Source: Cyanobium sp. AMD-g
Lineage (GTDB): Bacteria > Cyanobacteriota > Cyanobacteriia > PCC-6307 > Cyanobiaceae
Direction of reading: 5' to 3'
Assembly: GCF_024346395.1 (NCBI RefSeq)
Contig: NZ_JAGQCW010000003.1
Span: forward strand, 62,001 to 126,000
Length of the DNA: 64,000 nucleotides
Shown here one piece after another: positions 1 through 64,000 of the stretch. Under the pieces are notes generated by a model that searched no databases, was not told where the DNA came from, and saw only the letters and a list, made by a program, of their open reading frames with translations. Within the stretch, counting starts at the first letter, position 1; the number at the start of each line of letters is the position of its first letter. The position numbers and the translations under genes are program-made.

Positions 1-102
1 GGGTAAGCTAGCGGATCCTATGACAATGTACCTGCGATCATTGTACCGATCAGTAATGCCTCGGCTGCTGAGCAGATCATGAATGCTCAGCTCGTTACTC
101 AT
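1..102 (-). CDS. Partial unknown gene, N-terminal 34 codons
   Basis: An open frame starts at an ATG at 102 and runs off the window edge, giving a start MSNELSIHDLLSS followed by RYIVIGSASL. An AGGTGA-type ribosome-binding sequence lies just upstream. It begins 43 bp after the FkbM-like gene on the same strand, so it is probably the next gene of the same polysaccharide operon. Thirty-four residues are too few to name a family. The hydrophobic YIVIGSASL strand could belong to a nucleotide- or sugar-binding fold, but that is a guess. Confidence 0.55.
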   Translation of the reverse strand, partial: MSNELSIHDLLSSRGITDRYNDRRYIVIGSASLP

Positions 103-145
103 CTCTTCACCTGCCCCGTGAGCTGTTGAATGTCCTAAATTTGGA

Positions 146-1222
146 TCATGACTCAGTTGAGCCAGTAGGTTTATATCGGAACCGCTGATACGATCTTTTC
201 ATGAGGTGCTTAATAGCAAGGTAGAGCCTTATTGGTCGCTCTAGTTCGGCAAAGCGCTGTTCCAAGTAGTCAATCCTGTTGCCTGCTGACTTTTGTCGAG
301 AGTCAAGCCACTTATTTTCAGATTCTAGGTATTGTATCCTTTGACGTGAATGCTCAAGCTTTTGGGCTAGCAAGCTGACTTTTTTCCAAGTGCTCAACTC
401 CTGGATTGGCATTGAGCTGAGACTCTCTTCGTCTAGCCAATCGCCATCAAGAAAAAGGGGCGCATTCCCTTCTACATTGCAATCGATATCAAGTGGATGC
501 GGCAGCATGGGAGGATACAGCCTGCCATTTGGTTTTTGGAGAAAGCGATCTCTTCGTAGAAATGTAAGCTCAATGAAGTGCGGAATTGCCAGACTTGAGC
601 CCTCAAGGACAAATTCTCCGTCGCAATTGTTGGGATGTGCATGTACGCAGATATGAGTCTTGTCCAGTTTTCTCAGTAGGGGTCCTAGTTCTTCTTCAAA
701 CCTGCTTGGGTCATTGGCAACACTTAGGCCGTGAAGCTCAACCAGAATAATTCGGAAGCGGTTAATGGTGGCTTCGCTGCAGGTAAGCAGGTTTCTGAAT
801 TCGGCGCCTTCGATATCCATCTGAAGCAGAAGGTCTTCATTGTGGGCAGACTCTTCGCCTTCCACCCATTCATCAATGGTGATGCTATCGCTCCCGCCAT
901 CCACGTCCAGCCATTTCTTCCTGAACGTTTGCAACCCTTCCCGAAGGGGAGTCTTCATTGTCTCTATGTCGCACGTGAAATCGCACATGTGACAGGGAAT
1001 TCCATGGTTGTCTGTCAGGTCATCTTCAAAGTCCTTAGTGTTATTGACGCCTGGCGAGAAGCAGGCCTTGATCCCTTGAAGATCGTCTGGAACCAAGTAC
1101 GCACCGTCTCCCTTTCCTCCTATCCTGATAAGGGGATAGGGTGACGGTTTGGGCCTCATGATCATGATGCTATCGATCCGGCTGGTCAGTGAGCCCAGTT
1201 GAGAATCTATGTTGTTAAGCAT
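146..1222 (-). CDS. FkbM-like methyltransferase with C-terminal coiled coil
   Basis: This 358-residue protein contains QMDIEGAEFRNLL near residues 133-145, the acidic-loop motif of FkbM-type SAM-dependent methyltransferases. An early GGKGDGAYLVPDD segment resembles the sugar- and glycan-associated members. After about residue 270 the chain becomes a charged heptad-like stretch, probably a coiled coil, and ends in a basic tail. It lies between gmd (51 bp upstream) and a partial gene (43 bp downstream), all on the minus strand, so O-methylation of a surface polysaccharide is the likely role. The DNA is visibly more AT-rich than the core genes further right, which suggests transfer. The methyltransferase fold is fairly certain; the substrate is inferred from context. 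Confidence 0.7.
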   Translation of the reverse strand: MLNNIDSQLGSLTSRIDSIMIMRPKPSPYPLIRIGGKGDGAYLVPDDLQGIKACFSPGVNNTKDFEDDLTDNHGIPCHMCDFTCDIETMKTPLREGLQTFRKKWLDVDGGSDSITIDEWVEGEESAHNEDLLLQMDIEGAEFRNLLTCSEATINRFRIILVELHGLSVANDPSRFEEELGPLLRKLDKTHICVHAHPNNCDGEFVLEGSSLAIPHFIELTFLRRDRFLQKPNGRLYPPMLPHPLDIDCNVEGNAPLFLDGDWLDEESLSSMPIQELSTWKKVSLLAQKLEHSRQRIQYLESENKWLDSRQKSAGNRIDYLEQRFAELERPIRLYLAIKHLMKRSYQRFRYKPTGSTES

Positions 1223-1273
1223 CCTGAAGGCAAAGTCAGATTTCGTAATTTAGCAGCATGTTGCCGATGCTTT

Positions 1274-2230
1274 TCAGTGCAGAACAGATTCATACATCTT
1301 GCTCACTACTTTTCTTAAGTCTTGCTTGGTACTCCAGCCTAGCTCTGACATGATCCTTTCTGGAGCCAGCGCTGAGTATCGCAGGTCGCTTGGCCGAAGC
1401 AGATCCTCTGATGCTTCGACCAATCCATGAGAATCCAAGCCGGCCATCATAAATGTTTCATCAACGAGATCCCTCAAGGAATGGGTGCGTCCCGAAGCAA
1501 TGACGTAATCGCTCGGCTTTTCTGCTTGCAGCATTATAAACATCGCCTCCACATAGTCTGGTGCCCAGCCCCAGTCACGCCAGATGTCGAGATTGCCGAG
1601 CTTCAGTTTCTCCTTGCTGCCGTTGGCGATCGCTTTCACTCCCTGGATGATCTTCTGGGTCACGAACCGCTCCGGCCGTAGCGGCGATTCATGGTTAGCC
1701 AGGATGCCGCTGCAGGCAAATAGACCGTAGGCCTCCCGGTAGTTGGCCACCTGCCAGAAGGCCGTGGCCTTGGCGACCGCGTAGGGGCTGCGGGGGCGGA
1801 AGGGGGTGTCCTCGTTGGCTGGTTCCTTGCCCGTATCCCCGAAGCACTCGGAGCTGCCGGCGTTGAACAACCGCACTGGGGCGCCCAGGTAGCGGATCAC
1901 CTCCAGCAGGGTGAGGCTGCCGCCGGCGATTGATTCCATGCATTCCACTGGCTGCTCGAACGACAGCCCCACGCTCGTCTGGCCTGCCAGGTTGTAGATC
2001 TCATCTGGTTGCACGCCGCTCACCACTTTGAGCACGCTGCGGAAGTCGTTCGGTGCCATGGAGCGGATCTCCACTGCGTCTGCCACGCCCAGTCGCTCCA
2101 GGCGGCTGGTGTTCGCCATCTGGGCGTCGCGGCTGGTACCCACCACTCGGTAACCCTTGCCGAGGAGCAGTTGGCTCAGGTAGGCGCCGTCTTGGCCGGT
2201 TACGCCGAGGATCAGTGCGGTACGGCTCAT
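1274..2230 (-). CDS. gmd: GDP-mannose 4,6-dehydratase
   Basis: GMD converts GDP-mannose to GDP-4-keto-6-deoxymannose, the precursor of GDP-fucose and related deoxysugars. The 318-residue protein has the N-terminal Rossmann motif GVTGQDGAYL, the active-site NAGSSECFGDTG segment, the YxxxK pair in SPYAVAKA, and the family's WRDWGWAPDYVEAM block. It is slightly shorter than many GMDs (about 325-370 residues) but looks complete. Codons for residues 1-229 are GC-rich and nearly match a second copy at 4866-5555. The last third (1274-1540) is clearly AT-rich. The gene is therefore probably chimeric. It heads a minus-strand run with the FkbM-like gene. Confidence 0.9.
   Translation of the reverse strand: MSRTALILGVTGQDGAYLSQLLLGKGYRVVGTSRDAQMANTSRLERLGVADAVEIRSMAPNDFRSVLKVVSGVQPDEIYNLAGQTSVGLSFEQPVECMESIAGGSLTLLEVIRYLGAPVRLFNAGSSECFGDTGKEPANEDTPFRPRSPYAVAKATAFWQVANYREAYGLFACSGILANHESPLRPERFVTQKIIQGVKAIANGSKEKLKLGNLDIWRDWGWAPDYVEAMFIMLQAEKPSDYVIASGRTHSLRDLVDETFMMAGLDSHGLVEASEDLLRPSDLRYSALAPERIMSELGWSTKQDLRKVVSKMYESVLH
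1541..2230 (-). repeat. Long direct repeat, gmd copy A (690 bp)
   Basis: This segment corresponds codon for codon to 4866-5555, in the same orientation about 3.3 kb away. The two encode 230 residues that differ at 16 positions by my count. Similarity stops right after the ATG codon of the VEAM motif in both copies. Recombination between the repeats could remove or duplicate the interval carrying the GT90 gene. Confidence 0.85.
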
Positions 2231-2349
2231 CGTTGGTTGCCCATCGGTGGGTCACTTCCTTCTGTGTGACTTGAATGAATCCTGATTCTGAGGGCTACGC
2301 GTGGTGTTTTGTGCAGCCCGAGTACACCATGCCCACCGCAGCCTCGCCT

Positions 2350-2860
2350 TAATCGCTTTCATGGCCACCCACCCGTCGGCATCCGCCAATGGTAATTTAG
2401 CTGCCCCGCAGCCCGAAACACACGATCGAACGTGAATGCACCAGGGATGTGCGGTACCCCCGAGCGGGACGGGTCGCTGCAGATGCATATGGGATCCAGT
2501 TAGGGCGTCACTATTTCGCCAACCACCCCCCAGCTTGGCTCAACTCCCCGACCTCTCAAGGCAGGACGGCAAAGCCTTGGATCCGCTTGTGCTGTTGGCA
2601 CCGGGCAATCTGTGCCGCCACAACGTCATTCGGTTCGTCTCACCTCATTAGCACTACACCTACCAAGTGGGTGAAATCTGCCTCAACGGTCCAAGGTCTA
2701 CGAACAAGCGAAGCAGAGAAACTCTTGGCGTTGAAGCTGAATGACCCACTGCTGCTTACAGCCCAATGTTGTGTGGATCACCAGGCCGTCTGACCGTATC
2801 GAGGCTGGCCAGCGAGCTGTCAAGATTCTTCCGTTGTCAGTGGCAGCTTGATTCGCACCA
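2350..2860 (+). pseudogene. Possible decayed GntR/UTRA-type regulator (PhnF-like)
   Basis: No long frame spans this 0.5-kb stretch, but pieces in different forward frames look like a GntR-UTRA regulator. Around 2395-2435 NLAAPQPETHDRT resembles the recognition helix of the winged helix. Around 2700-2790 LRTSEAEKLLALKLNDPLLL resembles the UTRA effector domain, where an EA..LL....PLL pattern is typical. A further frame change gives RPSDRIEAGQ, fitting the end of a UTRA domain. Several stops and frameshifts separate the pieces, so it would be non-functional. The assignment rests on pattern memory only; this could be unrelated non-coding DNA. The rest of 2231-3042 shows nothing else I recognise. 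Confidence 0.3.
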
Positions 2861-3042
2861 AGAGACTCCATCTATCCGGGCAGTTGGATGAGTGGAACTT
2901 CCATCACCACCATCGCATGTGGCGTTAGGTTCTATGAGTCTCACGAGTTCATTCCCGTGCTGTCTCAAGTCCTAGGTGTTCGGGAAAGTGAATGCCGCCG
3001 ATCACTGTGTATCGAAGGCTCATCGTAATCTGCGATTGAGTT

Positions 3043-3396
3043 GTGCGTCTTTGGTTCAAGCCCGAGAATCTGGCGGGAGCTTTATCTGCCATGCTAAATG
3101 AGGTATCCACTCCAATGCCCTCTCATCTCCACGAGGAAGATAACTTCAGCTACACGATTCGGCCGATGCCTATGCCGATCTTTGCGCTATCTGGTTTGGT
3201 ATCTGCACAGCTTATAGAGGCTAATATGCCGCTGCTTAATATGCAATCTGGCCTCCGTTCGGACTCCCGACAATCCTTTCAAACAACGGCCAATGTTATT
3301 ATCTATACCTTTCTGCATCTTTTTCATGAATGCCTCACGACCCCTCCTCTTTCATGGCTGTTTTCGCTTCTACTTTCTGATCTCCAGGGCGTCTGA
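3043..3396 (+). CDS. Unrecognised ORF, possibly a remnant
   Basis: This 117-codon frame lies in the AT-rich island between the decayed stretch and the GT90 gene. The translation has no motif I recognise. It is Met- and Pro-rich in the middle, with a hydrophobic C-terminal run. It could be a fragment of an island gene or a chance frame. No good ribosome-binding sequence was seen. Treat it as doubtful. Confidence 0.2.
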   Translation: MRLWFKPENLAGALSAMLNEVSTPMPSHLHEEDNFSYTIRPMPMPIFALSGLVSAQLIEANMPLLNMQSGLRSDSRQSFQTTANVIIYTFLHLFHECLTTPPLSWLFSLLLSDLQGV

Positions 3397-3494
3397 GGCC
3401 ATGAGCCAAGCGTCGTTGTATTATGGGAATCAAAGGTGATGCGAGACGGCGGATGAGCCAACCCTCTCTCTGATTGCGCTTGGGAGAATAGAGG

Positions 3495-4598
3495 TTGTCA
3501 CACCTCTGGGCATCATTTCTTCCCGATGTCAGTGAATTAGGCTATAATCAATATCTTGGTTCCAGTCTTCAATCGGGATTGCCCATGATCTCTGAGCCTT
3601 TTGGTGCATTTGCTTGCCTAAGTAAATACTGCCTTGGTAGTGGGGTGGATCTTGAGCGTTACGTTTCTCAAATTACCACTGAAGAACTTCTAGGTTGGCT
3701 CACTCTTCGATTTCAAGTCTGCCCTTCGGCGAGGAGTGATGCACGCTTATTACTTGCTATCTCAACTCAGCTTCCACTCGACAACCAAGATATCCTCAAA
3801 AGAGTTTCTTTGTGTATCTCATGCTGGCTGCCCACCATTTTGAGGGTTGCAGAGAAATGCAATTCCACAGATCTATCTCTCTTATTCTCATGTCATGACT
3901 TGGGTGATCCCTTCGCGCTTTCAATGGACAGCGAGACTTGGAATAACCTGATCCCGGATCTCTATTCCGCCACCTACGCTGTCCACCATAGTCTCCAGCC
4001 GCTCCCAAGCTTCAACCAATTCAAGTGCGATTACCAGGCTAAAACGCCGATTGCATTTTGGAGAGGATCATCCACTGGAAGCCAGTCTTCAAGTCTCGAT
4101 GAACTCATGGAAAACCCACGTGTGAAGATCTGCGTAAGGCAGATACCTTCGGAGTACACGGACATGAAGATTACAAGAATTGTGCAGGTTGTCCCAGAGA
4201 TTGAAGTCGCTTCTGAAGGCTTGTTGAGACAACATGGGATCCTAGGCTCCCATGTTGATGAAAAGTCATTCGGGGGCTATCGTTTCTATCTCGATCTTCC
4301 TGGAAACGCCTGCGCTTGGGGAAGCTTCATGAAGTACCTCCAGGGATGCCTAGTCTTGCGGCCGCAAACAGGAAGAAATCTACTTTACTATGAATACACA
4401 AAGCCTTGGTATCACTATATCCCACTTGAGGCGGATTGTAGCGATCTCGATGAAAAGATCGGATGGTGCCTCAGGAACTCAGCCAAGTCTATGGATATTG
4501 CTTACCGTGGGCTAGTGCTAATGTCTCAATATCTACATATGATTCCTCAGCTGACAGAGCGAGCAGTCGCGAAATGGATTCAAGCTTCTTCCCCCTGA
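3495..4598 (+). CDS. GT90 / CAP10-like glycosyltransferase
   Basis: The protein (up to 367 residues) has the hallmarks of glycosyltransferase family 90 (CAP10, Rumi, KDELC relatives): AFWRGSSTG near residue 190, then GGYRFYLDLPGNACAWG, then YLQGCLVLRP with YEYTKPWYHYIPLEADCSDL toward the end. That last block is the conserved donor-binding region ending in the HY.P motif. The listed start is a TTG; an ATG at 3585 (MISEPFG) is an alternative. The N-terminal 150 residues are not recognisable. The gene is AT-rich, stands alone on the plus strand between the two gmd copies, and probably adds a sugar (xylose, glucose or similar) to a surface glycan. Family call good, substrate unknown. Confidence 0.75.
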   Translation: MSHLWASFLPDVSELGYNQYLGSSLQSGLPMISEPFGAFACLSKYCLGSGVDLERYVSQITTEELLGWLTLRFQVCPSARSDARLLLAISTQLPLDNQDILKRVSLCISCWLPTILRVAEKCNSTDLSLLFSCHDLGDPFALSMDSETWNNLIPDLYSATYAVHHSLQPLPSFNQFKCDYQAKTPIAFWRGSSTGSQSSSLDELMENPRVKICVRQIPSEYTDMKITRIVQVVPEIEVASEGLLRQHGILGSHVDEKSFGGYRFYLDLPGNACAWGSFMKYLQGCLVLRPQTGRNLLYYEYTKPWYHYIPLEADCSDLDEKIGWCLRNSAKSMDIAYRGLVLMSQYLHMIPQLTERAVAKWIQASSP

Positions 4599-4862
4599 TC
4601 AACCGTCATGGAATTTTCACAATGTTCCTTCGTGCGGTAGCTTTCTCTTGAATTCCACGCCAAATTGCTTCATGCGTTGTCTTGGGCTGGTCAAGCGATG
4701 AATTGGCTAGTCGGCTAGGCCTAAGGTGTTAAAGTGCCATCTCCATGTGATGATCTGTTTTGCGACTTGCCGGCTTTCACTAAATCCCGGCCAACTAATT
4801 CAGAAAGTTGCATCTTTCTGGGTAGACATGTAACATTTGGGATTTACTCCGTCTGTCATTAA

Positions 4863-5555
4863 CTACATGGCCTCCACATAGTCTGGAGCCCAACCCCAGT
4901 CGCGCCAGATATCGAGATTGCCCAGCCGCAGTTTCTCCTGTGTGCCGGCGGCGATCGCCTTCACGCCCTGGATGATCTTCTGGGTCACGAACCGGTTTGG
5001 CCGCAGTGGTGACTCATGGTTGGCCAGGATCCCCGTACAGGCGAACAGGCCATAGGCTTCGCGGTAGTTCGCCACCTGCCAGTAGGCCGTGGCCTTCGCT
5101 ACGGCATAGGGGCTCCGGGGCCGGAAGGGGGTGTCTTCGTTGGCCGGAGTGCGGCCCGTGTCGCCGAAACACTCCGAGCTGCCCGCATTGAACAATCGCA
5201 CCGGTGCGCCGAGATACCGGATCACCTCCAGCAGGTTGAGCGTGCCGCCGGCGATCGATTCCATGCACTCCACTGGCTGCTCGAACGACAGCCCGACGCT
5301 GGTCTGGCCGGCCAGGTTGTAGATCTCGTCCGGTTCCACGCCGCTCACCACCTTCAGCACGCTGCGGAAGTCGTTCGGTGCCAGCGAAACGATCTCCACC
5401 GCCTCCGCCACCCCCAGCCGCTCCAACCGGCTGGTGTTCGCCATCTGGGCATCACGGCTGGTGCCAACCACGCGGTATCCCTTGCCCAGCAGCAGGTGGC
5501 TCAGATAAGCACCGTCCTGTCCGGTGACGCCGAGGATCAAAGCGGTGCGGCTCAT
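4863..5555 (-). pseudogene. gmd: Truncated second gmd copy
   Basis: The frame encodes residues 1-230 of GDP-mannose 4,6-dehydratase, with 16 differences from the full copy at 1274-2230, then stops immediately after VEAM. It keeps GVTGQDGAYL, NAGSSECFGDTG and SPYAVAKA but lacks the C-terminal third, which contributes substrate binding, so activity is unlikely. It lies 21 bp after yvcK on the same strand and has the GC-rich composition of its neighbours. This suggests it is the resident gene, broken when the AT-rich island arrived. The 264 bp between it and the GT90 gene show nothing recognisable. Confidence 0.85.
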
Positions 5556-5576
5556 CGGTCGTTGTTCATTGGCTGT

Positions 5577-6893
5577 TCAATCCCTCCGGTGCTTCCGGTA
5601 ATAGCGAATCACTTCCTTGGCCACGCTGCGCGGCTCGTGCCGCAGGGTGGCACTGGGCCGGGCTCCCTGCAGCGGCGCCAGGATCACCTCATAGCCTTGC
5701 TCCTCCAGGATTGAGGCTTCGCAGGTGACCGGTTCGGCGCCGCGCAGCCGGTAGAGGTCGACCAGGCTGGAATCGGCCAGTTCCTCCTGGGCCAGCACGG
5801 CGCCGAAGAGGCGCTGTTCCACCCCCAGGCTCGCCAGCTGGGCCTCGATGGCCCGCAGGTGGCCGCCCACATCCAGGCCGTCGGTTTCGCCGGGCTGGGT
5901 CATCAGGTTGCAGATGTACAGCCGCGGCGCCTTGCTGGCGCTGATGGCGCTCACCAGCTCCGGCACCAGCAGATTGGGCAGCAGGGAGGTGTAGAGGCTG
6001 CCGGGGCCCAGCACGATCAGGTCGGCATTGGCGATGGCCTCCAGCGCCCGTGGCAGGGCCGGTGGCCGTTCCGGCGTGCAGCCCAGGCGCACGATCGGGC
6101 AGGGGGCATGGCCGATCTGGGATTCGCCTTCGATCCGCTCGCCGTTCTCCAGCTCGGCCCAGAGGCGCACGTCGGCGTTGGTGGCCGGCACCACCTGGCC
6201 CTGCACCGCCAGCACGCGGCTGCTGGCGATGATCGCCGATTCCAGGCTGCCGGTGATCGCCGTCAGGGCGCTGAGGAACAGGTTGCCGAAGCTGTGGCCC
6301 TCCAGGCCGCTGCCGGCCTTGAAGCGGTATTGGAACAGGCGGGTGAGCAGGGGTTCCTCCCGCGCCAGGGCCGCCAGGCAGTTGCGGATGTCGCCGGGGG
6401 GCTGCACACCCAGCTCCCGCCGCAGCACGCCGCTGCTGCCGCCGTCATCGGCCACCGTGACGATGGCGGTGAGGTTGCTGGAATACCGCTTCAGGCCGCT
6501 CAGCAGGGTGGCCAGGCCCGTGCCGCCGCCGATCGCCACGATGTTGGGGCCCCGGTTCAGCCGCCGCTGGGCCAGCAGGGCGTCCACCAGCAGGGTGTCC
6601 TTCTCCGGGGCCAGGGCCTGCTGGATGGCGCCGAAGCTGCGGCTCTGGCCCAGCCAGACCATGGCGGCGCCGATCAGCAGCACCAGCGGGCCGGTGATCC
6701 CCCGGGGCATCACCTGGGTGAGGCGATTCAGGCCCCAGCGGATCGTCTCCAGGGTCCAGTAGATCGGCTGCAGGTCGGCCCAGACGGCCGCCCCCAGCAG
6801 GGCGATCACCAGGCCGAAGCCTGAGGTGATCATCCAGCGCTTCACCACCAGCCCCGGCTGCAGCCAGCGGGCCGCCCGCCGCGATCGGCTCAT
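5577..6893 (-). CDS. yvcK: YvcK/CofD-like gluconeogenesis factor
   Basis: YvcK proteins bind UDP-sugars and, in Bacillus, are needed for carbon metabolism and cell shape. This copy has the signature VAIGGGTGLATLLSGLKRYS followed by VTVADDGGSSGVLRRELG and PPGDIRNCLAALA, and later LGPGSLYTSLLPNL. The N-terminal region carries two hydrophobic segments, so it is probably membrane-anchored, as in other cyanobacterial members. A longer frame extends to 7022, but the added residues are Arg-rich and low complexity; the ATG at 6893 (MSRSRRAARW) is the better start. The truncated gmd follows after 21 bp. Confidence 0.9.
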   Translation of the reverse strand: MSRSRRAARWLQPGLVVKRWMITSGFGLVIALLGAAVWADLQPIYWTLETIRWGLNRLTQVMPRGITGPLVLLIGAAMVWLGQSRSFGAIQQALAPEKDTLLVDALLAQRRLNRGPNIVAIGGGTGLATLLSGLKRYSSNLTAIVTVADDGGSSGVLRRELGVQPPGDIRNCLAALAREEPLLTRLFQYRFKAGSGLEGHSFGNLFLSALTAITGSLESAIIASSRVLAVQGQVVPATNADVRLWAELENGERIEGESQIGHAPCPIVRLGCTPERPPALPRALEAIANADLIVLGPGSLYTSLLPNLLVPELVSAISASKAPRLYICNLMTQPGETDGLDVGGHLRAIEAQLASLGVEQRLFGAVLAQEELADSSLVDLYRLRGAEPVTCEASILEEQGYEVILAPLQGARPSATLRHEPRSVAKEVIRYYRKHRRD

Positions 6894-7069
6894 CAGATCC
6901 TGCTGGCGCAGGTCACCGCGGCCCACCCAGCGGGGGCGCCCGGGGCGGGAGCCGCCTCGGCGCCGACGGGCGTTCGCAGCGGGGCCTCGAACCGTCAAGG
7001 GCAGGGCGTGGCGACGCGGCACAGACCTACCGAACTGTACGGATGAAAAGCCCCTCCTGAACCGGCAGG

Positions 7070-7924
7070 ATGGGAGCCGGGCCCACGGGGTCTGCTTGCT
7101 GTGGTGCTTTGCCCCTCAATCAACTGGCGCTGAACGTTCCCCCGTCCACCCCACCGGTGGCCCAGATGGAGAACCTGAGCATGCGCTGGGGCGACACCAT
7201 GGTCCTGGATCGGGTCGACCTCAGCCTCACGGCGGGTGAGCGTCTCGTCGTGGTGGGGCCCTCGGGCTCCGGTAAGTCCACCCTGCTGCGGCTGCTGGCG
7301 GGGCTGCAGCTGCCCACCGACGGGCGGCTGCTCATCCACGGGGAGCCACAGAGCTACCTGCGCCTGGATCAGCGCCACCCCCCCGACGTGCGCCTGGTGT
7401 TCCAGAACCCGGCCCTGCTGGCCTCGCTCTCCGTGCGGGAGAACGTCGGTTTTTTGCTCTACCGCTTCAGCCGCCTGGGTGAGCAGGAGATCGCCAAGCG
7501 GGTCGACCAGGCCCTGCAGGCCGTGGGGCTGGCGGGCATCGCCGATCGCATGCCCGGCGAGCTCAGTGGCGGCATGCAGAAGCGCGTCAGCTTTGCCCGC
7601 GCCCTGATCGAAGACCCCACCCTGGCGTCGGCCCGCACGCCCCTGCTGCTGTTTGACGAGCCCACGGCCGGCCTTGACCCGGTGGCCTGCACCCGCATCG
7701 AAGACCTGATCGTGCGCACCTCCCGCATCGTCCACGCCTCCACGCTCGTGGTGAGCCACGTGATGAGCACGATCGACCGCTGCGCTGAGCGGGTGGCCCT
7801 CCTCTATGACGGTCGCTTCCGCTGGATCGGCCCTGTCGAGGACTTCCGCGTCAGCACCAATCCCTATGTGGTCCAGTTTCGGAGCGGTAGTCTGCAGGGA
7901 CCGATGCAGCCGGCTGAGAACTGA
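7070..7924 (+). CDS. ABC transporter ATP-binding protein (Mla/Ttg2A type)
   Basis: This is a complete ABC ATPase: Walker A GPSGSGKSTLL, Q-loop LVFQNPALL, signature ELSGGMQKRV, Walker B LLLFDEPTAGLDP and the switch histidine in VVSHVMS. The GGMQKR form and the partner MCE gene 4 bp downstream identify the MlaF/Ttg2A group, which energises lipid transport between membranes. In plants the homologue is TGD3. The permease is not in this window. The start is uncertain: conservation begins at about MENLSMRWG (7166), so a GTG at 7157 may be used instead of the ATG at 7070. It is transcribed divergently from yvcK. Confidence 0.88.
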   Translation: MGAGPTGSACCGALPLNQLALNVPPSTPPVAQMENLSMRWGDTMVLDRVDLSLTAGERLVVVGPSGSGKSTLLRLLAGLQLPTDGRLLIHGEPQSYLRLDQRHPPDVRLVFQNPALLASLSVRENVGFLLYRFSRLGEQEIAKRVDQALQAVGLAGIADRMPGELSGGMQKRVSFARALIEDPTLASARTPLLLFDEPTAGLDPVACTRIEDLIVRTSRIVHASTLVVSHVMSTIDRCAERVALLYDGRFRWIGPVEDFRVSTNPYVVQFRSGSLQGPMQPAEN

Positions 7925-7928
7925 GCCC

Positions 7929-8951
7929 ATGCGCCGGAGTGTTCGTGAAGCCCTGGTTGGTTTTTCCCTGCTGGCGGCCATCGCCAGTGGCCTGGGGTTG
8001 TGGTTCTGGCTGCGTGGCGTCTCCCTGAGCCGCGACACCTGGACGATCCGGGCCAGTTTCGCCGATGCCGGCGGCCTGGCCGTCCGCTCGCCGGTCAGCT
8101 TCCGGGGGGTGCTGGTGGGCAACGTGAGCAGGGTCACGGTCACCGATTCGGCGGTGGTGGCCGAACTGGAGATCAACGATCCCCGCCTGCGCCTGGCCCG
8201 CCCCATGGTGGCCCGGGTCAGCGCCTCCTCCCTTCTCGGTGGGGATGCCCAGGTGTCGCTGCTGGTCGGAGGTCCCCCCCTGCCGGCCAGCCTGCCAGGG
8301 CCACGGGATCGGGGCTGCAACGACACCCGCATGGTGTGCAACGGCGGCAAGGTGAGCGGCGTCGCAGCGGCCAGCCTCGACACCGTCACCGAGTCGGTCC
8401 AGAGCCTGCTCAACCAGGCGGAGAAGGAGCAGCTCGTTCACCAGATGGTGGCGGCCACCGCCGCCTTCTCCAAGACCGCCAAGGAGACCGAGCTGCTCAC
8501 CAAAAGCGGTCAGGTGTTCCTGCGGGACGCCCAGGTGCTCGTCACCCAGCTGAACCGCTCGGCGGGCAAGGTGGATCCCATCCTGAGCAACCTCAACCTC
8601 GCCAGTGCCGATGCCGCCAGGGCCACCAAGCACGTCGGCAACCTGGCGGCGGCACTCGACAACCCCAGGACCGTGGCCGATCTGCAGGCCACCCTGGCCA
8701 ACGCCAAGCAGCTGACCGACCGCTGGTCGGCCGTCGGCGGCGACATGAGCAAGCTCACCGGCGATCCGAAGTTCCTCGACGGCATCCGCAGCGTCTCGGT
8801 CGGCCTGGGCAGGTTCTTCGAGGAGCTCTATCCGGCCGAGGTGGAGGCGGCCCGCGACCGCAAGGCGCGGCAGGACGCCCGCCAGCAGGAGGCAAAGGCC
8901 GCCCGTCAGGCCGCCCAGGACCGGCTTGCCCCCACCGTCAGAAACCGTTGA
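7929..8951 (+). CDS. MCE-domain protein (MlaD/TGD2-like substrate binder)
   Basis: MCE proteins are the periplasmic substrate-binding parts of lipid-transporting ABC systems. The 340-residue protein starts at ATG 7929 ([11 protein letters not shown]) with one N-terminal transmembrane helix. The MCE domain follows: [20 protein letters not shown] with VGNVSRV, ending near residue 115. The rest is long and helical with Ala, Lys and Gln, typical of the extended cyanobacterial and plastid TGD2 type. It lies 4 bp after the ABC ATPase and forms one unit with it. Its 3' end overlaps the convergent chlD gene by 14 bp. Confidence 0.85.
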
Positions 8952-11046
8952 TGGCCTCCAGGGCGATGGCGGCGATGGCCTGGTCGCTCGCCTTGGGCAG
9001 CTGCACGTAACGGCCGCCGGCCGCCTCGGCCAGCTCCTTGCCCATGCCGCTGCCGATGAACTTGCGTTCGGTGTCGATCACCAGCAGCCGCAGCCCCAGG
9101 CTGCGGTAGCGGCCGGCCACCTGCCGCAGCTCCTCCTTGAGATCCACCGCTTCCTCCCCCTCCAGTGGCGGTTGGCCCAGGGAGCGGCTCAGGGGCACGT
9201 TGCCCCGTCCATCGGTGATGGCCACCACCACCACCTGGCCCAGGTCGCCGGTGGCCAGGGCGTTCGCCCCCACCCGGGCCGCCTGGGCCAGGCCGTGGGC
9301 CAGGGGTGAGCCGCCGCCGCAGGGCATCGACTCCAGCCGCCGGCGGGCGGCGGTGATCGAGCGGGTGGGCGGCAGCAGCACCTCGGCCTGTTCGCCGCGG
9401 AAGGTGATCAGGGCCACCTCATCGCGGTTCTCGTAGGCCTCGGTGAGCAGGCGGATCACGGCCCCCTTGGCGCTCTGCATGCGGTTCAGGGCCATCGAGC
9501 CGCTGGCATCCACCAGGAAGATCACCAGGGCCCCGGCCTTGCGCTGCAGCTGCTTGGCCCGCAGGTCCCCCTCCTCCACGATCACCTTGCGGTGCGGCTC
9601 CCGGGCGCGGCGGGCCTTCTGGTAGGGCGCGGCGGCCCGAAGGGTGGCGTCGATGGCGATGCGGCGCACGGGGCCCCGGGGCAGCATCGGCTTCACGTAA
9701 CGGCCGCGGCTGTCGCTGAACACGACGGCTCGGCTGCCGCTGCCGCCGCTCTTGGCCTTCGCCGAAGCGAACACCAGAAGATCGGGATCGATGGCGGTGG
9801 CCTCCGGATCGAGAAGAAACTCCTCCGGGATCTGTGGTGGGGCCTGGTCCTGGGGGTTGTCGTCCTGGTCGTCGTCGGGCTCATCCGGCTCGTCGCTTTC
9901 CGGCTCCTCCTGGGGCGGCTCGGGCTCCTCGGGGGGCTGCTCCCCCTGCGGCGGCGGTGGCGGCGGCGGCTCCATCGGCTGGTCGGGGTCCTGGGGGGGC
10001 AGTTGCAGGGCCCGCGGGGCGATCACCAGCCGCACCGCCACCTGCAGATCGTCCGCCTCCACCCGGTCGCGGCCGGAGAGGGCCGCATGGGCCCGGGCCA
10101 CCCGCACCGCGTAGAGCTCGGCCCGGTGCCCCTCCACACCCCCGCGGATCGCTTCGGTGACCAGGTAGCGGATCTGCTCCCGGTCGATGGCCACGTCCGG
10201 CAGCCATTGGCGGGCCAGCAGCAGCTGGGTGGCCAGGGCTTCGGTTTCCTCCTGAAAGCGGGCGCCGAAGGCGGCGCTGGAGGCGCCGTGATCGAGGGCC
10301 GAGCGGGTGATCGCCACCCGCTGGTCGGTGTCGAGCAGCTGGTTGGCCGACAGGGCGATGGCGAAGCGATCCAGCAGGTGGTCGCGCACCGCCCCCTCCT
10401 CCGGGTTGTAGGTGGCGATCAGCAGGCAGCGGCAGGGGTGGGACAGGCTCAGGCCTTCCCGCTCGATGCGGTTCTCGCCGGAGCCCACCGCCGCCAGCAG
10501 CAGGTTGGTGATGCCGTCGTCCAGCAGGTTGAGTTCATCGACGTAGAGCACCCCCCGGTGGGCCTCCGCCAGCAGCCCCGGCTGGAACACTGCGGCGCCC
10601 GCGTTCAGGGAGGCGGTCACGTCCACCGAGCCGATCAGCCGGTCCTCGGTGACCCCCAGGGGCACCTGGATGAAGGGGGCCGGAATCACCCGGGTGGGCA
10701 GCAAAGCAGCCGGATCGGCGCCGCTGGCATCGCCGCCCAGTTCGGTGATGCGGCGTCGGGTGGCCGCGTCCCATTCATCGGGCCGGCTGGGATCGGCCTG
10801 GAGCAGTCCCGGGCCGTCCGCCAGGTCGATCACATCGATCGGCGGCAGCAGGGCATGGAGACCCCGGGCCAGCACGGACTTGCCGGTGCCCCGTCCGCCG
10901 GCGATCACCACGCCGCCCAGGCCGGGATCCACCGCCGCCAGCAGCAGCGCCAGCTTGAGGGTGCCGTGGCCGGTGATCGCGGCCAGCGGAAAGCTGCCGG
11001 TGGGCGCGGCACCGGCGGGCGCGGCAGGGGACCCGCTGACGACCAT
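8938..11046 (-). CDS. chlD: Magnesium chelatase subunit D
   Basis: ChlD pairs with ChlI in the AAA+ motor that, with ChlH, inserts Mg into protoporphyrin IX for chlorophyll synthesis. The 702-residue protein shows an N-terminal AAA+ domain ([39 protein letters not shown]), a Pro-rich then acidic linker at about 9850-9990, and a C-terminal integrin I domain with the MIDAS sequence [12 protein letters not shown]. The frame stays open to 11535, but the ATG at 11046 fits the family start and leaves 84 bp to the divergent folK. The AAA+ and I-domain architecture makes the call secure. Confidence 0.93.
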
Positions 11047-11130
11047 GGGGCAGTGGCTGGGTGGGGGTCGGGGCAGTCTGGCGGAAGGGCGGCAGCGATA
11101 CCCTGCCCGCCAGGCCCTGGCCGGACCCCG

Positions 11131-11724
11131 ATGCACTTCCGCCCCTGCTCCAGCCTGGCCATCGCCCTGGGGGCCAATCTGGGCGATCCGGCCGCCAGCT
11201 TCGCGGCGGTGCGGCCCCTGCTGGCGGCAGCGCTGGAGGCCTGGGCCGGAGCTCCGCTGCAGCTGAGCTGGTCGCCCCGGTTCCGCACGGCGCCGGTGGG
11301 CGGGCCGCCGGGGCAACCCCCCTATCTCAATGCCGTCCTGTTGGGGCGGCCTGGGGCCGGTGCCGAGTTGGACGCGTCCTGGCCCGATCCGGCGGTGCTG
11401 CTGGGGCGCATGCAGGAGCTCGAAGCCCGGTTCGGCCGCGAGCGTCGCGAGCACTGGGGGCCCCGTCGCCTCGACCTCGATCTGCTCTGGTGCGGCGCCA
11501 CCGCCTGCTGCCGCCCTGAGCTGGTGTTGCCCCATCCGCGCCTGCGGGAGCGCGCCTTCGTGCTCGCCCCACTGGCGACCATCGATCCGGACCAGCTGCT
11601 GCCCGCAGCGGCCTCCGGCCTGCCCGTTGCGGTCGCCGAGGCCCTGGCGTCCTTGCCGCTGGTACCTGGGGAGCCGGAACCCCTGGCCCTGGCCGGCGAC
11701 CCGGGCTGGCCCGAGGGCCCCTGA
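11131..11724 (+). CDS. folK: 2-amino-4-hydroxy-6-hydroxymethyldihydropteridine pyrophosphokinase
   Basis: FolK transfers pyrophosphate from ATP to the pterin in folate synthesis. The 197-residue protein has the family opening [11 protein letters not shown], the middle PYLNAVLLG strand, the active-site [18 protein letters not shown] block with its DLDLL metal site, and [16 protein letters not shown]. It is somewhat longer than the 160-residue enterobacterial form. It starts 84 bp from the divergent chlD start and is followed by a Nudix hydrolase and a photolyase on the same strand. Confidence 0.9.
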
Positions 11725-11765
11725 ACCGCGACCCCTGGCCCCCGCCCGTCACACTGGGGGCCCCA

Positions 11766-12338
11766 ATGGCCCGCCCCATGGCTCCCCTGCCGCCCCCCGA
11801 GCCCAGCACCCACCTGGAGACCACCGCCTCCCTGGAGGCCCGCAAGGTGCGTTTTGAGCTCAACCGGGTGGTGCTGCCGATCGGCATCGAGGGCACCTAC
11901 GGCGTGATCCGCCATCCGGGCGCCTCCCTGGCGGTGCCGGTGCTCGAGGACGGCCGGGTGGTGATCCTGCGCCAGTACCGCTTCGCCGTGGCCGGCCGGC
12001 TGCTGGAGTTCCCGGCCGGCACCCTGGAGGAGGGGGAGGAGCCCCTGGGCTCGATGCGGCGGGAGCTGGAGGAGGAGACCGGCTACAGCGCCAGCCGCTG
12101 GGATGACCTGGGGGCCATGCACCCCTGTCCCGGCTACTCCGACGAGGTGATCCACCTCTTCCTGGCCCGCGACCTCACCCTGCTGCAGGACCGTCCCCCC
12201 GGCGATGACGACGAGGACATGGAGGTGCTGCTGCTGGAGCCGGCCCAACTGGATGCATTCCTGTCCAGTGGCGATGAGGCCCTGGACGGCAAGACCGTGA
12301 CCGCCTGGTACCGCGCCCGTCAGCTGCTCGGATTCTGA
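11766..12338 (+). CDS. Nudix hydrolase (ADP-ribose pyrophosphatase type)
   Basis: The 190-residue protein carries the Nudix box as GTLEEGEEPLGSMRRELEEE followed by TGY, which fits G-x5-E-x7-R-E-x2-E-E-x-G. The upstream VILRQYRFAVAGRLLEFPAG and the downstream PCPGYSDE are typical of the NudF/ADP-ribose pyrophosphatase group, so hydrolysis of ADP-ribose or a similar nucleotide sugar is likely. It lies 41 bp after folK, and its TGA shares one base with the photolyase ATG (TGATG), suggesting translational coupling. Confidence 0.85.
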   Translation: MARPMAPLPPPEPSTHLETTASLEARKVRFELNRVVLPIGIEGTYGVIRHPGASLAVPVLEDGRVVILRQYRFAVAGRLLEFPAGTLEEGEEPLGSMRRELEEETGYSASRWDDLGAMHPCPGYSDEVIHLFLARDLTLLQDRPPGDDDEDMEVLLLEPAQLDAFLSSGDEALDGKTVTAWYRARQLLGF

Positions 12339-13819
12339 TGGCCCCGGAGCGCTGGCTGTTCTGGCATCGCCGCGACCTGCGCCTGGCTGACAACCTGGGA
12401 CTGGCCGCAGCGGCGGCCGCCACCCCGGCGGTCACCGGCCTCTATGTGCTCGATCCGGCGATCCTCTCAGACCCGCTGATGGCGCCCGCCCGGGTCTGGT
12501 TTCTGTGCCAGAGCCTGCGGGAACTGGCAGAGCGCTGGCGGGCGGCCGGCAGCCGTCTGCTGATCCTGCGGGGCGAGCCGGCTGCCCTGGTGCCCCGGGC
12601 GGCCCGGGCGGCGGGGGCCGCTGTGGTGGCCTGGAACCGGGAGGTGGAGCCCGACGGCCGCGAGCGCGACCGCCAGGTGGCGGCCGCGCTGCAGGGCCAG
12701 GGCACCCGGGTGCTGGTGGACTGGGACCAGCTGCTGGTGGCCCCGGAGGCGATCCGCACCGGAGCCGGGGAGCCGTACCGGGTCTATGGGCCGTTCCTGC
12801 GCAACTGGCGCGCCCAGGTGGAGGGGCGCGCCGACAGCCTGGAGCCGGTGGCTGCTCCCAGCGGCCTGCTGGATCTCGATCCCGCCGCCTTGCCGGCGGA
12901 GATCGCCCCCCTCTGGGACGCCCTGCCCAGGCTGGAAGCGCCGCCCACGGCCGAGGAGCTGGGGTTCCGTTTCGCCGGTGCCGACCTCTGCCCCTGCCGT
13001 CCCGGCGAGGCGGCCGCCCTGGCCCAGCTGCAGGCCTTCGCCGACGGCGGGGTGAATGGAGGTCCGCTGGCTGCCTACGAGCCGGGCCGGAATTTCCCTG
13101 GCGAGGCCGGCACCTCCGGGCTGTCCGCCGCCCTCAGTTTCGGCAGCCTCAGCCCCCGCCAGGCCTGGGCCGCCGCCCAGGGGGCCCGGGCCCTTGCCCG
13201 CAGTGAGGAGGCCCTTGGCTCCATCGGTGTCTGGGAACAGGAGCTGGCCTGGCGGGAGTTCTACCAGCAGGCCCTGTTCCATTTCCCCGAGCTGGCCGAT
13301 GGTCCCTACCGGTCGCAGTGGCGCCACTTCCCCTGGGATAACGATCCGGCGCGCTTCCAGGCTTGGTGCCAGGGGCTGACCGGCGTGCCGATCGTGGACG
13401 CGGCGATGCGCCAGCTCGAGGCCAGCGGCTGGATGCACAACCGCTGCCGCATGGTGGTGGCGTCCTTTCTGGTCAAGGATCTGATCGTGGACTGGCGCTG
13501 GGGCGAGCGCGCCTTCATGGAACGGCTGGTGGATGGCGACCTGGCGGCCAACAACGGCGGCTGGCAGTGGAGCGCCAGCAGCGGCATGGATCCCAAGCCG
13601 CTGCGCATCTTCAACCCCTTCACGCAGGCGAGCAAGTTCGATCCCGAGGCCACTTACATCCGCCGCTGGCTGCCGGAACTGGCCCATGTGGCCACCGCCG
13701 ACCTGATCAGCGGTGACATCGCGCCGCTGGAACGGCGTGGTTACCCCGCGCCGATCGTCAGCCACAAGGTCCAGCAGGCCCGCTTCAAGGCCCTGCATGC
13801 CGCCCTGCCCCGGGGCTAG
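12338..13819 (+). CDS. phr: Deoxyribodipyrimidine photolyase (class I)
   Basis: The enzyme uses light to split cyclobutane pyrimidine dimers. The 493-residue protein starts with LFWHRRDLRLADNLGL, the antenna-domain opening. FAD-domain motifs follow: AWREFYQQALFHFPEL, VPIVDAAMRQLEASGWMHN with NRCRMVVASFLVKDL, and GGWQWSASSGMDPKPLRIFN. These match the CPD photolyases of cyanobacteria, which use 8-HDF as antenna. Its ATG overlaps the Nudix stop. It ends 12 bp before the convergent aminotransferase gene. A cryptochrome role cannot be excluded from sequence alone. Confidence 0.92.
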   Translation: MAPERWLFWHRRDLRLADNLGLAAAAAATPAVTGLYVLDPAILSDPLMAPARVWFLCQSLRELAERWRAAGSRLLILRGEPAALVPRAARAAGAAVVAWNREVEPDGRERDRQVAAALQGQGTRVLVDWDQLLVAPEAIRTGAGEPYRVYGPFLRNWRAQVEGRADSLEPVAAPSGLLDLDPAALPAEIAPLWDALPRLEAPPTAEELGFRFAGADLCPCRPGEAAALAQLQAFADGGVNGGPLAAYEPGRNFPGEAGTSGLSAALSFGSLSPRQAWAAAQGARALARSEEALGSIGVWEQELAWREFYQQALFHFPELADGPYRSQWRHFPWDNDPARFQAWCQGLTGVPIVDAAMRQLEASGWMHNRCRMVVASFLVKDLIVDWRWGERAFMERLVDGDLAANNGGWQWSASSGMDPKPLRIFNPFTQASKFDPEATYIRRWLPELAHVATADLISGDIAPLERRGYPAPIVSHKVQQARFKALHAALPRG

Positions 13820-13831
13820 GCGGCCAGGCTT

Positions 13832-15034
13832 TCAGGCGACGACCGCTGCGGCCCCCACCAGGCTGCGCACCGCGGCGATGACGCTGTCCTGTTGCTCGAC
13901 GCTGAGTTCCGGGAAGATCGGCAGGCTGAGCACCTCGGCGCAGAGCCGCTCGGTGATCGGCAGGCTGCCGGCGGGGTAGCCCAGGGAGGCGTAGGCCGGC
14001 TGCCGGTGGATGGGAATCGGGTAGTAGATGATCGTCGTCACCCCGGCCTCCTGCAGCTGCTGCTTGAGCCAGTCGCGGCAGCAGGCCTCCGGCAGGCCGT
14101 AGCTGGCGCTGTCGGCGGCGGGGGTGCAGCGCCCACCGCAGGCGATCGTGGCCGCCGGGCAGTGGGGCACCCGCACCACGAACTGGTTCCAGCTGTGGCC
14201 CTCCGGTCCGGGGGCCGCGGGCAGCAGGCCCGGCAAGCCGGCCAGTTCCCGTTGATAGCGCTCGGCGATGGCCCGCCGCCGTTCCACCCAGCCGGCCAGA
14301 TGCGGCAGCTTCACCATCAGCACGGCGGCCTGCATGGCATCGAGGCGGCTGTTGTAGCCGAGGTCGGTGTGCAGATAGCGGCGGGGCATGCCATGCACCG
14401 CCAGCTCGCGGATCCGCTGGGCCAGCTCCGGGTCGCGGCAGACCACCATGCCGCCGTCGCCGGCGGCCCCGAGGTTCTTGGTGGGGAAGAAGCTGAAGCA
14501 GCCGGCGTCGCCCCAGCCGCCGACCGGCCGCCCGGCCCAGCTGGCGCCGCTGGCCTGGGCGCAGTCCTCGATCACCCGCAGGTCGTGGGCGGCGGCGATG
14601 GCCATGATCCGCTCCATGTCCACCGGCCGGCCGAACAGATGCACCGGCATCAGGGCCCGGGTGGCGGGGGTGATGGCGGCGCCGATCGCCTCCGGATCGA
14701 TCAGATAGGTGTCCGGATCCACGTCCACGAACACCGGCGTGGCGCCCACGGCGCTGATCGCTTCAGCCGTGGCGAAGAAGCTGAACGAACTGGTGATCAC
14801 CTCGTCACCGGCGCCGATGCCCAGGGCCCGCAGGGCCAGCACCAGGGCATCAGTGCCGCTGTTGCAGCCGATGGCGTGCGGGACGCTGCAGGCGTCGGCG
14901 AAGGCGGCCTCGAAGCCGCTGATGGTGGTCCCCCCGATGTACTGACCGCTGCGCAAGACCTCGAGGACGGCATGATCCAGCGCGTCTCCCAGCTGGTGCA
15001 GTTGCTCGCTGAGACTGAAGGGGGGCACTTGCAT
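13832..15034 (-). CDS. DegT/DnrJ/EryC1/StrS-family sugar aminotransferase
   Basis: These PLP enzymes transaminate keto-sugar nucleotides. Seen here: GCNSGTDALVLALRALGIG near the N-terminus, VIEDCAQASGASW for the cofactor aspartate, and CFSFFPTKNLGAAGDGG with the PLP lysine. TTIIYYPIPIHRQPAY lies near the C-terminus. The ATG at 15034 (MQVPPFSLSEQ) fits the family better than 15067. Before the C-terminal region there is a Cys-rich insert (PHCPAATIACGGRC, then PEACCRDW) not typical of the family. It follows a thioredoxin-like gene by 41 bp on the same strand. It probably makes an amino sugar for surface glycans. Confidence 0.88.
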   Translation of the reverse strand: MQVPPFSLSEQLHQLGDALDHAVLEVLRSGQYIGGTTISGFEAAFADACSVPHAIGCNSGTDALVLALRALGIGAGDEVITSSFSFFATAEAISAVGATPVFVDVDPDTYLIDPEAIGAAITPATRALMPVHLFGRPVDMERIMAIAAAHDLRVIEDCAQASGASWAGRPVGGWGDAGCFSFFPTKNLGAAGDGGMVVCRDPELAQRIRELAVHGMPRRYLHTDLGYNSRLDAMQAAVLMVKLPHLAGWVERRRAIAERYQRELAGLPGLLPAAPGPEGHSWNQFVVRVPHCPAATIACGGRCTPAADSASYGLPEACCRDWLKQQLQEAGVTTIIYYPIPIHRQPAYASLGYPAGSLPITERLCAEVLSLPIFPELSVEQQDSVIAAVRSLVGAAAVVA

Positions 15035-15075
15035 GGCGGCAACATTAAACCTGCGGATCCGACCCATGCCGGGGT

Positions 15076-15639
15076 TCAGCTGTCATGCCATTTGATGTTG
15101 CAGCCGATGGCCGGCCGCTGCGGTTCCGGCACCGGTCGCCCCTCCAGCAGGGCCGCCAGGGCGGCCCGTAGATCCCTGCCATGGCAGGCGGTTCCGTCAC
15201 CGGGACGGCTGCCATCCAGTTGCCCTCGGTAGGCAAGCCGGTGCTCGGCATCGAAGAGGAAGGGGTCGGGGGTGCAGGCCGCCTGGAAGACCCTGGCCAC
15301 GTTCTGTTCGGGGTCCTGCAGGTAGGGAAAGGTCCAGTGACAGGCCTGGGCCTGGGCCGCCATCCCCGCCGGGCCGTCCTGGGGATGGCTGACGGTGCTG
15401 TTACTGCAGACGCCGATCAGGTTCGCCTGCCCACCCAGATCGTTCTGCAGCCGGGTGAGTTCCCCCTCCACATGCTTCACGAACGGGCAGTGGGGGCAGA
15501 GGAACAGCACCAGCACGGGCCTCCCAAGCAGGGCGGCGCTGTCGAAGGGGCCGCCCGTGACCGGCCGCAGCCCGGCCTGCATGGCGGCGACAGGCAACGG
15601 TGTGCCCAGGGGCAGCATGGAGGAGGTGGTGAGGACCAT
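15076..15639 (-). CDS. Thioredoxin-like / AhpC-TSA family protein
   Basis: The 187-residue protein has a thioredoxin fold. LVLFLCPHCPFVKHVEGEL carries a CxxC pair in the usual active-site place, followed by a QNDLGGQANLIGVCSN strand, PYLQDPEQNVARVF, and a TPDPFLFDAEHRLAYRGQLD segment with the cis-proline. It ends with PAIGCNIKW, a tail seen in a bacterial group of redoxins of unknown partner. No signal peptide is visible, so it is cytoplasmic. It lies upstream of the aminotransferase on the same strand and is divergent from the lipoprotein gene. Peroxiredoxin activity is possible but unproven. Confidence 0.8.
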   Translation of the reverse strand: MVLTTSSMLPLGTPLPVAAMQAGLRPVTGGPFDSAALLGRPVLVLFLCPHCPFVKHVEGELTRLQNDLGGQANLIGVCSNSTVSHPQDGPAGMAAQAQACHWTFPYLQDPEQNVARVFQAACTPDPFLFDAEHRLAYRGQLDGSRPGDGTACHGRDLRAALAALLEGRPVPEPQRPAIGCNIKWHDS

Positions 15640-15714
15640 GGATCTGCCGCCCTTGCTGCAGAGCGGATGGGGAGGCCGGGTAAGGATCATCGTCGTCATT
15701 GCGTTGTCTCCGCT

Positions 15715-16308
15715 GTGCCGCCCCTCTGCCCGCTGGCACGCCGCCGGCTGGGAAGGTCCCTGCTGGGGTCGCCGCTGGTGGCGATCCTGCTGACCGGCTG
15801 CGTGCCGGCCGAACAGCGGCCCAGTGGCCGGGTGTACCCCCTGCCGCGGCACCAGCCCCACGACGGCCTGGCCGTGGTGACGCGACCCGGCGGCAAGGGC
15901 CTGCACATCTGGATCGAGACCGACACCAGCCGTCCCGGGGTGTGCCGGCCCCGCTGGCTCCCTGATGCTGCCCGGCTCCAGGGCGGTAACGGGCCGGATC
16001 CCACAAGCTTCGGGCTGGCCCCGAGGGAAGAATTCTTCCTGGCCCAGCAGCGGGGTTCGGTGCGGCTGGCCCTGCGGCGCCAGGCGGAGGGTCTCTGCCG
16101 CCAGCGGTCCCCCGACAGCCTCTTTGTCTGGGTGCCGCCGCCCCGCACCGCGGCGCAGCACAGGCCGCCCGTGCTGCCCCTGCTGGAGGAGCCCGAACTG
16201 CTCAGCGACCCTCGGGCGATCCGGCGGGCCGAAAAGCGGCTGCTGGGCCTGCCCCTCACCCCCGACGACCTGGAGGAACCGGAGGAGTCCCAGCCGGGAG
16301 GTTCCTGA
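15715..16308 (+). CDS. Hypothetical lipoprotein
   Basis: From a GTG at 15715 the frame encodes 197 residues starting MPPLCPLARRR, with a hydrophobic stretch and a lipobox ending in ILLTGC, so a lipidated envelope protein is likely. The mature part is Pro- and Arg-rich with three scattered cysteines and no domain I recognise. The frame is open far upstream, but that region overlaps the divergent thioredoxin-like gene on the other strand, and the lipobox position decides the start. It ends 4 bp before the convergent phosphopantetheinyl transferase gene. Confidence 0.55.
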   Translation: MPPLCPLARRRLGRSLLGSPLVAILLTGCVPAEQRPSGRVYPLPRHQPHDGLAVVTRPGGKGLHIWIETDTSRPGVCRPRWLPDAARLQGGNGPDPTSFGLAPREEFFLAQQRGSVRLALRRQAEGLCRQRSPDSLFVWVPPPRTAAQHRPPVLPLLEEPELLSDPRAIRRAEKRLLGLPLTPDDLEEPEESQPGGS

Positions 16309-16312
16309 CGCT

Positions 16313-17041
16313 TCAGGCCAGGGCCGCGGCGCCCACGTACCCCTCCGGCAGCAACACGGGCCAGTGATCCGGGCCCTCCCGGGCCCGCCCGTCGGTGCGC
16401 GCCCCTGCGAACAGGCCCAGCCCCCTGGCCTTGAGGCCCGCCTCCAGCCGGCACCAGGCGGCGAGAAAGGCGTCGCCGCGCCGCTCCTCGGGCAGGGCCA
16501 GGATGGCTTCCACGGCGCCAGGCGGCAGACAGCGCCTGGCGATCCCCTGCCACTCCGGCAGCGGCCGTCGCTGCTCCAGATCCACCCCCACCGGCCGCAG
16601 CGGGTGAAACCCCAGCAGGATCAGATCCCCCGAATGGGACACGTTGAACTGGGGGGGCAGCCCTTCCCTCCCCGGCCCTGCGGCCTGCTGGGGGAACAGC
16701 TCGGGCTTGCCATGGGGCCCCGCCCCCAGCACCAGGCCGGCGGGATCGCACCCCAGCCAGCAGCCCAGGATCTGCCGCAGCGCCCCTCGCGCGAGCAGGA
16801 ACCGCTGGCCATCCTCCTGGCGCCGCAGCAGACGCAGGCGTTGCCGTTCGCCTGGATCCAGCAGATCCCCCAGGGGCCCGACCAACGCCTGGAGCTGCGG
16901 CTCGCGTTGATCAAGCAGCAGCAGCAGGGGGGCAGCGTCAGGTCCGGGGGAGGGCCAGGGTGGCCGCTCCAGGCTGCCGCCAGGGTCAGGCCAGGCCGCC
17001 GGAGCGATCGCCGCGTGTACGGGAGAATCGGCGCATTGCAT
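16313..17041 (-). CDS. 4'-phosphopantetheinyl transferase (Sfp/HetI family)
   Basis: This family moves phosphopantetheine from CoA to a carrier protein. Motifs seen: ARGALRQIL with a following GKPEL, NVSHSGDLILLGF, GVDLEQRRPLPEW (the Mg-binding GVDxE) and FLAAWCRLEAGLKARG. The last corresponds to W-x-x-K-E-A, but the lysine position reads Leu. The ATG at 17041 gives 242 residues, the normal Sfp size; the frame extends to 17185 only through low-complexity sequence across the fabI start. It is divergent from fabI, 28 bp apart, so acyl carrier protein activation near a fatty acid gene makes sense. Confidence 0.85.
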   Translation of the reverse strand: MQCADSPVHAAIAPAAWPDPGGSLERPPWPSPGPDAAPLLLLLDQREPQLQALVGPLGDLLDPGERQRLRLLRRQEDGQRFLLARGALRQILGCWLGCDPAGLVLGAGPHGKPELFPQQAAGPGREGLPPQFNVSHSGDLILLGFHPLRPVGVDLEQRRPLPEWQGIARRCLPPGAVEAILALPEERRGDAFLAAWCRLEAGLKARGLGLFAGARTDGRAREGPDHWPVLLPEGYVGAAALA

Positions 17042-17069
17042 CCCTTCGCCCTCCGGCGCCCTGCTCCCC

Positions 17070-17852
17070 ATGCTCCTTGATCTGCGCGGCAAGAAGGCCC
17101 TCGTCACCGGCATCGCCAACAACCGCTCGATCGCCTGGGGCATCGCCCAGCAGCTGGCCGCGGCGGGCTGCGAACTGGGCATCACCTACCTGCCAGACGA
17201 CCGGGGCCGTTTCGAGGGCAAGGTGCGCGAACTCACCGCGCCCCTGAACCCCACCCTGTTCGAGCCCCTGGACGTGCAGAACCCGGCCCAGATCGAGGCC
17301 CTGTTCCAGCGCATCGCCGAGCAGTGGGGCTCGCTGGATGTGCTGGTCCACTGCCTGGCCTTCGCCGGCAAGGACGAGCTGGTGGGGGATTTCAGCGCCA
17401 TCAGTCCAGAGGGCTTCGCCCGGGCGCTGGAGGTGAGCGCCTATTCCCTGGCGCCACTGTGCCGCCACGCCAAGCCCCTGTTCAGCCAGGGGGCCAGCGT
17501 CATCACCCTGAGCTACCTGGGCGCCGAGCGGGCGATCCCCAATTACAACGTCATGGGGGTGGCCAAGGCGGCCCTGGAGGCCTCGGTGCGCTATCTGGCG
17601 GCGGAGCTGGGCCCCGAGCAGCAGGTGCGGGTGAATGCCATCAGCGCCGGCCCGATCCGCACCCTGGCCAGCTCGGCGATCGGCGGCATCCTCGACATGA
17701 TCCATAACGTCGAGGCCAAGGCTCCGCTGCGCCGCACCGTCACCCAGGACGAGGTGGGCGCCACCGCCGCCTTCCTGGCCAGCCCCCTGGCCAGCGGCAT
17801 CACCGGCCAGGTGATCTACGTGGATGCTGGCTATTGCATCACGGGGATGTGA
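17070..17852 (+). CDS. fabI: Enoyl-[acyl-carrier-protein] reductase (NADH)
   Basis: FabI performs the last reduction of each fatty-acid elongation round. The 260-residue protein has the SDR-type cofactor site VTGIANNRSIAWGIA, the catalytic SYLGAERAIPNYNVMGVAKA (tyrosine and lysine seven residues apart, as in FabI), and the RVNAISAGPIRTLAS and GQVIYVDAGYCI segments. Length and motifs match the family. It is divergent from the phosphopantetheinyl transferase. A short inverted repeat, GTGATC-7 nt-GATCAC at 17849-17867, lies over its stop and may help end transcription. Confidence 0.95.
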   Translation: MLLDLRGKKALVTGIANNRSIAWGIAQQLAAAGCELGITYLPDDRGRFEGKVRELTAPLNPTLFEPLDVQNPAQIEALFQRIAEQWGSLDVLVHCLAFAGKDELVGDFSAISPEGFARALEVSAYSLAPLCRHAKPLFSQGASVITLSYLGAERAIPNYNVMGVAKAALEASVRYLAAELGPEQQVRVNAISAGPIRTLASSAIGGILDMIHNVEAKAPLRRTVTQDEVGATAAFLASPLASGITGQVIYVDAGYCITGM

Positions 17853-17875
17853 TCATCGAACGATCACTGAGATGC

Positions 17876-18859
17876 CTAACGACCCACCAGTTTGCCAAGG
17901 GACCATTGTAGGAACTGTGTCCTTGAGAGCCTCGATTTCTGGATCAGGAGCCTCCTTTGCAGTTCGGGCTCAATAGACAGCAAATCCATCACCCGGGCCA
18001 AGTGATTGGAGTATCCGGCGGGAGTTCTCTTCGTGACTGCATGCCGTACTTGGTCTTTCAATTGATCCAGAGATAGGTGGGTTGACTGATGGGTCAATTC
18101 TTCCAGAATGTCACCACCCATTCGTCTTGATTCCCAGAAGTGCCAGACTTTGCTTTGCTGGCAATTCTTCCAGGACTGGGTGATTTGAAGATTGAAGGAG
18201 TCAGCGAGTTCCTGCTCTTTGAAGTCGGCACGGGTGATGGCGGCGTTGAAGGATGGCTGGTCTTGATGATTGATGGTGTCTTTGGAGTCCTGCCAGAGCC
18301 CATGCCACGTCTCAAAAAAACGAGTCACAGCCGGCGATGATACGAAATAGAAAAATCCGGAATTGTAGTAAGTGCCTTTTGGGTTCCAGCCCATCTTTTC
18401 GCTCATTAGAAGATTAAAAGTATCTTGTTTAGCCTCCAGCATTGGTGCATCGGCCACGGCCCCGAAGTCGCTGTCGAAGTGATTCAGCCAATCGATTGAG
18501 CTTCTTACAATGGTATCAACATCCAGGCAAATCACTTTCCCTTGGACAAATTGACCAACCTGCGTTTTGAGCCAGCGACTTCGGAACAAAGCTGAGCCTG
18601 AGGGGGTGTCGACCGTAACGATTGAATCGCTGATTTTCAGGAGCTTGTGACGGTACTTCTGCAGCGCCCCCATGCTGATGGTATCGACCAGCAGCACTGT
18701 TGTGATACCTGGATTGGAAAGGCCAACGGACAGCATCGAAACAAGGGCCATGTCGGCGTAGAAATCTCTGCAATCCGTCGTGAGCACATAAACGAGCGTT
18801 GGCCCTTTTGCCGGCGAAATCTTGCTGGGGATTGCTCCGTTCAAGGGGATCTCAGGCAT
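17876..18859 (-). CDS. GT-A-type glycosyltransferase (GT8-like)
   Basis: The 327-residue protein begins after a short leader with LVYVLTTDCRDFYADMALVS and carries KVICLDVDTIVRSS, a DxD metal- and donor-binding motif. Further on are YYNSGFFYFVSS and HQDQPSFNAAI, the layout of family-8-type and related glycosyltransferases. The C-terminal 100 residues are basic and probably membrane-peripheral. It is a single gene between fabI and carbonic anhydrase and is clearly more AT-rich than both neighbours, suggesting a transferred surface-glycan gene. Donor and acceptor are unknown. Confidence 0.72.
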   Translation of the reverse strand: MPEIPLNGAIPSKISPAKGPTLVYVLTTDCRDFYADMALVSMLSVGLSNPGITTVLLVDTISMGALQKYRHKLLKISDSIVTVDTPSGSALFRSRWLKTQVGQFVQGKVICLDVDTIVRSSIDWLNHFDSDFGAVADAPMLEAKQDTFNLLMSEKMGWNPKGTYYNSGFFYFVSSPAVTRFFETWHGLWQDSKDTINHQDQPSFNAAITRADFKEQELADSFNLQITQSWKNCQQSKVWHFWESRRMGGDILEELTHQSTHLSLDQLKDQVRHAVTKRTPAGYSNHLARVMDLLSIEPELQRRLLIQKSRLSRTQFLQWSLGKLVGR

Positions 18860-18916
18860 GGGATCCCGATTGGAAAGCGTTCATGCAGGTTCCGTTTGCC
18901 GTCAGGAAGTGCCGCT

Positions 18917-19528
18917 TCAAAGAACTCTATTGGCTGGCATCGCCATCACAGAACCCATCCATTCGATGCTGGTGGTGTGCAGGTTGTAGTAGGCCGCCTC
19001 CACCTGCAGCCGTCCGCAGCGAAGCCGGTCGGTGAGCATGACGCTGGAATCGACGAGGTTGCGGGCCGCATTGAGGGTGTGGTGGCGGCAGGCCTCTTCC
19101 AGATTGTGTTCGCCGCCGAGGCTGAACAGCTCCATGCGCAGCTGGCCCACCACCTGGGCCAGGCTCGGCGTCAGGCTGAGCTCCCGATCGAAGGCCGCTG
19201 CCACGGCACCGCAGGCGGCGTGGCCCAGCACCACGATCACCGGCACCTCCAGGTGGCTGACGGCGTACTCCAGCGAGGCAATGGCGGCCACGGTGCTCAT
19301 CGTGCCGGCGTTGCGCACCACGAACAGATCGCCGAATCCGGTGTCGAACAGCAGCTCCACCGGCACCCGCGAATCGGCGCAGCCCAGCACGGCCGCCACG
19401 GGACTCTGGGCGGCTTCCACCTCCAGCATCCGCAGGCGATCGCTGTGGGGGTGGAGCGAATGGCCATCGAGGAAGCGCTGGTGCCCGGCGCGCAGCTGGT
19501 CGAGGATGGCACCGGGACAGGTCGGCAT
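18917..19528 (-). CDS. Beta-carbonic anhydrase
   Basis: The enzyme interconverts CO2 and bicarbonate. The zinc ligands are visible: Cys and Asp in [17 protein letters not shown], then His and Cys in [11 protein letters not shown], with [11 protein letters not shown] between them. The longest frame starts at 19624, where its ATG overlaps the divergent hisB ATG inside one CATG. The internal ATG at 19528 ([15 protein letters not shown]) is at the conserved domain edge and leaves room for promoters, so I prefer it (203 residues). No carboxysome genes are nearby, and no signal peptide is evident. A role in the inorganic-carbon pool is inferred. Confidence 0.88.
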
Positions 19529-19622
19529 ACGGCCCACACCACCATCCCCGGCGGCCTTGTGCCGTAGCGCTCCACACCAAGGGCGCTTCAGGTCGTCAGG
19601 GCACGGCTGTGAGGGCTTTGGC

Positions 19623-20312
19623 ATGATTCAGATCTGGCCCGTCGCCTTCGCCCGCGTGACCATCAGCTCTTCGCGAACCGGCCCTGCGCGCACGGGCGAG
19701 ATCCATCGCGTCACCGGCGAGACGGATGTCCACATCGCGCTTGATCTCGATGGCACCGGTCGATGCCAGGTGGCCACGGGTGTCCCCTTCCTCGACCACA
19801 TGCTCCACCAACTCGCCAGCCATGGCCTGCTGGACCTGGAGATCACCGCCAGGGGCGACACCCACATCGACGACCACCACACCAACGAAGATGTGGGGAT
19901 CGCGCTGGGTCAGGCCCTCGCCCAGGCCCTGGCGGACCGGCGCGGCATCCGGCGCTTCGGTCACTTCCTGGCTCCCCTGGATGAAGCGCTTGTGCAGGTG
20001 GCGCTCGACTGCTCCGGCAGGCCCCACCTCAGTTACGACCTGGCCATCCCCGCCCAGCGCATCGGCACCTACGACACCGAACTGGTGCGGGAGTTCTTCG
20101 TGGCGGTGGCCAACAACGCCGGCCTCACCCTCCACATCCGTCAGCTGGCGGGGGTGAACTCCCACCACATCGTCGAGGCCTGCTTCAAGGCGTTCTCGCG
20201 CGCCCTTGATCAGGCTGTGGAGATCGATCCTCGCCGCGGCGGTGCCGTGCCCAGCAGCAAGGGCGTGCTGGAGCGGGCCGGGGCTGGAGGCAATCCAGCC
20301 GGTGGCGACTAG
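19623..20312 (+). CDS. hisB: Imidazoleglycerol-phosphate dehydratase
   Basis: HisB removes water from imidazoleglycerol phosphate in histidine synthesis. Both metal-binding histidine clusters are present, [17 protein letters not shown] and [15 protein letters not shown], together with [16 protein letters not shown] and the C-terminal PSSKGVLE. The frame is 229 residues from ATG 19623; homologues usually begin near RTGEIHRVT, so a GTG at 19656 is a credible alternative. It is a stand-alone monofunctional form, as usual in cyanobacteria. It is divergent from carbonic anhydrase and followed by a small secreted-peptide gene. Confidence 0.93.
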
Positions 20313-20336
20313 TCTTTTGGGATACGTCCAGACCCC

Positions 20337-20495
20337 ATGCGACCTCTCCTTGTGCTTGTGGCCGGCCTCGCCGCCACCATCGCCGCGGCTGCTCCGGCCC
20401 GGGCTGCCGATTGCCTGCCGAGCGTCGCTGAGCCAGCCCCATGTGCGGTTTCCCAGCCCCCCTGCCCGCCTGTGGAGCTCCCCTGCGAGGCCTGA
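20337..20495 (+). CDS. Small secreted Cys/Pro-rich peptide (52 aa)
   Basis: An ATG at 20337 opens 52 codons starting MRPLLVLVAGLAATIAAA, a clear signal peptide ending at about APARAA. The short mature part of about 28 residues has four cysteines and many prolines (CLPSVAEPAPCAV, then QPPCPPVELPC). It sits between hisB (24 bp) and the carotenoid oxygenase on the same strand. Signal-peptide composition and the compact stop position argue for a real gene, but no family was recognised. Two disulfides in the periplasm would be possible. Confidence 0.45.
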   Translation: MRPLLVLVAGLAATIAAAAPARAADCLPSVAEPAPCAVSQPPCPPVELPCEA

Positions 20496-20581
20496 GGTCG
20501 GGACGGCCGCCCACGCCTTCACACTCCGTTACGTGATAATTGAATCAGCGCCTGGCGCTGTTCTTTCCGTGGGCTGACCCG

Positions 20582-22063
20582 ATGACCGTTGCTTCCCCTG
20601 CTGGCACGGCTTCGCCTGCCTACGACCGCTCCGACTGGGCCAGTTCCTTCGCCAATGTCAGCGAAGAGCTGACGGACGTGCCCTTGGTGGCCAGCCGGGG
20701 CACCATCCCGGCCGCGTTGAGCGGCACCCTCTACCGCAACGGGCCCGGCCGGCTGGAACGGGGCGGCCACTGGGTGCATCACCCTTTCGATGGGGACGGG
20801 ATGATCACCGCCCTGCGGTTCACCGACGGCGGGGCTCAGCTCAGCAACCGCTTCGTGCGTACGGAGGGCTGGTTGGCGGAGGAGAAGGCCGGCACCTATC
20901 TGTACCGCGGCGTGTTCGGCACACCCAAGCCGGGTGGGGTCCTGGCCAATGCTTTCGACCTGCGGCTCAAGAACATCGCCAACACCCACGTGGTGCGGCT
21001 CGGCGACCAGCTCCTCGCCCTCTGGGAGGCCAGCTCCCCCCATGCGCTGGATCCGTTCAGCCTCGAAACCCGGGGCCTGACCCTCCTGGATGGGGTCCTC
21101 AAGCCCGGTGAAGCCTTCAGCGCCCACCCCCGCTTCGACCCCGGTCACCACGGTGCCACCCGGATGGTCACCTTCGGCGTCAAGGCCGGACCACGCAGCA
21201 CGGTGCGGCTGATGGAGTTCGCCGCTGAAGGTTCTGGGGCGGGCACCTTGCTGGCCGACTCCAGCCACAGCTTTCCGGGCTTCGCCTTCCTGCACGATTT
21301 CGCCATCACCCCCAACTGGGCGGTGTTCCTGCAGAACGCGATTGATTTCAACCCCCTCCCCTTTGTGCTCGGTCGTAAAGGGGCCGCCCAGTGCCTGAAA
21401 TCCCGCCCCGGGGCCCGGGGCCAGTTCTGGTTGATCCCCCGCCAGGACGGGGCCTTCGCCGGCCAGGAGCCACGGGTCCTGGAGGCGCCCGAGGGATTCG
21501 TGTTCCACCACCTCAATGCCTGGGAAGACGGCGATGCTGTGGTGATTGACAGCATCTATTACGCCGATTTCCCCTCCATCGGCCCCGACCAGGACTACAA
21601 GGAAGTGGACTTCGATCGCATCCCGGAGGGGCTGCTCGAGCGTTGCCGACTGGATCTGGCCAGCGGCACAGTGACGGCCACGCGGCTGAGCGAGCGCACC
21701 TGCGAGTTCGCCATGGTGGCCCCGGCACGGGTGGGCCTGGAGAGTCGCTACGCCTGGATGGCCGTGGCCGAGCGCGACCGGGGTAACGACCCGCTGCAGG
21801 CTCTGATGAAACTGGATCTTCAGGCTGGCGAGACGCGGGTCTGGAGTGCGGCGCCGCGGGGCTTCGTCAGTGAGCCGATCATGGTGCCGCGGCCCGGTGC
21901 GACCGACGAGGATGACGGCTGGGTGCTGGGTCTGTTCTGGAACGGCGCCCGCAGCGCCAGCGATCTGGTGGTGCTGGATGCCGCCACCATGGAGGAGCAG
22001 GCCCTGCTGGAGCTGCCCCTGGCGATCCCCCATGGGTTGCATGGCAGCTGGGTGGCGGCCTGA
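20582..22063 (+). CDS. Carotenoid cleavage oxygenase (apocarotenoid type)
   Basis: These non-haem iron enzymes cleave carotenoid or apocarotenoid double bonds. Four iron-binding histidines can be placed: DPGHHGATRMV, FLHDFAITPNW, FVFHHLNAWED and the C-terminal IPHGLHGSWV. The N-terminal part has GTLYRNGPGRLERGG and HHPFDGDGMI, as in cyanobacterial apocarotenoid-15,15'-oxygenases that form retinal. The ATG at 20582 (493 residues) fits the family start; an upstream start at 20540 is possible. No opsin gene is present in the window, so the use of the product is unknown. Confidence 0.88.
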   Translation: MTVASPAGTASPAYDRSDWASSFANVSEELTDVPLVASRGTIPAALSGTLYRNGPGRLERGGHWVHHPFDGDGMITALRFTDGGAQLSNRFVRTEGWLAEEKAGTYLYRGVFGTPKPGGVLANAFDLRLKNIANTHVVRLGDQLLALWEASSPHALDPFSLETRGLTLLDGVLKPGEAFSAHPRFDPGHHGATRMVTFGVKAGPRSTVRLMEFAAEGSGAGTLLADSSHSFPGFAFLHDFAITPNWAVFLQNAIDFNPLPFVLGRKGAAQCLKSRPGARGQFWLIPRQDGAFAGQEPRVLEAPEGFVFHHLNAWEDGDAVVIDSIYYADFPSIGPDQDYKEVDFDRIPEGLLERCRLDLASGTVTATRLSERTCEFAMVAPARVGLESRYAWMAVAERDRGNDPLQALMKLDLQAGETRVWSAAPRGFVSEPIMVPRPGATDEDDGWVLGLFWNGARSASDLVVLDAATMEEQALLELPLAIPHGLHGSWVAA

Positions 22064-22093
22064 GCCAGCCCTGCAGCAGGGGCCTCCCGCGGT

Positions 22094-22258
22094 TCAGCCC
22101 CGTTCGGACCGTTTCAGGGTGGCTGGCGAGAAGAGGTGGCCTTCGCTGAGGGCGATCGCCACAACGGCATCGGAGTCGGCAGCGGCATCCACCCGGGCCT
22201 TGAGGGCTGGATCCGCTGCCACCTTCGTCAAAAAGGCGTTGAGCTGAGATTTCGACAT
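22094..22258 (-). CDS. Nif11-domain small protein
   Basis: From ATG 22258 the frame gives 54 residues: MSKSQLNAFLTKVAADPALK, then a region ending VVAIALSEGHLF. This is the Nif11 fold common in cyanobacteria as stand-alone peptides and as leaders of ribosomally made peptides. Here there is no Gly-Gly cleavage site and no Cys/Ser/Thr-rich core, and no modification enzyme (LanM or similar) is nearby, so it is probably a stand-alone Nif11 protein of unknown role. It is convergent with the carotenoid oxygenase and divergent from the YciI-like gene. Confidence 0.7.
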   Translation of the reverse strand: MSKSQLNAFLTKVAADPALKARVDAAADSDAVVAIALSEGHLFSPATLKRSERG

Positions 22259-22341
22259 GGGGTGGTCCGTTCGATCGTCCGTCTCCTTCCTACTCCCTCT
22301 GGACAGGGGGAGCGATTTCATGGTGCTGTCACGCTGAGATC

Positions 22342-22638
22342 ATGCCCTGGTTCATCAAGACCGAAGTGTTCTGCCAGCCCCGTGAGTTGGTGACGCCCCA
22401 TCTCCGGGCGCATCTGGCGTGGGTGAGCGAGCTTCGGAACCGCGGCGAGCTTGTCAGCAGTGGTTATCTCGTGGATGCCGAAGGCCGGCCTGGTGGTGGT
22501 GGTCTGATGATTTTTCAGGCCGAGGATCATGCGGCTGCTGAAGCGTTTGTGTTGCAGGATCCAATGATCCTCAGCGGCTGTGTGACCTGGCAGTTACAGG
22601 GGTGGATCCCTTCGGTTGGTGACATTCGGATGGCCTGA
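22342..22638 (+). CDS. YciI-family protein
   Basis: The 98-residue protein opens with MPWFIKTEVF and has LRAHLAWVSELRNRGELVSS, then GGGLMIFQAEDHAAAEAFV and a DPMILSG segment. This is the ferredoxin-like YciI/YCII domain, in which a His near residue 24 and a later Asp form the putative active site. Cellular function is generally unknown. Its start is 83 bp from the divergent Nif11 gene start. Confidence 0.78.
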   Translation: MPWFIKTEVFCQPRELVTPHLRAHLAWVSELRNRGELVSSGYLVDAEGRPGGGGLMIFQAEDHAAAEAFVLQDPMILSGCVTWQLQGWIPSVGDIRMA

Positions 22639-22666
22639 TCTACCCGCGTTCATACGGTGATGAATG

Positions 22667-23503
22667 TCACTTCCCCGCAGCCAGCATGGACTTGGCCAGT
22701 CTTGAAAACTGGCGCAGCCCGCTGATCAGGGAGAAGAGCCACGAGATAGGCCATTTCTGCTGGATAAGCGGAGCTGTCTGAAGGGCGTAACTCGAATAAA
22801 GTTTTTGATGATGAAACACATCGCGGCCACTGGAGCCAAAGATGCTGTAGGCGATGTCGAAATCCCTCTCCATGCTGACCAGTCGATGGGGGTGCTGATC
22901 CATCACGTCGAGAATGGCTTTCGTGTAAGGCTCCTCGCCGGTGGTATGGATCACGGCTGACCAGGAGTTGCGTAAGTAGTGGAAGGCGTTGAAGTCATCG
23001 ATGCGTTTCAGGACGGTGGCGATGACCGCAGCCAGAAAGGGATGATGCGGTGAGGCCATCAGCACCCATTGCTGGAACGAGCGTGCGCCGCCCAGCTCTG
23101 GATGACTGCCCCAACCGACATGGGCACTGCCTTCAGATTGGTCCCATTGGGATAAAATGTAGTCGTCATCTCGACGAATGGATTCAAAAACAGGCCTGCG
23201 CACATCCGCTTTGACGTCGAGGTAAATGCCTCCGTAGGAGTAGATGCAGAGGTAGCGAAAGAGGTCTGACCTTGCCGCTGCGAATGATGGATTGATGCGT
23301 TTGTATCGTCCATAGACCTCTGCTCCAAAGTTGTTCAGGATGAGAGCGGCGATCTCCTTCTCTTCGTAAAAGTGATACTCGCAATCACTGTTCATGGCTG
23401 CAATGGCCTTGCAGTTCTCTTTCAGCGAGTCTGGAAGTCTATGGTAGACATCAAATGTCTGGTGAATAATCTTGGGGATTGGCATAGGCCTTGGCCTCCG
23501 CAA
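22667..23503 (-). CDS. GT32-type glycosyltransferase (sugar-binding DXD family)
   Basis: The 278-residue protein starts near MPIPKIIHQTFDVY, the usual opening of family-32 transferases. It contains ARSDLFRYLCIYSYGGIYLD followed by VKADV, the donor-binding block; the second acidic residue of DxD is replaced by Lys-Ala-Asp, as in some bacterial members. Later HTTGEEPYTKAI fits the family core. The C-terminal end is hydrophobic and basic. It is an AT-rich single gene between the YciI gene and rdgB, like the transferase at 17876-18859. Capsule or O-antigen synthesis is likely; substrate unknown. Confidence 0.75.
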   Translation of the reverse strand: MRRPRPMPIPKIIHQTFDVYHRLPDSLKENCKAIAAMNSDCEYHFYEEKEIAALILNNFGAEVYGRYKRINPSFAAARSDLFRYLCIYSYGGIYLDVKADVRRPVFESIRRDDDYILSQWDQSEGSAHVGWGSHPELGGARSFQQWVLMASPHHPFLAAVIATVLKRIDDFNAFHYLRNSWSAVIHTTGEEPYTKAILDVMDQHPHRLVSMERDFDIAYSIFGSSGRDVFHHQKLYSSYALQTAPLIQQKWPISWLFSLISGLRQFSRLAKSMLAAGK

Positions 23504-23541
23504 TGACGAATCATTGGCGAAACGTTAACTGATTCGGTGAT

Positions 23542-23583
23542 CTCATTGGCAAGATGGTTGGCTAAGGACGCCTTGCCAATGAG
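23542..23583. repeat. 12-bp perfect inverted repeat, possible RNA stem
   Basis: CTCATTGGCAAG at 23542-23553 and its exact reverse complement at 23572-23583 are separated by 18 bases. It lies between rdgB (upstream on the minus strand) and the GT32 gene. No T-run follows on either side, so it is not a standard intrinsic terminator. It could be an RNA stem at the end of the rdgB message or a protein-binding palindrome. Confidence 0.6.
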
Positions 23584-23621
23584 CATTGATGTTCAACTGG
23601 AGGCGCGAGAGCTTCTGCAGC

Positions 23622-24266
23622 TCAAGTGGGGCGTAACAGCAGGTTTTGAAGCTGCGGTTCCAGCAGGGCAAAGGCCCTGCCCCGGTGACCGATCCGGCCC
23701 TTGAGCCCCTTGTCCATCTCGGCGTAGCTCAGGCCCTCGGAGGGCACGAAGAACACCGGGTCGTAGCCGAAACCGCCGCGGCCCCTCGGGGACTCCAGGA
23801 TCACCCCGTCGCAGCGGCCCTCCACCTCCAGGCGGATCACTCCGCTGGGATCGGCCACCGCCAGGGCAGCCACGAAGGCCGCCCGGCGATCCGATGGCAG
23901 GCCCTGCGCCTGGCGGTGCTGATCAGCAGCGCCCAGTTCCCTCAGCAGCCGGGCGATCCGGGAGGTGTCGCTGTCGGCATAGCGGGCCGAATGCACCCCG
24001 GGGGCGCCGCCCAGGGCCGCCACCGCCAGGCCCGAGTCGTCGGCCAGGGCCCACTGGCCGGTGGCGCGGGCCACCGCCTCGGCCTTCAGCCGGGCATTGG
24101 CGGTGAAGCTGGTGCCCGTTTCCTCCACCTCCAGGCCGTCGGGCTGGGGCCGCACCGCCAGGGGCAGGGAGGCCAGCAGATGGGCGAACTCCCTGATCTT
24201 GCCGGCATTGCCGCTGGCGATCACCAGCACGGTGGGCGTTGCCGGGGGCTCGACTGGGCCGGCCAT
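23622..24266 (-). CDS. rdgB: dITP/XTP pyrophosphatase (RdgB/HAM1)
   Basis: RdgB hydrolyses non-canonical purine triphosphates and keeps them out of DNA. The 214-residue protein has VIASGNAGKIREFAHLL at the N-terminus, the central LADDSGLAVAALGGAPGVHS followed by ARYA, and GFGYDPVFFVPSEGLSYAEM near the end. All are diagnostic of the family. Its ATG overlaps the stop of the upstream phosphohexomutase (TGATG), so the two are translated together. Confidence 0.93.
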   Translation of the reverse strand: MAGPVEPPATPTVLVIASGNAGKIREFAHLLASLPLAVRPQPDGLEVEETGTSFTANARLKAEAVARATGQWALADDSGLAVAALGGAPGVHSARYADSDTSRIARLLRELGAADQHRQAQGLPSDRRAAFVAALAVADPSGVIRLEVEGRCDGVILESPRGRGGFGYDPVFFVPSEGLSYAEMDKGLKGRIGHRGRAFALLEPQLQNLLLRPT

Positions 24267-25735
24267 CAGATGGCCTCCGCCAGTTGGCGCGCCCAGGTCA
24301 GCACCGCCTGCACCCGGTCGGCGTCAGGGGCTTCGCAATAAAGACGCAGCAGGGGCTCGGTGCCGGAGAAGCGCAGCATCAGCCAGTGGCTTGGCCCCAT
24401 CCGCAGTTTGACGCCGTCGGTGCGGTTCACCTCCATAACGGCGGCACCGGCTACCTCCTGGGGCGGATCCTGGGCCAGAAGCGCCTCCAGCCGGCCGCGG
24501 CTGGCCATGTCCGGCAGGCGCAGGTCGAGGCGGTCGTAGACGCTGGCGCCACCGCAGCGCTCCTGCAGGGCCGCCAGCCGGGCACCGAGGGGCAGCCCCC
24601 CTTCCACCAGGGCTTCGATCAGCAGCAGGGCCGCGAACAGGGCATCCCGCTCCGGCAGGTGGATGCCGAAGCCCACCCCGCCCGATTCCTCTCCGCCCAC
24701 CAGCACCTCGCTGCTGAGCATCTCGGCGGCGATGTACTTGAATCCGACGGGCATCTCGATCACCTCCCGGCCCAGGTCGGCCGCCACCAGGGCCATCAGA
24801 TCGGAGCCGCTCACGGTCTTGACCACGCGGCCCCCCAGCCGGCGGGCCCGGGCCAGGTGGTCGATCAGCAGGGGCATCAGCAGCTGGGTGCTGCAGAAGC
24901 GGCCCTGCTCGTCCACCGCGGCGATGCGGTCGCCGTCGCCATCGAAGACGATGCCCACCGCCGGTCGACCGGCGGCCGTGGCTTGGCGCACCTCGGCGAT
25001 CAGCTGCCCCAGATAGGGCGCCAGCGGTTCGGGTGGGTGGCCGCCGAACAGCGGATCCCGCTCAGAGCGAATCTCCCGGATCACACCCGCGGCGGTGCCC
25101 GCCTCGCCCAGCAGGGACGGCAGCCCACCGGCGGCCGAGCCATGCATCGGATCCACGATCACCTGCAGGCCGATGGCGGACAGGCCCCGCACCAGGGCCG
25201 GGACATCGATCTTGGCGCCGAGTCCGGCCAGGTAGGTGCCCATGGCATCGAAGCGCTCGGTGGCGCCGGGGATCGGCACGCTCAGGCCCCCCGCCGCCAG
25301 GCGATGCTCCACACGGGCGGTGAAGTCGCCCTCCACCGAGCCCCCGAACGGTCCCTTGATCTTGAGGCCCAGCCATTCCGCCGGGTTGTGGCTGGCGGTG
25401 ATCACCAGGGCCCCCAGGGCCGCCCGCTCCACCACCGCCCAGCTGCAGGCCGGCGTGGGCACGGGGCTGGTTGCCAGCACGGGCACCAGATCGGCCCCCC
25501 GCACGGCGGCGCCGATGGCTTCGGCCAGTTCCGGCGCCAGGAAGCGCCGGTCGTAGCCGATCACCACCTCCCGGCTGGCCAGGCCCGCCGGGGCGCTGGC
25601 GGCCAGCTCCTGGGCGGCGGCGGCGGCCACCGGCAGCAGGCGCTCCATGGTGATGTCCACGCCGAGGATGCCCCGCCAGCCATCGGTTCCGAAGTGGATC
25701 GGTCCGGCCTCAAGGGGCAGGGGGGCGGAGGCCAT
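24266..25735 (-). CDS. Phosphoglucomutase/phosphomannomutase family protein
   Basis: The enzyme shifts phosphate between C6 and C1 of a hexose, feeding glycogen or sugar-nucleotide synthesis. All four family motifs are present: catalytic serine in ITASHNPAEWLGLKIKG, metal loop VFDGDGDRIAAVD, sugar loop GGEESGGVGFG and phosphate loop RFSGTEPLLRLY. The ATG at 25735 (MASAPLPLEAG) gives 489 residues; the upstream extension to 25852 overlaps the divergent nuclease gene and is not conserved-looking. It is coupled to rdgB. Whether glucose or mannose is preferred cannot be read from sequence. Confidence 0.9.
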   Translation of the reverse strand: MASAPLPLEAGPIHFGTDGWRGILGVDITMERLLPVAAAAAQELAASAPAGLASREVVIGYDRRFLAPELAEAIGAAVRGADLVPVLATSPVPTPACSWAVVERAALGALVITASHNPAEWLGLKIKGPFGGSVEGDFTARVEHRLAAGGLSVPIPGATERFDAMGTYLAGLGAKIDVPALVRGLSAIGLQVIVDPMHGSAAGGLPSLLGEAGTAAGVIREIRSERDPLFGGHPPEPLAPYLGQLIAEVRQATAAGRPAVGIVFDGDGDRIAAVDEQGRFCSTQLLMPLLIDHLARARRLGGRVVKTVSGSDLMALVAADLGREVIEMPVGFKYIAAEMLSSEVLVGGEESGGVGFGIHLPERDALFAALLLIEALVEGGLPLGARLAALQERCGGASVYDRLDLRLPDMASRGRLEALLAQDPPQEVAGAAVMEVNRTDGVKLRMGPSHWLMLRFSGTEPLLRLYCEAPDADRVQAVLTWARQLAEAI

Positions 25736-25850
25736 GGCGCGGCGCGGACGCAGGGGAAGGGCACGCCGGTCGTAGCAGGCTCGCCCCTGCGGTTGGCTGG
25801 GGCAGGTGCCGGCCTGATGGCAGGCCACCGGCCCCCCTAGCCTGCAGCCC

Positions 25851-27392
25851 ATGCCCCAGTCCCCGGACAGTCCCGTCCTGACCGACCGCCTGCTGCGCAG
25901 CTGGGTGCGCTGTCGTCGTCGGGCCTGGCTCGACCTCCACGGCCCGTCCGAGGAGCAGTCGTGGAGCGCCCATCGCGCCCTGGCTCTTGACGATCAGCTG
26001 CGCAGTTTCCAGAGCCTGTTGCCGCAGCGCCCCGGCCACGGGGAGGCGGCCTGCCGGGCCGGTGCGCCCGGTGTGGTGGGTCTGCGGCTGGTGGGAACCG
26101 GCCCCCGCGGCCTGCGGCTGGAAGCCCACCCGAGCCTGCTGGAGCGGGTCGAGGAGCCCAGCCGCTGGGGCGACCACAGCTACCGGCCGGTGCTGGCCCG
26201 CCAGGGCCGGCGCCTCACCCGTGAACACCGCGTGCTGCTTGCCCTCTGGGGCCGGTTGCTGGCGGAGCACCAACGGGCCCCGGTGTCCCATGGCCTGGTG
26301 GTGGCGGGGGCCGACCGGGGGTTGGAGCGGGAGCGGCTGGCCCTCGGGGGCTCGCTGCAGCGACAGCTGGACGAGAGCCTGGAGCGGCTGGCCCTTGAGC
26401 TGGTCCGCCGCGAGCCGCCGCCCCTGGTCAGCGATCGCAAGAAATGCACCCTCTGCAGCTGGCGCGGGGCCTGTGACCGGGTCGCGGCCGCCGAGGGGCA
26501 CCTGAGCGAGGTGAGCGGCATCGGCGGCAAGCGCCGCGAGCTCCTGCTGGAGCTGGGCATCACCAGCCTCGACCAGCTGGCGGCGGCCGATCCGGATCGT
26601 CTGGCTGAGGACCTGGCCGTCCACAGCGAGCAGCACCGGGAGGTGGCCCCCAAGCTGGTGGCCCAGGCCAGGGTGCAACGGCAGGGCGTGCCGCAGCGCA
26701 GCGGCGAGGCGACAGGCCCTGCCCTGCCCGAGCTGGCGGTGGCCCCCGGCGTGCTCCTCTACGACATCGAGTCCGATCCCGATGCCCGCGATGACTTCCT
26801 GCACGGCCTGGTGCGGCTGGAGCGCGGTCCGGACGGCCGCTGGCCCGGGGCCCCGGGCCCGGGGGAGATCCTGGGCCGCTACCAGCCCCTGATGGCCCTG
26901 CACGAGCACGGGGAGGCTCTTCTCTGGCGGCGCCTGCGCACCCTGCTGGCCCGCTATCCCGACTGGCCCGTCCTCCATTACGGCGAGACTGAATCGGTGT
27001 CCCTGCTGCGCCTGGCCGAGCGCCAGGGAGCCAGCGACGCGGAGCGGGAGCGGCTGCGGGCCCGGCTGGTGGATGTTCATCAGCGGCTGCGTCGCCACTG
27101 GCTGCTGCCGGTGAACAGCTACGGGTTGAAGACCGTGGCGGGCTGGCTGGGTTTCAGCTGGAGCCAGAAGGGGGTCGACGGCGCCCGCTGCCTGCTCTGG
27201 TGGCGCCAGTGGCGGGAGGGTTCCGGCGGACCGCGGCGTCCGAGCCGGGACGCTCTGGCACGCAAGCTGCAACGGATCTTCCGCTACAACCAGGACGACA
27301 GCCTCGCCACCTGGGCGGTGGTGCGCTGGCTGCTGGATCAGGACGCCCTGGTGTCCCCGGCACCCCCCCCAGCGCCGACTGGCGGCGTCTGA
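25851..27392 (+). CDS. TM0106-type RecB-like nuclease with RNase H-like domain
   Basis: The 513-residue protein starts with a RecB-like part (LTDRLLRSWVRCRRRAWLDL) that ends in a cysteine cluster CTLCSWRGACD, likely an iron-sulfur site. A helix-hairpin-helix region follows (LSEVSGIGGKRRELLLELG). From about residue 305 there is an RNase H/DEDD-like exonuclease domain opening with LLYDIESDPD and ending HYGETESVSLL and RYNQDDSLATWAVV. This is the layout of the TM0106 family found in bacteria and archaea. The biological role is unknown; DNA repair is assumed. Its 3' end overlaps the convergent ygfZ by 55 bp. Confidence 0.82.
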   Translation: MPQSPDSPVLTDRLLRSWVRCRRRAWLDLHGPSEEQSWSAHRALALDDQLRSFQSLLPQRPGHGEAACRAGAPGVVGLRLVGTGPRGLRLEAHPSLLERVEEPSRWGDHSYRPVLARQGRRLTREHRVLLALWGRLLAEHQRAPVSHGLVVAGADRGLERERLALGGSLQRQLDESLERLALELVRREPPPLVSDRKKCTLCSWRGACDRVAAAEGHLSEVSGIGGKRRELLLELGITSLDQLAAADPDRLAEDLAVHSEQHREVAPKLVAQARVQRQGVPQRSGEATGPALPELAVAPGVLLYDIESDPDARDDFLHGLVRLERGPDGRWPGAPGPGEILGRYQPLMALHEHGEALLWRRLRTLLARYPDWPVLHYGETESVSLLRLAERQGASDAERERLRARLVDVHQRLRRHWLLPVNSYGLKTVAGWLGFSWSQKGVDGARCLLWWRQWREGSGGPRRPSRDALARKLQRIFRYNQDDSLATWAVVRWLLDQDALVSPAPPPAPTGGV

Positions 27393-28330
27393 AGGGCGGA
27401 CGGAATCGAGAGTTGCAGCCGGACGCCGGGGTCAGCCCCTGTCTGCAGCTCGGGCTCCTGCAGCCAGGCCCGGCGCACCAGGGCCAGGCCGATCCAGCCC
27501 CTGCCCCCGGGGAGCTCCAGGCTGGAGGTGATCACTCCGGCGCGCGCCCCGGCCCCGTCGTGCAGCGGCGTGCCGGCGGTGACGGCCCCGTCGCAGGCAG
27601 CCTCGTCGGGGACAGCCGTGGCCCACCAGCGCCGCAATTGCTGCTTCACCCCGTCGTAGGTGGCGAGCTTGGCGAGGGTCTCCTGGCCCACGTAGCAGCC
27701 CTTGGTCAGGCTCACCCGCGCGGCCAGCCCCAGTTCAAACGGGTTGGTGTCCCCGTTGATCTCCCCCGGCGCCGCCGGCAGCCCCTGCTGGAGCCGCCAG
27801 CGTTCCGCCTGTTGCGGCTCCAGGGGGCTCCGCTCCGCCAGCCAGGGGGGCAGGGGCGCGTCCACCGGCAGCAGCAGGGCCTCCCCCAGCTGCCAGCCCG
27901 ATGATCCAGCCAGAGGCGCCCAGGTCCCGGCGGGCGTGGCGTCCGGCCCCGCCGATCCCAGCGGCTGATGCAGGGTGGCCGCTGCCACCGGCCCCAGCCG
28001 CACCTTGTCGGCGGGGAACAGCACCCGGTCAAGGGCGAGGCGCGCCGCTTCGGGATCCCCATCGACGATCACCAGCCAGGCCCCGTCGGCATCCACCAGC
28101 ACCTCCGCCACCGCCCTCAGGCGGGCCGTGGGGCCGATGCAGCAGGTGCCGAGCCACTGGCCGGGTCGGGCCGCTTCGAGCGCCTGGCTGGTCTGGCCGT
28201 GCAGCACCCGCAGGGTGTCGACACCATCGAGCCGCAGCAGTCCCACCGGCCGTGACCAGCGGCTCAGGGCCGGCGGCGTCCAGTCCCAGGGATCGGCCGC
28301 GGTGGAGATCGGCACGGAGGAGGAGGTCAT
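27338..28330 (-). CDS. ygfZ: YgfZ/GcvT-like folate-binding protein
   Basis: YgfZ (IBA57) supports iron-sulfur enzyme maturation and folate-dependent repair. The diagnostic motif K-G-C-[FY]-x-G-Q-E is present in RVSLTKGCYVGQETLAKL. The N-terminal LLRLDGVDTLRVLHGQTSQ and the GEINGDTNPFELGL segment also match. The 330-residue length is normal. It follows pyrE by 20 bp on the minus strand, and its C-terminal codons overlap the convergent nuclease gene. Confidence 0.88.
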   Translation of the reverse strand: MTSSSVPISTAADPWDWTPPALSRWSRPVGLLRLDGVDTLRVLHGQTSQALEAARPGQWLGTCCIGPTARLRAVAEVLVDADGAWLVIVDGDPEAARLALDRVLFPADKVRLGPVAAATLHQPLGSAGPDATPAGTWAPLAGSSGWQLGEALLLPVDAPLPPWLAERSPLEPQQAERWRLQQGLPAAPGEINGDTNPFELGLAARVSLTKGCYVGQETLAKLATYDGVKQQLRRWWATAVPDEAACDGAVTAGTPLHDGAGARAGVITSSLELPGGRGWIGLALVRRAWLQEPELQTGADPGVRLQLSIPSALQTPPVGAGGGAGDTRAS

Positions 28331-28350
28331 GGCGTCGCTTGGAGCGGGGT

Positions 28351-28944
28351 TCAGCCTGCCGCGCCGTTCAGCCCGGCGGCCGTGGCGGCCACCTCCTCAA
28401 GCAGGAACAGGCTGCGCAGGTCGAGGCCGGCGTCCTGCATCGCCTCGGCCCCGCCTTCCTGGCGGTCCACGATCGCCACGACCCGCTCCACCGCATAGCC
28501 CGCGTCCTGCAGCAGGGTCACGGCCTTCAGGGCCGAGCCGCCTGTGGTCACCACGTCCTCGAGGACGGTGATCCGGGTTCCGGCCGGCGGCAGGGGGCCT
28601 TCGAGCCAGGCCCCGGTGCCATGGCCCTTGGCCTCCTTGCGCACGATCAGGGCATCGAGGTCGCGGCCGGCCAGGGCGGCCTGGAGGGCCACCGCACTCA
28701 CGAGGGGATCGGCCCCCAGGGTCAGCCCCGCCACTGCCCCGGCCTCAGCCTCCACCTCCTCCAGCATCAGACGGCCCAGCAGGGCCAGGCCGATGCCGCT
28801 CAGGCTCACCGGCTTGCAGTTGACGTAGTGCTCGCTGCGGCGGCCGGAGGCCAGGGTGAAGTCACCCAGCCGGTAGGCCCGCTCCGCCAGCAGGGCGAGC
28901 AGGGTGGAGCGCTGTTGGCTGGGGCTGGAGGGCAGGGAGACCAT
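28351..28944 (-). CDS. pyrE: Orotate phosphoribosyltransferase
   Basis: PyrE joins orotate and PRPP to give OMP in pyrimidine synthesis. The 197-residue protein has the PRPP-binding motif [18 protein letters not shown] and the early [39 protein letters not shown], the flexible catalytic loop, lies between them. It is first in a minus-strand pair with ygfZ and is divergent from a secreted-protein gene. Confidence 0.93.
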
Positions 28945-29060
28945 CGGTGGTGGCGGATCGTGGTGACGAAGCGGCTGGTGCGGCTGGGCAGCGATGGTGA
29001 AGTGCGTCAGAGGTCGCTAACCTGCGAGCAAATCGCCCCGTAGCTGGGGCCGTATGACCC

Positions 29061-29600
29061 ATGACAGCACCGATCCTGGCAGTGCCCGCCGTCCTTGCCG
29101 CACCCCTGTCGGCCCTGGTGCCGTTCGCCGCGGTTTCTTTCCTGGCCCCTGCCGTCGCCGGGCCGGTGCTGTGCACCACCACCCTTGAAGCGCCCATCCC
29201 CGCCTCGGCCGGCTCCGGTCCGGTGGAGGTCACCCGCTGCGGCGTGACCCGTTCGGCTCCCGAGATGATGGAGCAGCGCTATTACAGCTTTTCCGCTCCC
29301 TTTGCCCAGGGCGTCAACCTGCTGCATCAGATCACCGACACCCTGGGCCTCTCGGTTCCCGGCAGGGACGGGGGCAGGATCGTCGCCTTTGGCTTCCCTG
29401 ATCAGAACATCATCTGGGATGGCACCGCCGTCGAGAACACGGCCTCGGTGATGCTCACCGACCAGAGCAGCCTGATGCCCCTGCGCACCTCCGACATCAC
29501 CAATGGCTACAGCAGCAGCCTTGGTGCGGGGGCCGTACCCACCTACGTCAACCCGCCGGCCAGCACCTCCTGGACGCCGCCGATCCGGGGTCTCTGGTAA
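29061..29600 (+). CDS. Secreted hypothetical protein
   Basis: The 179-residue product begins with a long hydrophobic signal region ending about FLAPAVAG, so export is likely. The mature part has two cysteines close to its start, then a well-structured-looking domain with RYYSFSAPFAQGVNLLHQ and RIVAFGFPDQNIIWDG. It ends in a Pro/Ser/Thr-rich tail. I recognise no named family; proteins of this kind occur in picocyanobacteria as far as I recall. It stands between the divergent pyrE and a tRNA gene. Confidence 0.65.
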   Translation: MTAPILAVPAVLAAPLSALVPFAAVSFLAPAVAGPVLCTTTLEAPIPASAGSGPVEVTRCGVTRSAPEMMEQRYYSFSAPFAQGVNLLHQITDTLGLSVPGRDGGRIVAFGFPDQNIIWDGTAVENTASVMLTDQSSLMPLRTSDITNGYSSSLGAGAVPTYVNPPASTSWTPPIRGLW

Positions 29601-29630
29601 ACAGTCACCGCTGCCGGCAAGGCGGTGTCA

Positions 29631-29703
29631 GGGGGTCTAGCAATCTGGTGAATGCAGCGAACTCATAATTCGCCTTAGCCGGGTTCGATCCCCGGGACCC
29701 CCA
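29631..29703 (+). tRNA. tRNA with CAT anticodon (Met elongator, or Ile-lysidine)
   Basis: A full cloverleaf can be drawn: acceptor GGGGGTC with GACCCCC and discriminator A, anticodon stem GCGAA/TTCGC around the loop CTCATAA, and T stem CCGGG/CCCGG with loop TTCGATC. The D arm is GCAATCTGGTGAATGC. The anticodon is CAT. It lacks the initiator's C-A mismatch at the acceptor end, so it is either elongator Met or the Ile tRNA read after lysidine modification. CCA is not encoded. No promoter was identified. Confidence 0.9.
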
Positions 29704-29709
29704 TGCCCC

Positions 29710-30375
29710 TCACTCCCCCCACATCCGCAGCAGGTTGGTGTGACTGCGGGTGAGCAGGTCGAAGATGTCGTCCTTCCCTTGCTGCTGGAAGAGGGCACGG
29801 CGGGCGGTGTCGAGCTCGAACAGCAGTTCGCGTCTGTCGCTGCGGCGCACCCGGCTCTGGATCCAACCCACGGCCACCAGCCGTTCGCCCCAGGTCACCG
29901 GCTCCACCCGATGCAGCAGGGAGCTCGGATACACCAGGGCGTGGCCCGCCGGCAGCCTGAAGCTGCTTTCCCCGCCCGGAGCCTCCAGCACCAGATCACC
30001 GCCCCGGTAGTGGTCGGGCGCGCTGAGGAACAGGGTGAAGGAGAGATCGGAGCGGCCGCCGGCCATGTAGGCATTGTCGACGTGGCGGCCATAGCCCTCG
30101 CCGATGCCGCAGCGGCTGAAGCGCAGGTTGTGCAGTTGCACCGGCAGGGCCGCTGCCTGCAGCAGAGGATGCTCCAGCAGCTGGCTGCTGAGGGCGGAGG
30201 CGAGGGTTTGGTGCACGGCGGAGCTGGAATCCAGCTGACGGTTGCGCTTCACCCCCCGGGCATGCCATCCGGCTGTTTCGGCCCCGTCCCGCCAGGGTGT
30301 GCCCTCCGCCAGCAGGGCCAGGCGCAGTTCCTCCACCTGGCCATCGCTCAGCAACGGTTCGAGACGGAAGTGCAT
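29710..30375 (-). CDS. Fe(II)/2-oxoglutarate PKHD-type hydroxylase (PiuC-like)
   Basis: The family hydroxylates unknown targets and is often linked to iron uptake. The ATG at 30375 (MHFRLEPLLSDGQ) gives 221 residues, the usual size. Iron and cosubstrate ligands are visible: HxD in GYGRHVDNAYM, the distal His in SSLLHRVEPVTWGERLVAVG and the Arg that binds 2-oxoglutarate just after it. RSDLSFTLFLSAPDHYRGGD lies between. Its stop is 7 bp from the tRNA end. No TonB or siderophore genes are near. Confidence 0.85.
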   Translation of the reverse strand: MHFRLEPLLSDGQVEELRLALLAEGTPWRDGAETAGWHARGVKRNRQLDSSSAVHQTLASALSSQLLEHPLLQAAALPVQLHNLRFSRCGIGEGYGRHVDNAYMAGGRSDLSFTLFLSAPDHYRGGDLVLEAPGGESSFRLPAGHALVYPSSLLHRVEPVTWGERLVAVGWIQSRVRRSDRRELLFELDTARRALFQQQGKDDIFDLLTRSHTNLLRMWGE

Positions 30376-30470
30376 GCTTCCCATGGCCGGGTGGTCAGCG
30401 GCCACCGTCGCATCGGATCGGGCCTCGGGGCGGTGTGGCGGCACAATCACTTTCACCTCGAACTCCTGCC

Positions 30471-30683
30471 ATGACCCGCTCGAGTGTTGCCCTGTTCCTG
30501 GTCACCACAGGTCTGATCACGGCCACCATGGGCTGCGGCCAGGCCCCCGAGTCGAAGGAGGTCGAAGGCGGCGAGAACGGCATCAGCGCCCCTGCCCAGG
30601 AGAGGTCGGTCCCAGGGGCGTCGGATGACGACAAGCAGGAAGACCGGGACAGCGGCGAGGGCGGCGAGGGCGGCGAAGGCTGA
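30471..30683 (+). CDS. Small acidic lipoprotein
   Basis: The 70-residue product starts MTRSSVALFLVTTGLITATM and continues with GC, a lipobox, so it should be lipidated and exported. The mature part is very acidic and ends in a DSGEGGEGGEG tail. No domain is recognisable. The start is 95 bp from the divergent hydroxylase start, and the CNNM transporter gene follows after 42 bp. Confidence 0.55.
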   Translation: MTRSSVALFLVTTGLITATMGCGQAPESKEVEGGENGISAPAQERSVPGASDDDKQEDRDSGEGGEGGEG

Positions 30684-30725
30684 GCCGGGCGGTGGGGCCT
30701 AACCTGCTGCCAACTTCACCCACCA

Positions 30726-32000
30726 ATGCGCTTCCTGGTCCTGGCGATCCTGTTGGCCCTGCTGGCCTTCTTCGCTGCCGGGGAGCTTGCGTTGATTCGG
30801 CTGCGGCCCAGCCGGGTTCAGCAGCTTGAGGAGGCCGAGGAACCCGGGGCCCGCTCGGTCGCCCGGCTGCAGCACCGGATGCGCAGTGTTCTGGTGGCCA
30901 CCCAGCTGGGGCTGGTGCTGGCGTTGCTGGCCATGGGCTGGCTGGCGCGCGGTCTGGCGGAGCAGGTGGCCGGCTGGATGGGCTGGAGCGAACAGGCCTG
31001 GATCGACGCCGGTGTCTTCCTGACGCTGGCCCTGCTGGCCACCCTGCTGGGCGGACTGGTGCCAAAGGCCTGGGTGCTCCACCGCCCCGAAAGCTCCGCC
31101 CTGCGGCTGGCGCCGCTGCTGGAATCGCTCACCCGCACCCTGGCGCCGCTGCTGCTGCTGATCGAGCGCTTCAGCGGCGGTCTGCTCCGGCTGCTGGGCT
31201 TGCCGCGCAACTGGGATGAGCTCGTGCCGGTGCTCTCAGCCGGCGAGCTGGAGACGCTGATCGAGAGCGGCAGTGTCACGGGCCTGATGCCCGACGAGCG
31301 CAGCATCCTCGAGGGGGTGTTCTCCCTGCGGGACACCCTGGTGCGGGAGGTGATGATGCCGCGTTCCGGCATGGTCACCCTGCCGGTTGATGTCACCTTC
31401 GCCGAGATGATGGAATCGGTGCACGCCAGCCAGCACGCCCGCTTCCCGGTGATCGGCAACTCCCTCGATGACGTGCGCGGCATGCTCGACCTGCGGCGCT
31501 TGGCCGAGCCCATCGCCAGAGGCCTGCTGCGCCCCGAAACCCCGCTGGCTCCCTGGATCCTGCCGGTCGCCCAGGTGCAGGAAAGTGCCTCTCTGGCCGA
31601 CCTCCTTCCCCTGATCCGCAGTGGCCAGCCCCTGCTGGTGGTGGTGGACGAGCACGGCGGCACCGAGGGACTTGTCACCGTTTCCGACCTCACCGGCGAG
31701 ATCGTCGGTGAGGACGACAACCCCCTGGAGACGGCCCAGGATCTGCTGCAACTCGTCGACGGGACCTGGTCGGCCGCAGGCGATCTGGAGATCGTCGAGC
31801 TCAACCGCCAGCTGGGCCTGCAGCTGCCCGAGGCGGACGGCCACCACACCCTGGCCGGGTTCGTGCTGGAGCGGCTGCAGCACATCCCCGCCCCGGGAGA
31901 GGGGCTCAGCTGGCACGGCGTCCGCATCGACGTGCTCACCATGGACGGCCCCCGCATCGAGCGGGTCCAGATCACCCTCGCCAGCATGGAAGGAACCTGA
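30726..32000 (+). CDS. CNNM/CorC-type hemolysin-family membrane protein
   Basis: The protein (424 residues) has an N-terminal DUF21 membrane domain with about four helices, starting FLVLAILLALLAFFAAGELA. A pair of CBS domains follows (VREVMMPRSGMVTLPVDVTF, then ARFPVIGNSLDDVRGML and LLVVVDEHGGTEGLVT), and a C-terminal CorC/HlyC domain from about residue 340 (HHTLAGFVLERLQHIP). These proteins transport or regulate Mg or other divalent ions; the hemolysin label is historical. Signature HGGTEGLVT is normal. It precedes the Gfo/Idh gene by 35 bp. Confidence 0.88.
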   Translation: MRFLVLAILLALLAFFAAGELALIRLRPSRVQQLEEAEEPGARSVARLQHRMRSVLVATQLGLVLALLAMGWLARGLAEQVAGWMGWSEQAWIDAGVFLTLALLATLLGGLVPKAWVLHRPESSALRLAPLLESLTRTLAPLLLLIERFSGGLLRLLGLPRNWDELVPVLSAGELETLIESGSVTGLMPDERSILEGVFSLRDTLVREVMMPRSGMVTLPVDVTFAEMMESVHASQHARFPVIGNSLDDVRGMLDLRRLAEPIARGLLRPETPLAPWILPVAQVQESASLADLLPLIRSGQPLLVVVDEHGGTEGLVTVSDLTGEIVGEDDNPLETAQDLLQLVDGTWSAAGDLEIVELNRQLGLQLPEADGHHTLAGFVLERLQHIPAPGEGLSWHGVRIDVLTMDGPRIERVQITLASMEGT

Positions 32001-32035
32001 TCATCGATAATGCGCCCACCTGCTCCGCCCCTGCC

Positions 32036-33028
32036 ATGAACCCAGTGCGCGTGGGTGTCATCGGCATCGGCAACATGGGCTGGCACCACGCCCGGGTGCT
32101 GAGCCTGCTGCGGGACGCCGAACTGGTGGGTGTCGCCGATCCCGACGAAACCCGTGGCCGTCTGGCGGTCGAGCAGTTCGATTGCCGCTGGTTCCCCACC
32201 TACGAGGACCTGCTGGGTGAGGTGGAGGCCGTCTGCATCGCCGTTCCCACCCTGCTGCACCATCGGGTCGGCATGACCTGCCTGCAGGCCGGGGTGCACG
32301 TGCTGATCGAAAAGCCGATCGCCGCCACCCAGGAGGAGGCGGCTGATCTGATCCGCGCTGCCGAAACCGCCGGTCGCCTGTTGCAGGTGGGCCACATCGA
32401 GCGCTTCAACCCCGCCTTCCGGGAGCTGCTGCGGGTGGTCGCCAACGAGGAGGTGGTGGTGCTCGAAGCGCGACGCCACAGCCCCAACGCCGACCGGGCC
32501 AACGATGTCTCGGTGGTGCTCGACCTGATGATCCACGACATCGATCTGGTGCTTGAACTGGCCGCTTCCCCCGTGGTGCGTCTCGCCGCGGCCGGGGGCC
32601 GCAGCTCCGATGGCCCGATCGATTACGTCAACGCCACCCTCGGCTTCGCCAACGGCGTGGTGGCCAGCCTCACGGCCAGCAAGATGGCCCACCGCAAGAT
32701 CCGCAGCCTCAGCGCCCACTGCCGCAGCAGCCTGATGGAGACGGATTTCCTCAACCGCAATCTGCGCATCCACAGGCGCTCCCATGAGTCGGTGAGCGCC
32801 GACCACGGCGAGTTGCTTTACCGCAACGACGGCTTCATCGAGGAGGTGAGCACCACCTCCATCGAACCTCTCTACGCCGAGCTGGAGCACTTCCTCCAGT
32901 GCGTGCGGGGCCGCGAAACCCCAGCCGTGGACGGCCTTCAGGCCTCGCGGGCGCTGCAGCTGGCCGACCTGATCGAGCAGTGTGTCGAGCAGCCCAACCT
33001 CTGCATGGCCCTGGAGGCCCCGATCTAG
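32036..33028 (+). CDS. Gfo/Idh/MocA-family oxidoreductase
   Basis: The 330-residue protein has the NAD(P) site RVGVIGIGNMGWHHARVL and the catalytic EKPIAATQEEA motif. A C-terminal domain contains GHIERFNPAF and HDIDLVLEL. It resembles UDP-GlcNAc 3-dehydrogenase-like members used for surface sugars, though the substrate cannot be fixed. Its TAG stop lies in a CTAG that is also the stop of the convergent GH15-like gene (4-bp overlap). Confidence 0.87.
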   Translation: MNPVRVGVIGIGNMGWHHARVLSLLRDAELVGVADPDETRGRLAVEQFDCRWFPTYEDLLGEVEAVCIAVPTLLHHRVGMTCLQAGVHVLIEKPIAATQEEAADLIRAAETAGRLLQVGHIERFNPAFRELLRVVANEEVVVLEARRHSPNADRANDVSVVLDLMIHDIDLVLELAASPVVRLAAAGGRSSDGPIDYVNATLGFANGVVASLTASKMAHRKIRSLSAHCRSSLMETDFLNRNLRIHRRSHESVSADHGELLYRNDGFIEEVSTTSIEPLYAELEHFLQCVRGRETPAVDGLQASRALQLADLIEQCVEQPNLCMALEAPI

Positions 33029-36000
33029 GTCACCTGTCGCCGGTTTGTCCGGTCCAGGGGGACCGCCTCCCGGTCGGTCAGTTCCTGCAGAGCCAGCAGT
33101 TGCCAGCGGCGGCAGTCGGCGGGGGAGGAGCGATAGAAGAGATCCCAGGCCTCCGCCTTGTGGGGGCCGTACTGGTCGCTGGGCACCTCGGGATGGCACT
33201 GCTGCCAGCCCACGCGAACGGCGTGGCCGATCACCACGTCGAGGGCGAGGTCGTCGTCGAACTGCACCTGGGGGTTGGCGGCCATGAAGGCCATCAGGGT
33301 GAGCAGGGTTTCGATGCACAGCCGGCGGTATTCCGGGGCTTCGATCTTGCTCAGGAGGTGCTCCACCAACATGGCGAAGTTCTTTTCCCCTGGCGTCTTC
33401 TCGCGCAGCAGCGGAGCGCTCTCCAGACGGTTGCGTCGCTCCAGTTTGTCGCCGATCACCAGCCCCCGGCAGTGGTGCAGCAGGTCCCAGATGCCCGGGT
33501 AGAAGTCCTTCGGCACCCGCTGCAGCGCCCCCAGCCGCATGCGGTGCTGCAGCCAGCTGCCGTCCTTCGGCAGCTCGGCCAGGGGATCGGGCACCTCCCA
33601 GCGCACCCGGCCGCGCAGGTGCAGCTGCTCCTTGCGCTGCAGGGAGGCGCGGGCGTGCTCCACGTCGGCCAGCACGGCCCGGAGCCGGCGGCGGATGGCG
33701 TGGGGGGGCAAGCTGCAAAGGCGTTCGAAGGCTTCGCTGGGGCTGAGGTTGGCCTCGGCCGCCAGTTCACCGGTGAGCAACAGCAGGAACTGACCCAGCT
33801 GAAGGGTGAGGCTGCCGCTGAGCAGGTTCACGTTGGAGCGGGCCAGGGCATCGATGGCCAGCAGCAGCTCCTGCTGGAGCATCCATTCGCGGCCGTCCTC
33901 GCCGCTGAAGCGGCGCACCATGGCGGCGATGGCCAGGCTGCCCTCCGGCTGGCTGAGCAGGGAGTCGTGGGTGTAGTTGCGGCCCACCACCACCTGCTTC
34001 TGGCGCAGCAGCAGATCGGTGAGGGCATCCTCCAGCTGGGGGTGGACCAGGCCCATGGCGCCGGCGGCGCGGCGCACCACACTCCAGTCGGCATCGGCCA
34101 GGCCGCGGCGGTAAACCTCCTCCAGCAACACCATCAGCCGCACCCCAGGACCGCTGCGGGGCCCCTGCAGGCGGGCATTGGGACCCAGCCGCCGGCTGAG
34201 CAGTTCCAGCACCTCCGCCTGCTCCTCCAGGGAGCGGCTGCTCCAGAGCCGGTCGACCAGATGGGCCAGCGGGACATCCTCCAGCTCCTGTTCCTGGCGG
34301 GCGGTGAGCGGTTGGTGGCTGGCGCTGGCCGGGAGCAGGGTGTGGCCGTCGGGCACCAGGTCGCAGGCGGCCAGGGCCTGGGGCGGCAGATCGATCAGAC
34401 TGGCCAATGGCACCAGCTCCTCCAGGGAGACCAGGCGTACGGGCACCGAGCCCAGCTGGCCCCGCTGCAGATCACGGCCCAGGTCGAGGAAGGCGTCGGG
34501 GTCCCTGCGGAAGGGGCCGGCGTGGACCGGCACGAGCAGCAGGGGGGCTGCCTCGCCCCGCCAATGGCGCTGCAGCACCCGCACCTCGGTGGCCACCGTG
34601 TCCACCAGCACCTGGGCATCGTCGGCCAGGTAGAAGGTGTCCTCCTCCAGCACTGCCGGCAGGAAGCCGATCAGTTCGCCGTTGTGGCGGTAGAGCCTGG
34701 CGGTCGCCTGGGTCTCCATGCGCACGGGTGGATGGCCGGAGAGCCCCAGCCGCCCATTGGCGCCCACCGTCGCCAGGCGCCGGGCCAGCTCACGGGAACT
34801 GGCCACCCGCAGGGGGGGCGTCTCGCCCGCCGGCAGCAGCTTCACCGGCAGACCGGCGTCCGCCAGGGCCGCGGCGACGCTGGCATCGGCGGGAGCCAGG
34901 GCCACCAGCACCTCCTGGGCCCCCGGCGGGCTGGGGTGGCGACGGCCACAGGGATCGAGGTCGTCGGCGGTGATCAGGCCGTGCAACAGCAGATCCGACA
35001 ACCAGGTGAGGCTCTGGGTCCAGAGCAGCGGGACGTTCTCGTTGGCCACCCGGATCTGGCTGCCGGGTTGGCGCCGCTCGGCCTCGATCAGCCGCTCTGG
35101 CACCAGGTAGAGCTCCGGCAGCAGGGCTTCCCCGTCGACCTGAACGCTCAGCTCCTCCAATTGCTGGCGCCACTGGCGGGCTTCGTCCCAGCGGCCCTCG
35201 CAGCAGGCCGTGATCAGCTCGTAGGCCAGGAACAGGGGCCACTCGCATTCGATGTGCTCGAACTGGGCCAGCTCCTCCCGCTCGTAGTGGTGCCGGCTCA
35301 CGTCCTCCAACACGGTCTGGTGGCCGTCACGGCGGAAGCGCTTGTAGCCGTACGACCCCGCCAGTTCGCTGCGGATCTTGTCAAGGGTGCGCGCGATCAG
35401 AGCCGGGTCCTCCACGGCCCAGGCCGGGTAGCCGATCACCGACAGGCAGGCGCTGTCGGCCTCCTTGCTGGCGGATTCCCTGGGCAGCAGGCCCCGCAGA
35501 GCGCGCCTGAGCCGCACGATGGCGTCGTGGGGAATGGTCAGGCAACAGCTGCCGTCGCCATGGGGCCCGTAGAGATCCAGCCCGATGAGGGATTCGAGGG
35601 CAGCCTTGACCATGCCGATCGAGCTGGCGTTGCGTTCCGGCTGGCCGTGGTTGCCCTTGTCGCCCCGCTCCCAGATGCCGTAGTCGGCCACCCGGTAGGC
35701 GCGAGCCACGTAGTAAACGAGGTTCTGGAGGAAATCGCGCTCGGGGCTGGTCTGAATGATCACCAGTCCCGAGCGGGTCAGCTGGGCCAGCTGCAGCAGG
35801 AACAGGGCCGTGGCATCGAGTTGCAGATGGCCCCAGCCGTCGTCGGCCACCACCGGATCGCCCGTGGCCGTGTCGAACTTGGCGTGGATGGCATCGAGCC
35901 GCTCCAGGCTCGTCTTGAAACGCTCCACCTTCGCCGACTGGCGCATCATCGAGCGCATCAGGCCTCGCATCAGCTGCAGGACCCGCTGCTCCAGCTCGAA

Positions 36001-36255
36001 GGAGCGGCGGCAGGGTCCTTGCAGGCGCCGGTGCGCCAGGGCCAGCCCCCAGACGCATTGGATCGAATACACGCAGTCCCGCACCCAGGCGTCGCCGTAG
36101 TTGCCGTGCACGGTGCTGGCGGTGCTGGCGGGCAGCAGTCCGGTGATCGGATGCTGCCGGCGCAGGACGACATGCTCGATCTGGCGGTCGAGCCGTTCGA
36201 GCAGCTGTTGGGCCTCCGCCGCTCCCCTGTCGTCGTTGCTCGCCGTGGTGCTCAT
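33025..36255 (-). CDS. GH15 / phosphorylase-kinase-alpha-like large protein
   Basis: The ATG at 36255 gives 1076 residues. Near the N-terminus ITGLLPASTASTVHGNYGDA leads to WVRDCVYSIQ, the (alpha/alpha)6 opening shared by bacterial glucoamylases and eukaryotic phosphorylase kinase alpha/beta. GWGHLQLDATALFLLQLAQL and PAWAVEDPALI follow in the same barrel. The C-terminal 500 residues have a phosphorylase-kinase-like arrangement (GNYGDAWVRD is repeated nowhere else). Such proteins are widespread in cyanobacteria; the substrate and regulation are unknown. It is convergent with the oxidoreductase and divergent from the WecG-like gene. Confidence 0.82.
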   Translation of the reverse strand: MSTTASNDDRGAAEAQQLLERLDRQIEHVVLRRQHPITGLLPASTASTVHGNYGDAWVRDCVYSIQCVWGLALAHRRLQGPCRRSFELEQRVLQLMRGLMRSMMRQSAKVERFKTSLERLDAIHAKFDTATGDPVVADDGWGHLQLDATALFLLQLAQLTRSGLVIIQTSPERDFLQNLVYYVARAYRVADYGIWERGDKGNHGQPERNASSIGMVKAALESLIGLDLYGPHGDGSCCLTIPHDAIVRLRRALRGLLPRESASKEADSACLSVIGYPAWAVEDPALIARTLDKIRSELAGSYGYKRFRRDGHQTVLEDVSRHHYEREELAQFEHIECEWPLFLAYELITACCEGRWDEARQWRQQLEELSVQVDGEALLPELYLVPERLIEAERRQPGSQIRVANENVPLLWTQSLTWLSDLLLHGLITADDLDPCGRRHPSPPGAQEVLVALAPADASVAAALADAGLPVKLLPAGETPPLRVASSRELARRLATVGANGRLGLSGHPPVRMETQATARLYRHNGELIGFLPAVLEEDTFYLADDAQVLVDTVATEVRVLQRHWRGEAAPLLLVPVHAGPFRRDPDAFLDLGRDLQRGQLGSVPVRLVSLEELVPLASLIDLPPQALAACDLVPDGHTLLPASASHQPLTARQEQELEDVPLAHLVDRLWSSRSLEEQAEVLELLSRRLGPNARLQGPRSGPGVRLMVLLEEVYRRGLADADWSVVRRAAGAMGLVHPQLEDALTDLLLRQKQVVVGRNYTHDSLLSQPEGSLAIAAMVRRFSGEDGREWMLQQELLLAIDALARSNVNLLSGSLTLQLGQFLLLLTGELAAEANLSPSEAFERLCSLPPHAIRRRLRAVLADVEHARASLQRKEQLHLRGRVRWEVPDPLAELPKDGSWLQHRMRLGALQRVPKDFYPGIWDLLHHCRGLVIGDKLERRNRLESAPLLREKTPGEKNFAMLVEHLLSKIEAPEYRRLCIETLLTLMAFMAANPQVQFDDDLALDVVIGHAVRVGWQQCHPEVPSDQYGPHKAEAWDLFYRSSPADCRRWQLLALQELTDREAVPLDRTNRRQVT

Positions 36256-36334
36256 GGTTGCGTCAGGACGGGGCGTGCCGGAGGTTGCTGTTGCGGAGCC
36301 AGGCCATAGATTCTCCCCGCCGTCGCCCCATCCC

Positions 36335-37063
36335 ATGGCAGCCCTCGCGACCACGCCGGTCCGTGCCCGCGTCCTGGGCATTCCTGTGAATGTAAGCAAC
36401 GACGTGTTCCGGGATGCCGTCGCCCTGCACGGGGCCGGCGGCGGTCAGATCGTCACCCTCAATGCGGAGATGACCATGGCGGCCCGGGCGGATCCCGCCC
36501 TGGGGGCGGCGATCGAGGCGGCCGGGATGGTCATCCCCGATGGCGCCGGGGTGGTCTGGGCCCTGGGTCGCCAGTCCCATCGCGTCCGCCGCAGCCCCGG
36601 CATCGAGCTGGCCCGTCACCTGCTGGAGCATGCGGCGGCCGTGGGCTGGCGGGTCGCCCTGGTGGGGGCGAGTCCGGCGGTGATGGATCAGCTGCGGGAG
36701 CGCCTCGCCCACGACCTGCCCAATCTGCAGCTGGTGTTCAGCGTTCACGGCTACCAGCCTCCCGAGGCCTGGCCCGGTCTGGAGCGTCAGCTGCTGCAGG
36801 CCCGCCCCGATCTGGTGCTGGTGGCCCTGGGTGTGCCGCGCCAGGAGACCTGGATCCAGGCGCTGCCCCAGCCACGCGCCGGGCTGTGGATGGGGGTGGG
36901 GGGGAGTTTCGACGTCTGGGCCGGCGTCAAGAAGCGCGCCCCCCGCTGGATGGGCGCGCTGCAGATCGAGTGGCTCTACCGCCTGATCAAGGAACCCAGC
37001 CGCTGGCGGCGCATGCTCTCACTGCCTGCCTTTGCCTGGGCGGTGTTACGGGAGCGCCGCTGA
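36335..37063 (+). CDS. WecG/TagA/CpsF-family glycosyltransferase
   Basis: This family (GT26) adds a sugar to a polyprenyl-linked intermediate. The 242-residue protein has VLGIPVNVSNDV, IVTLNAEMTMAARADPAL, then VIPDGAGVVWALG with the Asp-Gly pair, LVLVALGVPRQETWI and WMGVGGSFDVWAGVKKRAP. The C-terminal LQIEWLYRLIKEPSRWRR is strongly conserved. It probably acts on the lipid-linked sugar made by a WecA-type enzyme such as that at 58941. Its stop codon is inside an inverted repeat shared with psbK. Confidence 0.9.
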   Translation: MAALATTPVRARVLGIPVNVSNDVFRDAVALHGAGGGQIVTLNAEMTMAARADPALGAAIEAAGMVIPDGAGVVWALGRQSHRVRRSPGIELARHLLEHAAAVGWRVALVGASPAVMDQLRERLAHDLPNLQLVFSVHGYQPPEAWPGLERQLLQARPDLVLVALGVPRQETWIQALPQPRAGLWMGVGGSFDVWAGVKKRAPRWMGALQIEWLYRLIKEPSRWRRMLSLPAFAWAVLRERR

Positions 37064-37094
37064 GCGTCTGGGCTGTGCGAACGACGCTCAGCGG
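37057..37094. terminator. 12-bp inverted repeat over two stop codons
   Basis: CCGCTGAGCGTC at 37057-37068 is the exact reverse complement of 37083-37094, with a 14-base loop. The repeat contains the TGA of the WecG-like gene (37061-37063) and, on the other strand, the TGA of psbK (37088-37090). No T-run is present. In this convergent setting it is best read as a two-way transcript-end stem, although that is inference. Confidence 0.65.
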
Positions 37095-37258
37095 AAACCG
37101 ACCGAGGCCTGCCAGACGAAGGCCAGCAGCAGGAAGAACAGGGGGATGATCGGCAGGATGTCGACCAGGGGGCCGAAGGCCTGGTAGGCCTCGGGCAGCT
37201 GGGCCAGGGTGTGAAGCGTGGTGTGGGGCGCGGAGCCGGCCAGCAGGGAGAGAGCCAT
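37088..37258 (-). CDS. psbK: Photosystem II reaction center protein K
   Basis: PsbK is a single-helix subunit of photosystem II in the thylakoid membrane. The 56-residue precursor ends with the conserved [20 protein letters not shown], then [16 protein letters not shown]. The first 20 residues are a cleavable leader; the mature protein should begin at LPEAY. The ORF is visible only from the ATG at 37258. It lies 32 bp downstream of tgt on the same strand, an arrangement I recall from other picocyanobacteria, so co-transcription is possible. Confidence 0.93.
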
Positions 37259-37290
37259 GCCTGGAGGAAAACCATTGCAATGGCCGGAAC

Positions 37291-38412
37291 CTACCACGTG
37301 TGGGCGGCCGGGGAGTCGGGCTCCCAGGGAGCGAAATTCTCTGCAAAACATCCCTCGCTGATCGCCTGCGCCATGGCGGTCGTGAAGCGCAGCAGGGTGG
37401 TGAGATTGTGCAGGCTCAACAAGGTGCGTCCCAGCAGTTCCTCGCTGCGGAACAGGTGGTGCAGGTAGCTGCGGCTGTGCTGTCGGCAGGCCAGGCAGCC
37501 ACAGCTGGGATCGAGGGGGGCGTGGTCGTGGCGGAAGCGGGCGTTGCGCAGGTTCCAGCGCTCCCCCCCCACCAGGGCGGTGCCGTGCCGGCCCAGCCGG
37601 GTCGGCAGCACGCAGTCGAACAGGTCGAAGCCGTTGGCGACCGCGATCGCCATCTCCCGCAGGCTGCCCACCCCCATCAGGTAGTGGGGACACTGTTCCG
37701 GCAGCAGGGGACCCACCTGCCGCACCACCCGTTGCATCTCCTCGACGGGTTCCCCCACGCTCACACCTCCCACGGCGATGCCGGGCAGGTCCATCGCGGC
37801 CACCACTCGGGCCGAGGCCTCGCGCAGATGGGGGAAGCAGCCCCCCTGCACGATGCCGAACAGGGCCTGGTCGCCGCCGCCGTGGCAGGCGACGCAGCGC
37901 TCCAGCCAGCGGTGGGTGCGGCGGCAGGCCTCGGCCACGGCCGCTTCGCTGGCGGGATAGGGCGGGCACTGGTCGAAGGCCATGGCCACATCGGCCCCCA
38001 GGGCGCGCTGGATGGCCATGGAGCGTTCGGGGGTGAGGTCGATCCGCGAGCCGTCCCGGGGGGAGCGGAACACCACCCCATCGTCGTCGATCCGGTTGAT
38101 GGCGTCGAGGCTGAACACCTGGAAGCCGCCCGAGTCGGTCAGCAGCGGACCGTCCCAGCCCATGAAGCGATGCAGCCCGCCGGCGTCCTCCACCACCGAC
38201 TCCCCCGGCTGCAGATGCAGATGGAAGGTGTTGGCCAGCACCATCTTGGCCCCGGTCTCCTGCAGCTGCGGCGTGGTGACACCCTTGACCGTGGCGGCGG
38301 TGCCCACCGGCATGAACCGGGGCGTGTGGACGGGGCCGTGGGGGGTGGTGAAGCAGCCGCAGCGGGCCCGGGTCCGCGGGCAGCGCGCGGTGATCGTGAA
38401 GTTGAAGGCGAT
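37291..38412 (-). CDS. tgt: Queuine tRNA-ribosyltransferase
   Basis: Tgt exchanges guanine 34 for a queuine precursor in GUN-anticodon tRNAs. Motifs include [32 protein letters not shown] and [19 protein letters not shown]; zinc ligands CxCxxC lie in [20 protein letters not shown]. The conserved domain starts before the ATG at 38313: [19 protein letters not shown] reads in frame upstream of MPVG. No ATG, GTG or TTG exists in that frame between 38313 and the stop at 38464-38466. An ATC at 38410-38412 stands where the homologues' Met is expected, so I give that as the start with reserve. Confidence 0.88.
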
Positions 38413-38483
38413 GGCGCCGAACCTGCTCTGCTGCGACGCTACGCGGGGTTCCTGCCGCCACCGTCACCGACGCCCCTGCCCCC

Positions 38484-39260
38484 ATGCCCCGCCTGAGCGC
38501 TCCACCGTGGCTGCGGGATCTGGCCGGGGCCTGGATCTTTTATTCGGTGCTGCCAGCCTGGCCGTCTCCGGCGCCCCGTTTCGAGCGCATCGCCCGCTTC
38601 GCGCCCTGGATCGGTGCCGTTCTCGGTGTGCTGCAGGGGCTGCTCTGGTGGGCCCTGGAGGGGCGGGTGCCGCAGGTGGCCCAGGTGGCGCTGGTGCTGG
38701 CGCTGGGTCTGTGGCTGAGCGGCGGCCTGCACATGGATGGGGTGATGGACAGCGCCGATGGCCTGGCCGCCGGGGATCGCTGCCTGGAGGCGATGGCCGA
38801 CAGCCGGGTGGGGGCGAGCGGCGTGCAGGCCCTGGTACTGGTGCTGCTGCTGCGGACCGCGGCCCTGGCCCTGCTGGGGGCGGCGGCGCCGATGGCCCTG
38901 GTCTGGGCGGCGGTCTGCGGGCGGTTGGCGCCCCTGCCCGCCATGGCCTGGTTCCCCTACCTGCGGCCCGGTGGCAGCGCCGCCTTCCATCGCGCCCACG
39001 GGGCCGCCCTGGCGGTGGAACTGCGGCCCACCCTGTTGCTGCTGCCGCTGCTGCTGCTGCTGCCCTGGCCAGGCCTGGCGTCCTGGCCGGTGCCCACCGG
39101 CCTGGTGGCCCTGGTGCCGGCCCTGTTCGTTCCGGTGGCCCTGGGCCGCCGTCTGGGCGGCCACAGCGGCGACACCTATGGGGCCTGCGTGGAGTGGAGC
39201 GAATCCCTCGGACTGCTGCTCATCGCCGCGGCGCTGCGGCTGGCGGCCGCGGCAGGCTGA
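38484..39260 (+). CDS. cobS: Adenosylcobinamide-GDP ribazoletransferase (cobalamin synthase)
   Basis: CobS joins the lower ligand to the cobinamide in the last steps of (pseudo)cobalamin synthesis, in the membrane. The 258-residue protein has several hydrophobic helices and the characteristic [19 protein letters not shown] followed by [11 protein letters not shown]. Its 3' end overlaps the convergent histidine kinase by 41 bp. It is divergent from tgt with 71 bp between starts. Confidence 0.92.
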
Positions 39261-40350
39261 GCTGGAAGGCATTGCCCTGCTCGGGCAGCGTCTCGGCCAC
39301 CGCCCGGGGCGGCACCACCAGCTCCAGCTCACCGCCCAGGCTGCGGGCCAGATCCCGCCCCAGGGCCAGCCCCAGTCCGGTGCCGGGCAGGTCCTGGCCC
39401 CGCGTTCCCCGCACCCCCCGGCCAAAGATCGCCTGCCGCTCCTCGGTCGCGATGGCGGGCCCGCCATCCCACACCGTGAGCTGGAGCAGCTGGCCGTCGC
39501 TGGCTGTGTGCAGGCCGACGCTGGCGCCGTGGGGGCTGTAACGGAAGGCGTTCTCCAGCAGGTTGGCCAGGATTTCCGCGACCGCACCGCTGTCGCCGCT
39601 CCAGTCGGGCAGAGCCTCGGGTCCGTGCCAGTCCCGGCCCTGCAGGGTGGCGGTGGCGGCCGCCCGTTGCAGCAGGGGTTCGAGCAGCCCGGCCAGGGGC
39701 TGGCCCTCCGGCCCGCTCAGCAGCGGTGGCAACAGCAGCGGCTGGGGGGAGGCGGTGCCGACGAGCAGGCCTTCGGGGTGGACCAGCTCGCTGATGGCAT
39801 CGACATAGCGGTTGATCTGGCGCTCCTCGGCCAGCAGGCCCTGCACCAGGGAGCTGTCGCGGTGCTCGGGGCCGAGGCGCCGCAGCAGCAGCTGGCCGAA
39901 GGTGCGCAGGGCGGTGAGGGGGTTGCGCAGCTGGTGGAGCAGCAGCCCCAGCTGTTCCTCCCGCTCGGTGAGCCGCTGGCGCAGTTCCCCGCCCTCCAGA
40001 TCCAGCCGCAGCGCTTCGGTGAGGGCCAGGGTCACGGCCTGGAGCCGCTGGGCGAGGGGCTCGGGCCAGGGGTTGCGCGAGGCCTCCACCTGCAGGGCGC
40101 CAAGCAGGCGCTGGCCATCGCGCAGGGGCAACCAGCGCCGCTGCTCGGCGGGCACCCGCAGTCGGCTGACCGTGTCCACCGGAGGCAGGGCCCGCTCGTC
40201 CGGGGGCCAGTGGCCGACCGGTAGCAGGGTGGGCTGGCCCGTTTCGCCCTGCTGGGTGACGTAGACCACCAACGACCGGACCTCCGGGCAGTCGATGAAC
40301 TGACCCAGCTGGAAGCCCACCAGGGCCAGAAACCGCTCTGAGACAGGCAT
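39220..40350 (-). CDS. Two-component sensor histidine kinase
   Basis: The ATG at 40350 (MPVSERFLALVGFQLG) gives 376 residues. An N-terminal GAF-like region without membrane helices is followed by the phosphorylation helix LLLHQLRNPLTALRTFGQ and the HATPase domain: N box NLLENAFRYSP, G1 VWDGGPAI and G2 GTGLGLALGRDLA. It is probably cytoplasmic. No response regulator is adjacent. The frame extends upstream to 40506 in AT-rich DNA, but the family domain starts near 40350. A small hairpin sits just before the start codon. Confidence 0.85.
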   Translation of the reverse strand: MPVSERFLALVGFQLGQFIDCPEVRSLVVYVTQQGETGQPTLLPVGHWPPDERALPPVDTVSRLRVPAEQRRWLPLRDGQRLLGALQVEASRNPWPEPLAQRLQAVTLALTEALRLDLEGGELRQRLTEREEQLGLLLHQLRNPLTALRTFGQLLLRRLGPEHRDSSLVQGLLAEERQINRYVDAISELVHPEGLLVGTASPQPLLLPPLLSGPEGQPLAGLLEPLLQRAAATATLQGRDWHGPEALPDWSGDSGAVAEILANLLENAFRYSPHGASVGLHTASDGQLLQLTVWDGGPAIATEERQAIFGRGVRGTRGQDLPGTGLGLALGRDLARSLGGELELVVPPRAVAETLPEQGNAFQLSLPRPPAAAPRR

Positions 40351-40355
40351 CACCA

Positions 40356-40378
40356 CCCGCGGACCGCGTCCGTGCGGG
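40356..40378 (-). promoter_or_regulatory. Hairpin just upstream of histidine kinase start
   Basis: On the minus strand CCCGC pairs with GCGGG, and inside it GGAC pairs with GTCC around a 3-base loop, with a 2-base bulge. The stem ends about 6 bases before the kinase ATG, where it could cover the ribosome-binding site. No known regulatory RNA class was recognised. Confidence 0.35.
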
Positions 40379-40758
40379 GAATTTTGAAAAGAGGCGTGTA
40401 GAAACGCAAAAATAGTTTTAAGCTGTCGGTAACGACCACTACCTCGCAGTCCTCGGACGGGCGGAAAGTTGCAGTCGTAACAGCCAGTGTTGCGCTTCGC
40501 TCGCATCCAAGGCTACAGCAGAGGCAGTTGCGTTCCGCCTCTGTCCCGGCCACCACCCCTCCAGGGGTTCAGGCCGGCGTTACCGACGGTGATTCTCTCC
40601 GACCCGCTTCAGGTCGACAGTCGTGTGGACGTGGACCCGCCATCTCTCCAGGGTGGCGGGCCCGCCATGGCGCTCGTCGTCGGCTCCTGCCGACCCTCGC
40701 TCGTCTGCAGCCCCCCCCCAACTCCACCTTTCGGTCTCCCTTCACCGGGATACGTGCC
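40379..40758 (+). other. Hairpin-rich leader of the DUF3155 gene
   Basis: No protein-coding frame is convincing here. The start is AT-rich (TTTTGAAAAG, then AAAATAGTTTTAAG), a promoter-like patch. Four inverted repeats follow on the plus strand: GTCGGTAACG (40425-40434) with CGTTACCGAC (40578-40587) as a long-range closing stem; CAGAGGC/GCCTCTG (40519-40543); a nested CCGGCC..CCCCT/AGGGG..GGCCGG (40546-40577) directly abutting the closing stem; and GTCGGC/GCCGAC (40679-40694). CCCGCCA at 40636 and 40661 compete for TGGCGGG at 40654. It may be a structured 5' leader or an independent RNA. In GC-rich DNA some of these stems arise by chance. Confidence 0.4.
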
Positions 40759-41130
40759 ATGTCCAAGAAGCGCAAGCGGATCAGTCGCCGTCGTCTCGCG
40801 GGTCAGCGGGTCCTCGCCCATGTCCCCACGTTCAACCTCGAAACCGGCGCCCACAAACCGGTCACGGCGGCACGCCGCTACATCGCCGAAACGGAGCTGA
40901 TGGCCCCGGCGATCCTCAACGTGCGCCGCAACGAGCACACCACCGACCGCTTCTTCTGGGGGGAGAAAGGTCTGTTCAGCGCCCAGTACGCCGAAGAGAA
41001 CCACTTCCTGTTCCCCTCCCTGCGACTGATCGTCGACAGCATCGGCGAAGAGGTCCTGTTCGAAGGCCTCGAAGCGCTCGCCTCCGATGACTGGGAGGAA
41101 ATGGAAGAGTACGAATACGCCTTCGTCTGA
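40759..41130 (+). CDS. DUF3155 protein
   Basis: The 123-residue protein starts MSKKRKRISRRRLAGQRVLA, very basic, and ends with the acidic DDWEEMEEYEYAFV tail. Between are HVPTFNLETGAHKPVTAARR and FFWGEKGLFSAQYAEENHFL. This is the cyanobacterial family DUF3155, of unknown function. The basic N-terminus would suit nucleic-acid or ribosome binding, but that is a guess. A 340-base leader without genes precedes it. It is convergent with the esterase gene. Confidence 0.85.
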   Translation: MSKKRKRISRRRLAGQRVLAHVPTFNLETGAHKPVTAARRYIAETELMAPAILNVRRNEHTTDRFFWGEKGLFSAQYAEENHFLFPSLRLIVDSIGEEVLFEGLEALASDDWEEMEEYEYAFV

Positions 41131-41137
41131 TTCCGAG

Positions 41138-41170
41138 GGCTGGCAGGAGGGGTCAGCGTCCTCGCCAGCC
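41138..41170. terminator. Inverted repeat between convergent genes
   Basis: GGCTGGC plus AGGA at 41138-41148 pair with TCCT and GCCAGCC at 41159-41170, leaving one bulged C and a 10-base loop. It spans the end of the DUF3155 gene unit and the last codons of the convergent esterase gene. There is no T-run, so it is a weak terminator candidate. Confidence 0.3.
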
Positions 41171-41830
41171 AGCCAGCAGGAAATCCCGCATGGTGGTGAT
41201 CAGGCCGGGATCAATGCAATGGCCGCCTGGGAAGGCGATCCGGCGCACCGATCCCCCGGCCCCTGCCAGGGCGCTCTCCAGCGCCTGACTTGCCGCGAAG
41301 GGCACCACAGGATCCTGCTCTCCATGGGTGAGCAGGATGTCTGTGCGGGGACCTGTGGGCTGCCAGTCGGGGTGGGGATAGCCGCTGCAGGCGATCAGGC
41401 CTGCCAGGGCGAGGGGCTCACAGGCGTCGGCGCCGCAGCCGGTGGCCACGTCGATGGCCATGGCGGCCCCCTGGGAGAAGCCAAGCAGGCAGGTGTTCTC
41501 GAGGGGCACGCTGCGGCCCAGCGCCAGCAGCCGTTGCCGCAGGTCGCGGCGGGCCTGGGGCAACTGGGGCCACTCGGGCTGCTGCAGGTCGTACCATTGG
41601 CGGCCCAATCCTCCCGGATGGGGCAGGGGCGCCCGCAGCGCCACCACGCTCAGGTTGAGGCTGGCGGGATCGGCGCTGATCAGTTCCGCCCCCAGTTCGA
41701 GCAGGTCATCGGCGTCGGCTCCCCAGCCGTGCAGCAGCACGAGGCGGTGCTCGGCCTGGCGGGGGCCCACCCAGAGGGCGGTGCCGTCGTCTTCGCTCAG
41801 CTGGGCTTCGGCGTAGGGATCCGTGGGCAC
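41153..41830 (-). CDS. Alpha/beta hydrolase (carboxylesterase/phospholipase type)
   Basis: The 225-residue protein is of the small carboxylesterase (EstB/YpfH-like) type: oxyanion-region LVLLHGWGADADDLLELG, nucleophile elbow CLLGFSQGAAMAIDVA, acid residue in THGEQDPVVPF and the catalytic His in FPGGHCID. No signal peptide, so cytoplasmic. It is divergent from purH with 56 bp between starts. Substrate unknown. Confidence 0.85.
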   Translation of the reverse strand: MPTDPYAEAQLSEDDGTALWVGPRQAEHRLVLLHGWGADADDLLELGAELISADPASLNLSVVALRAPLPHPGGLGRQWYDLQQPEWPQLPQARRDLRQRLLALGRSVPLENTCLLGFSQGAAMAIDVATGCGADACEPLALAGLIACSGYPHPDWQPTGPRTDILLTHGEQDPVVPFAASQALESALAGAGGSVRRIAFPGGHCIDPGLITTMRDFLLAGWRGR

Positions 41831-41886
41831 GGTGGCGTTCGGCTGTTGCTGCGTAGGTTGGCTCCTCCACTGCCCTTCCCGCCGTC

Positions 41887-43455
41887 ATGGCTCCCACGGC
41901 CCTCCTGAGCGTGTCCGACAAGCGGGGCCTGGTGCCGCTGGCGGAGGGGTTGCTGGCCCAGGGATACGCCCTGCTCTCCAGCGGCGGCACGGCTGCGGCC
42001 CTTGCCGCCGCTGGCCTGCCGGTCACGAAGGTGGCGGATCACACCGGGGCCCCGGAAATCCTGGGCGGACGGGTCAAGACCCTCCATCCCCGCATCCACG
42101 GGGGCATCCTGGCCCGCCGGGACGACCCTGCCCACCGGGCCGACATGGCGGCCCATGGGATCGCCCCGATCGATGTGGTGGTGGTCAATCTCTATCCCTT
42201 CAAGGCCACCGTGGCGGATCCCGGCGTCGACTGGGAGACCGCAATCGAGAACATCGACATCGGTGGGCCGGCCATGGTCCGCGCCGCTGCCAAGAACCAC
42301 GCGGATGTGGTGGTGCTCACCGATCCCGACCAGTACCCGGGTTTCCTGGATGCCCTGGCGGCGGGCCAGGTCGATGGGGCCCTGCGGCGCCGGCTGGCGC
42401 TGGCCGCCTTCGCCCACACCGCCAGCTACGACGCCGCCATCGCGGCCTGGATCGAGGGCCGGCTGGCTGATGCTGATGAGGCGCTTGCCATCGGGTGGAC
42501 CGAGCAGCCCCTGCGGCTGGAGCAGCCCCTGCGCCAGGTGCTTCGCTACGGCGAGAACCCTCACCAGGGAGCCTTCTGGTTCGGAGAGGCCAACGCGGGC
42601 TGGGGGGCGGCTCGCCAGTTGCAGGGCAAGGAGCTCAGCTACAACAACCTGATCGACCTGGAAGCGGCCCTCACCACAGTGGCGGCGTTCGGTTACGGCC
42701 CCGGGGCCGAGCCGGCCGCCGTGGTGATCAAGCACACCAACCCCTGCGGCGTCGCCCTCGGCGTCGACACCGCTGACGCGCTGCTGCGGGCCCTGGATGC
42801 GGACCGGGTCTCGGCTTTCGGGGGCATCGTCGCCCTCAACGGCGCGGTGGACAGGGCCGCTGCCGATCACCTGGCGGGGCTGTTTCTGGAATGTGTGGTG
42901 GCGCCGTCCTTCTCGGAGGAGGCCCGCCAACGGCTGGCGGCCAAAGCCAACCTGCGTCTGCTGGAGCTCGACCCCGTGGCCGTGGCGGAAGCCTCCGGGC
43001 GCCTGCAGCTGCGCAGCGTGCTCGGGGGGGTGCTGGCCCAGCAGGCGGACGATGGCCGCGCCGATCCAGACAGCTGGCAGGTGGTGAGCGATCGCCAGCC
43101 CAGCGAAGCCGAGTGGCGCGATCTGCGCTTCGCCTGGCAGGTGGTGCGCCATGTGCGCTCCAACGCCATTCTGGTGGCCCAGGGCGGCCGCACCCTCGGC
43201 GTGGGTGCTGGCCAGATGAACCGGGTGGGCTCGGCCCGGCTGGCCCTGGAGGCCGCCGGCGACGCTGCCCGGGGGGCGGTGCTGGCCAGCGACGGCTTCT
43301 TCCCGTTCGATGACACCGTGCTGCTGGCGGCACGGCATGGCATCACCGCGCTGATCCAGCCCGGCGGCAGCAAGCGCGACCCGGATTCGATCGCCGCCTG
43401 CAAGGCCAACGACATGGTGATGGTGATCACCGGCCGTCGTCATTTTCTGCATTGA
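41887..43455 (+). CDS. purH: Bifunctional AICAR transformylase / IMP cyclohydrolase
   Basis: PurH performs the last two steps to IMP. The 522-residue protein has the MGS-type cyclohydrolase domain first (LLSVSDKRGLVPLAEGL, GGRVKTLHPRIHGGILARRD, VVVNLYPFKATV). The transformylase domain follows from about residue 200 (LRYGENPHQGAF, LQGKELSYNNLIDLEAAL, VVIKHTNPCGVALG, and near the end ASDGFFPFDDTV and GITALIQPGGSKRDPDSI). Complete and normal length. A DUF4079 gene follows after 49 bp. Confidence 0.96.
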   Translation: MAPTALLSVSDKRGLVPLAEGLLAQGYALLSSGGTAAALAAAGLPVTKVADHTGAPEILGGRVKTLHPRIHGGILARRDDPAHRADMAAHGIAPIDVVVVNLYPFKATVADPGVDWETAIENIDIGGPAMVRAAAKNHADVVVLTDPDQYPGFLDALAAGQVDGALRRRLALAAFAHTASYDAAIAAWIEGRLADADEALAIGWTEQPLRLEQPLRQVLRYGENPHQGAFWFGEANAGWGAARQLQGKELSYNNLIDLEAALTTVAAFGYGPGAEPAAVVIKHTNPCGVALGVDTADALLRALDADRVSAFGGIVALNGAVDRAAADHLAGLFLECVVAPSFSEEARQRLAAKANLRLLELDPVAVAEASGRLQLRSVLGGVLAQQADDGRADPDSWQVVSDRQPSEAEWRDLRFAWQVVRHVRSNAILVAQGGRTLGVGAGQMNRVGSARLALEAAGDAARGAVLASDGFFPFDDTVLLAARHGITALIQPGGSKRDPDSIAACKANDMVMVITGRRHFLH

Positions 43456-43504
43456 GGCCGCCGGCAGTTGTAACTTCGTTGGACTCACAGCCGGCCCTGG
43501 CCCG

Positions 43505-43999
43505 GTGGAGTTCCCACGCGTGATGTTCGCCGCCCTTCCCAGTTCCCTTGCCTTCGGCCTCAACTTCGTGCATCCCCTGCTGATGTGGGTGCTGCTGGGC
43601 CTGGCGGGCTATGCGATGTTTCTGGGCATCAAGGCCAAGAAGACGCGCACGGCCACGCCCGAGGACCGCAAGGAGCTGATCAAGGGCCAGTTCGCCAAAC
43701 GCCATTACCTCTTCGGCAGCCTCGTGCTAGCCGTGCTCGTGCTCGGCTTGGTCGGTGGCATGGCCGTCACCTACATCAACAACGGCAAGCTGTTCGTCGG
43801 TCCGCACCTGCTGGTGGGACTGGCCATGGCCTCCCTGATCGCCATGGCGGCGGCCCTCTCCCCGCTGATGCAGGCCGGCAACCTGATCGCCCGCAAAGTG
43901 CACGTGGGCCTCAACATGACCGTGATGACCCTGTTCCTCTGGCAGGCCGTCACCGGCATGCAGATCGTCAACAAGATCCTCACCGCCCCGGCGGCCTGA
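43505..43999 (+). CDS. DUF4079 membrane protein
   Basis: The 164-residue protein has four predicted membrane helices, with FVHPLLMWVLLGLAGYAMFL, then LVLAVLVLGLVGGMAVTYIN, VGLAMASLIAMAAALSPLM and HVGLNMTVMTLFLWQAVTGM. Conserved histidines (HP, HYLF, PHLL, KVHVGLN) recall a cytochrome b561-like haem arrangement. It belongs to the cyanobacterial and plant DUF4079 family, function unknown. An ATG at 43523 (MFAALPSSLAFG) is an alternative start. It is convergent with the DUF1997 gene. Confidence 0.82.
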   Translation: MEFPRVMFAALPSSLAFGLNFVHPLLMWVLLGLAGYAMFLGIKAKKTRTATPEDRKELIKGQFAKRHYLFGSLVLAVLVLGLVGGMAVTYINNGKLFVGPHLLVGLAMASLIAMAAALSPLMQAGNLIARKVHVGLNMTVMTLFLWQAVTGMQIVNKILTAPAA

Positions 44000-44037
44000 G
44001 GGAAGCGGGGCCTGTTCCGCCCTGAGCAATCAGGCCC

Positions 44038-44715
44038 TCAGAACTGGGCCCGGCGCCGGGGCGGGCAGGGGATGCCGTGGCTGGCGTGGAAATCCTCCTG
44101 CACCTTCCAGGTGAGTCGCCGGGAGATCTGTCGCACGATCTGGCGCAGCAGGTGGTCACCGCTGCTCTGGACCAGGTGGTCGGGAAGGATCGAGAGCATG
44201 CCGGGCAGGCGCAGCCACACGGCCAGATCCAGCTGCCAGCGCACCAGGGTGTGCAGCATGACGCCATCCACCTCTTCGGTGGACACCTCCGCCCCGCCGG
44301 CCTCGTCGAGCCTCAGGGAGGCGGCGAATTCGACGTCGTAGAGACCCTGCAGGGCTTCATCCACCTGGGGCAGGGGCACGGTGAGGATGCGGTAGACGCC
44401 GGCGGCCTGGGGGAGCAGTTCGAGGCCGATCGTCGGCTCGACCTCAAAGCCGAAGTTGCCGAACCGGCCAAGGGTGAGCACGTAACCCTGGCTGCCGATC
44501 GGTTCGACCGTCATGGGGGCAGCGCAGCGGCGGAACCAGCCTTCGTGGCGGTCGAGGTAGGCGCCCACCACCGCAGCAGGAGCGCGCATCTCCATCAGAT
44601 CGGCGAAGGCGCTGGCGTAGCGACGAACGGAGGGGTCGGACCGCTCCCGCAGGGGTTCGCTCTTGGGGGCCCCTGGATCGTCGGGAGCCTGGTGCAGGGA
44701 GGAACCTGCCGCCAT
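44038..44715 (-). CDS. DUF1997 family protein
   Basis: The 225-residue protein matches the cyanobacterial and plastid DUF1997 layout. It has WFRRCAAPMTVEPIGSQGYV, LGRFGNFGFEVEPTIGLEL, then LDLAVWLRLPGMLSILPDHL and ending RQISRRLTWKVQEDFHASHG. The fold is START/SRPBCC-like, suggesting a hydrophobic ligand, but function is unknown. It follows ispH on the minus strand after 154 bp that hold a CCACCC/GGGTGG inverted repeat near 44823-44850 and nothing else clear. Confidence 0.82.
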   Translation of the reverse strand: MAAGSSLHQAPDDPGAPKSEPLRERSDPSVRRYASAFADLMEMRAPAAVVGAYLDRHEGWFRRCAAPMTVEPIGSQGYVLTLGRFGNFGFEVEPTIGLELLPQAAGVYRILTVPLPQVDEALQGLYDVEFAASLRLDEAGGAEVSTEEVDGVMLHTLVRWQLDLAVWLRLPGMLSILPDHLVQSSGDHLLRQIVRQISRRLTWKVQEDFHASHGIPCPPRRRAQF

Positions 44716-44869
44716 CGTGATCTGGGGCGTGCGGTGGGTCAGAAGGGAGCTGCTGGAAAGGACCGGGGTTGCGCTCTCACCGGCGGCCGTGGGGGAGAGG
44801 AAAACCTTTCATGAATGTAAAGCCACCCGGTGAGCCCCGGCTCTGGGTGGGGTCATCCCGCCTGGTGGC

Positions 44870-46078
44870 TCACTCTTCGCTGAGGCCCACCAGGCGCTCG
44901 ATCACATCCTCCACGACCCGGTCGGGGGTGGAGGCGCCGGACGTGATGCCCACCCGCACCGGCCCCTCCGGCAGGAAGGGCTCCAGGGTCTCCAGTTCGC
45001 CCCCCAGGGGCTTGTGCTCGATGCGGTTGCCCGGTCCGATCCGTTCGGGGGTGTCGATGTGGAAGGAGCGGATGCCGCGGCTGACGGCGATCTCCTGCAG
45101 GTGGGTGGTGTTGGAGGAGTTGTAGCCACCGATGACCACCATCAGGTCGAGGGGTTCGTCCACCAGGGCGAACATGGCGTCCTGGCGCTCCTGGGTGGCA
45201 TCGCAGATGGTGTTGAAGGCGAGGAAGTGCTCGTCGAGCTCGGCGGGGCCGAAGCGCTGCAGCATGGTGCGCTCGAACAGGCGGCCGATCTCCTCGGTTT
45301 CACTCTTGAGCATGGTGGTCTGGTTGGCGACACCCACCCGCACCAGGTCCCGGTCCGGGTCGAAGCCAGGGGAGCAGGCATTGGCGAACCGGGTCATGAA
45401 GGCCTGCCGATCGATGGCCCCCTGGCCCCGCTCGAGGATGAAATCGCTGACCATGCGGGCTTCGGCCAGATCGAGCACCACCAGGTAGGTGCCGGCGAAG
45501 GAGCTGGTGGCGAGTGTCTCCTCGTGCTTGACCTTGCCGTGGATGATCGAGGTGAAGGCGTGCTTCTTGTGCTTCTCCACGGTGTTCCACACCTTCGACA
45601 CCCAGGGGCAGGTGGTGTCGACGATGTGGCAGCCGCGCTCATTGAGCAGCTGCATCTCCTGCACCGTGGCGCCGAAGGCGGGCAGGATCACCACATCACC
45701 GGTGCCCACTTCGGAGAAGTCCTTGACGTCGTCGTCGACCGGGATGAAGCGGACGTCCATCTCGCGCAGATGGGCGTTGACCGAAGGGTTATGGATGATC
45801 TCGTTGGTGATCCAGATCCGTTCGCTGGGGTAATGGCGGCGGGTTTCGTAGGCCATCGCCACGGCCCGCTCCACCCCCCAGCAGAAGCCGAAGGCCTCGG
45901 CCAGGCGGATCTTGAGCCGGCCGCGCTGCAGCACGTGGCCGTTCTCCCTGAGGCTGGCGATCAGGTTGCTCTGGTAGGCCTGCTCCAGGCTGCCCGCGAC
46001 CTCCTCACCCAGGCCGAAGCCGCGGCGGTTGTAGCGATCCGAATGGTGGAGGGAACGCTTGAAGGCACGGGTGTCCAC
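44870..46078 (-). CDS. ispH: 4-hydroxy-3-methylbut-2-enyl diphosphate reductase
   Basis: IspH makes IPP and DMAPP in the last MEP-pathway step using a [4Fe-4S] cluster. The three cluster cysteines are in [33 protein letters not shown] and [33 protein letters not shown] also matches. The 402-residue length with an N-terminal extension ([17 protein letters not shown]) is the cyanobacterial/plant type. A 16-bp palindrome lies 75 bp upstream of its start. Confidence 0.95.
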
Positions 46079-46152
46079 GGCGGCGATCCTGAGACATGGG
46101 GGTTCTGGAGGGACTCTATGGGTGCCGGTGGGCCACTGGCTGGAATGTCAAG

Positions 46153-46168
46153 GCTGACGGGCGTCAGC
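46153..46168. promoter_or_regulatory. 16-bp palindrome upstream of ispH
   Basis: GCTGACG and CGTCAGC flank a 2-base GG spacer, giving a perfect operator-like palindrome 75 bp before the ispH start codon. No regulator is known to me for this exact sequence. It could also be a chance match. Confidence 0.35.
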
Positions 46169-47200
46169 TGCCCGGTTCCGAGATAGCCCGGGACAGGGTC
46201 AGGTCAGGCCGGGATGCGGTGCCACGATCTGGGTAGGAATACTTATCAGGATTGACGGCTGAAATTTTCTTCAAAGACCTGATGAGTGATCGGGGGCAGC
46301 TTGGTCGACCTGGAACAACTTGATGCTCTCGATCCATTGTTGTGGATGAGGTGCTCCTCTGCTGCTGGGAAGGCAACCTATTCGAGCCAGAGCACCATCA
46401 TTCGGCGGTCCAGGCAAGCGCTCAGAACCTTTGGCATTGATTGATACCGTGGTCGAAGCCAATGGCGGATTTCAGAAGATCAGGTTCTCCTGCGCCGTGA
46501 GCGTCAGGTTCATCAGGAAGCTCGCTTCCAAGGCCGCAGGAGGCTTCGCTTGCCCATGCCGTGGTTGACAAGCAGGCTTCTGTTTCTGCATGCAGAGTCA
46601 GGCGAACAGCTCACCGATCGCTGGGTCTGTCATCCGCATGCTGTTCAGGATCGAGCCGATGATCCGATTTCCTTACTGAAGGAAAGGTGGCATCGACGCC
46701 TGTCTTGTCACGCCGACGCAGCTGCCATCCGTGGACTCTGAGCTCCATGCGTTTGATGTGTATGGGGATGACATCCACCTCATTGCCTTCACCGGCGATG
46801 CTGCCAGGCTCGTGTCTGAGAACGGAGATGCCGCTGGGTGTCGACTCAAATTCTTTGACGTTTTGCCCCATCGTTGCAAGCACGCGTCCAAGCTCTGGTT
46901 TGAGCGCCGGTGCTGCATAGAGAATCTGGATTCCAGGGAATCTGAGGATTCACGTCCGTTCGTCGATGTGGCTGACCTGACAGCCACCCTGACACAGGCG
47001 TTGGAGATCGCTGTTGGCCAGGAGCGCTCGTCGCCAAGGCCTTATGTGGAACAATTGGTGGTACGAATGGACTATCAAGACCGCCCTGCGGTTCAGCAGC
47101 TTCTGAACGAGCTGTCCGGTCGTCTTGGCCACTCGCGCCAGGGGTCTCTGCCCTCGGTCGGGGCGTAAGGCCAGTCATGGGGACATCCCCGAGGCATCAA
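46169..47200. other. About 1 kb with no recognisable gene
   Basis: Composition is more mixed than in the core. Short frames exist on both strands; the longest, 46731-47168 on the plus strand (145 codons, AFDVYGDDIHLIAFTGDAA near its start), has no known motif and no good start signal. The frame remains open a little upstream after a stop near 46680. It may hold eroded genes. I found no RNA gene or insertion sequence. Confidence 0.4.
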
Positions 47201-47240
47201 CGTTTCTTCACGCGATGCAGAGTTCCTTCACGCGATGCAG
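47201..47240. repeat. 20-bp tandem direct repeat
   Basis: Two units stand head to tail: 47201-47220 and 47221-47240, each ending TTCACGCGATGCAG and differing only at the first bases and one further position. The period of 20 bp is close to two helical turns. It lies 95 bp upstream of the response-regulator start and could be a tandem binding site, perhaps for that regulator. Confidence 0.6.
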
Positions 47241-47334
47241 ATTTTGTATGGTTGCTGCATTTCCACTGCGTTGCTGATGCTCCCAGGCCGTGGGTCGATG
47301 TAGGTTTCTTCTTCAGCCTGCTCCGGTTGGCCCC

Positions 47335-47955
47335 GTGACCTTCAGAGAAGCCCAGAGTTGCTTGATTGTTGAAGATCAGGCCATCCTCGCGGAGCTCTTG
47401 GCCGAGCACCTTGCCACCATCCCTGGACTGACGCCAGTGCTGACGGCGACGACGAAGGCGGAAGGACTTCGGGTCGCACAGACGCGCAAACCTAAACTCC
47501 TGATCCTCGATTTGCTGCTTGCCGATGGTTCAGGCCTTGACGTTGGGGAAGCTCTCCTGGCGCTTGAACCCCAGGTCAAAATCATTGTCTTGACGGCCGA
47601 TGTGCATCGGTTGCGCTGCAGCCGCCGGCTGCACCAGGCGATCACTGCAGTGCTTGAGAAGACTGAGGCCCTGGATCGGCTCCACGATGAGGTGAAGCGA
47701 CTGTTCCCTGGCGCTGAGCAACCCCCAGCACCAGGGCGCCGAGGACTGGAGGATCTGACACCACGGGAAATTGAGGTGCTGAAGTTGATCGGTGAAGGAC
47801 TCAGCAGCGAGGCGATCGCCCGGCTTCTGAGCATTTCGCCCACCACCGCTCAGACCCACCGCAAGAGCATCACCGGCAAGCTGGGTTTGAAACGAGGAGA
47901 GCTGGTGCTGTTCGCTGCCCGGCAGGTGGCTGGAGGGGGACTGGCGGGGAGATGA
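47335..47955 (+). CDS. LuxR-type response regulator
   Basis: The REC domain opens with SCLIVEDQAILAELLAEHLA and has the phospho-acceptor in LLILDLLLADGSGLDVG; KIIVLTADVH and AVLEKTEALD give the switch Thr and conserved Lys. The C-terminal LuxR helix-turn-helix is DLTPREIEVLKLIGEGLSSE then TTAQTHRKSITGKLGLKR. A GTG at 47335 (206 residues) suits the REC start better than 47290. It overlaps the kinase start by four bases (ATGA), so the two form one operon. Confidence 0.88.
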   Translation: MTFREAQSCLIVEDQAILAELLAEHLATIPGLTPVLTATTKAEGLRVAQTRKPKLLILDLLLADGSGLDVGEALLALEPQVKIIVLTADVHRLRCSRRLHQAITAVLEKTEALDRLHDEVKRLFPGAEQPPAPGRRGLEDLTPREIEVLKLIGEGLSSEAIARLLSISPTTAQTHRKSITGKLGLKRGELVLFAARQVAGGGLAGR

Positions 47956-50288
47956 GTGGCCGACGGGCGGACTCCCTGTGGCTCCCCTGGACTTTGGTCA
48001 ATCTGGCAGTGGCCTTCGGATACATCCTGACCAGCTCACCGGTTCTCTGGCTGAATCGTCTCTCTGGCCTGGAGCTGCCCCTCTCGCCAGCGGCGGGTCT
48101 GGCCTTCGTCTGCCTGTTGCGGTGGGGAACTCCCGTGTTGCCGGGTGTGATGGCGGGAGCCCTTGTGTTCAACCTGCTGGATCTGGCCTCCCGGGGCTGG
48201 TCCATTGGCCAATGGGCTCCGCTCATTGGCATTCCTGCAGCAGGTTCTTCGCTTCAGGCCCTCGCCGCTGCCTGGTTGGTGGCTCGCTGGGTGGGTCCCC
48301 GTCCAAGCTTGTCGAAGCTCCGTGACATCCTCCTGTTTCTGGGGATCGCGGGCCCGCTCGCTTGTGTGATTGCCCCGGCCTTGGGGATCTCCACCCAGGT
48401 GCTTGACGGCGAGCTGGCGTGGGCAGATGCATGGAGAGCGGCGCTGCTGTGGTGGTTCGGCGACTCCATCAGTGTGATCATCTTTGCGCCCCTGCTTCTC
48501 CTGATGCTGCCGGGTCACGACGTGTTCTGGCCAGGTCGCTGCTGGGTGGTGGCACTACCGTCGCTGGTGATGACCGGCTTGGCGGTAGGACTGTTTCTGC
48601 ATGCGGGGAATCTGCACAACCGACAGATGGACCGCTCCATTGATCGTGCCGCGGAACGGGCTGCACAGTTTCTGGAGATGAAGCTGGCCTGGCAAGAGGG
48701 GGCGCTGCAATCCCTCGGGGACTTTTTCGGTGCCTCCCAGGAGGTCACGCCAAGCACGTTTCGGACATCCACACGCTCCATTCTGGAGAAGACGGACGGC
48801 TTGGTGGCGCTCTCCTGGAATCCCCTGGTGACCCGAGAGCAACGCCCTGCCTTTGAGAATCGTCTGCAGGAGGACTACGGGGATCTGAGCCTGCGCATCA
48901 CTGAGCGTCGGCAAGGATCAAGGGAACCGGCCGCTGATTATGCCAGTCATGTGGTGGTGGCTCAGATCGAGCCCTTCGAAGCCAATCGAGCGGCCCTCGG
49001 CTATGACATCCAATCTGACCCAACAAGAGCCCAGGCTCTCCACCGTGCGGTGAGGATCAGATCGATGCAGGCCACAGCCCCCATTCAGCTGGTTCAGGGC
49101 AAGCAATCCCAGATTGGGATTCTGAAGGTCTTGCCCGTGCCCTGTGAATCAGGTTCGGTGCGAACTGTTGCCGATTCATGCCAGGACCTGAGGGGATTCG
49201 TCGTGGGGGTGTTTCGGCTGGATGAACTCCTGGCTTCTGTGTTCGCTACGCCCCTCTGGCAAGACTTGAATCTGCATCTGAGCGATGTCACGTCAGGAGC
49301 GGAACCTCTGCTCATGGCTCGTTACCCCATAGAACATGCAACGAAGCCACGCGTTGATGACACAAGCCGGCGCAGGGCGTTGATGGGTCGTCGGCGGTTT
49401 GGGCAGGCAGGACGCCTCTGGGAGCTGGAGGTGAAGCCCAGGCCGTCCTATTTCCTCAATCGGCCGCCCTCCAGTGCCCTTGCCGTCCTGCTGGCAGGTC
49501 TAAGCATCGTGGCGATGCTGGAAACTCTGTTGCTTTTGATCACGGGAATTGAGTCGGAATCCCGCAGGGGGCTGCAGCAGAAACTGCGGCTGAGTCTGGT
49601 GACCGCTGCCCTGGCCCATGAGATCAAGCAGCCGCTGACGGCTCTCCTCTTTCAATCCAGGAAGATCGACCATCTGGTATCCAAAAATAGCCAACTGGCT
49701 CAGCGACCTGAGCTGGAGAAGGCCATCATCGGATTGAGAAAAAGCTGCCTATCAGTGAGTGACACGATTACCAATATCCAGCTTTTATTGTCGAGTCGTC
49801 AAACTGAATCTGTCCCGCTCGACCTTGTTGATGTGGTGTGTCATGCCTTGCTGATCGTGAAATCGAATGCAGCGGATCGAGGCATTCATCTTCAATCGTG
49901 CGGACTCGAACAACCCCAGATGATGATCGGAGATTTTGCGCAACTGCAGTTGCTCGTGCTCAACCTGCTGCGCAACAGTCTGGAGGCAACACCTTCGGGC
50001 GGTGTTGTGGAGACAGCCGTCGTACGCAGTCGTTTCGGCTTGACACTTCGGGTCGCCGACAGCGGCGAAGGGTTCATCGGTGACCCCGATGATCCGAATC
50101 GCTACCTTCTGGCGAGTTCCAAGTCTGGAGGGCTGGGGCTGGGGCTCTTCATGGTGCGCTCGGCCGCTGAGAATCACGGAGCGGACATCCGCTTCGGACA
50201 CGCGTCGCTGGGGGGTGCTCAGGTGGAGGTCTTTTTCCCTACCAGGAGATCACTACCGACGGTTGGACCTGGACGGCAGCTTGGGTGA
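47952..50288 (+). CDS. MASE1-CHASE sensor histidine kinase
   Basis: The 778-residue protein starts with about eight membrane helices of the MASE1 type (residues 1-240; LNRLSGLELPLSPAAGLAFV, LWWFGDSISVIIFAPLLLL). An extracytoplasmic CHASE domain follows (about 245-430; GLVALSWNPLVTREQRPAFE, ALGYDIQSDP), then one helix near 515. The cytoplasmic part has the H box ALAHEIKQPLTALLFQSRKI (His near 556) and an HATPase domain with NLLRNSLEATPSGG and GLGLGLFMVRSAAENHGAD. CHASE domains bind small ligands such as cytokinin-like compounds; the ligand here is unknown. It is translationally coupled to the response regulator. Confidence 0.88.
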   Translation: MSGRRADSLWLPWTLVNLAVAFGYILTSSPVLWLNRLSGLELPLSPAAGLAFVCLLRWGTPVLPGVMAGALVFNLLDLASRGWSIGQWAPLIGIPAAGSSLQALAAAWLVARWVGPRPSLSKLRDILLFLGIAGPLACVIAPALGISTQVLDGELAWADAWRAALLWWFGDSISVIIFAPLLLLMLPGHDVFWPGRCWVVALPSLVMTGLAVGLFLHAGNLHNRQMDRSIDRAAERAAQFLEMKLAWQEGALQSLGDFFGASQEVTPSTFRTSTRSILEKTDGLVALSWNPLVTREQRPAFENRLQEDYGDLSLRITERRQGSREPAADYASHVVVAQIEPFEANRAALGYDIQSDPTRAQALHRAVRIRSMQATAPIQLVQGKQSQIGILKVLPVPCESGSVRTVADSCQDLRGFVVGVFRLDELLASVFATPLWQDLNLHLSDVTSGAEPLLMARYPIEHATKPRVDDTSRRRALMGRRRFGQAGRLWELEVKPRPSYFLNRPPSSALAVLLAGLSIVAMLETLLLLITGIESESRRGLQQKLRLSLVTAALAHEIKQPLTALLFQSRKIDHLVSKNSQLAQRPELEKAIIGLRKSCLSVSDTITNIQLLLSSRQTESVPLDLVDVVCHALLIVKSNAADRGIHLQSCGLEQPQMMIGDFAQLQLLVLNLLRNSLEATPSGGVVETAVVRSRFGLTLRVADSGEGFIGDPDDPNRYLLASSKSGGLGLGLFMVRSAAENHGADIRFGHASLGGAQVEVFFPTRRSLPTVGPGRQLG

Positions 50289-50764
50289 CTCACCCATGCC
50301 GTTTGTTTGAGAGCGTAAGACATGCTCCGCAACGATCGGCGCGATGGAGATCTTGAAACCGAGAAGGATGATGCCACTGGCCATGACGAGCATGGCGGAG
50401 GACGCTCTTCGGGATAGGGGCGGTCCGGCGGTCCGCTTCAGACCATGAGACGCGCCAAAAGCATGTGGGTCCACAGTCAGGTCTTTGATGCCTTCTCATT
50501 CTCCGCATTGAAATGGTTGATATGCATCCCCTCATAAGGGTGCTGGTCGAGCATTTGTGTACCCCAAACGGTGTATTTGTGTGCGTTTCTTCTGGGAATG
50601 CAGCGTGTAGTTGCTGATCAGGTGGCCGTGCCAGCCGCCTCAAGGGATAACTTATGTAAGGAAAGATTGAATTGCGTATCCGGGCTTTCAGCTTTGGCGG
50701 ATAATTGCCTTCCTGGTTTCCAGCCAATCCATCCTCAGGCCTCTTCAGGCCATGCCCCACCAAG
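50289..50764. other. Non-coding or eroded stretch, about 480 bp
   Basis: A minus-strand frame at 50253-50474 encodes a plausible membrane helix (AMLVMASGIILLGFKISIAP) but overlaps the kinase 3' end and has no family match, so it may be the tail of a decayed transporter gene. The remaining sequence to the PrsW-like gene is AT-richer and shows no further feature I can support. Confidence 0.35.
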
Positions 50765-52009
50765 ATGCCCATCACAGCAGGAAATCGGTTCCTCTACGAT
50801 TCACCTCTAAGCAATCCAAGAGTGGCGCGGCTGGTCGTGATCGCCTTGGCGATTCTTGCTGAAGCCTCTGTGATCATCTTGGTCAAATTTAAGCTGATGA
50901 GCCTGGCGCCAACGGCGTTGGGTGTTTTCCTTCGCGCGCTGCTCGTTTCCGGATTGTTGTCGCTCCTTCCACTCGCGGCCCTGAGGTTCCTGGATCGTCG
51001 GGAAAGAGAGTCGATATGGCTGTACATCGCGATGTTTCTGTGGGGAACTCTGATTGCCTCCGGTATCGCATCTCCTGTCATTGGCTGGATCTTCCCTACT
51101 GCAACCAATCTCTCCTTGGTCCATTCGGATATTCTGAAGCAAGTCGCGCAGAATTCTGGGCCGACCTTTGCAGCCATGCTGTTGACTCCAGCCGTCGAGG
51201 AACTTATCAAAGGTTTGGGGGTGTTCATTGCTTTTCTTCTGCTGAAATCCGAGTTTGATGGTGTCAGAGATGGCTTTGTTTATGGCGCCTTGATCGGGGT
51301 CGGATACAACCTTATTGATTCCTCCTTCTATCTCGCCGAAGCCTATGCCCGAACTGGTGTTGTGCCGTGGTGGCAGTATTTCGTCACCCACCACTCCCTG
51401 CTGGGTTTCGGTGGCCATGCTCTCTACACAGGTCTGTTCGGCATGGGTTTGGGGCTCTCCCGCCAGACACTCCTGCCTTGGCTCAAGGTCGCCGCGCCCT
51501 TCACGGGCTGGCTCACCGGTTATGTCGCCCATGTCACAGGAACCCTGATGGGGCTCCTGACGATCTTTCTGGCCGTTTCAGTGGTGGGCAAGGGACTCGT
51601 CTCACCGTTCAGCCCAGGTTCGCCCCTGTTGCCCAACCCATCCTTTTGGGCGCTGTTGATTTCAGGCGGATACATCAGCTTTTTCTGGTCATTCCCTTTC
51701 GTTGCCCTTGCAGGCGTGATGCTCTGGCGAAGCGGTGAGTGGGAGCGTCAAGTGATCAGGGAAGAACTGGCGCAGGAGGTTGAGCCTGTGATTACATTGC
51801 AGGAGTATCAAGGTGTTCTCAGCGATCGGATGTTGCAAACGCGCCGCATTCAGGGGATGAGTAGGTCACTGTCGGCCTCAATAGTCAATGCTCAGAACGA
51901 ACTTGCGATCCGCAAGTGGCGTCTCAGCCATCAGGGTAGAGATCCAAGCGCGGATCCGCTGGTTGCCTCCTGGAGAGAGGAGGTTTCACGTCTTCGCGAG
52001 ACCTCCTGA
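50765..52009 (+). CDS. PrsW-family intramembrane metalloprotease
   Basis: PrsW proteases cut membrane proteins such as anti-sigma factors. Family motifs are present: LTPAVEELIKGLGVF (EExxK), EFDGVRDGFVYGALIGVGYN and YFVTHHSLLGFGGHALYTGL with conserved histidines. About eight or nine membrane helices precede a cytoplasmic tail of about 80 residues that looks helical. The ATG at 50765 (MPITAGNRFLYD) gives 414 residues; 50705 is the upstream alternative. No anti-sigma or sigma gene is next to it, so its target is unknown. The gene is less GC-rich than the core. Confidence 0.8.
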   Translation: MPITAGNRFLYDSPLSNPRVARLVVIALAILAEASVIILVKFKLMSLAPTALGVFLRALLVSGLLSLLPLAALRFLDRRERESIWLYIAMFLWGTLIASGIASPVIGWIFPTATNLSLVHSDILKQVAQNSGPTFAAMLLTPAVEELIKGLGVFIAFLLLKSEFDGVRDGFVYGALIGVGYNLIDSSFYLAEAYARTGVVPWWQYFVTHHSLLGFGGHALYTGLFGMGLGLSRQTLLPWLKVAAPFTGWLTGYVAHVTGTLMGLLTIFLAVSVVGKGLVSPFSPGSPLLPNPSFWALLISGGYISFFWSFPFVALAGVMLWRSGEWERQVIREELAQEVEPVITLQEYQGVLSDRMLQTRRIQGMSRSLSASIVNAQNELAIRKWRLSHQGRDPSADPLVASWREEVSRLRETS

Positions 52010-52146
52010 GTCCATGGCTGCGGGCTGCGCCGTCCGGAAGTGTTTCTTTGGCCTTGTGATCCGCGACCTGTCAGGACCAGTGGTGATCGGCCGGCCGTTC
52101 TCATCCCCGCAGCAGAGGCTGCAAAGCGGCCTTGATCGTTGCCATG

Positions 52147-52172
52147 AAAAAAGCCAGGCTCGAAAGCCTGGC
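52147..52172 (-). terminator. Intrinsic terminator of amt
   Basis: On the minus strand GCCAGGCT, a TTCG tetraloop and AGCCTGGC form a perfect 8-bp stem followed by six T residues (52147-52152). It lies 38 bp past the amt stop. A 12-bp palindrome TTCCCTAGGGAA (52191-52202) stands between the stop and this terminator. Confidence 0.9.
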
Positions 52173-52210
52173 CCCTTGCAAATCAGAACGTTCCCTAGGG
52201 AATGACGTTG

Positions 52211-53656
52211 TCAGCGAGTGGTGATGGCAAAATCCGGATAGGCTTCCATGCCGTGTTCGCCGATGTCGAGACCTTTGACCTCCTCCTCTTCAGTGACTCG
52301 GATGCCATCGAATATCACAGCCAGGATGTTCCAGACGATGATGCTGGCAACTACGGATTCAACAGCAATGGCTAAAGCGCCAAGGAATTGAATGCCCAGC
52401 TGAGAAAAGCCGTGACCGGTTAAGAGCCCCTTCGTTGTGGAGAACAGGCCGACAACAAGCGTCCCAAATATGCCACCAGTCCCGTGAACTGACATGGCGC
52501 CGACAGGGTCATCGATCTTGAGGCTGTCAATCCAGCCGACGGAAAAGACGACGAGAACACCGGCGAAGAATCCAATCACCCAGGCGGCAGGCATGGAAAC
52601 GTCGTTGCAGATGGCCGTGATGGACACCAACCCGACAAGAGCGCCGTTGATGGACATGGTGAGGTCCGGCTTGCCGGACATGATCTGAGAAGTGAGGGTG
52701 GCAGCGATGATGCCGCCAGAGCCCGCCAAGGTTGTGGTGACGGCAATGTAGGGAACTTGCTCGTCCATCGCCAGCTGGGATCCACCGTTGAATCCGTACC
52801 AACAGATCCAGAGGATCAGGGCACCAAGGGTTGCAATCGAAAGGTTATGGCCAGGGATGGCAACGGTTTTGCCAGATACGAATTTACCGATGCGGGGTCC
52901 AAGGATCATCGCCCCTACAAGTCCTCCCCAGGCGCCCATGGAGTGAACGGCGGTCGTGCCGGCAAAGTCAACGAAACCGATCGACTTCAGCCAACCGCCA
53001 GCGTTCCAGATCCAGGCTGCACCAATTGGGTAGATGATGGCGCACTTGATGATGGAGAAAAGAACGAATGGGGCGAACTTGATGCGTTCGGCAACCAGGC
53101 CGGAAACAATCGTGGCAGAGGTGCCGGCGAATGCTGACTGGAAAAGGAAGTCAACGCTTGGAACAAGGGCTCCGTCCTTGACCATCTCAGGTGTGACGGT
53201 TGGATCAAAGAACAGGCCTTTGAAGAAAAGCCAGCCAGCACCAATCGGTTCGCCATACATCAGCGAATAGCCGATAAACCAGTAACCGGTGACCGCAAGA
53301 GCGAAGACAATCAGGTTCTTGGTGAGGATATTGACAGCATTCTTCTGCTGACACATGCCGGCTTCCACCATGGCGAACCCGGCGTTCATGAAGATCACCA
53401 GGATGGCCGCGATGAAAATGAACATGTTATTCGCCACAAAGGCTGGCGTCAGCTCGGGAAGCTCGGCGGCATGGGCGGCAAGATTGAAGACTCCGAGACC
53501 GAAGAGGGCAATCGGTACGCAAGCGAGCCAAGTGAGCCCCCGCGGCGAGAAAAGACCTCGCACTTTGCGAAGCAATAGTGATGAACCTTCAAGGAGACTG
53601 GCCTCCTTGAGGCTTTTCGGCAGTCGAACCTTGTGCTGGTGACTTGAATTGATCAT
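52211..53656 (-). CDS. amt: Ammonium transporter (Amt/Rh family)
   Basis: Amt moves ammonium across the plasma membrane. The protein has eleven expected helices with hallmarks AGFAMVEAGMCQQKNAVNIL, FAGTTAVHSMGAWGGLVGAM, GHNLSIATLGALILWICWYG and DDPVGAMSVHGTGGIFGTLV, which carry the two pore histidines (in TAVHSMG and MSVHGTG). A signal peptide precedes them (PIALFGLGVFNLAAHA). Of several ATGs, 53656 (MINSSHQHKV, 481 residues) is preferred because the start at 53743 lies inside the NtcA site and 53725 overlaps the spacer; both would be upstream of transcription. Confidence 0.95.
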   Translation of the reverse strand: MINSSHQHKVRLPKSLKEASLLEGSSLLLRKVRGLFSPRGLTWLACVPIALFGLGVFNLAAHAAELPELTPAFVANNMFIFIAAILVIFMNAGFAMVEAGMCQQKNAVNILTKNLIVFALAVTGYWFIGYSLMYGEPIGAGWLFFKGLFFDPTVTPEMVKDGALVPSVDFLFQSAFAGTSATIVSGLVAERIKFAPFVLFSIIKCAIIYPIGAAWIWNAGGWLKSIGFVDFAGTTAVHSMGAWGGLVGAMILGPRIGKFVSGKTVAIPGHNLSIATLGALILWICWYGFNGGSQLAMDEQVPYIAVTTTLAGSGGIIAATLTSQIMSGKPDLTMSINGALVGLVSITAICNDVSMPAAWVIGFFAGVLVVFSVGWIDSLKIDDPVGAMSVHGTGGIFGTLVVGLFSTTKGLLTGHGFSQLGIQFLGALAIAVESVVASIIVWNILAVIFDGIRVTEEEEVKGLDIGEHGMEAYPDFAITTR

Positions 53657-53716
53657 GGGAACGTGATGAAGAGAACGTTCGACTTCTGACGCCGAAATAG
53701 GCATCAACAACGACCG

Positions 53717-53759
53717 ACTATCCATGAGGGTGGCGCATTCCAATGTCTGATTCGATACA
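53717..53759 (-). promoter_or_regulatory. NtcA-activated promoter of amt
   Basis: On the minus strand TGTATCGAATCAGACA (53744-53759) matches the NtcA consensus TGTA-N8-TACA with one mismatch. Exactly 22 bases after GTA-N8-GAC comes GATAGT (53717-53722), a -10 box matching TATAAT at four of six bases. This is the class II NtcA spacing. Transcription should start near 53708, about 50 bases before the chosen amt ATG. The region 53760-54009, up to sfsA, shows nothing else I can support. Confidence 0.8.
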
Positions 53760-54009
53760 AAACGCCGCCGAGGGCATGGCGCCGCATGGGCACACGCAGG
53801 CCTCGCTCCTGAAGGGGCGCAAGGAATGCCTATGGATGTTCACTATGAACAGCGCAACGGCGGTAGTCATGCTGCCAGTGGCTTCAGGTCCGCCTCCCCG
53901 CTCCACCCCTCCGCCCTCCGCTGGTCCGCCTACCCCCACAGCCAGGCTCTGAAGCTCCCCCTTCGGCCGCCTCGATGGTCCATCCCGCCTGCGGCAGCCA
54001 CGACCACCC

Positions 54010-54768
54010 TCACCACGCCGGCGCGGCCAGGCCGAGGAACGCCACGGCGGTGTCCGTGAAGCTGTAGCGGCACGGAAGCACCTCCACCCCGGCCGCCACG
54101 GCCGTGCGGAACAGCTCCCCGTAGCGGGGGTCGGCACTGTCCCCCGGCGCGAAGCGGCTCACATCGCCGCGGCTCAGGCACGGCACCAGCACCGCCCGGG
54201 CCCCTGGCACCAGGGCCGTGAGTTCCACCAGATGCTTCTGGCCCCGTTCGGTGACCGTGTCGGGGAACAGGGCCAGATCGCCGTCGCTCCAGGTGGTGTT
54301 CTTCACTTCCACATAGATCGGCCGTGGATCGGCGGCTCCCGCCGCCGGCGTCAGCAGCAGGTCGATCCGGCTGCGGCGGCCCTCGCCGTAGGGCACCTCG
54401 GCCCTGATGCTGCCGATGGGGCCCAGCCAGGCTTCCAGGCTCCCCGCCTCGATCGTGGCCCGCACCAGCCGGTTGGGCAGGGCCGTGTTGACGCCCACCC
54501 ACACCTGGCCGCCGCCATGGGCGCCCACCTGGGCCTGTTCCCAGGTCCAGGCCAGCTTGCGGCTGGGTGAGGGGTCGTGGCGCAGGCGCACCCGTCCGCC
54601 TGGCAGCAGCACCCCTGTCATCGGCCCGGTGTTGGGGCAGTGGGCCGTCACCGTCTGGCCATCGTCCAGGGCCACGTCGGCCAGGAAGCGCTTGTAGCGC
54701 TTCAGCAGCACCCCTTCCACCAACGGACCGGTCGGCAGCACAGGTACGGCAACGGTGGCTGGGGCCAT
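54010..54768 (-). CDS. sfsA: SfsA family protein (sugar fermentation stimulation homologue)
   Basis: SfsA proteins have an OB-like N-terminal part and a nuclease-like C-terminal domain; their role is unsettled. The 252-residue product shows VEGVLLKRYKRFLADVAL, TAHCPNTGPMTGVLLPG and RIDLLLTPAAG with PIYVEVKNTTW, then FPDTVTERGQKHLVEL, all diagnostic. The SRIDLLL-x-EVKN pattern is the PD-(D/E)XK-like core. It is divergent from murJ. Confidence 0.92.
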   Translation of the reverse strand: MAPATVAVPVLPTGPLVEGVLLKRYKRFLADVALDDGQTVTAHCPNTGPMTGVLLPGGRVRLRHDPSPSRKLAWTWEQAQVGAHGGGQVWVGVNTALPNRLVRATIEAGSLEAWLGPIGSIRAEVPYGEGRRSRIDLLLTPAAGAADPRPIYVEVKNTTWSDGDLALFPDTVTERGQKHLVELTALVPGARAVLVPCLSRGDVSRFAPGDSADPRYGELFRTAVAAGVEVLPCRYSFTDTAVAFLGLAAPAW

Positions 54769-54833
54769 GGGTCGGCTGCCCGAGGGAGGAAGGCCATACT
54801 GCCGTGCGTTCCGATGGGCATCGCCCCGCCGAC

Positions 54834-56438
54834 ATGGCCCGATCCCTGCGCCGGATAGCCCTGATCGTGGGGGTGGCCACGGCTCTCAGCAAGGTGGCCG
54901 GTCTGGTGCGGCAGCAGGTGATCGCCGCCGCCTTCGGCGTCGGGGCGGCCTACGACGCCTACAACTACGCCTACGTGCTGCCCGGCTTCCTGCTGATCCT
55001 GCTCGGCGGCATCAACGGGCCCTTCCACAGCGCCATGGTGAGCGTGCTGGCCCGTCGGCCACGCCATGAGGGTGCCCATGTCCTGGCCAGCATCAACACC
55101 CTGGTGGGCGCGGGGCTGATCGTTGTCACGGTGCTGTTGCTGCTGGCCGCCGATCCGCTCATTGATCTGGTGGGGCCAGGCCTCGACCCGGAGCGCCACG
55201 CCCTGGCGGTGCTGCAGCTGCGCTGGATGGCCCCGATGGCCCTGTTCGCTGGCCTGATCGGCCTCGGTTTCGGCGCCCTCAACGCCGCCGACGTGTTCTG
55301 GCTTCCTTCGGTGAGCCCGCTGCTCTCCAGCGTCGCCGTCATCGGCGGCATCGGCCTGCTCTGGTGGCAGCTGGGCAGCAGCATCACCCTGCCCGCCACG
55401 GCGGTGATCGGCGGGGTGGTGCTGGCCGCCAGCACCACGGTGGGGGCGATCCTGCAGTGGCTGATCCAGCTGCCGGCCCTGGCCAAGGAGGGCCTCAACA
55501 GGCTGCAGCTGGTCTGGGACTGGCGCGATCCCGGCGTGCGGGAGGTGCTGCAGGTGATGGGTCCGGCCACCCTCTCCTCGGGGATGCTGCAGATCAACGT
55601 GTTCGTGTCGCTGTTCTTCGCCTCCGGCATGCCGGCGGCGGCGGCGGGTCTGGGCTACGCCAACCTGCTGGTGCAGACGCCCCTGGGCCTGCTCTCCAAT
55701 GTGCTGCTGGTGCCGCTGCTGCCGGTGTACGCCCGCCTCACGGCACCGGAGGACCGGCCCGAGCTGATCGGCCGCATCCGCCAGGGCCTGATGCTCTCCA
55801 ACGCCACGATGCTGCCCCTGGGGGCGTTGATGGTGGCCCTGGCGGTGCCGATCGTGGCCCTGATCTACCAGCGCGGCGCCTTCGACCGCAGCGCCGCCGA
55901 CCTGGTGGGCCAGCTGCTGATGGCCTACGGGATCGGCATGCCGGCCTACCTGGGCCGCGACGTGCTGGTGCGTGTCTTCTATGCCCTCGGCGACGGCAAC
56001 ACCCCCTTCCGCTGGTCGTTGGCGGGAATCGGCCTCAACGCCGTGTTCTGCTGGGCCTTCACCGGCGGTCCCACGCCCGGCTGGGGCCTTCAGCTGCCCA
56101 TGCTCAACGCCGGCGCCGCCGGCCTGGTGCTCGCCACCGTGGCGGTGAACCTGATCACCTGCGCGGGGTTGCTGCTGGCCCTGAGCCGCCGGCTGGGGGG
56201 CCTGCCCCTGCGGCTGTGGGCCGCCGACAGCGGCAAGCTGCTGCTGGCGGCCGTGGCCGGCGGGGCCGCCTGCTGGTGGCTCTCGCTGGCCGTGGCCTGG
56301 CCCCCGGGCCTGGGAGGCCTGCTGCTGCAGAACGTGATCTGCAGTGGCCTGGCCGTGGGCCTCTACGGACTGCTGACGAGCCTGGCTGGCGTGCCGGAGG
56401 CCCGCCAGCTGCTGCAGATGGTGCGCCGCCGGGCCTAG
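54834..56438 (+). CDS. murJ: Lipid II flippase MurJ
   Basis: MurJ flips lipid II for peptidoglycan synthesis. The 534-residue protein from ATG 54834 opens with RRIALIVGVATALSKVAGLV followed by RQQVIAAAFG and has about 14 helices. Conserved segments include AAYDAYNYAYVLPGFLLILL, APMALFAGLIGLGFGALNA and QRGAFDRSAADLVGQLLMAY. The frame is open upstream to 54567, but that part overlaps sfsA and is not MurJ-like. Its TAG shares a CTAG with the stop of the convergent small gene. Confidence 0.93.
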   Translation: MARSLRRIALIVGVATALSKVAGLVRQQVIAAAFGVGAAYDAYNYAYVLPGFLLILLGGINGPFHSAMVSVLARRPRHEGAHVLASINTLVGAGLIVVTVLLLLAADPLIDLVGPGLDPERHALAVLQLRWMAPMALFAGLIGLGFGALNAADVFWLPSVSPLLSSVAVIGGIGLLWWQLGSSITLPATAVIGGVVLAASTTVGAILQWLIQLPALAKEGLNRLQLVWDWRDPGVREVLQVMGPATLSSGMLQINVFVSLFFASGMPAAAAGLGYANLLVQTPLGLLSNVLLVPLLPVYARLTAPEDRPELIGRIRQGLMLSNATMLPLGALMVALAVPIVALIYQRGAFDRSAADLVGQLLMAYGIGMPAYLGRDVLVRVFYALGDGNTPFRWSLAGIGLNAVFCWAFTGGPTPGWGLQLPMLNAGAAGLVLATVAVNLITCAGLLLALSRRLGGLPLRLWAADSGKLLLAAVAGGAACWWLSLAVAWPPGLGGLLLQNVICSGLAVGLYGLLTSLAGVPEARQLLQMVRRRA

Positions 56439-56692
56439 GAGAGCCGCACCTGGCGCTCCTCGCGGACCTGCACGGGAATCTCCAGGTGGGAGCGGCCGAT
56501 CATCTGGGGGCCGTCGATCGAGAAGATCCGGGCCTCGATGCCGAAATCGCGGAAGGCGGTCTCCAGTTCCTGGATCAGGGCCTTCTCCACCTGGGCCTCC
56601 GCATCGACCACCTTGCCGATCAGACGACCCCCGAGCCTGCCGATGCGCTGGCGCACCACGTCGCGGGCATTGGTGACTTCGATGACCAGCAC
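56435..56692 (-). CDS. Small conserved-looking hypothetical protein
   Basis: The 85-residue protein starts MLVIEVTNARDVVRQRIGRL and continues with AEAQVEKALIQELETAFRDF, then FGIEARIFSIDGPQMIGRSH and a final beta-like strand. It looks like a compact alpha/beta domain. I recall similar proteins beside murJ in picocyanobacteria but cannot name a family. Its stop overlaps that of murJ by four bases (CTAG). Confidence 0.6.
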   Translation of the reverse strand: MLVIEVTNARDVVRQRIGRLGGRLIGKVVDAEAQVEKALIQELETAFRDFGIEARIFSIDGPQMIGRSHLEIPVQVREERQVRLS

Positions 56693-56748
56693 GACCCGCC
56701 TGCGTGGGGCGTCACCCTATCGGTAGAGGGGGCTTCCGGCTGTGCGTT

Positions 56749-57036
56749 TCAGCAAAAGGGTTGCAGCACGTCTTCGAGATCCCGCAGCTGGCCGGCGGGC
56801 ACCAGCCGTGCCAGGGGCAGCCGCGTGCCGCCGCCGCCGATCGGCACCTGCACGGCCTCCAGGGCCTGGCGGGCACAGACTTCGGCGCCCTGGTCGAGCC
56901 GGGCGGCGCACTCGATCGCCAGGGTCTGGGCCAGGCCCGCATCGCCCAGGTACAGATGCCAGCCGGCCACCTGCACGTAGAGCCGATCGGCGATCGAGCG
57001 GCTCAGTTCCTCGAGATCAGAGGCGGCAAGCGTCAT
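56749..57036 (-). CDS. DUF3181 protein
   Basis: From ATG 57036 the frame gives 95 residues matching the cyanobacterial DUF3181 family: DLEELSRSIADRLYVQVAGW, then HLYLGDAGLAQTLAIEC, VQVPIGGGGTRLPLARLVPA and QLRDLEDVL. Function unknown. The ATG overlaps the stop of the upstream 2-helix gene (ATGA), so both are probably translated together. Confidence 0.85.
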   Translation of the reverse strand: MTLAASDLEELSRSIADRLYVQVAGWHLYLGDAGLAQTLAIECAARLDQGAEVCARQALEAVQVPIGGGGTRLPLARLVPAGQLRDLEDVLQPFC

Positions 57037-57272
57037 GGCTGGGGCTGGGGGCGTTGCACCACCACCACGGTGCCATGGACCAGCAGCAGAGCGGCCCAGC
57101 CGAGCGTGAGCCAGTTCAGGTGCGACCAGGGGTGGCGCATCCCCTGGACGAACCACAGCCCGCTGTTCACGGCGGCGAACAGGGCGGCATGGAGGGTGAG
57201 GTTCACGACCCGAGCGAAGTGCCGATAGGTGGGATCGTCGGGATCGGCGGGGCCGTACCAGCGGATCGGCAT
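57033..57272 (-). CDS. Small two-helix membrane protein
   Basis: The ATG at 57272 (MPIRWYGPADPDDPTYRHFA) gives 79 residues with two membrane helices: VVNLTLHAALFAAVNSGLWF and LNWLTLGWAALLLVHGTVVV. This resembles the 2TM domain found in bacterial small proteins, including some fused to kinases. No function is known. It is coupled to the DUF3181 gene. The upstream extension to 57344 is Arg- and Pro-rich and unlikely. Confidence 0.65.
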   Translation of the reverse strand: MPIRWYGPADPDDPTYRHFARVVNLTLHAALFAAVNSGLWFVQGMRHPWSHLNWLTLGWAALLLVHGTVVVVQRPQPQP

Positions 57273-57370
57273 GGGGAAGGTCTGGGCTCTGATGCGGACC
57301 CTATCGGGGCGGGGGCGGCAAGGGCGTTGTTGACGGATCGGCACCCCGTGGGGTGAGAATGACCTGGCAG

Positions 57371-57444
57371 GCGCTTGTAGCTCAGCGGATTAGAGCATCT
57401 GACTACGGATCAGAGGGTCGGGAGTTCGAATCTCTCCAGGCGCG
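57371..57444 (+). tRNA. tRNA-Arg (anticodon ACG)
   Basis: The cloverleaf is complete: acceptor GCGCTTG with CAGGCGC (one G-T pair) and discriminator G, D arm GCTCAGCGGATTAGAGC, anticodon stem TCTGA/TCAGA around CTACGGA, and T arm GGGAG with loop TTCGAAT and CTCTC. The anticodon ACG is read as ICG, decoding CGU, CGC and CGA. CCA is not encoded. A strong terminator follows after 11 bases. Confidence 0.97.
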
Positions 57445-57455
57445 TTCTCTCACCC

Positions 57456-57480
57456 ACCGCCCCCCGGGGCGGTTTTTTTT
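57456..57480 (+). terminator. Intrinsic terminator after tRNA-Arg
   Basis: ACCGCCCC and GGGGCGGT form a perfect stem with two central C bases, followed directly by a run of eight T bases ending at 57480. It ends the tRNA-Arg transcript and separates it from glyA, whose ATG lies 82 bp further on. Confidence 0.93.
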
Positions 57481-57562
57481 GGCCGTCGTGGAGGCTCCCG
57501 CAACCGGGGCCCGGCCAGCCCAGTGCCGTTTGCCTACGATTGGTTTCACCTTGAGTAGCTCC

Positions 57563-58882
57563 ATGGCGGACCGAATGGATCACGGCCCTGCTTCCACCTC
57601 CTTCAGCGTGGCTGCCATCGACAGCTCCCTGGCCAGTGGTGATCCGGCCATCGCCGCCCTGATCGAGAAGGAGCTGCGGCGCCAGCAGAGCCACCTCGAG
57701 CTGATCGCCAGCGAGAACTTCGCCTCCCGGGCCGTGATGGAGGCCCAGGGCTCCGTGCTCACCAACAAGTACGCCGAGGGCCTGCCCCACAAGCGCTACT
57801 ACGGCGGTTGCGAGCACGTCGACATCATCGAGGACCTGGCCATCGAGCGGGCCAAGCAGCTGTTCGGCGCGGCCTGGGCCAACGTCCAGCCCCACAGCGG
57901 CGCCCAGGCCAACTTCGCCGTCTTCCTGGCCCTGCTGCAGCCCGGCGACACGATCCTGGGGATGGATCTCTCCCACGGCGGCCACCTCACCCACGGCTCG
58001 CCGGTGAACGTGTCGGGCAAGTGGTTCAAGGCCGTCCACTACGGCGTCGACCCCGAGACCCACCAGCTCAACTTCGACACCATCCGCCAGCTCGCCCTCG
58101 AGCACCGGCCGAAGCTGATCATCTGCGGCTACTCCGCCTACCCCCGCACGATCGATTTCGCCGCCTTCCGCGCCATCGCCGATGAGGTGGGCGCCTATCT
58201 GCTGGCCGACATGGCCCACATCGCCGGCCTGGTGGCCTCCGGGGTGCATCCCAGCCCCTTGCCCCACTGCCACGTGGTCACCACCACCACCCACAAGACC
58301 CTGCGGGGACCCCGGGGAGGCCTGATTCTCTGCAACGACGCCGACTTCGGCCGCCAGTTCGACAAGGCCGTCTTCCCCGGCTCCCAGGGCGGCCCCCTGG
58401 AGCACGTGATCGCCGCCAAGGCCGTGGCCTTCGGGGAAGCGCTGCAGCCCAGCTTCCGCAGCTACAGCCAGCAGGTGGTGCGCAATGCCCAGGCCCTGGC
58501 CGAGCGGATCCAGGAGCGGGGCATCGCCGTGGTCTCCGGCGGCACCGACAACCATCTGGTGCTGCTCGACCTGCGCTCCATCGGCCTCACCGGCAAGCTG
58601 GCCGACCGCCTGGTCAGCGACGTCAACATCACCGCCAACAAGAACACGGTGCCCTTCGATCCGGAGTCGCCGTTCGTCACCAGCGGCCTGCGTCTGGGCA
58701 GCGCGGCGCTCACCACCCGCGGTTTCGATGCCGAGGCCTTCCGCGAGGTGGCCGATGTCATCGCCGATCGCCTGCTGCTCCAGGACGATGCCGCCGTGGA
58801 GCTGCGTTGCCGGGAACGGGTGGCCTCCCTCTGCGGGCGCTTCCCCCTCTATGGGCGTCAACGTGAGCTCCAGCACGCCTGA
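57563..58882 (+). CDS. glyA: Serine hydroxymethyltransferase
   Basis: GlyA interconverts serine and glycine and supplies one-carbon units; it also serves the photorespiratory cycle. The 439-residue protein from ATG 57563 has [35 protein letters not shown], the PLP-binding [18 protein letters not shown] and [14 protein letters not shown]. Standard length. The frame continues upstream through the tRNA gene, so the ATG at 57563 is secure. Confidence 0.96.
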
Positions 58883-58940
58883 CGGCCCCGTTCGCCCGTA
58901 ACGTGTCGCCTTCAGGACCGCTGCTATCGGGCCCGCCGTT

Positions 58941-60023
58941 GTGACCCTCGCCTACAGCCCCAACGCGGCGGCCTTGCTCACAGCCGCCGCGGCGGCCCTG
59001 CTCACGGCGCTGATCGTGCCGGTGATCCGAAGGCTCGGTCTGCGCTGGGGGCTGGTGGATCCGCCCGATGACCGCAAGCAGCACACCCTGCCCATGGTGC
59101 GGCTCGGTGGCGTGGGCATCGTGGCTGGCTTCAGCCTTTCGCTGGCCTGCACCTGGAGCTTCGGGGGTTTCGCCGAGCTGACGCCTGACAAAGACCAGTT
59201 GATCTGGACCACCCTGGCGGGGGCCCTCTGCTTCTTCGTGATCGGCCTGGCCGATGACCTGTTCGCCCTGCCTCCCCTGCCGCGCCTGGTCGGCCAGGTG
59301 CTGGTGGCGGCCGCGGTGTGGAACCAGGGCGTACGCATCGGCAGCATCGACCTGCCGTTCGGTCTGGGGAACTTCGCCGCCGGGCTGCCGCTGCCGGAGG
59401 GCCTGAGCCTGCTGGCCACGGTGGTCTGGCTGGTGGGCATCACCAACGCCATCAACTGGCTCGATGGCCTCGATGGGCTGGCGGCCGGGGTGAGCGGCAT
59501 CGCCGCCGTGGGCCTGCTCTCGGTGAGCTTCAGCCTCAGCCAGCCCGCCGCCGGCCTGCTGGCGGCAGCCCTGGCCGGGAGCTGTCTGGGCTTCCTGCGC
59601 CACAATTTCAACCCGGCCCGCATCTTCATGGGGGATGGCGGCTCCTACTTCCTCGGCTTCGCCCTGGCGGCGATCAGCATCGTGGGTCCGGCCAAGCGGC
59701 TCACCAGCGTCAGCCTGTTGCTGCCCCTGCTGATCCTGTCCCTGCCCCTGGCCGACATGTCGGCGGTGATCATGGGACGCCTCAAGGCCGGCCGCTCGCC
59801 CTTCTATCCGGATCGCCGTCACCTGCACCACCGCCTGCTGCGGGCCGGCTTCAGCCACCGGCGCACCGTGGTGGTCATCTACGCCTTCACCCAGTGGCTG
59901 GCCTCCATCGCCCTGGTGCTGGCCAATGCGGAGATGCGTTTCCTCTGGCTGGCCCTGGCCACGGCGGTGCTGATCGCCGTGCTCGTGGTCTGCCGCCGCC
60001 AGATGCAGCAGGAGGCCAAGTGA
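58941..60023 (+). CDS. MraY/WecA-family polyprenyl-phosphate sugar-1-phosphate transferase
   Basis: The enzyme loads a sugar phosphate onto a polyprenyl phosphate to start a glycan. The GTG at 58941 gives 360 residues with about ten helices. Catalytic motifs are [54 protein letters not shown] and [14 protein letters not shown], with the C-terminal [18 protein letters not shown] loop typical of WecA/TagO rather than MraY. It may supply the substrate for the WecG-type enzyme at 36335. The next gene, cinA, overlaps its stop by four bases. Confidence 0.9.
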
Positions 60024-61294
60024 GAGGCTCCCCCGGTGGCGCCGGGGTTGAGGTGCTCTGCATCGGCACCGAGCTGCTGCTGGGCACCATCGTCAACGGC
60101 AATGCCCGCTGGCTGGCCGAGCAGCTGGCGGCGCTCGGGGTGGTGCACCACCGCCAGCAGGTGGTGGGTGACAACCGGGAACGGCTGATCGAAGCGGTGC
60201 GACAGGCCTCGGGCCGCTGCCGTGTGCTGATCACCACCGGCGGCCTGGGCCCCACCCCCGACGACCTCACCACCGAGGCCATCGCGGCGGCCTTCGGTGC
60301 CGACCTGGTGGAGCACGGCGAGATCTGGGCGGCGATCCAGGCCCGGATCACGGCCCGGGGCAGGACCGTCGCCCCCTCCAACCGCAAGCAGGCCCTGCTG
60401 CCGCGCGGTGCCACCGTGCTGCCCAACCCCACCGGCACCGCGCCCGGGATGATCTGGACCCCGGTGAGCGGTTTCACCGTGCTCACCTTCCCGGGGGTGC
60501 CCAGCGAACTGCGGGCGATGTGGGAGGCCACCGCTGCCCCCTGGCTGCGGGAGGCCGGCCTGGCCGGTGGGGTGTTCGCCAGCCGCATGCTGCGTTTCTG
60601 GGGCGTGGCCGAATCGGACCTGGCGGAGCGGGTGCAGGACCTGCTGTCGCTGGAGAACCCCACCGTGGCGCCCTACGCCGGTGCGGGGGAGGTGAAGCTG
60701 CGCGTCACGGCCAGGGCGGCCGATGGGGCCGCCGCCGCCACCCTGCTGGCCCCGGTGGAGGCGGAACTGCGCCGCCGAACCGGTGCCAGCTGTTTTGGCG
60801 CCGATGGCGACAGCCTGGCCTCGGTGGTGCTGGCGCAGTTGCGCCGCCGCGGCGAGACCCTGGCGGTGGCGGAGTCGTGCACCGGTGGCGGCCTCGGCGC
60901 GGCCCTGGTGGCGGTGCCGGGGGCATCGGAGGTGTTTCTCGGTGGCGTGATCGCCTATGCCAACGCGGTGAAGCAGGACGTGCTGGGAGTGCCGGCCGAA
61001 CTGCTCGATGCCCATGGAGCGGTGAGCGACCCGGTGGCCGAGGCGATGGCGGCAGGGGTGAGGCACCTGACGGGAGCGACCTGGGCCATCGCGGTGACGG
61101 GCATCGCCGGGCCGGGTGGGGGCAGCACCGAGAAGCCCGTGGGGCTGGTGCACATCGCCATCGCCGGCCCCGACGGCTGCCTCAGCGAGCCGGTGCGCTT
61201 CGGCAGTGGCCGAGATCGCACCTGGATCCAGACGCTGACGGTGGGGGAAAGCCTGAACCGTCTGCGGTTACGGCTGAACATTGCGGCCATCTGA
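60020..61294 (+). CDS. cinA: CinA: nicotinamide-nucleotide amidase/competence-damage protein
   Basis: CinA joins an N-terminal molybdopterin-binding-type pyrophosphatase domain ([55 protein letters not shown]) with a C-terminal NMN deamidase domain from about residue 265 ([57 protein letters not shown]). The start is a GTG at 60020 inside GTGA, coupled to the upstream transferase. At 424 residues it is full length. Confidence 0.93.
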
Positions 61295-61650
61295 TCGGGG
61301 CCCATCGGAACATCTGCTGCCCCGGCCGCCATCGATCACGAATCCTGTGGCATGGACTTTTCCCCCCTGCCTGCCACTTTTCCCCCGAAAGACCGGGGCT
61401 TTTCCACAGGCTGCCGGGGCCGGGCGGAGCTGCTGTAGGGCTGCTCGGGTCTTGTTGCGGGAAAGGCCTTCCCCCCTTGACCGCGCGCATCCCCGCAGGC
61501 AGGTCCGACCGCCGCCTCCGGCCGGTGGCCGGGAAACCGCCCCCCGCCGTGATTCTCAGCGGCGGTCCCTTGGGACCGGAGCGATGGGGCCCGCTTTGAC
61601 GCGGGGGGGAGCCCCATGGCCTGATGGGGGGGACCGACGTCCAGCGCCGC
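61295..61650 (+). other. Repeat- and hairpin-rich leader before DUF2811-leuCD
   Basis: No gene fills this gap. It holds CTTTTCC three times (61357, 61377, 61399), the first two within an 11-bp identical repeat. CCTGTGG (61344-61350) pairs with CCACAGG (61404-61410). CCGGCC/GGCCGG forms a tight hairpin at 61518-61532. GACCGCCGC (61507-61515) pairs with GCGGCGGTC (61559-61567), which competes with CGGTCCC-TT-GGGACCG (61563-61578). A 28-codon frame at 61352-61438 (MDFSPLPATF) ends in two Leu codons before its stop. Attenuation of the leu genes is an idea only. Confidence 0.4.
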
Positions 61651-61929
61651 ATGAGCCAGATCCCCGACCACGCTCCCCGAACCGTGAGCATCGAGAACCA
61701 GATGCCGGAGGACCTCTTCGAGGCCATGCGGGAGTTCATCCGGGTGCACCCCCAGTGGGATCAGTACCGGCTGATGCAGGCCGCCCTGGCCGGTTTTCTG
61801 TTCCAGCACGCCAGCCATGACCGGGCCGTGGCCCGCCACTACCTCGATGGGCTGTTCCGGCGGGAGCCCGCCCCGGCGGAACAGACGCCTTCTAGGGTGG
61901 TTTCAGACTGTCTCGATCCTTCCTCTTGA
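61651..61929 (+). CDS. DUF2811 protein
   Basis: The ATG at 61651 gives 92 residues of the cyanobacterial DUF2811 family: [40 protein letters not shown], then [13 protein letters not shown]. Function unknown; an all-helical small protein. The ATG at 61624 adds nine non-conserved residues. Its TGA overlaps the TTG start of leuC (TTGA), so it is translated together with leuCD. Confidence 0.85.
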
Positions 61930-63368
61930 GCGCCGGCACCCTCTATGACAAGGTCTGGGAGTTGCACCGGGTCGCTGACCTGCCGGGCGGAGCCACCCAG
62001 CTGTTCATCGGGCTGCACCTGATCCATGAGGTCACCAGCCCCCAGGCCTTCGCCGCCCTGGACGACCTGGGCCTGACCGTGCGTCATCCCGAGCGCACGG
62101 TGGCCACGGTGGACCACATCGTGCCCACCACCTCCCAGGCCCGCCCGTTCGCCGACCCCCTGGCGGAGGCGATGCTGGCCACCCTGGAGGGCAACTGTGC
62201 CCGCCACGGCATCACCCTCCATGGCCTGGGCAGCGGCCGGCAGGGGATCGTCCATGTGATCGCCCCGGAGCTGGGGCTCACCCAGCCCGGCATGACCGTG
62301 GCCTGCGGCGATTCCCACACCTCCACCCACGGCGCCTTCGGTGCCATTGCCTTCGGCATCGGCACCAGCCAGGTGCGCGACGTGCTCGCCAGCCAGAGCC
62401 TGGCGATGGGCAAGCTCAAGGTGCGCCGGATCCGGGTGGATGGGGCCCTGCAGAGCGGCGTCTACGCCAAGGACCTGGTGCTGCACGTGATCCGGACCCT
62501 GGGGGTGAAGGGCGGTGTGGGCTACGCCTACGAGTTCGCCGGGCCGGCGATCGAGGCCCTCTCGATGGAGGAGCGGATGACGCTCTGCAACATGGCCATC
62601 GAGGGCGGGGCGCGCTGCGGCTACGTCAACCCCGACGCCGTCACCTTCGCTTACCTCCAGGGGCGGCCCCATGCCCCCAGCGGCGACGCCTGGGAACGGG
62701 CCGTGGCCTGGTGGAGCGCCCTCGCCTCCGGCCCCGACGCCGTCTTCGACGATGAGGTGGTGTTCGACGCCGCCACGATCGCGCCCACTGTCACCTGGGG
62801 CATCACGCCGGGCCAGGCCATCGGCGTCGATGAAGCCGTGCCCACCCTCGAGCAGACCGACAGCGACGAGCGGCCGATCGCCGAGGAGGCCTACCGCTAC
62901 ATGGATCTGCGCCCCGGGGCGCCGATCGAAGGCCTGCCGGTGGATGTCTGCTTCATCGGCAGCTGCACCAACGGTCGCCTCAGCGATCTGCGGGCCGCCG
63001 CCGCCGTGGCCCGTGGCCGTCACGTGGCCGCCGGCATCAAGGCCTTCGTGGTGCCGGGCAGTGAGCAGGTGGCGGCCGAGGCCGAGGCCGAGGGCCTCGA
63101 TGCGGTGTTCCGCGCCGCCGGCTTCGAGTGGCGCGAACCGGGCTGCTCGATGTGCCTGGCCATGAACCCCGACCGGCTCGAGGGGCGCCAGATCAGCGCC
63201 AGTTCCAGCAACCGCAACTTCAAGGGGCGCCAGGGGTCGGCCACCGGCCGCACCCTGCTGATGAGCCCCGCCATGGTGGCGGCGGCGGCCGTGAGCGGCC
63301 ATGTGGCCGACGTGCGCCGCCTCGTCGCCGCCCCGACGACCCCAGAGCCCGCCAGCACCCGAGCATGA
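61926..63368 (+). CDS. leuC: 3-isopropylmalate dehydratase large subunit
   Basis: LeuC with LeuD isomerises isopropylmalate in leucine synthesis and holds a [4Fe-4S] cluster. The 480-residue protein has [40 protein letters not shown] and the cluster cysteines in [18 protein letters not shown] and [16 protein letters not shown]. The start is a TTG inside TTGA, overlapping the DUF2811 stop. Its stop overlaps the leuD start (ATGA). Confidence 0.96.
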
Positions 63369-63997
63369 GCGCCACCCCTTTTCCGGCCGGCCCGATTCAG
63401 CGCTACGCAGGCCGCGCCGTCGTCGTGACCGGCGACGACATCGACACCGACCGGATCATCCCGGCCCGCTACCTGAAGTGCGTCACCTTCGACGGTCTGG
63501 CGGAGGGCGTCTTCGCCGATGACCGCAGCGAGTTGGCGGGCGATCATCCCTTCGACCGGGCCGAGAACCAGGGCGCCGCGATTCTCGTGGTGAACCGCAA
63601 CTTCGGCTGCGGCTCCAGCCGCGAGCACGCCCCCCAGGCACTGATGCGCTGGGGTCTGCGGGCGGTGATCGGCGAAAGCTTTGCCGAGATCTTCTTCGGC
63701 AACTGCCTGGCCCTGGGAATCCCCTGTCTCAGCGCAGACCACGACGCCGTGCTGGCCCTGCAGGCCGCCATTGCTGCCCATCCCGGCGCCGTTCTCCAGC
63801 TCGATCTGGAGCCACCCAAGGTGACCCTCGAGGCCGGCAGCGAGGTTCTGGAATGGCCGCTGACCCTGGCGGCCGGCCCGCGCCGCATGCTGGTGAGCGG
63901 CGAATGGAACGGCACTGCCCAGCTGGTGGCCCATGACGCCGAACTGCGGGCCATCGCCAGCCGGCTTCCCTACCTGAACGCGTTCGCGGCGGCCTAG
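63365..63997 (+). CDS. leuD: 3-isopropylmalate dehydratase small subunit
   Basis: LeuD completes the heterodimer with LeuC and brings the substrate-binding loop. The 210-residue protein has [40 protein letters not shown] and [20 protein letters not shown], all diagnostic. The ATG overlaps the leuC stop. The gene ends three bases before the end of the window and is complete. Confidence 0.95.
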
Positions 63998-64000
63998 AAG

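Follow-up and report, generated by a model that had tools for sequence, protein, structure and literature searches.

The tgt gene of Cyanobium sp. AMD-g is very probably intact and translated from an AUC codon, at positions 38412 to 38410 on the minus strand of the window (the whole stretch of 64,000 nt that was analysed). This reading comes from comparison of nucleotide and protein sequences. The codon lies where homologous proteins begin to align, and it recurs in the same place, frame and spacing in the tgt genes of many related cyanobacteria.

The tgt open frame and its product

Translation of positions 37291 to 38466 on the minus strand confirmed that the tgt frame contains no ATG, GTG or TTG from the stop at 38464–38466 to the ATG at 38313, as a sequence-only reading of this DNA had claimed. 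Both the ATC at 38410–38412 and the AGCAGG nine bases ahead of it were present as that reading described them. The gene is transcribed away from cobS, and a psbK match was found downstream of tgt in the profile search. The features of the region are as follows.

37291–38412, minus strand: tgt, 373 codons from ATC, then TAG at 37291–37293; matches to TIGR00430 (469.2 bits) and PF01702 (472 bits)
38311–38313, minus strand: first in-frame ATG of tgt (at MPVG), read as an internal methionine, with conserved coding sequence upstream
38410–38412, minus strand: ATC, proposed start codon of tgt; 52 of 143 distinct loci have it in frame at this position, with 23 nt between TANNNT and ATC; also recovered by a frame-blind scan
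38413–38435, minus strand: 23-nt spacer with a predicted leader of about 16–17 nt, carrying no conserved Shine-Dalgarno sequence or supported hairpin
38436–38441, minus strand: TAGCGT, a −10-like TANNNT element with a putative promoter role, 23 nt ahead of ATC
38464–38466, minus strand: in-frame stop TGA bounding the tgt open frame, from translation of the sequence
38484–39260, plus strand: cobS, divergent neighbour of tgt, an ORF matching PF02654 (149.6 bits)

As shown by profile searches, the score of the tgt product against TIGR00430 was 469.2 bits, with a curated cut-off of 306.75, and profile positions 3 to 359 of 368 were covered. Within the 390-codon open frame, the matches to TIGR00430, to the superfamily profile TIGR00449 and to Pfam TGT (PF01702) began at residues 24, 22 and 32, respectively. 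The first ATG of the frame is residue 51, which lies 27, 29 and 19 residues after these three starts. The alignment to the best-matching solved TGT chains began at residue 3 of tgt, the second codon after ATC. A 16-residue segment and CGCLAC of the product aligned with the same motifs in a solved chain (1ozm_A, which we take to be the TGT of Zymomonas mobilis); these motifs are the active-site aspartates and the C-x-C-x2-C zinc motif of TGT. By profile and alignment, the Cyanobium product is a full member of the bacterial tRNA-guanine transglycosylase family (TIGR00430; e.g. 1ozm_A). Compared with that family, only the start codon and the leader of the gene are unusual, whereas the protein is ordinary.

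In a codon-usage scan of 45 selected ORFs of the window, the coding signal ahead of the first normal start (ATG, GTG or TTG) was strongest in tgt. The predicted coding onset of tgt was 38421, three codons ahead of ATC. Seven of the 45 ORFs, including tgt, had a predicted onset at least 10 codons before the first normal start. Pfam and NCBIfam searches covered five of the other six, all but an ORF antisense to the ORF at 36101–37063. The Pfam match began after a normal start codon in all five, two of which had no NCBIfam match.

Conservation of the ATC codon among relatives

The 5' regions of tgt were taken from the matches listed for 58 of 60 relatives and 365 of 400 family genomes with a match, from the best 80 named records of a larger set and from 60 extra stretches. 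The 176 loci, window included, were reduced to 144 that were distinct in the 180 nt before MPVG, and one of these (L096), cut by a contig end, was dropped to leave 143.

Comparison of the tgt 5' region in relatives, a check put forward in the sequence-only reading, showed that the ATC recurs. A TANNNT element followed by 23 nt and an in-frame ATC was found in 52 of the 143 distinct regions from Cyanobium and its relatives, the window included, and these loci span no fewer than six genus codes (g1, g46, g53, g68, g70 and g82). In each of the other 91 regions the open frame contained an ATG, GTG or TTG, and no region was of neither type. In an alignment of 40 distinct leaders (A1) the ATC was invariant, the ATC and the spacing having been part of the selection rule. 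With the core taken from 30 codons before MPVG, 24 of the 52 ATC loci, again including the window, lacked any in-frame normal start between the upstream stop and the core. A normal start lay upstream of ATC in 26 of the 52, the two nearest at 21 and 24 nt and the remainder at least 42 nt away, and in two loci (L081 and L152) a GTG followed ATC ahead of the core.

In a scan blind to reading frame, 55 of the 144 regions had TAGCGT no more than 170 nt from the core. The triplet at +23 of the last TAGCGT was ATC in 47 regions and another triplet in eight. These eight comprised one locus (L032) in which ATC stood at +23 of a TANNNT farther on, six with a normal start and the dropped L096. All 47 ATCs were in frame with the core, over 11 different lengths of the linker between ATC and core. 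At every other offset from 5 to 44, ATC occurred in at most three regions, save at offset 41 (19 regions), where it is taken to be an isoleucine codon of the conserved core. Because the ATC loci are related and their counts are not independent, the 11 linker lengths, rather than the 47 loci, are the nearer measure of independent support.

Pairwise differences between ATC and MPVG at codon positions 1, 2 and 3 numbered 239, 99 and 471 among 15 close Cyanobium loci, and 90, 124 and 525 among 11 loci of a second group. Over the 23 nt that precede ATC there was no third-position pattern, with differences of 176, 248 and 155 in the 15 loci and of 54, 46 and 82 in the 11. On this comparison, variation of the coding type is shown to start at the ATC. 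The presence of ATC rather than ATT carries little information, because the isoleucine codons inside tgt of 31 of the ATC loci were 344 ATC and 10 ATT.

A tgt protein tree of 135 rows was constructed with two outgroups added; 10 of the 143 regions, all with a normal start and without the full gene, were left out. All 52 ATC rows fell within one group of 92 tree rows, the base of which was weakly supported (SH-aLRT 80). The start label required at least 11 changes on the tree, three of them forced by well-supported branches. A single gain of ATC, followed by several returns to a normal start, is one history that would fit this tree.

Some individual records differed from the rest of the set. 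The tgt of L020 (G024) is a possible mosaic, with a Cyanobium-type 5' end carrying ATC and a protein that groups with that of L018, a normal-start locus. A record titled Bifidobacterium breve (L046, CALPNT020000004.1) contained a Cyanobium-like tgt at 85% identity, so this metagenome bin looks mislabelled. One family genome listed as 100% complete (G308) had no tgt match, and tgt may therefore be absent in some lineages.

The leader and the site of initiation

From its position, the TAGCGT element would place the beginning of a short tgt transcript about 16–17 nt before AUC, just after the element. In the 91 normal-start regions, TANNNT stood 19–29 nt ahead of a candidate start in 48 (TTG in 24, GTG in 20 and ATG in four) and was found at none of these distances in 43. 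Many marine Synechococcus and Prochlorococcus records had GTG or TTG 20–24 nt after TANNNT at tgt, and others had no TANNNT there. A 21-bp unit containing TAGCGT was present in two or three tandem copies before tgt in L002, L003, L005, L006, L009, L010 and L020; compared with these close relatives, the window has a single TAGCGT before tgt.

The pattern TAGCGT-N23-ATC occurred at two sites in the whole genome, tgt and one that is not at a gene start, and the backwards control pattern occurred at one. At the second TAGCGT-N23-ATC site the ATC frame stops after 27 codons and is antisense to a putative pilin-like ORF. A wider class of genes sharing the tgt leader in the same genome was ruled out, as the sole other site is not a gene start.

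Neither of two possible aids to initiation in the leader was supported. The AGCAGG pointed out in the sequence-only reading, a hint of ribosome binding, was not conserved, and a conserved Shine-Dalgarno sequence in the ATC leaders was rejected, with a 4-nt core match in only 15 of 52. In a first count of a possible hairpin, three inner pairs were formed in 76% of cases over the 52 loci, a value reached by none of 500 shuffles, and slid versions gave 33–51%. In the fuller test of six pairs on the 40 distinct leaders, pairing was 66.3% versus 65.3% when shuffled, with 129 of 500 shuffles as high; the covariation score in the same leaders was reached by 46 of 500 shuffles. Slid versions of the six-pair hairpin paired less (28–54%), and RNAalifold predicted zero pairs on the tgt leaders. 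A leader hairpin, although still possible in view of the weaker pairing of slid versions, is not supported, the fuller test being no better than shuffles.

Translation might instead begin farther upstream, either at a different near-cognate codon or in a different frame with a later frameshift; the ATC would then only encode isoleucine or belong to a DNA-binding site. We consider this improbable. An in-frame CTG is found six codons before ATC in 11 of the 15 first-listed distinct relatives, and CGGC at −7 to −4 of the ATC is well conserved, as this explanation would have it. However, the upstream CTG is missing from the window genome and from L004, L007, L012 and L031, and 45 of the 52 ATC loci lack ATG, GTG and TTG in all three frames between the predicted transcript start and the core. 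Moreover, no triplet other than ATC is invariant downstream of the −10 element, although ATC belonged to the selection rule.

A start inside the gene, which would yield a shortened protein, is less probable still. It would lie at MPVG (38313), the first normal start of tgt in the window genome, or, in many relatives, at a GTG six codons earlier, which the window genome does not have. The 33 codons ahead of MPVG vary chiefly at third positions, and the TGT profiles extend over most of them, with the solved chains aligning from residue 3 as described above. The shortened protein, which the sequence-only reading had listed among its options, is disfavoured by this third-position bias and profile cover. 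A dedicated initiator tRNA with anticodon GAU would account for the use of AUC instead of GUG or UUG, but we attach very little credence to it, as the 41 tRNA matches in the genome offered no candidate: they included one Ile(GAT), adjoining tRNA-Ala(TGC), and two Met(CAT), and no second GAT tRNA was found among them (an Ile(TAT) overlapping a tRNA-Thr was called by ARAGORN alone). A sequencing or assembly error that deleted a normal start, also considered in the earlier reading, is refuted for practical purposes, since the same ATC is common to 52 distinct loci, including named-strain loci (e.g. L037–L039, which repeat L031, L004 and L006) and genomes listed as one contig (G022, G081 and G195).

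The unusual ATC start, the first option of that reading, is strongly supported by the comparison through its conserved position, frame and spacing. At this AUC the ordinary initiator tRNA would probably read the codon as a near-cognate, at low efficiency, and fMet would be placed there. Initiation would proceed with no conserved Shine-Dalgarno sequence or supported leader hairpin, and the product would be a full-length TGT of 373 residues. The poor start codon may have been kept since tgt needs only weak initiation, and we infer selection for weak initiation at Cyanobium tgt.

The gene infC was used as a control for the behaviour of start codons in general. Among the matches listed (38 genomes with a match), the infC start of the genus Cyanobium was ATG in 30 of 30 loci. 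A general relaxation of start codons was therefore ruled out as the source of the tgt ATC. In another cyanobacterial family (f23), ATG was nearest the infC core in 26 of 27 loci and TTG in one, with the fragment loci L369–L371 left out.

Start codons of tgt in other families and known near-cognate starts

Outside Cyanobium's family, 123 tgt loci were collected, of which 121 were distinct. The 123 comprised 22 loci (one per family), 90 among the matches listed for a sample in which 154 genomes had a match, and a further 11 of f23 genera apart from g23. Among the distinct loci, the normal start closest to the tgt core was TTG in 69, GTG in 28 and ATG in 20, and four had none; these counts are approximate, since the closest start need not be the true one. 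Such counts suggest that weak initiation is tolerated or favoured at tgt. The four loci without a normal start were L300 and L308 (g23), both with CTG, L321 with ATT, and L293, in which the frame is broken. The sequence upstream of the core lacks ATG, GTG and TTG in L321 (G425) and L300/L340 (G049), where ATT and CTG, respectively, are likely tgt starts. A stop upstream of MPVG interrupts the tgt frame of L293 (G042), which is possibly a pseudogene or an assembly error.

The genus g23 of family f23 was represented by 25 tgt loci, not de-duplicated (L310–L319, L322–L325, L327, L328, L331, L334 and L372–L378). One codon was CTG in 22 of them, TTG in two and another codon in one. In 19 of the 22 CTG loci, no ATG, GTG or TTG occurred either at the core or before it, and 17 of these 19 had a single codon between the in-frame stop and the CTG; the remaining three of the 22 had a TTG three codons upstream. 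From this arrangement, the tgt of g23 appears to start at CTG. By eye, AGGA was seen about 9 nt upstream in many of the g23 loci.

Near-cognate starts have been described in other bacteria. The infC and pcnB genes of Escherichia coli are reported to have AUU start codons that regulate or reduce expression (PMC1780047). Cyanobium tgt is likewise a bacterial gene with a near-cognate start; however, the E. coli codons are AUU, whereas that of Cyanobium is AUC and lies in tgt, the infC of this genus starting at ATG. Non-canonical starts are described in Staphylococcus aureus for infC (AUA), cvfC1 (AUU) and ccpN (AUA), conserved for cvfC1 and ccpN, and reporters of cvfC1, ccpN and citZ are stated to reach about 10% of the expression obtained with AUG in one medium, with ccpN rising to as much as 30% in a richer one (PMC13009471). 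The same source presents an extended Shine-Dalgarno sequence as predicted to direct start choice in infC, cvfC1 and ccpN. Cyanobium tgt shares with the infC-like class the absence of a normal start (24 of 52 loci) and the conservation of the near-cognate codon (ATC in 47 of 55 regions in the frame-blind scan). Unlike the S. aureus genes, its AUC leaders had no conserved, compensating Shine-Dalgarno sequence (4-nt core match in 15 of 52 leaders), and its start is proposed from sequence, whereas reporter expression was measured in the S. aureus cases.

In a Chlamydomonas chloroplast gene, replacement of AUG by AUU or AUC is reported to lower initiation by only 10–20% (PMC9845219), and as cited this counts against a strong AUC penalty. 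A Bacillus subtilis fusion with an AUC start is reported to have much lower expression (PMC10303841).

No AUC start in tgt or in cyanobacteria was recognised in the literature covered, which consisted of open-licence papers judged mostly by titles and abstract openings. As far as that literature shows, conserved near-cognate starts are already known; what is new is the AUC codon, its occurrence in tgt, the lack of a conserved Shine-Dalgarno sequence and the apparent CUG parallel. Natural bacterial AUC starts are, to the same extent, little documented. An AUC kept across at least six genus codes with no conserved Shine-Dalgarno sequence would allow a clean test of how start codons are selected and of what makes a poor one persist. 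For annotation, genes with such starts are at risk of being trimmed to an internal ATG.

It is possible, though on balance we doubt it, that tgt is held at weak initiation throughout Cyanobacteria and that several lineages have independently moved past UUG and GUG, to AUC in the Cyanobium lineage, to CUG in at least one other genus and possibly to AUU. If this wider pattern holds, low output of this tRNA-modifying enzyme becomes testable, and the tgt start codon would be a set-point, or a regulated step, for queuosine modification.
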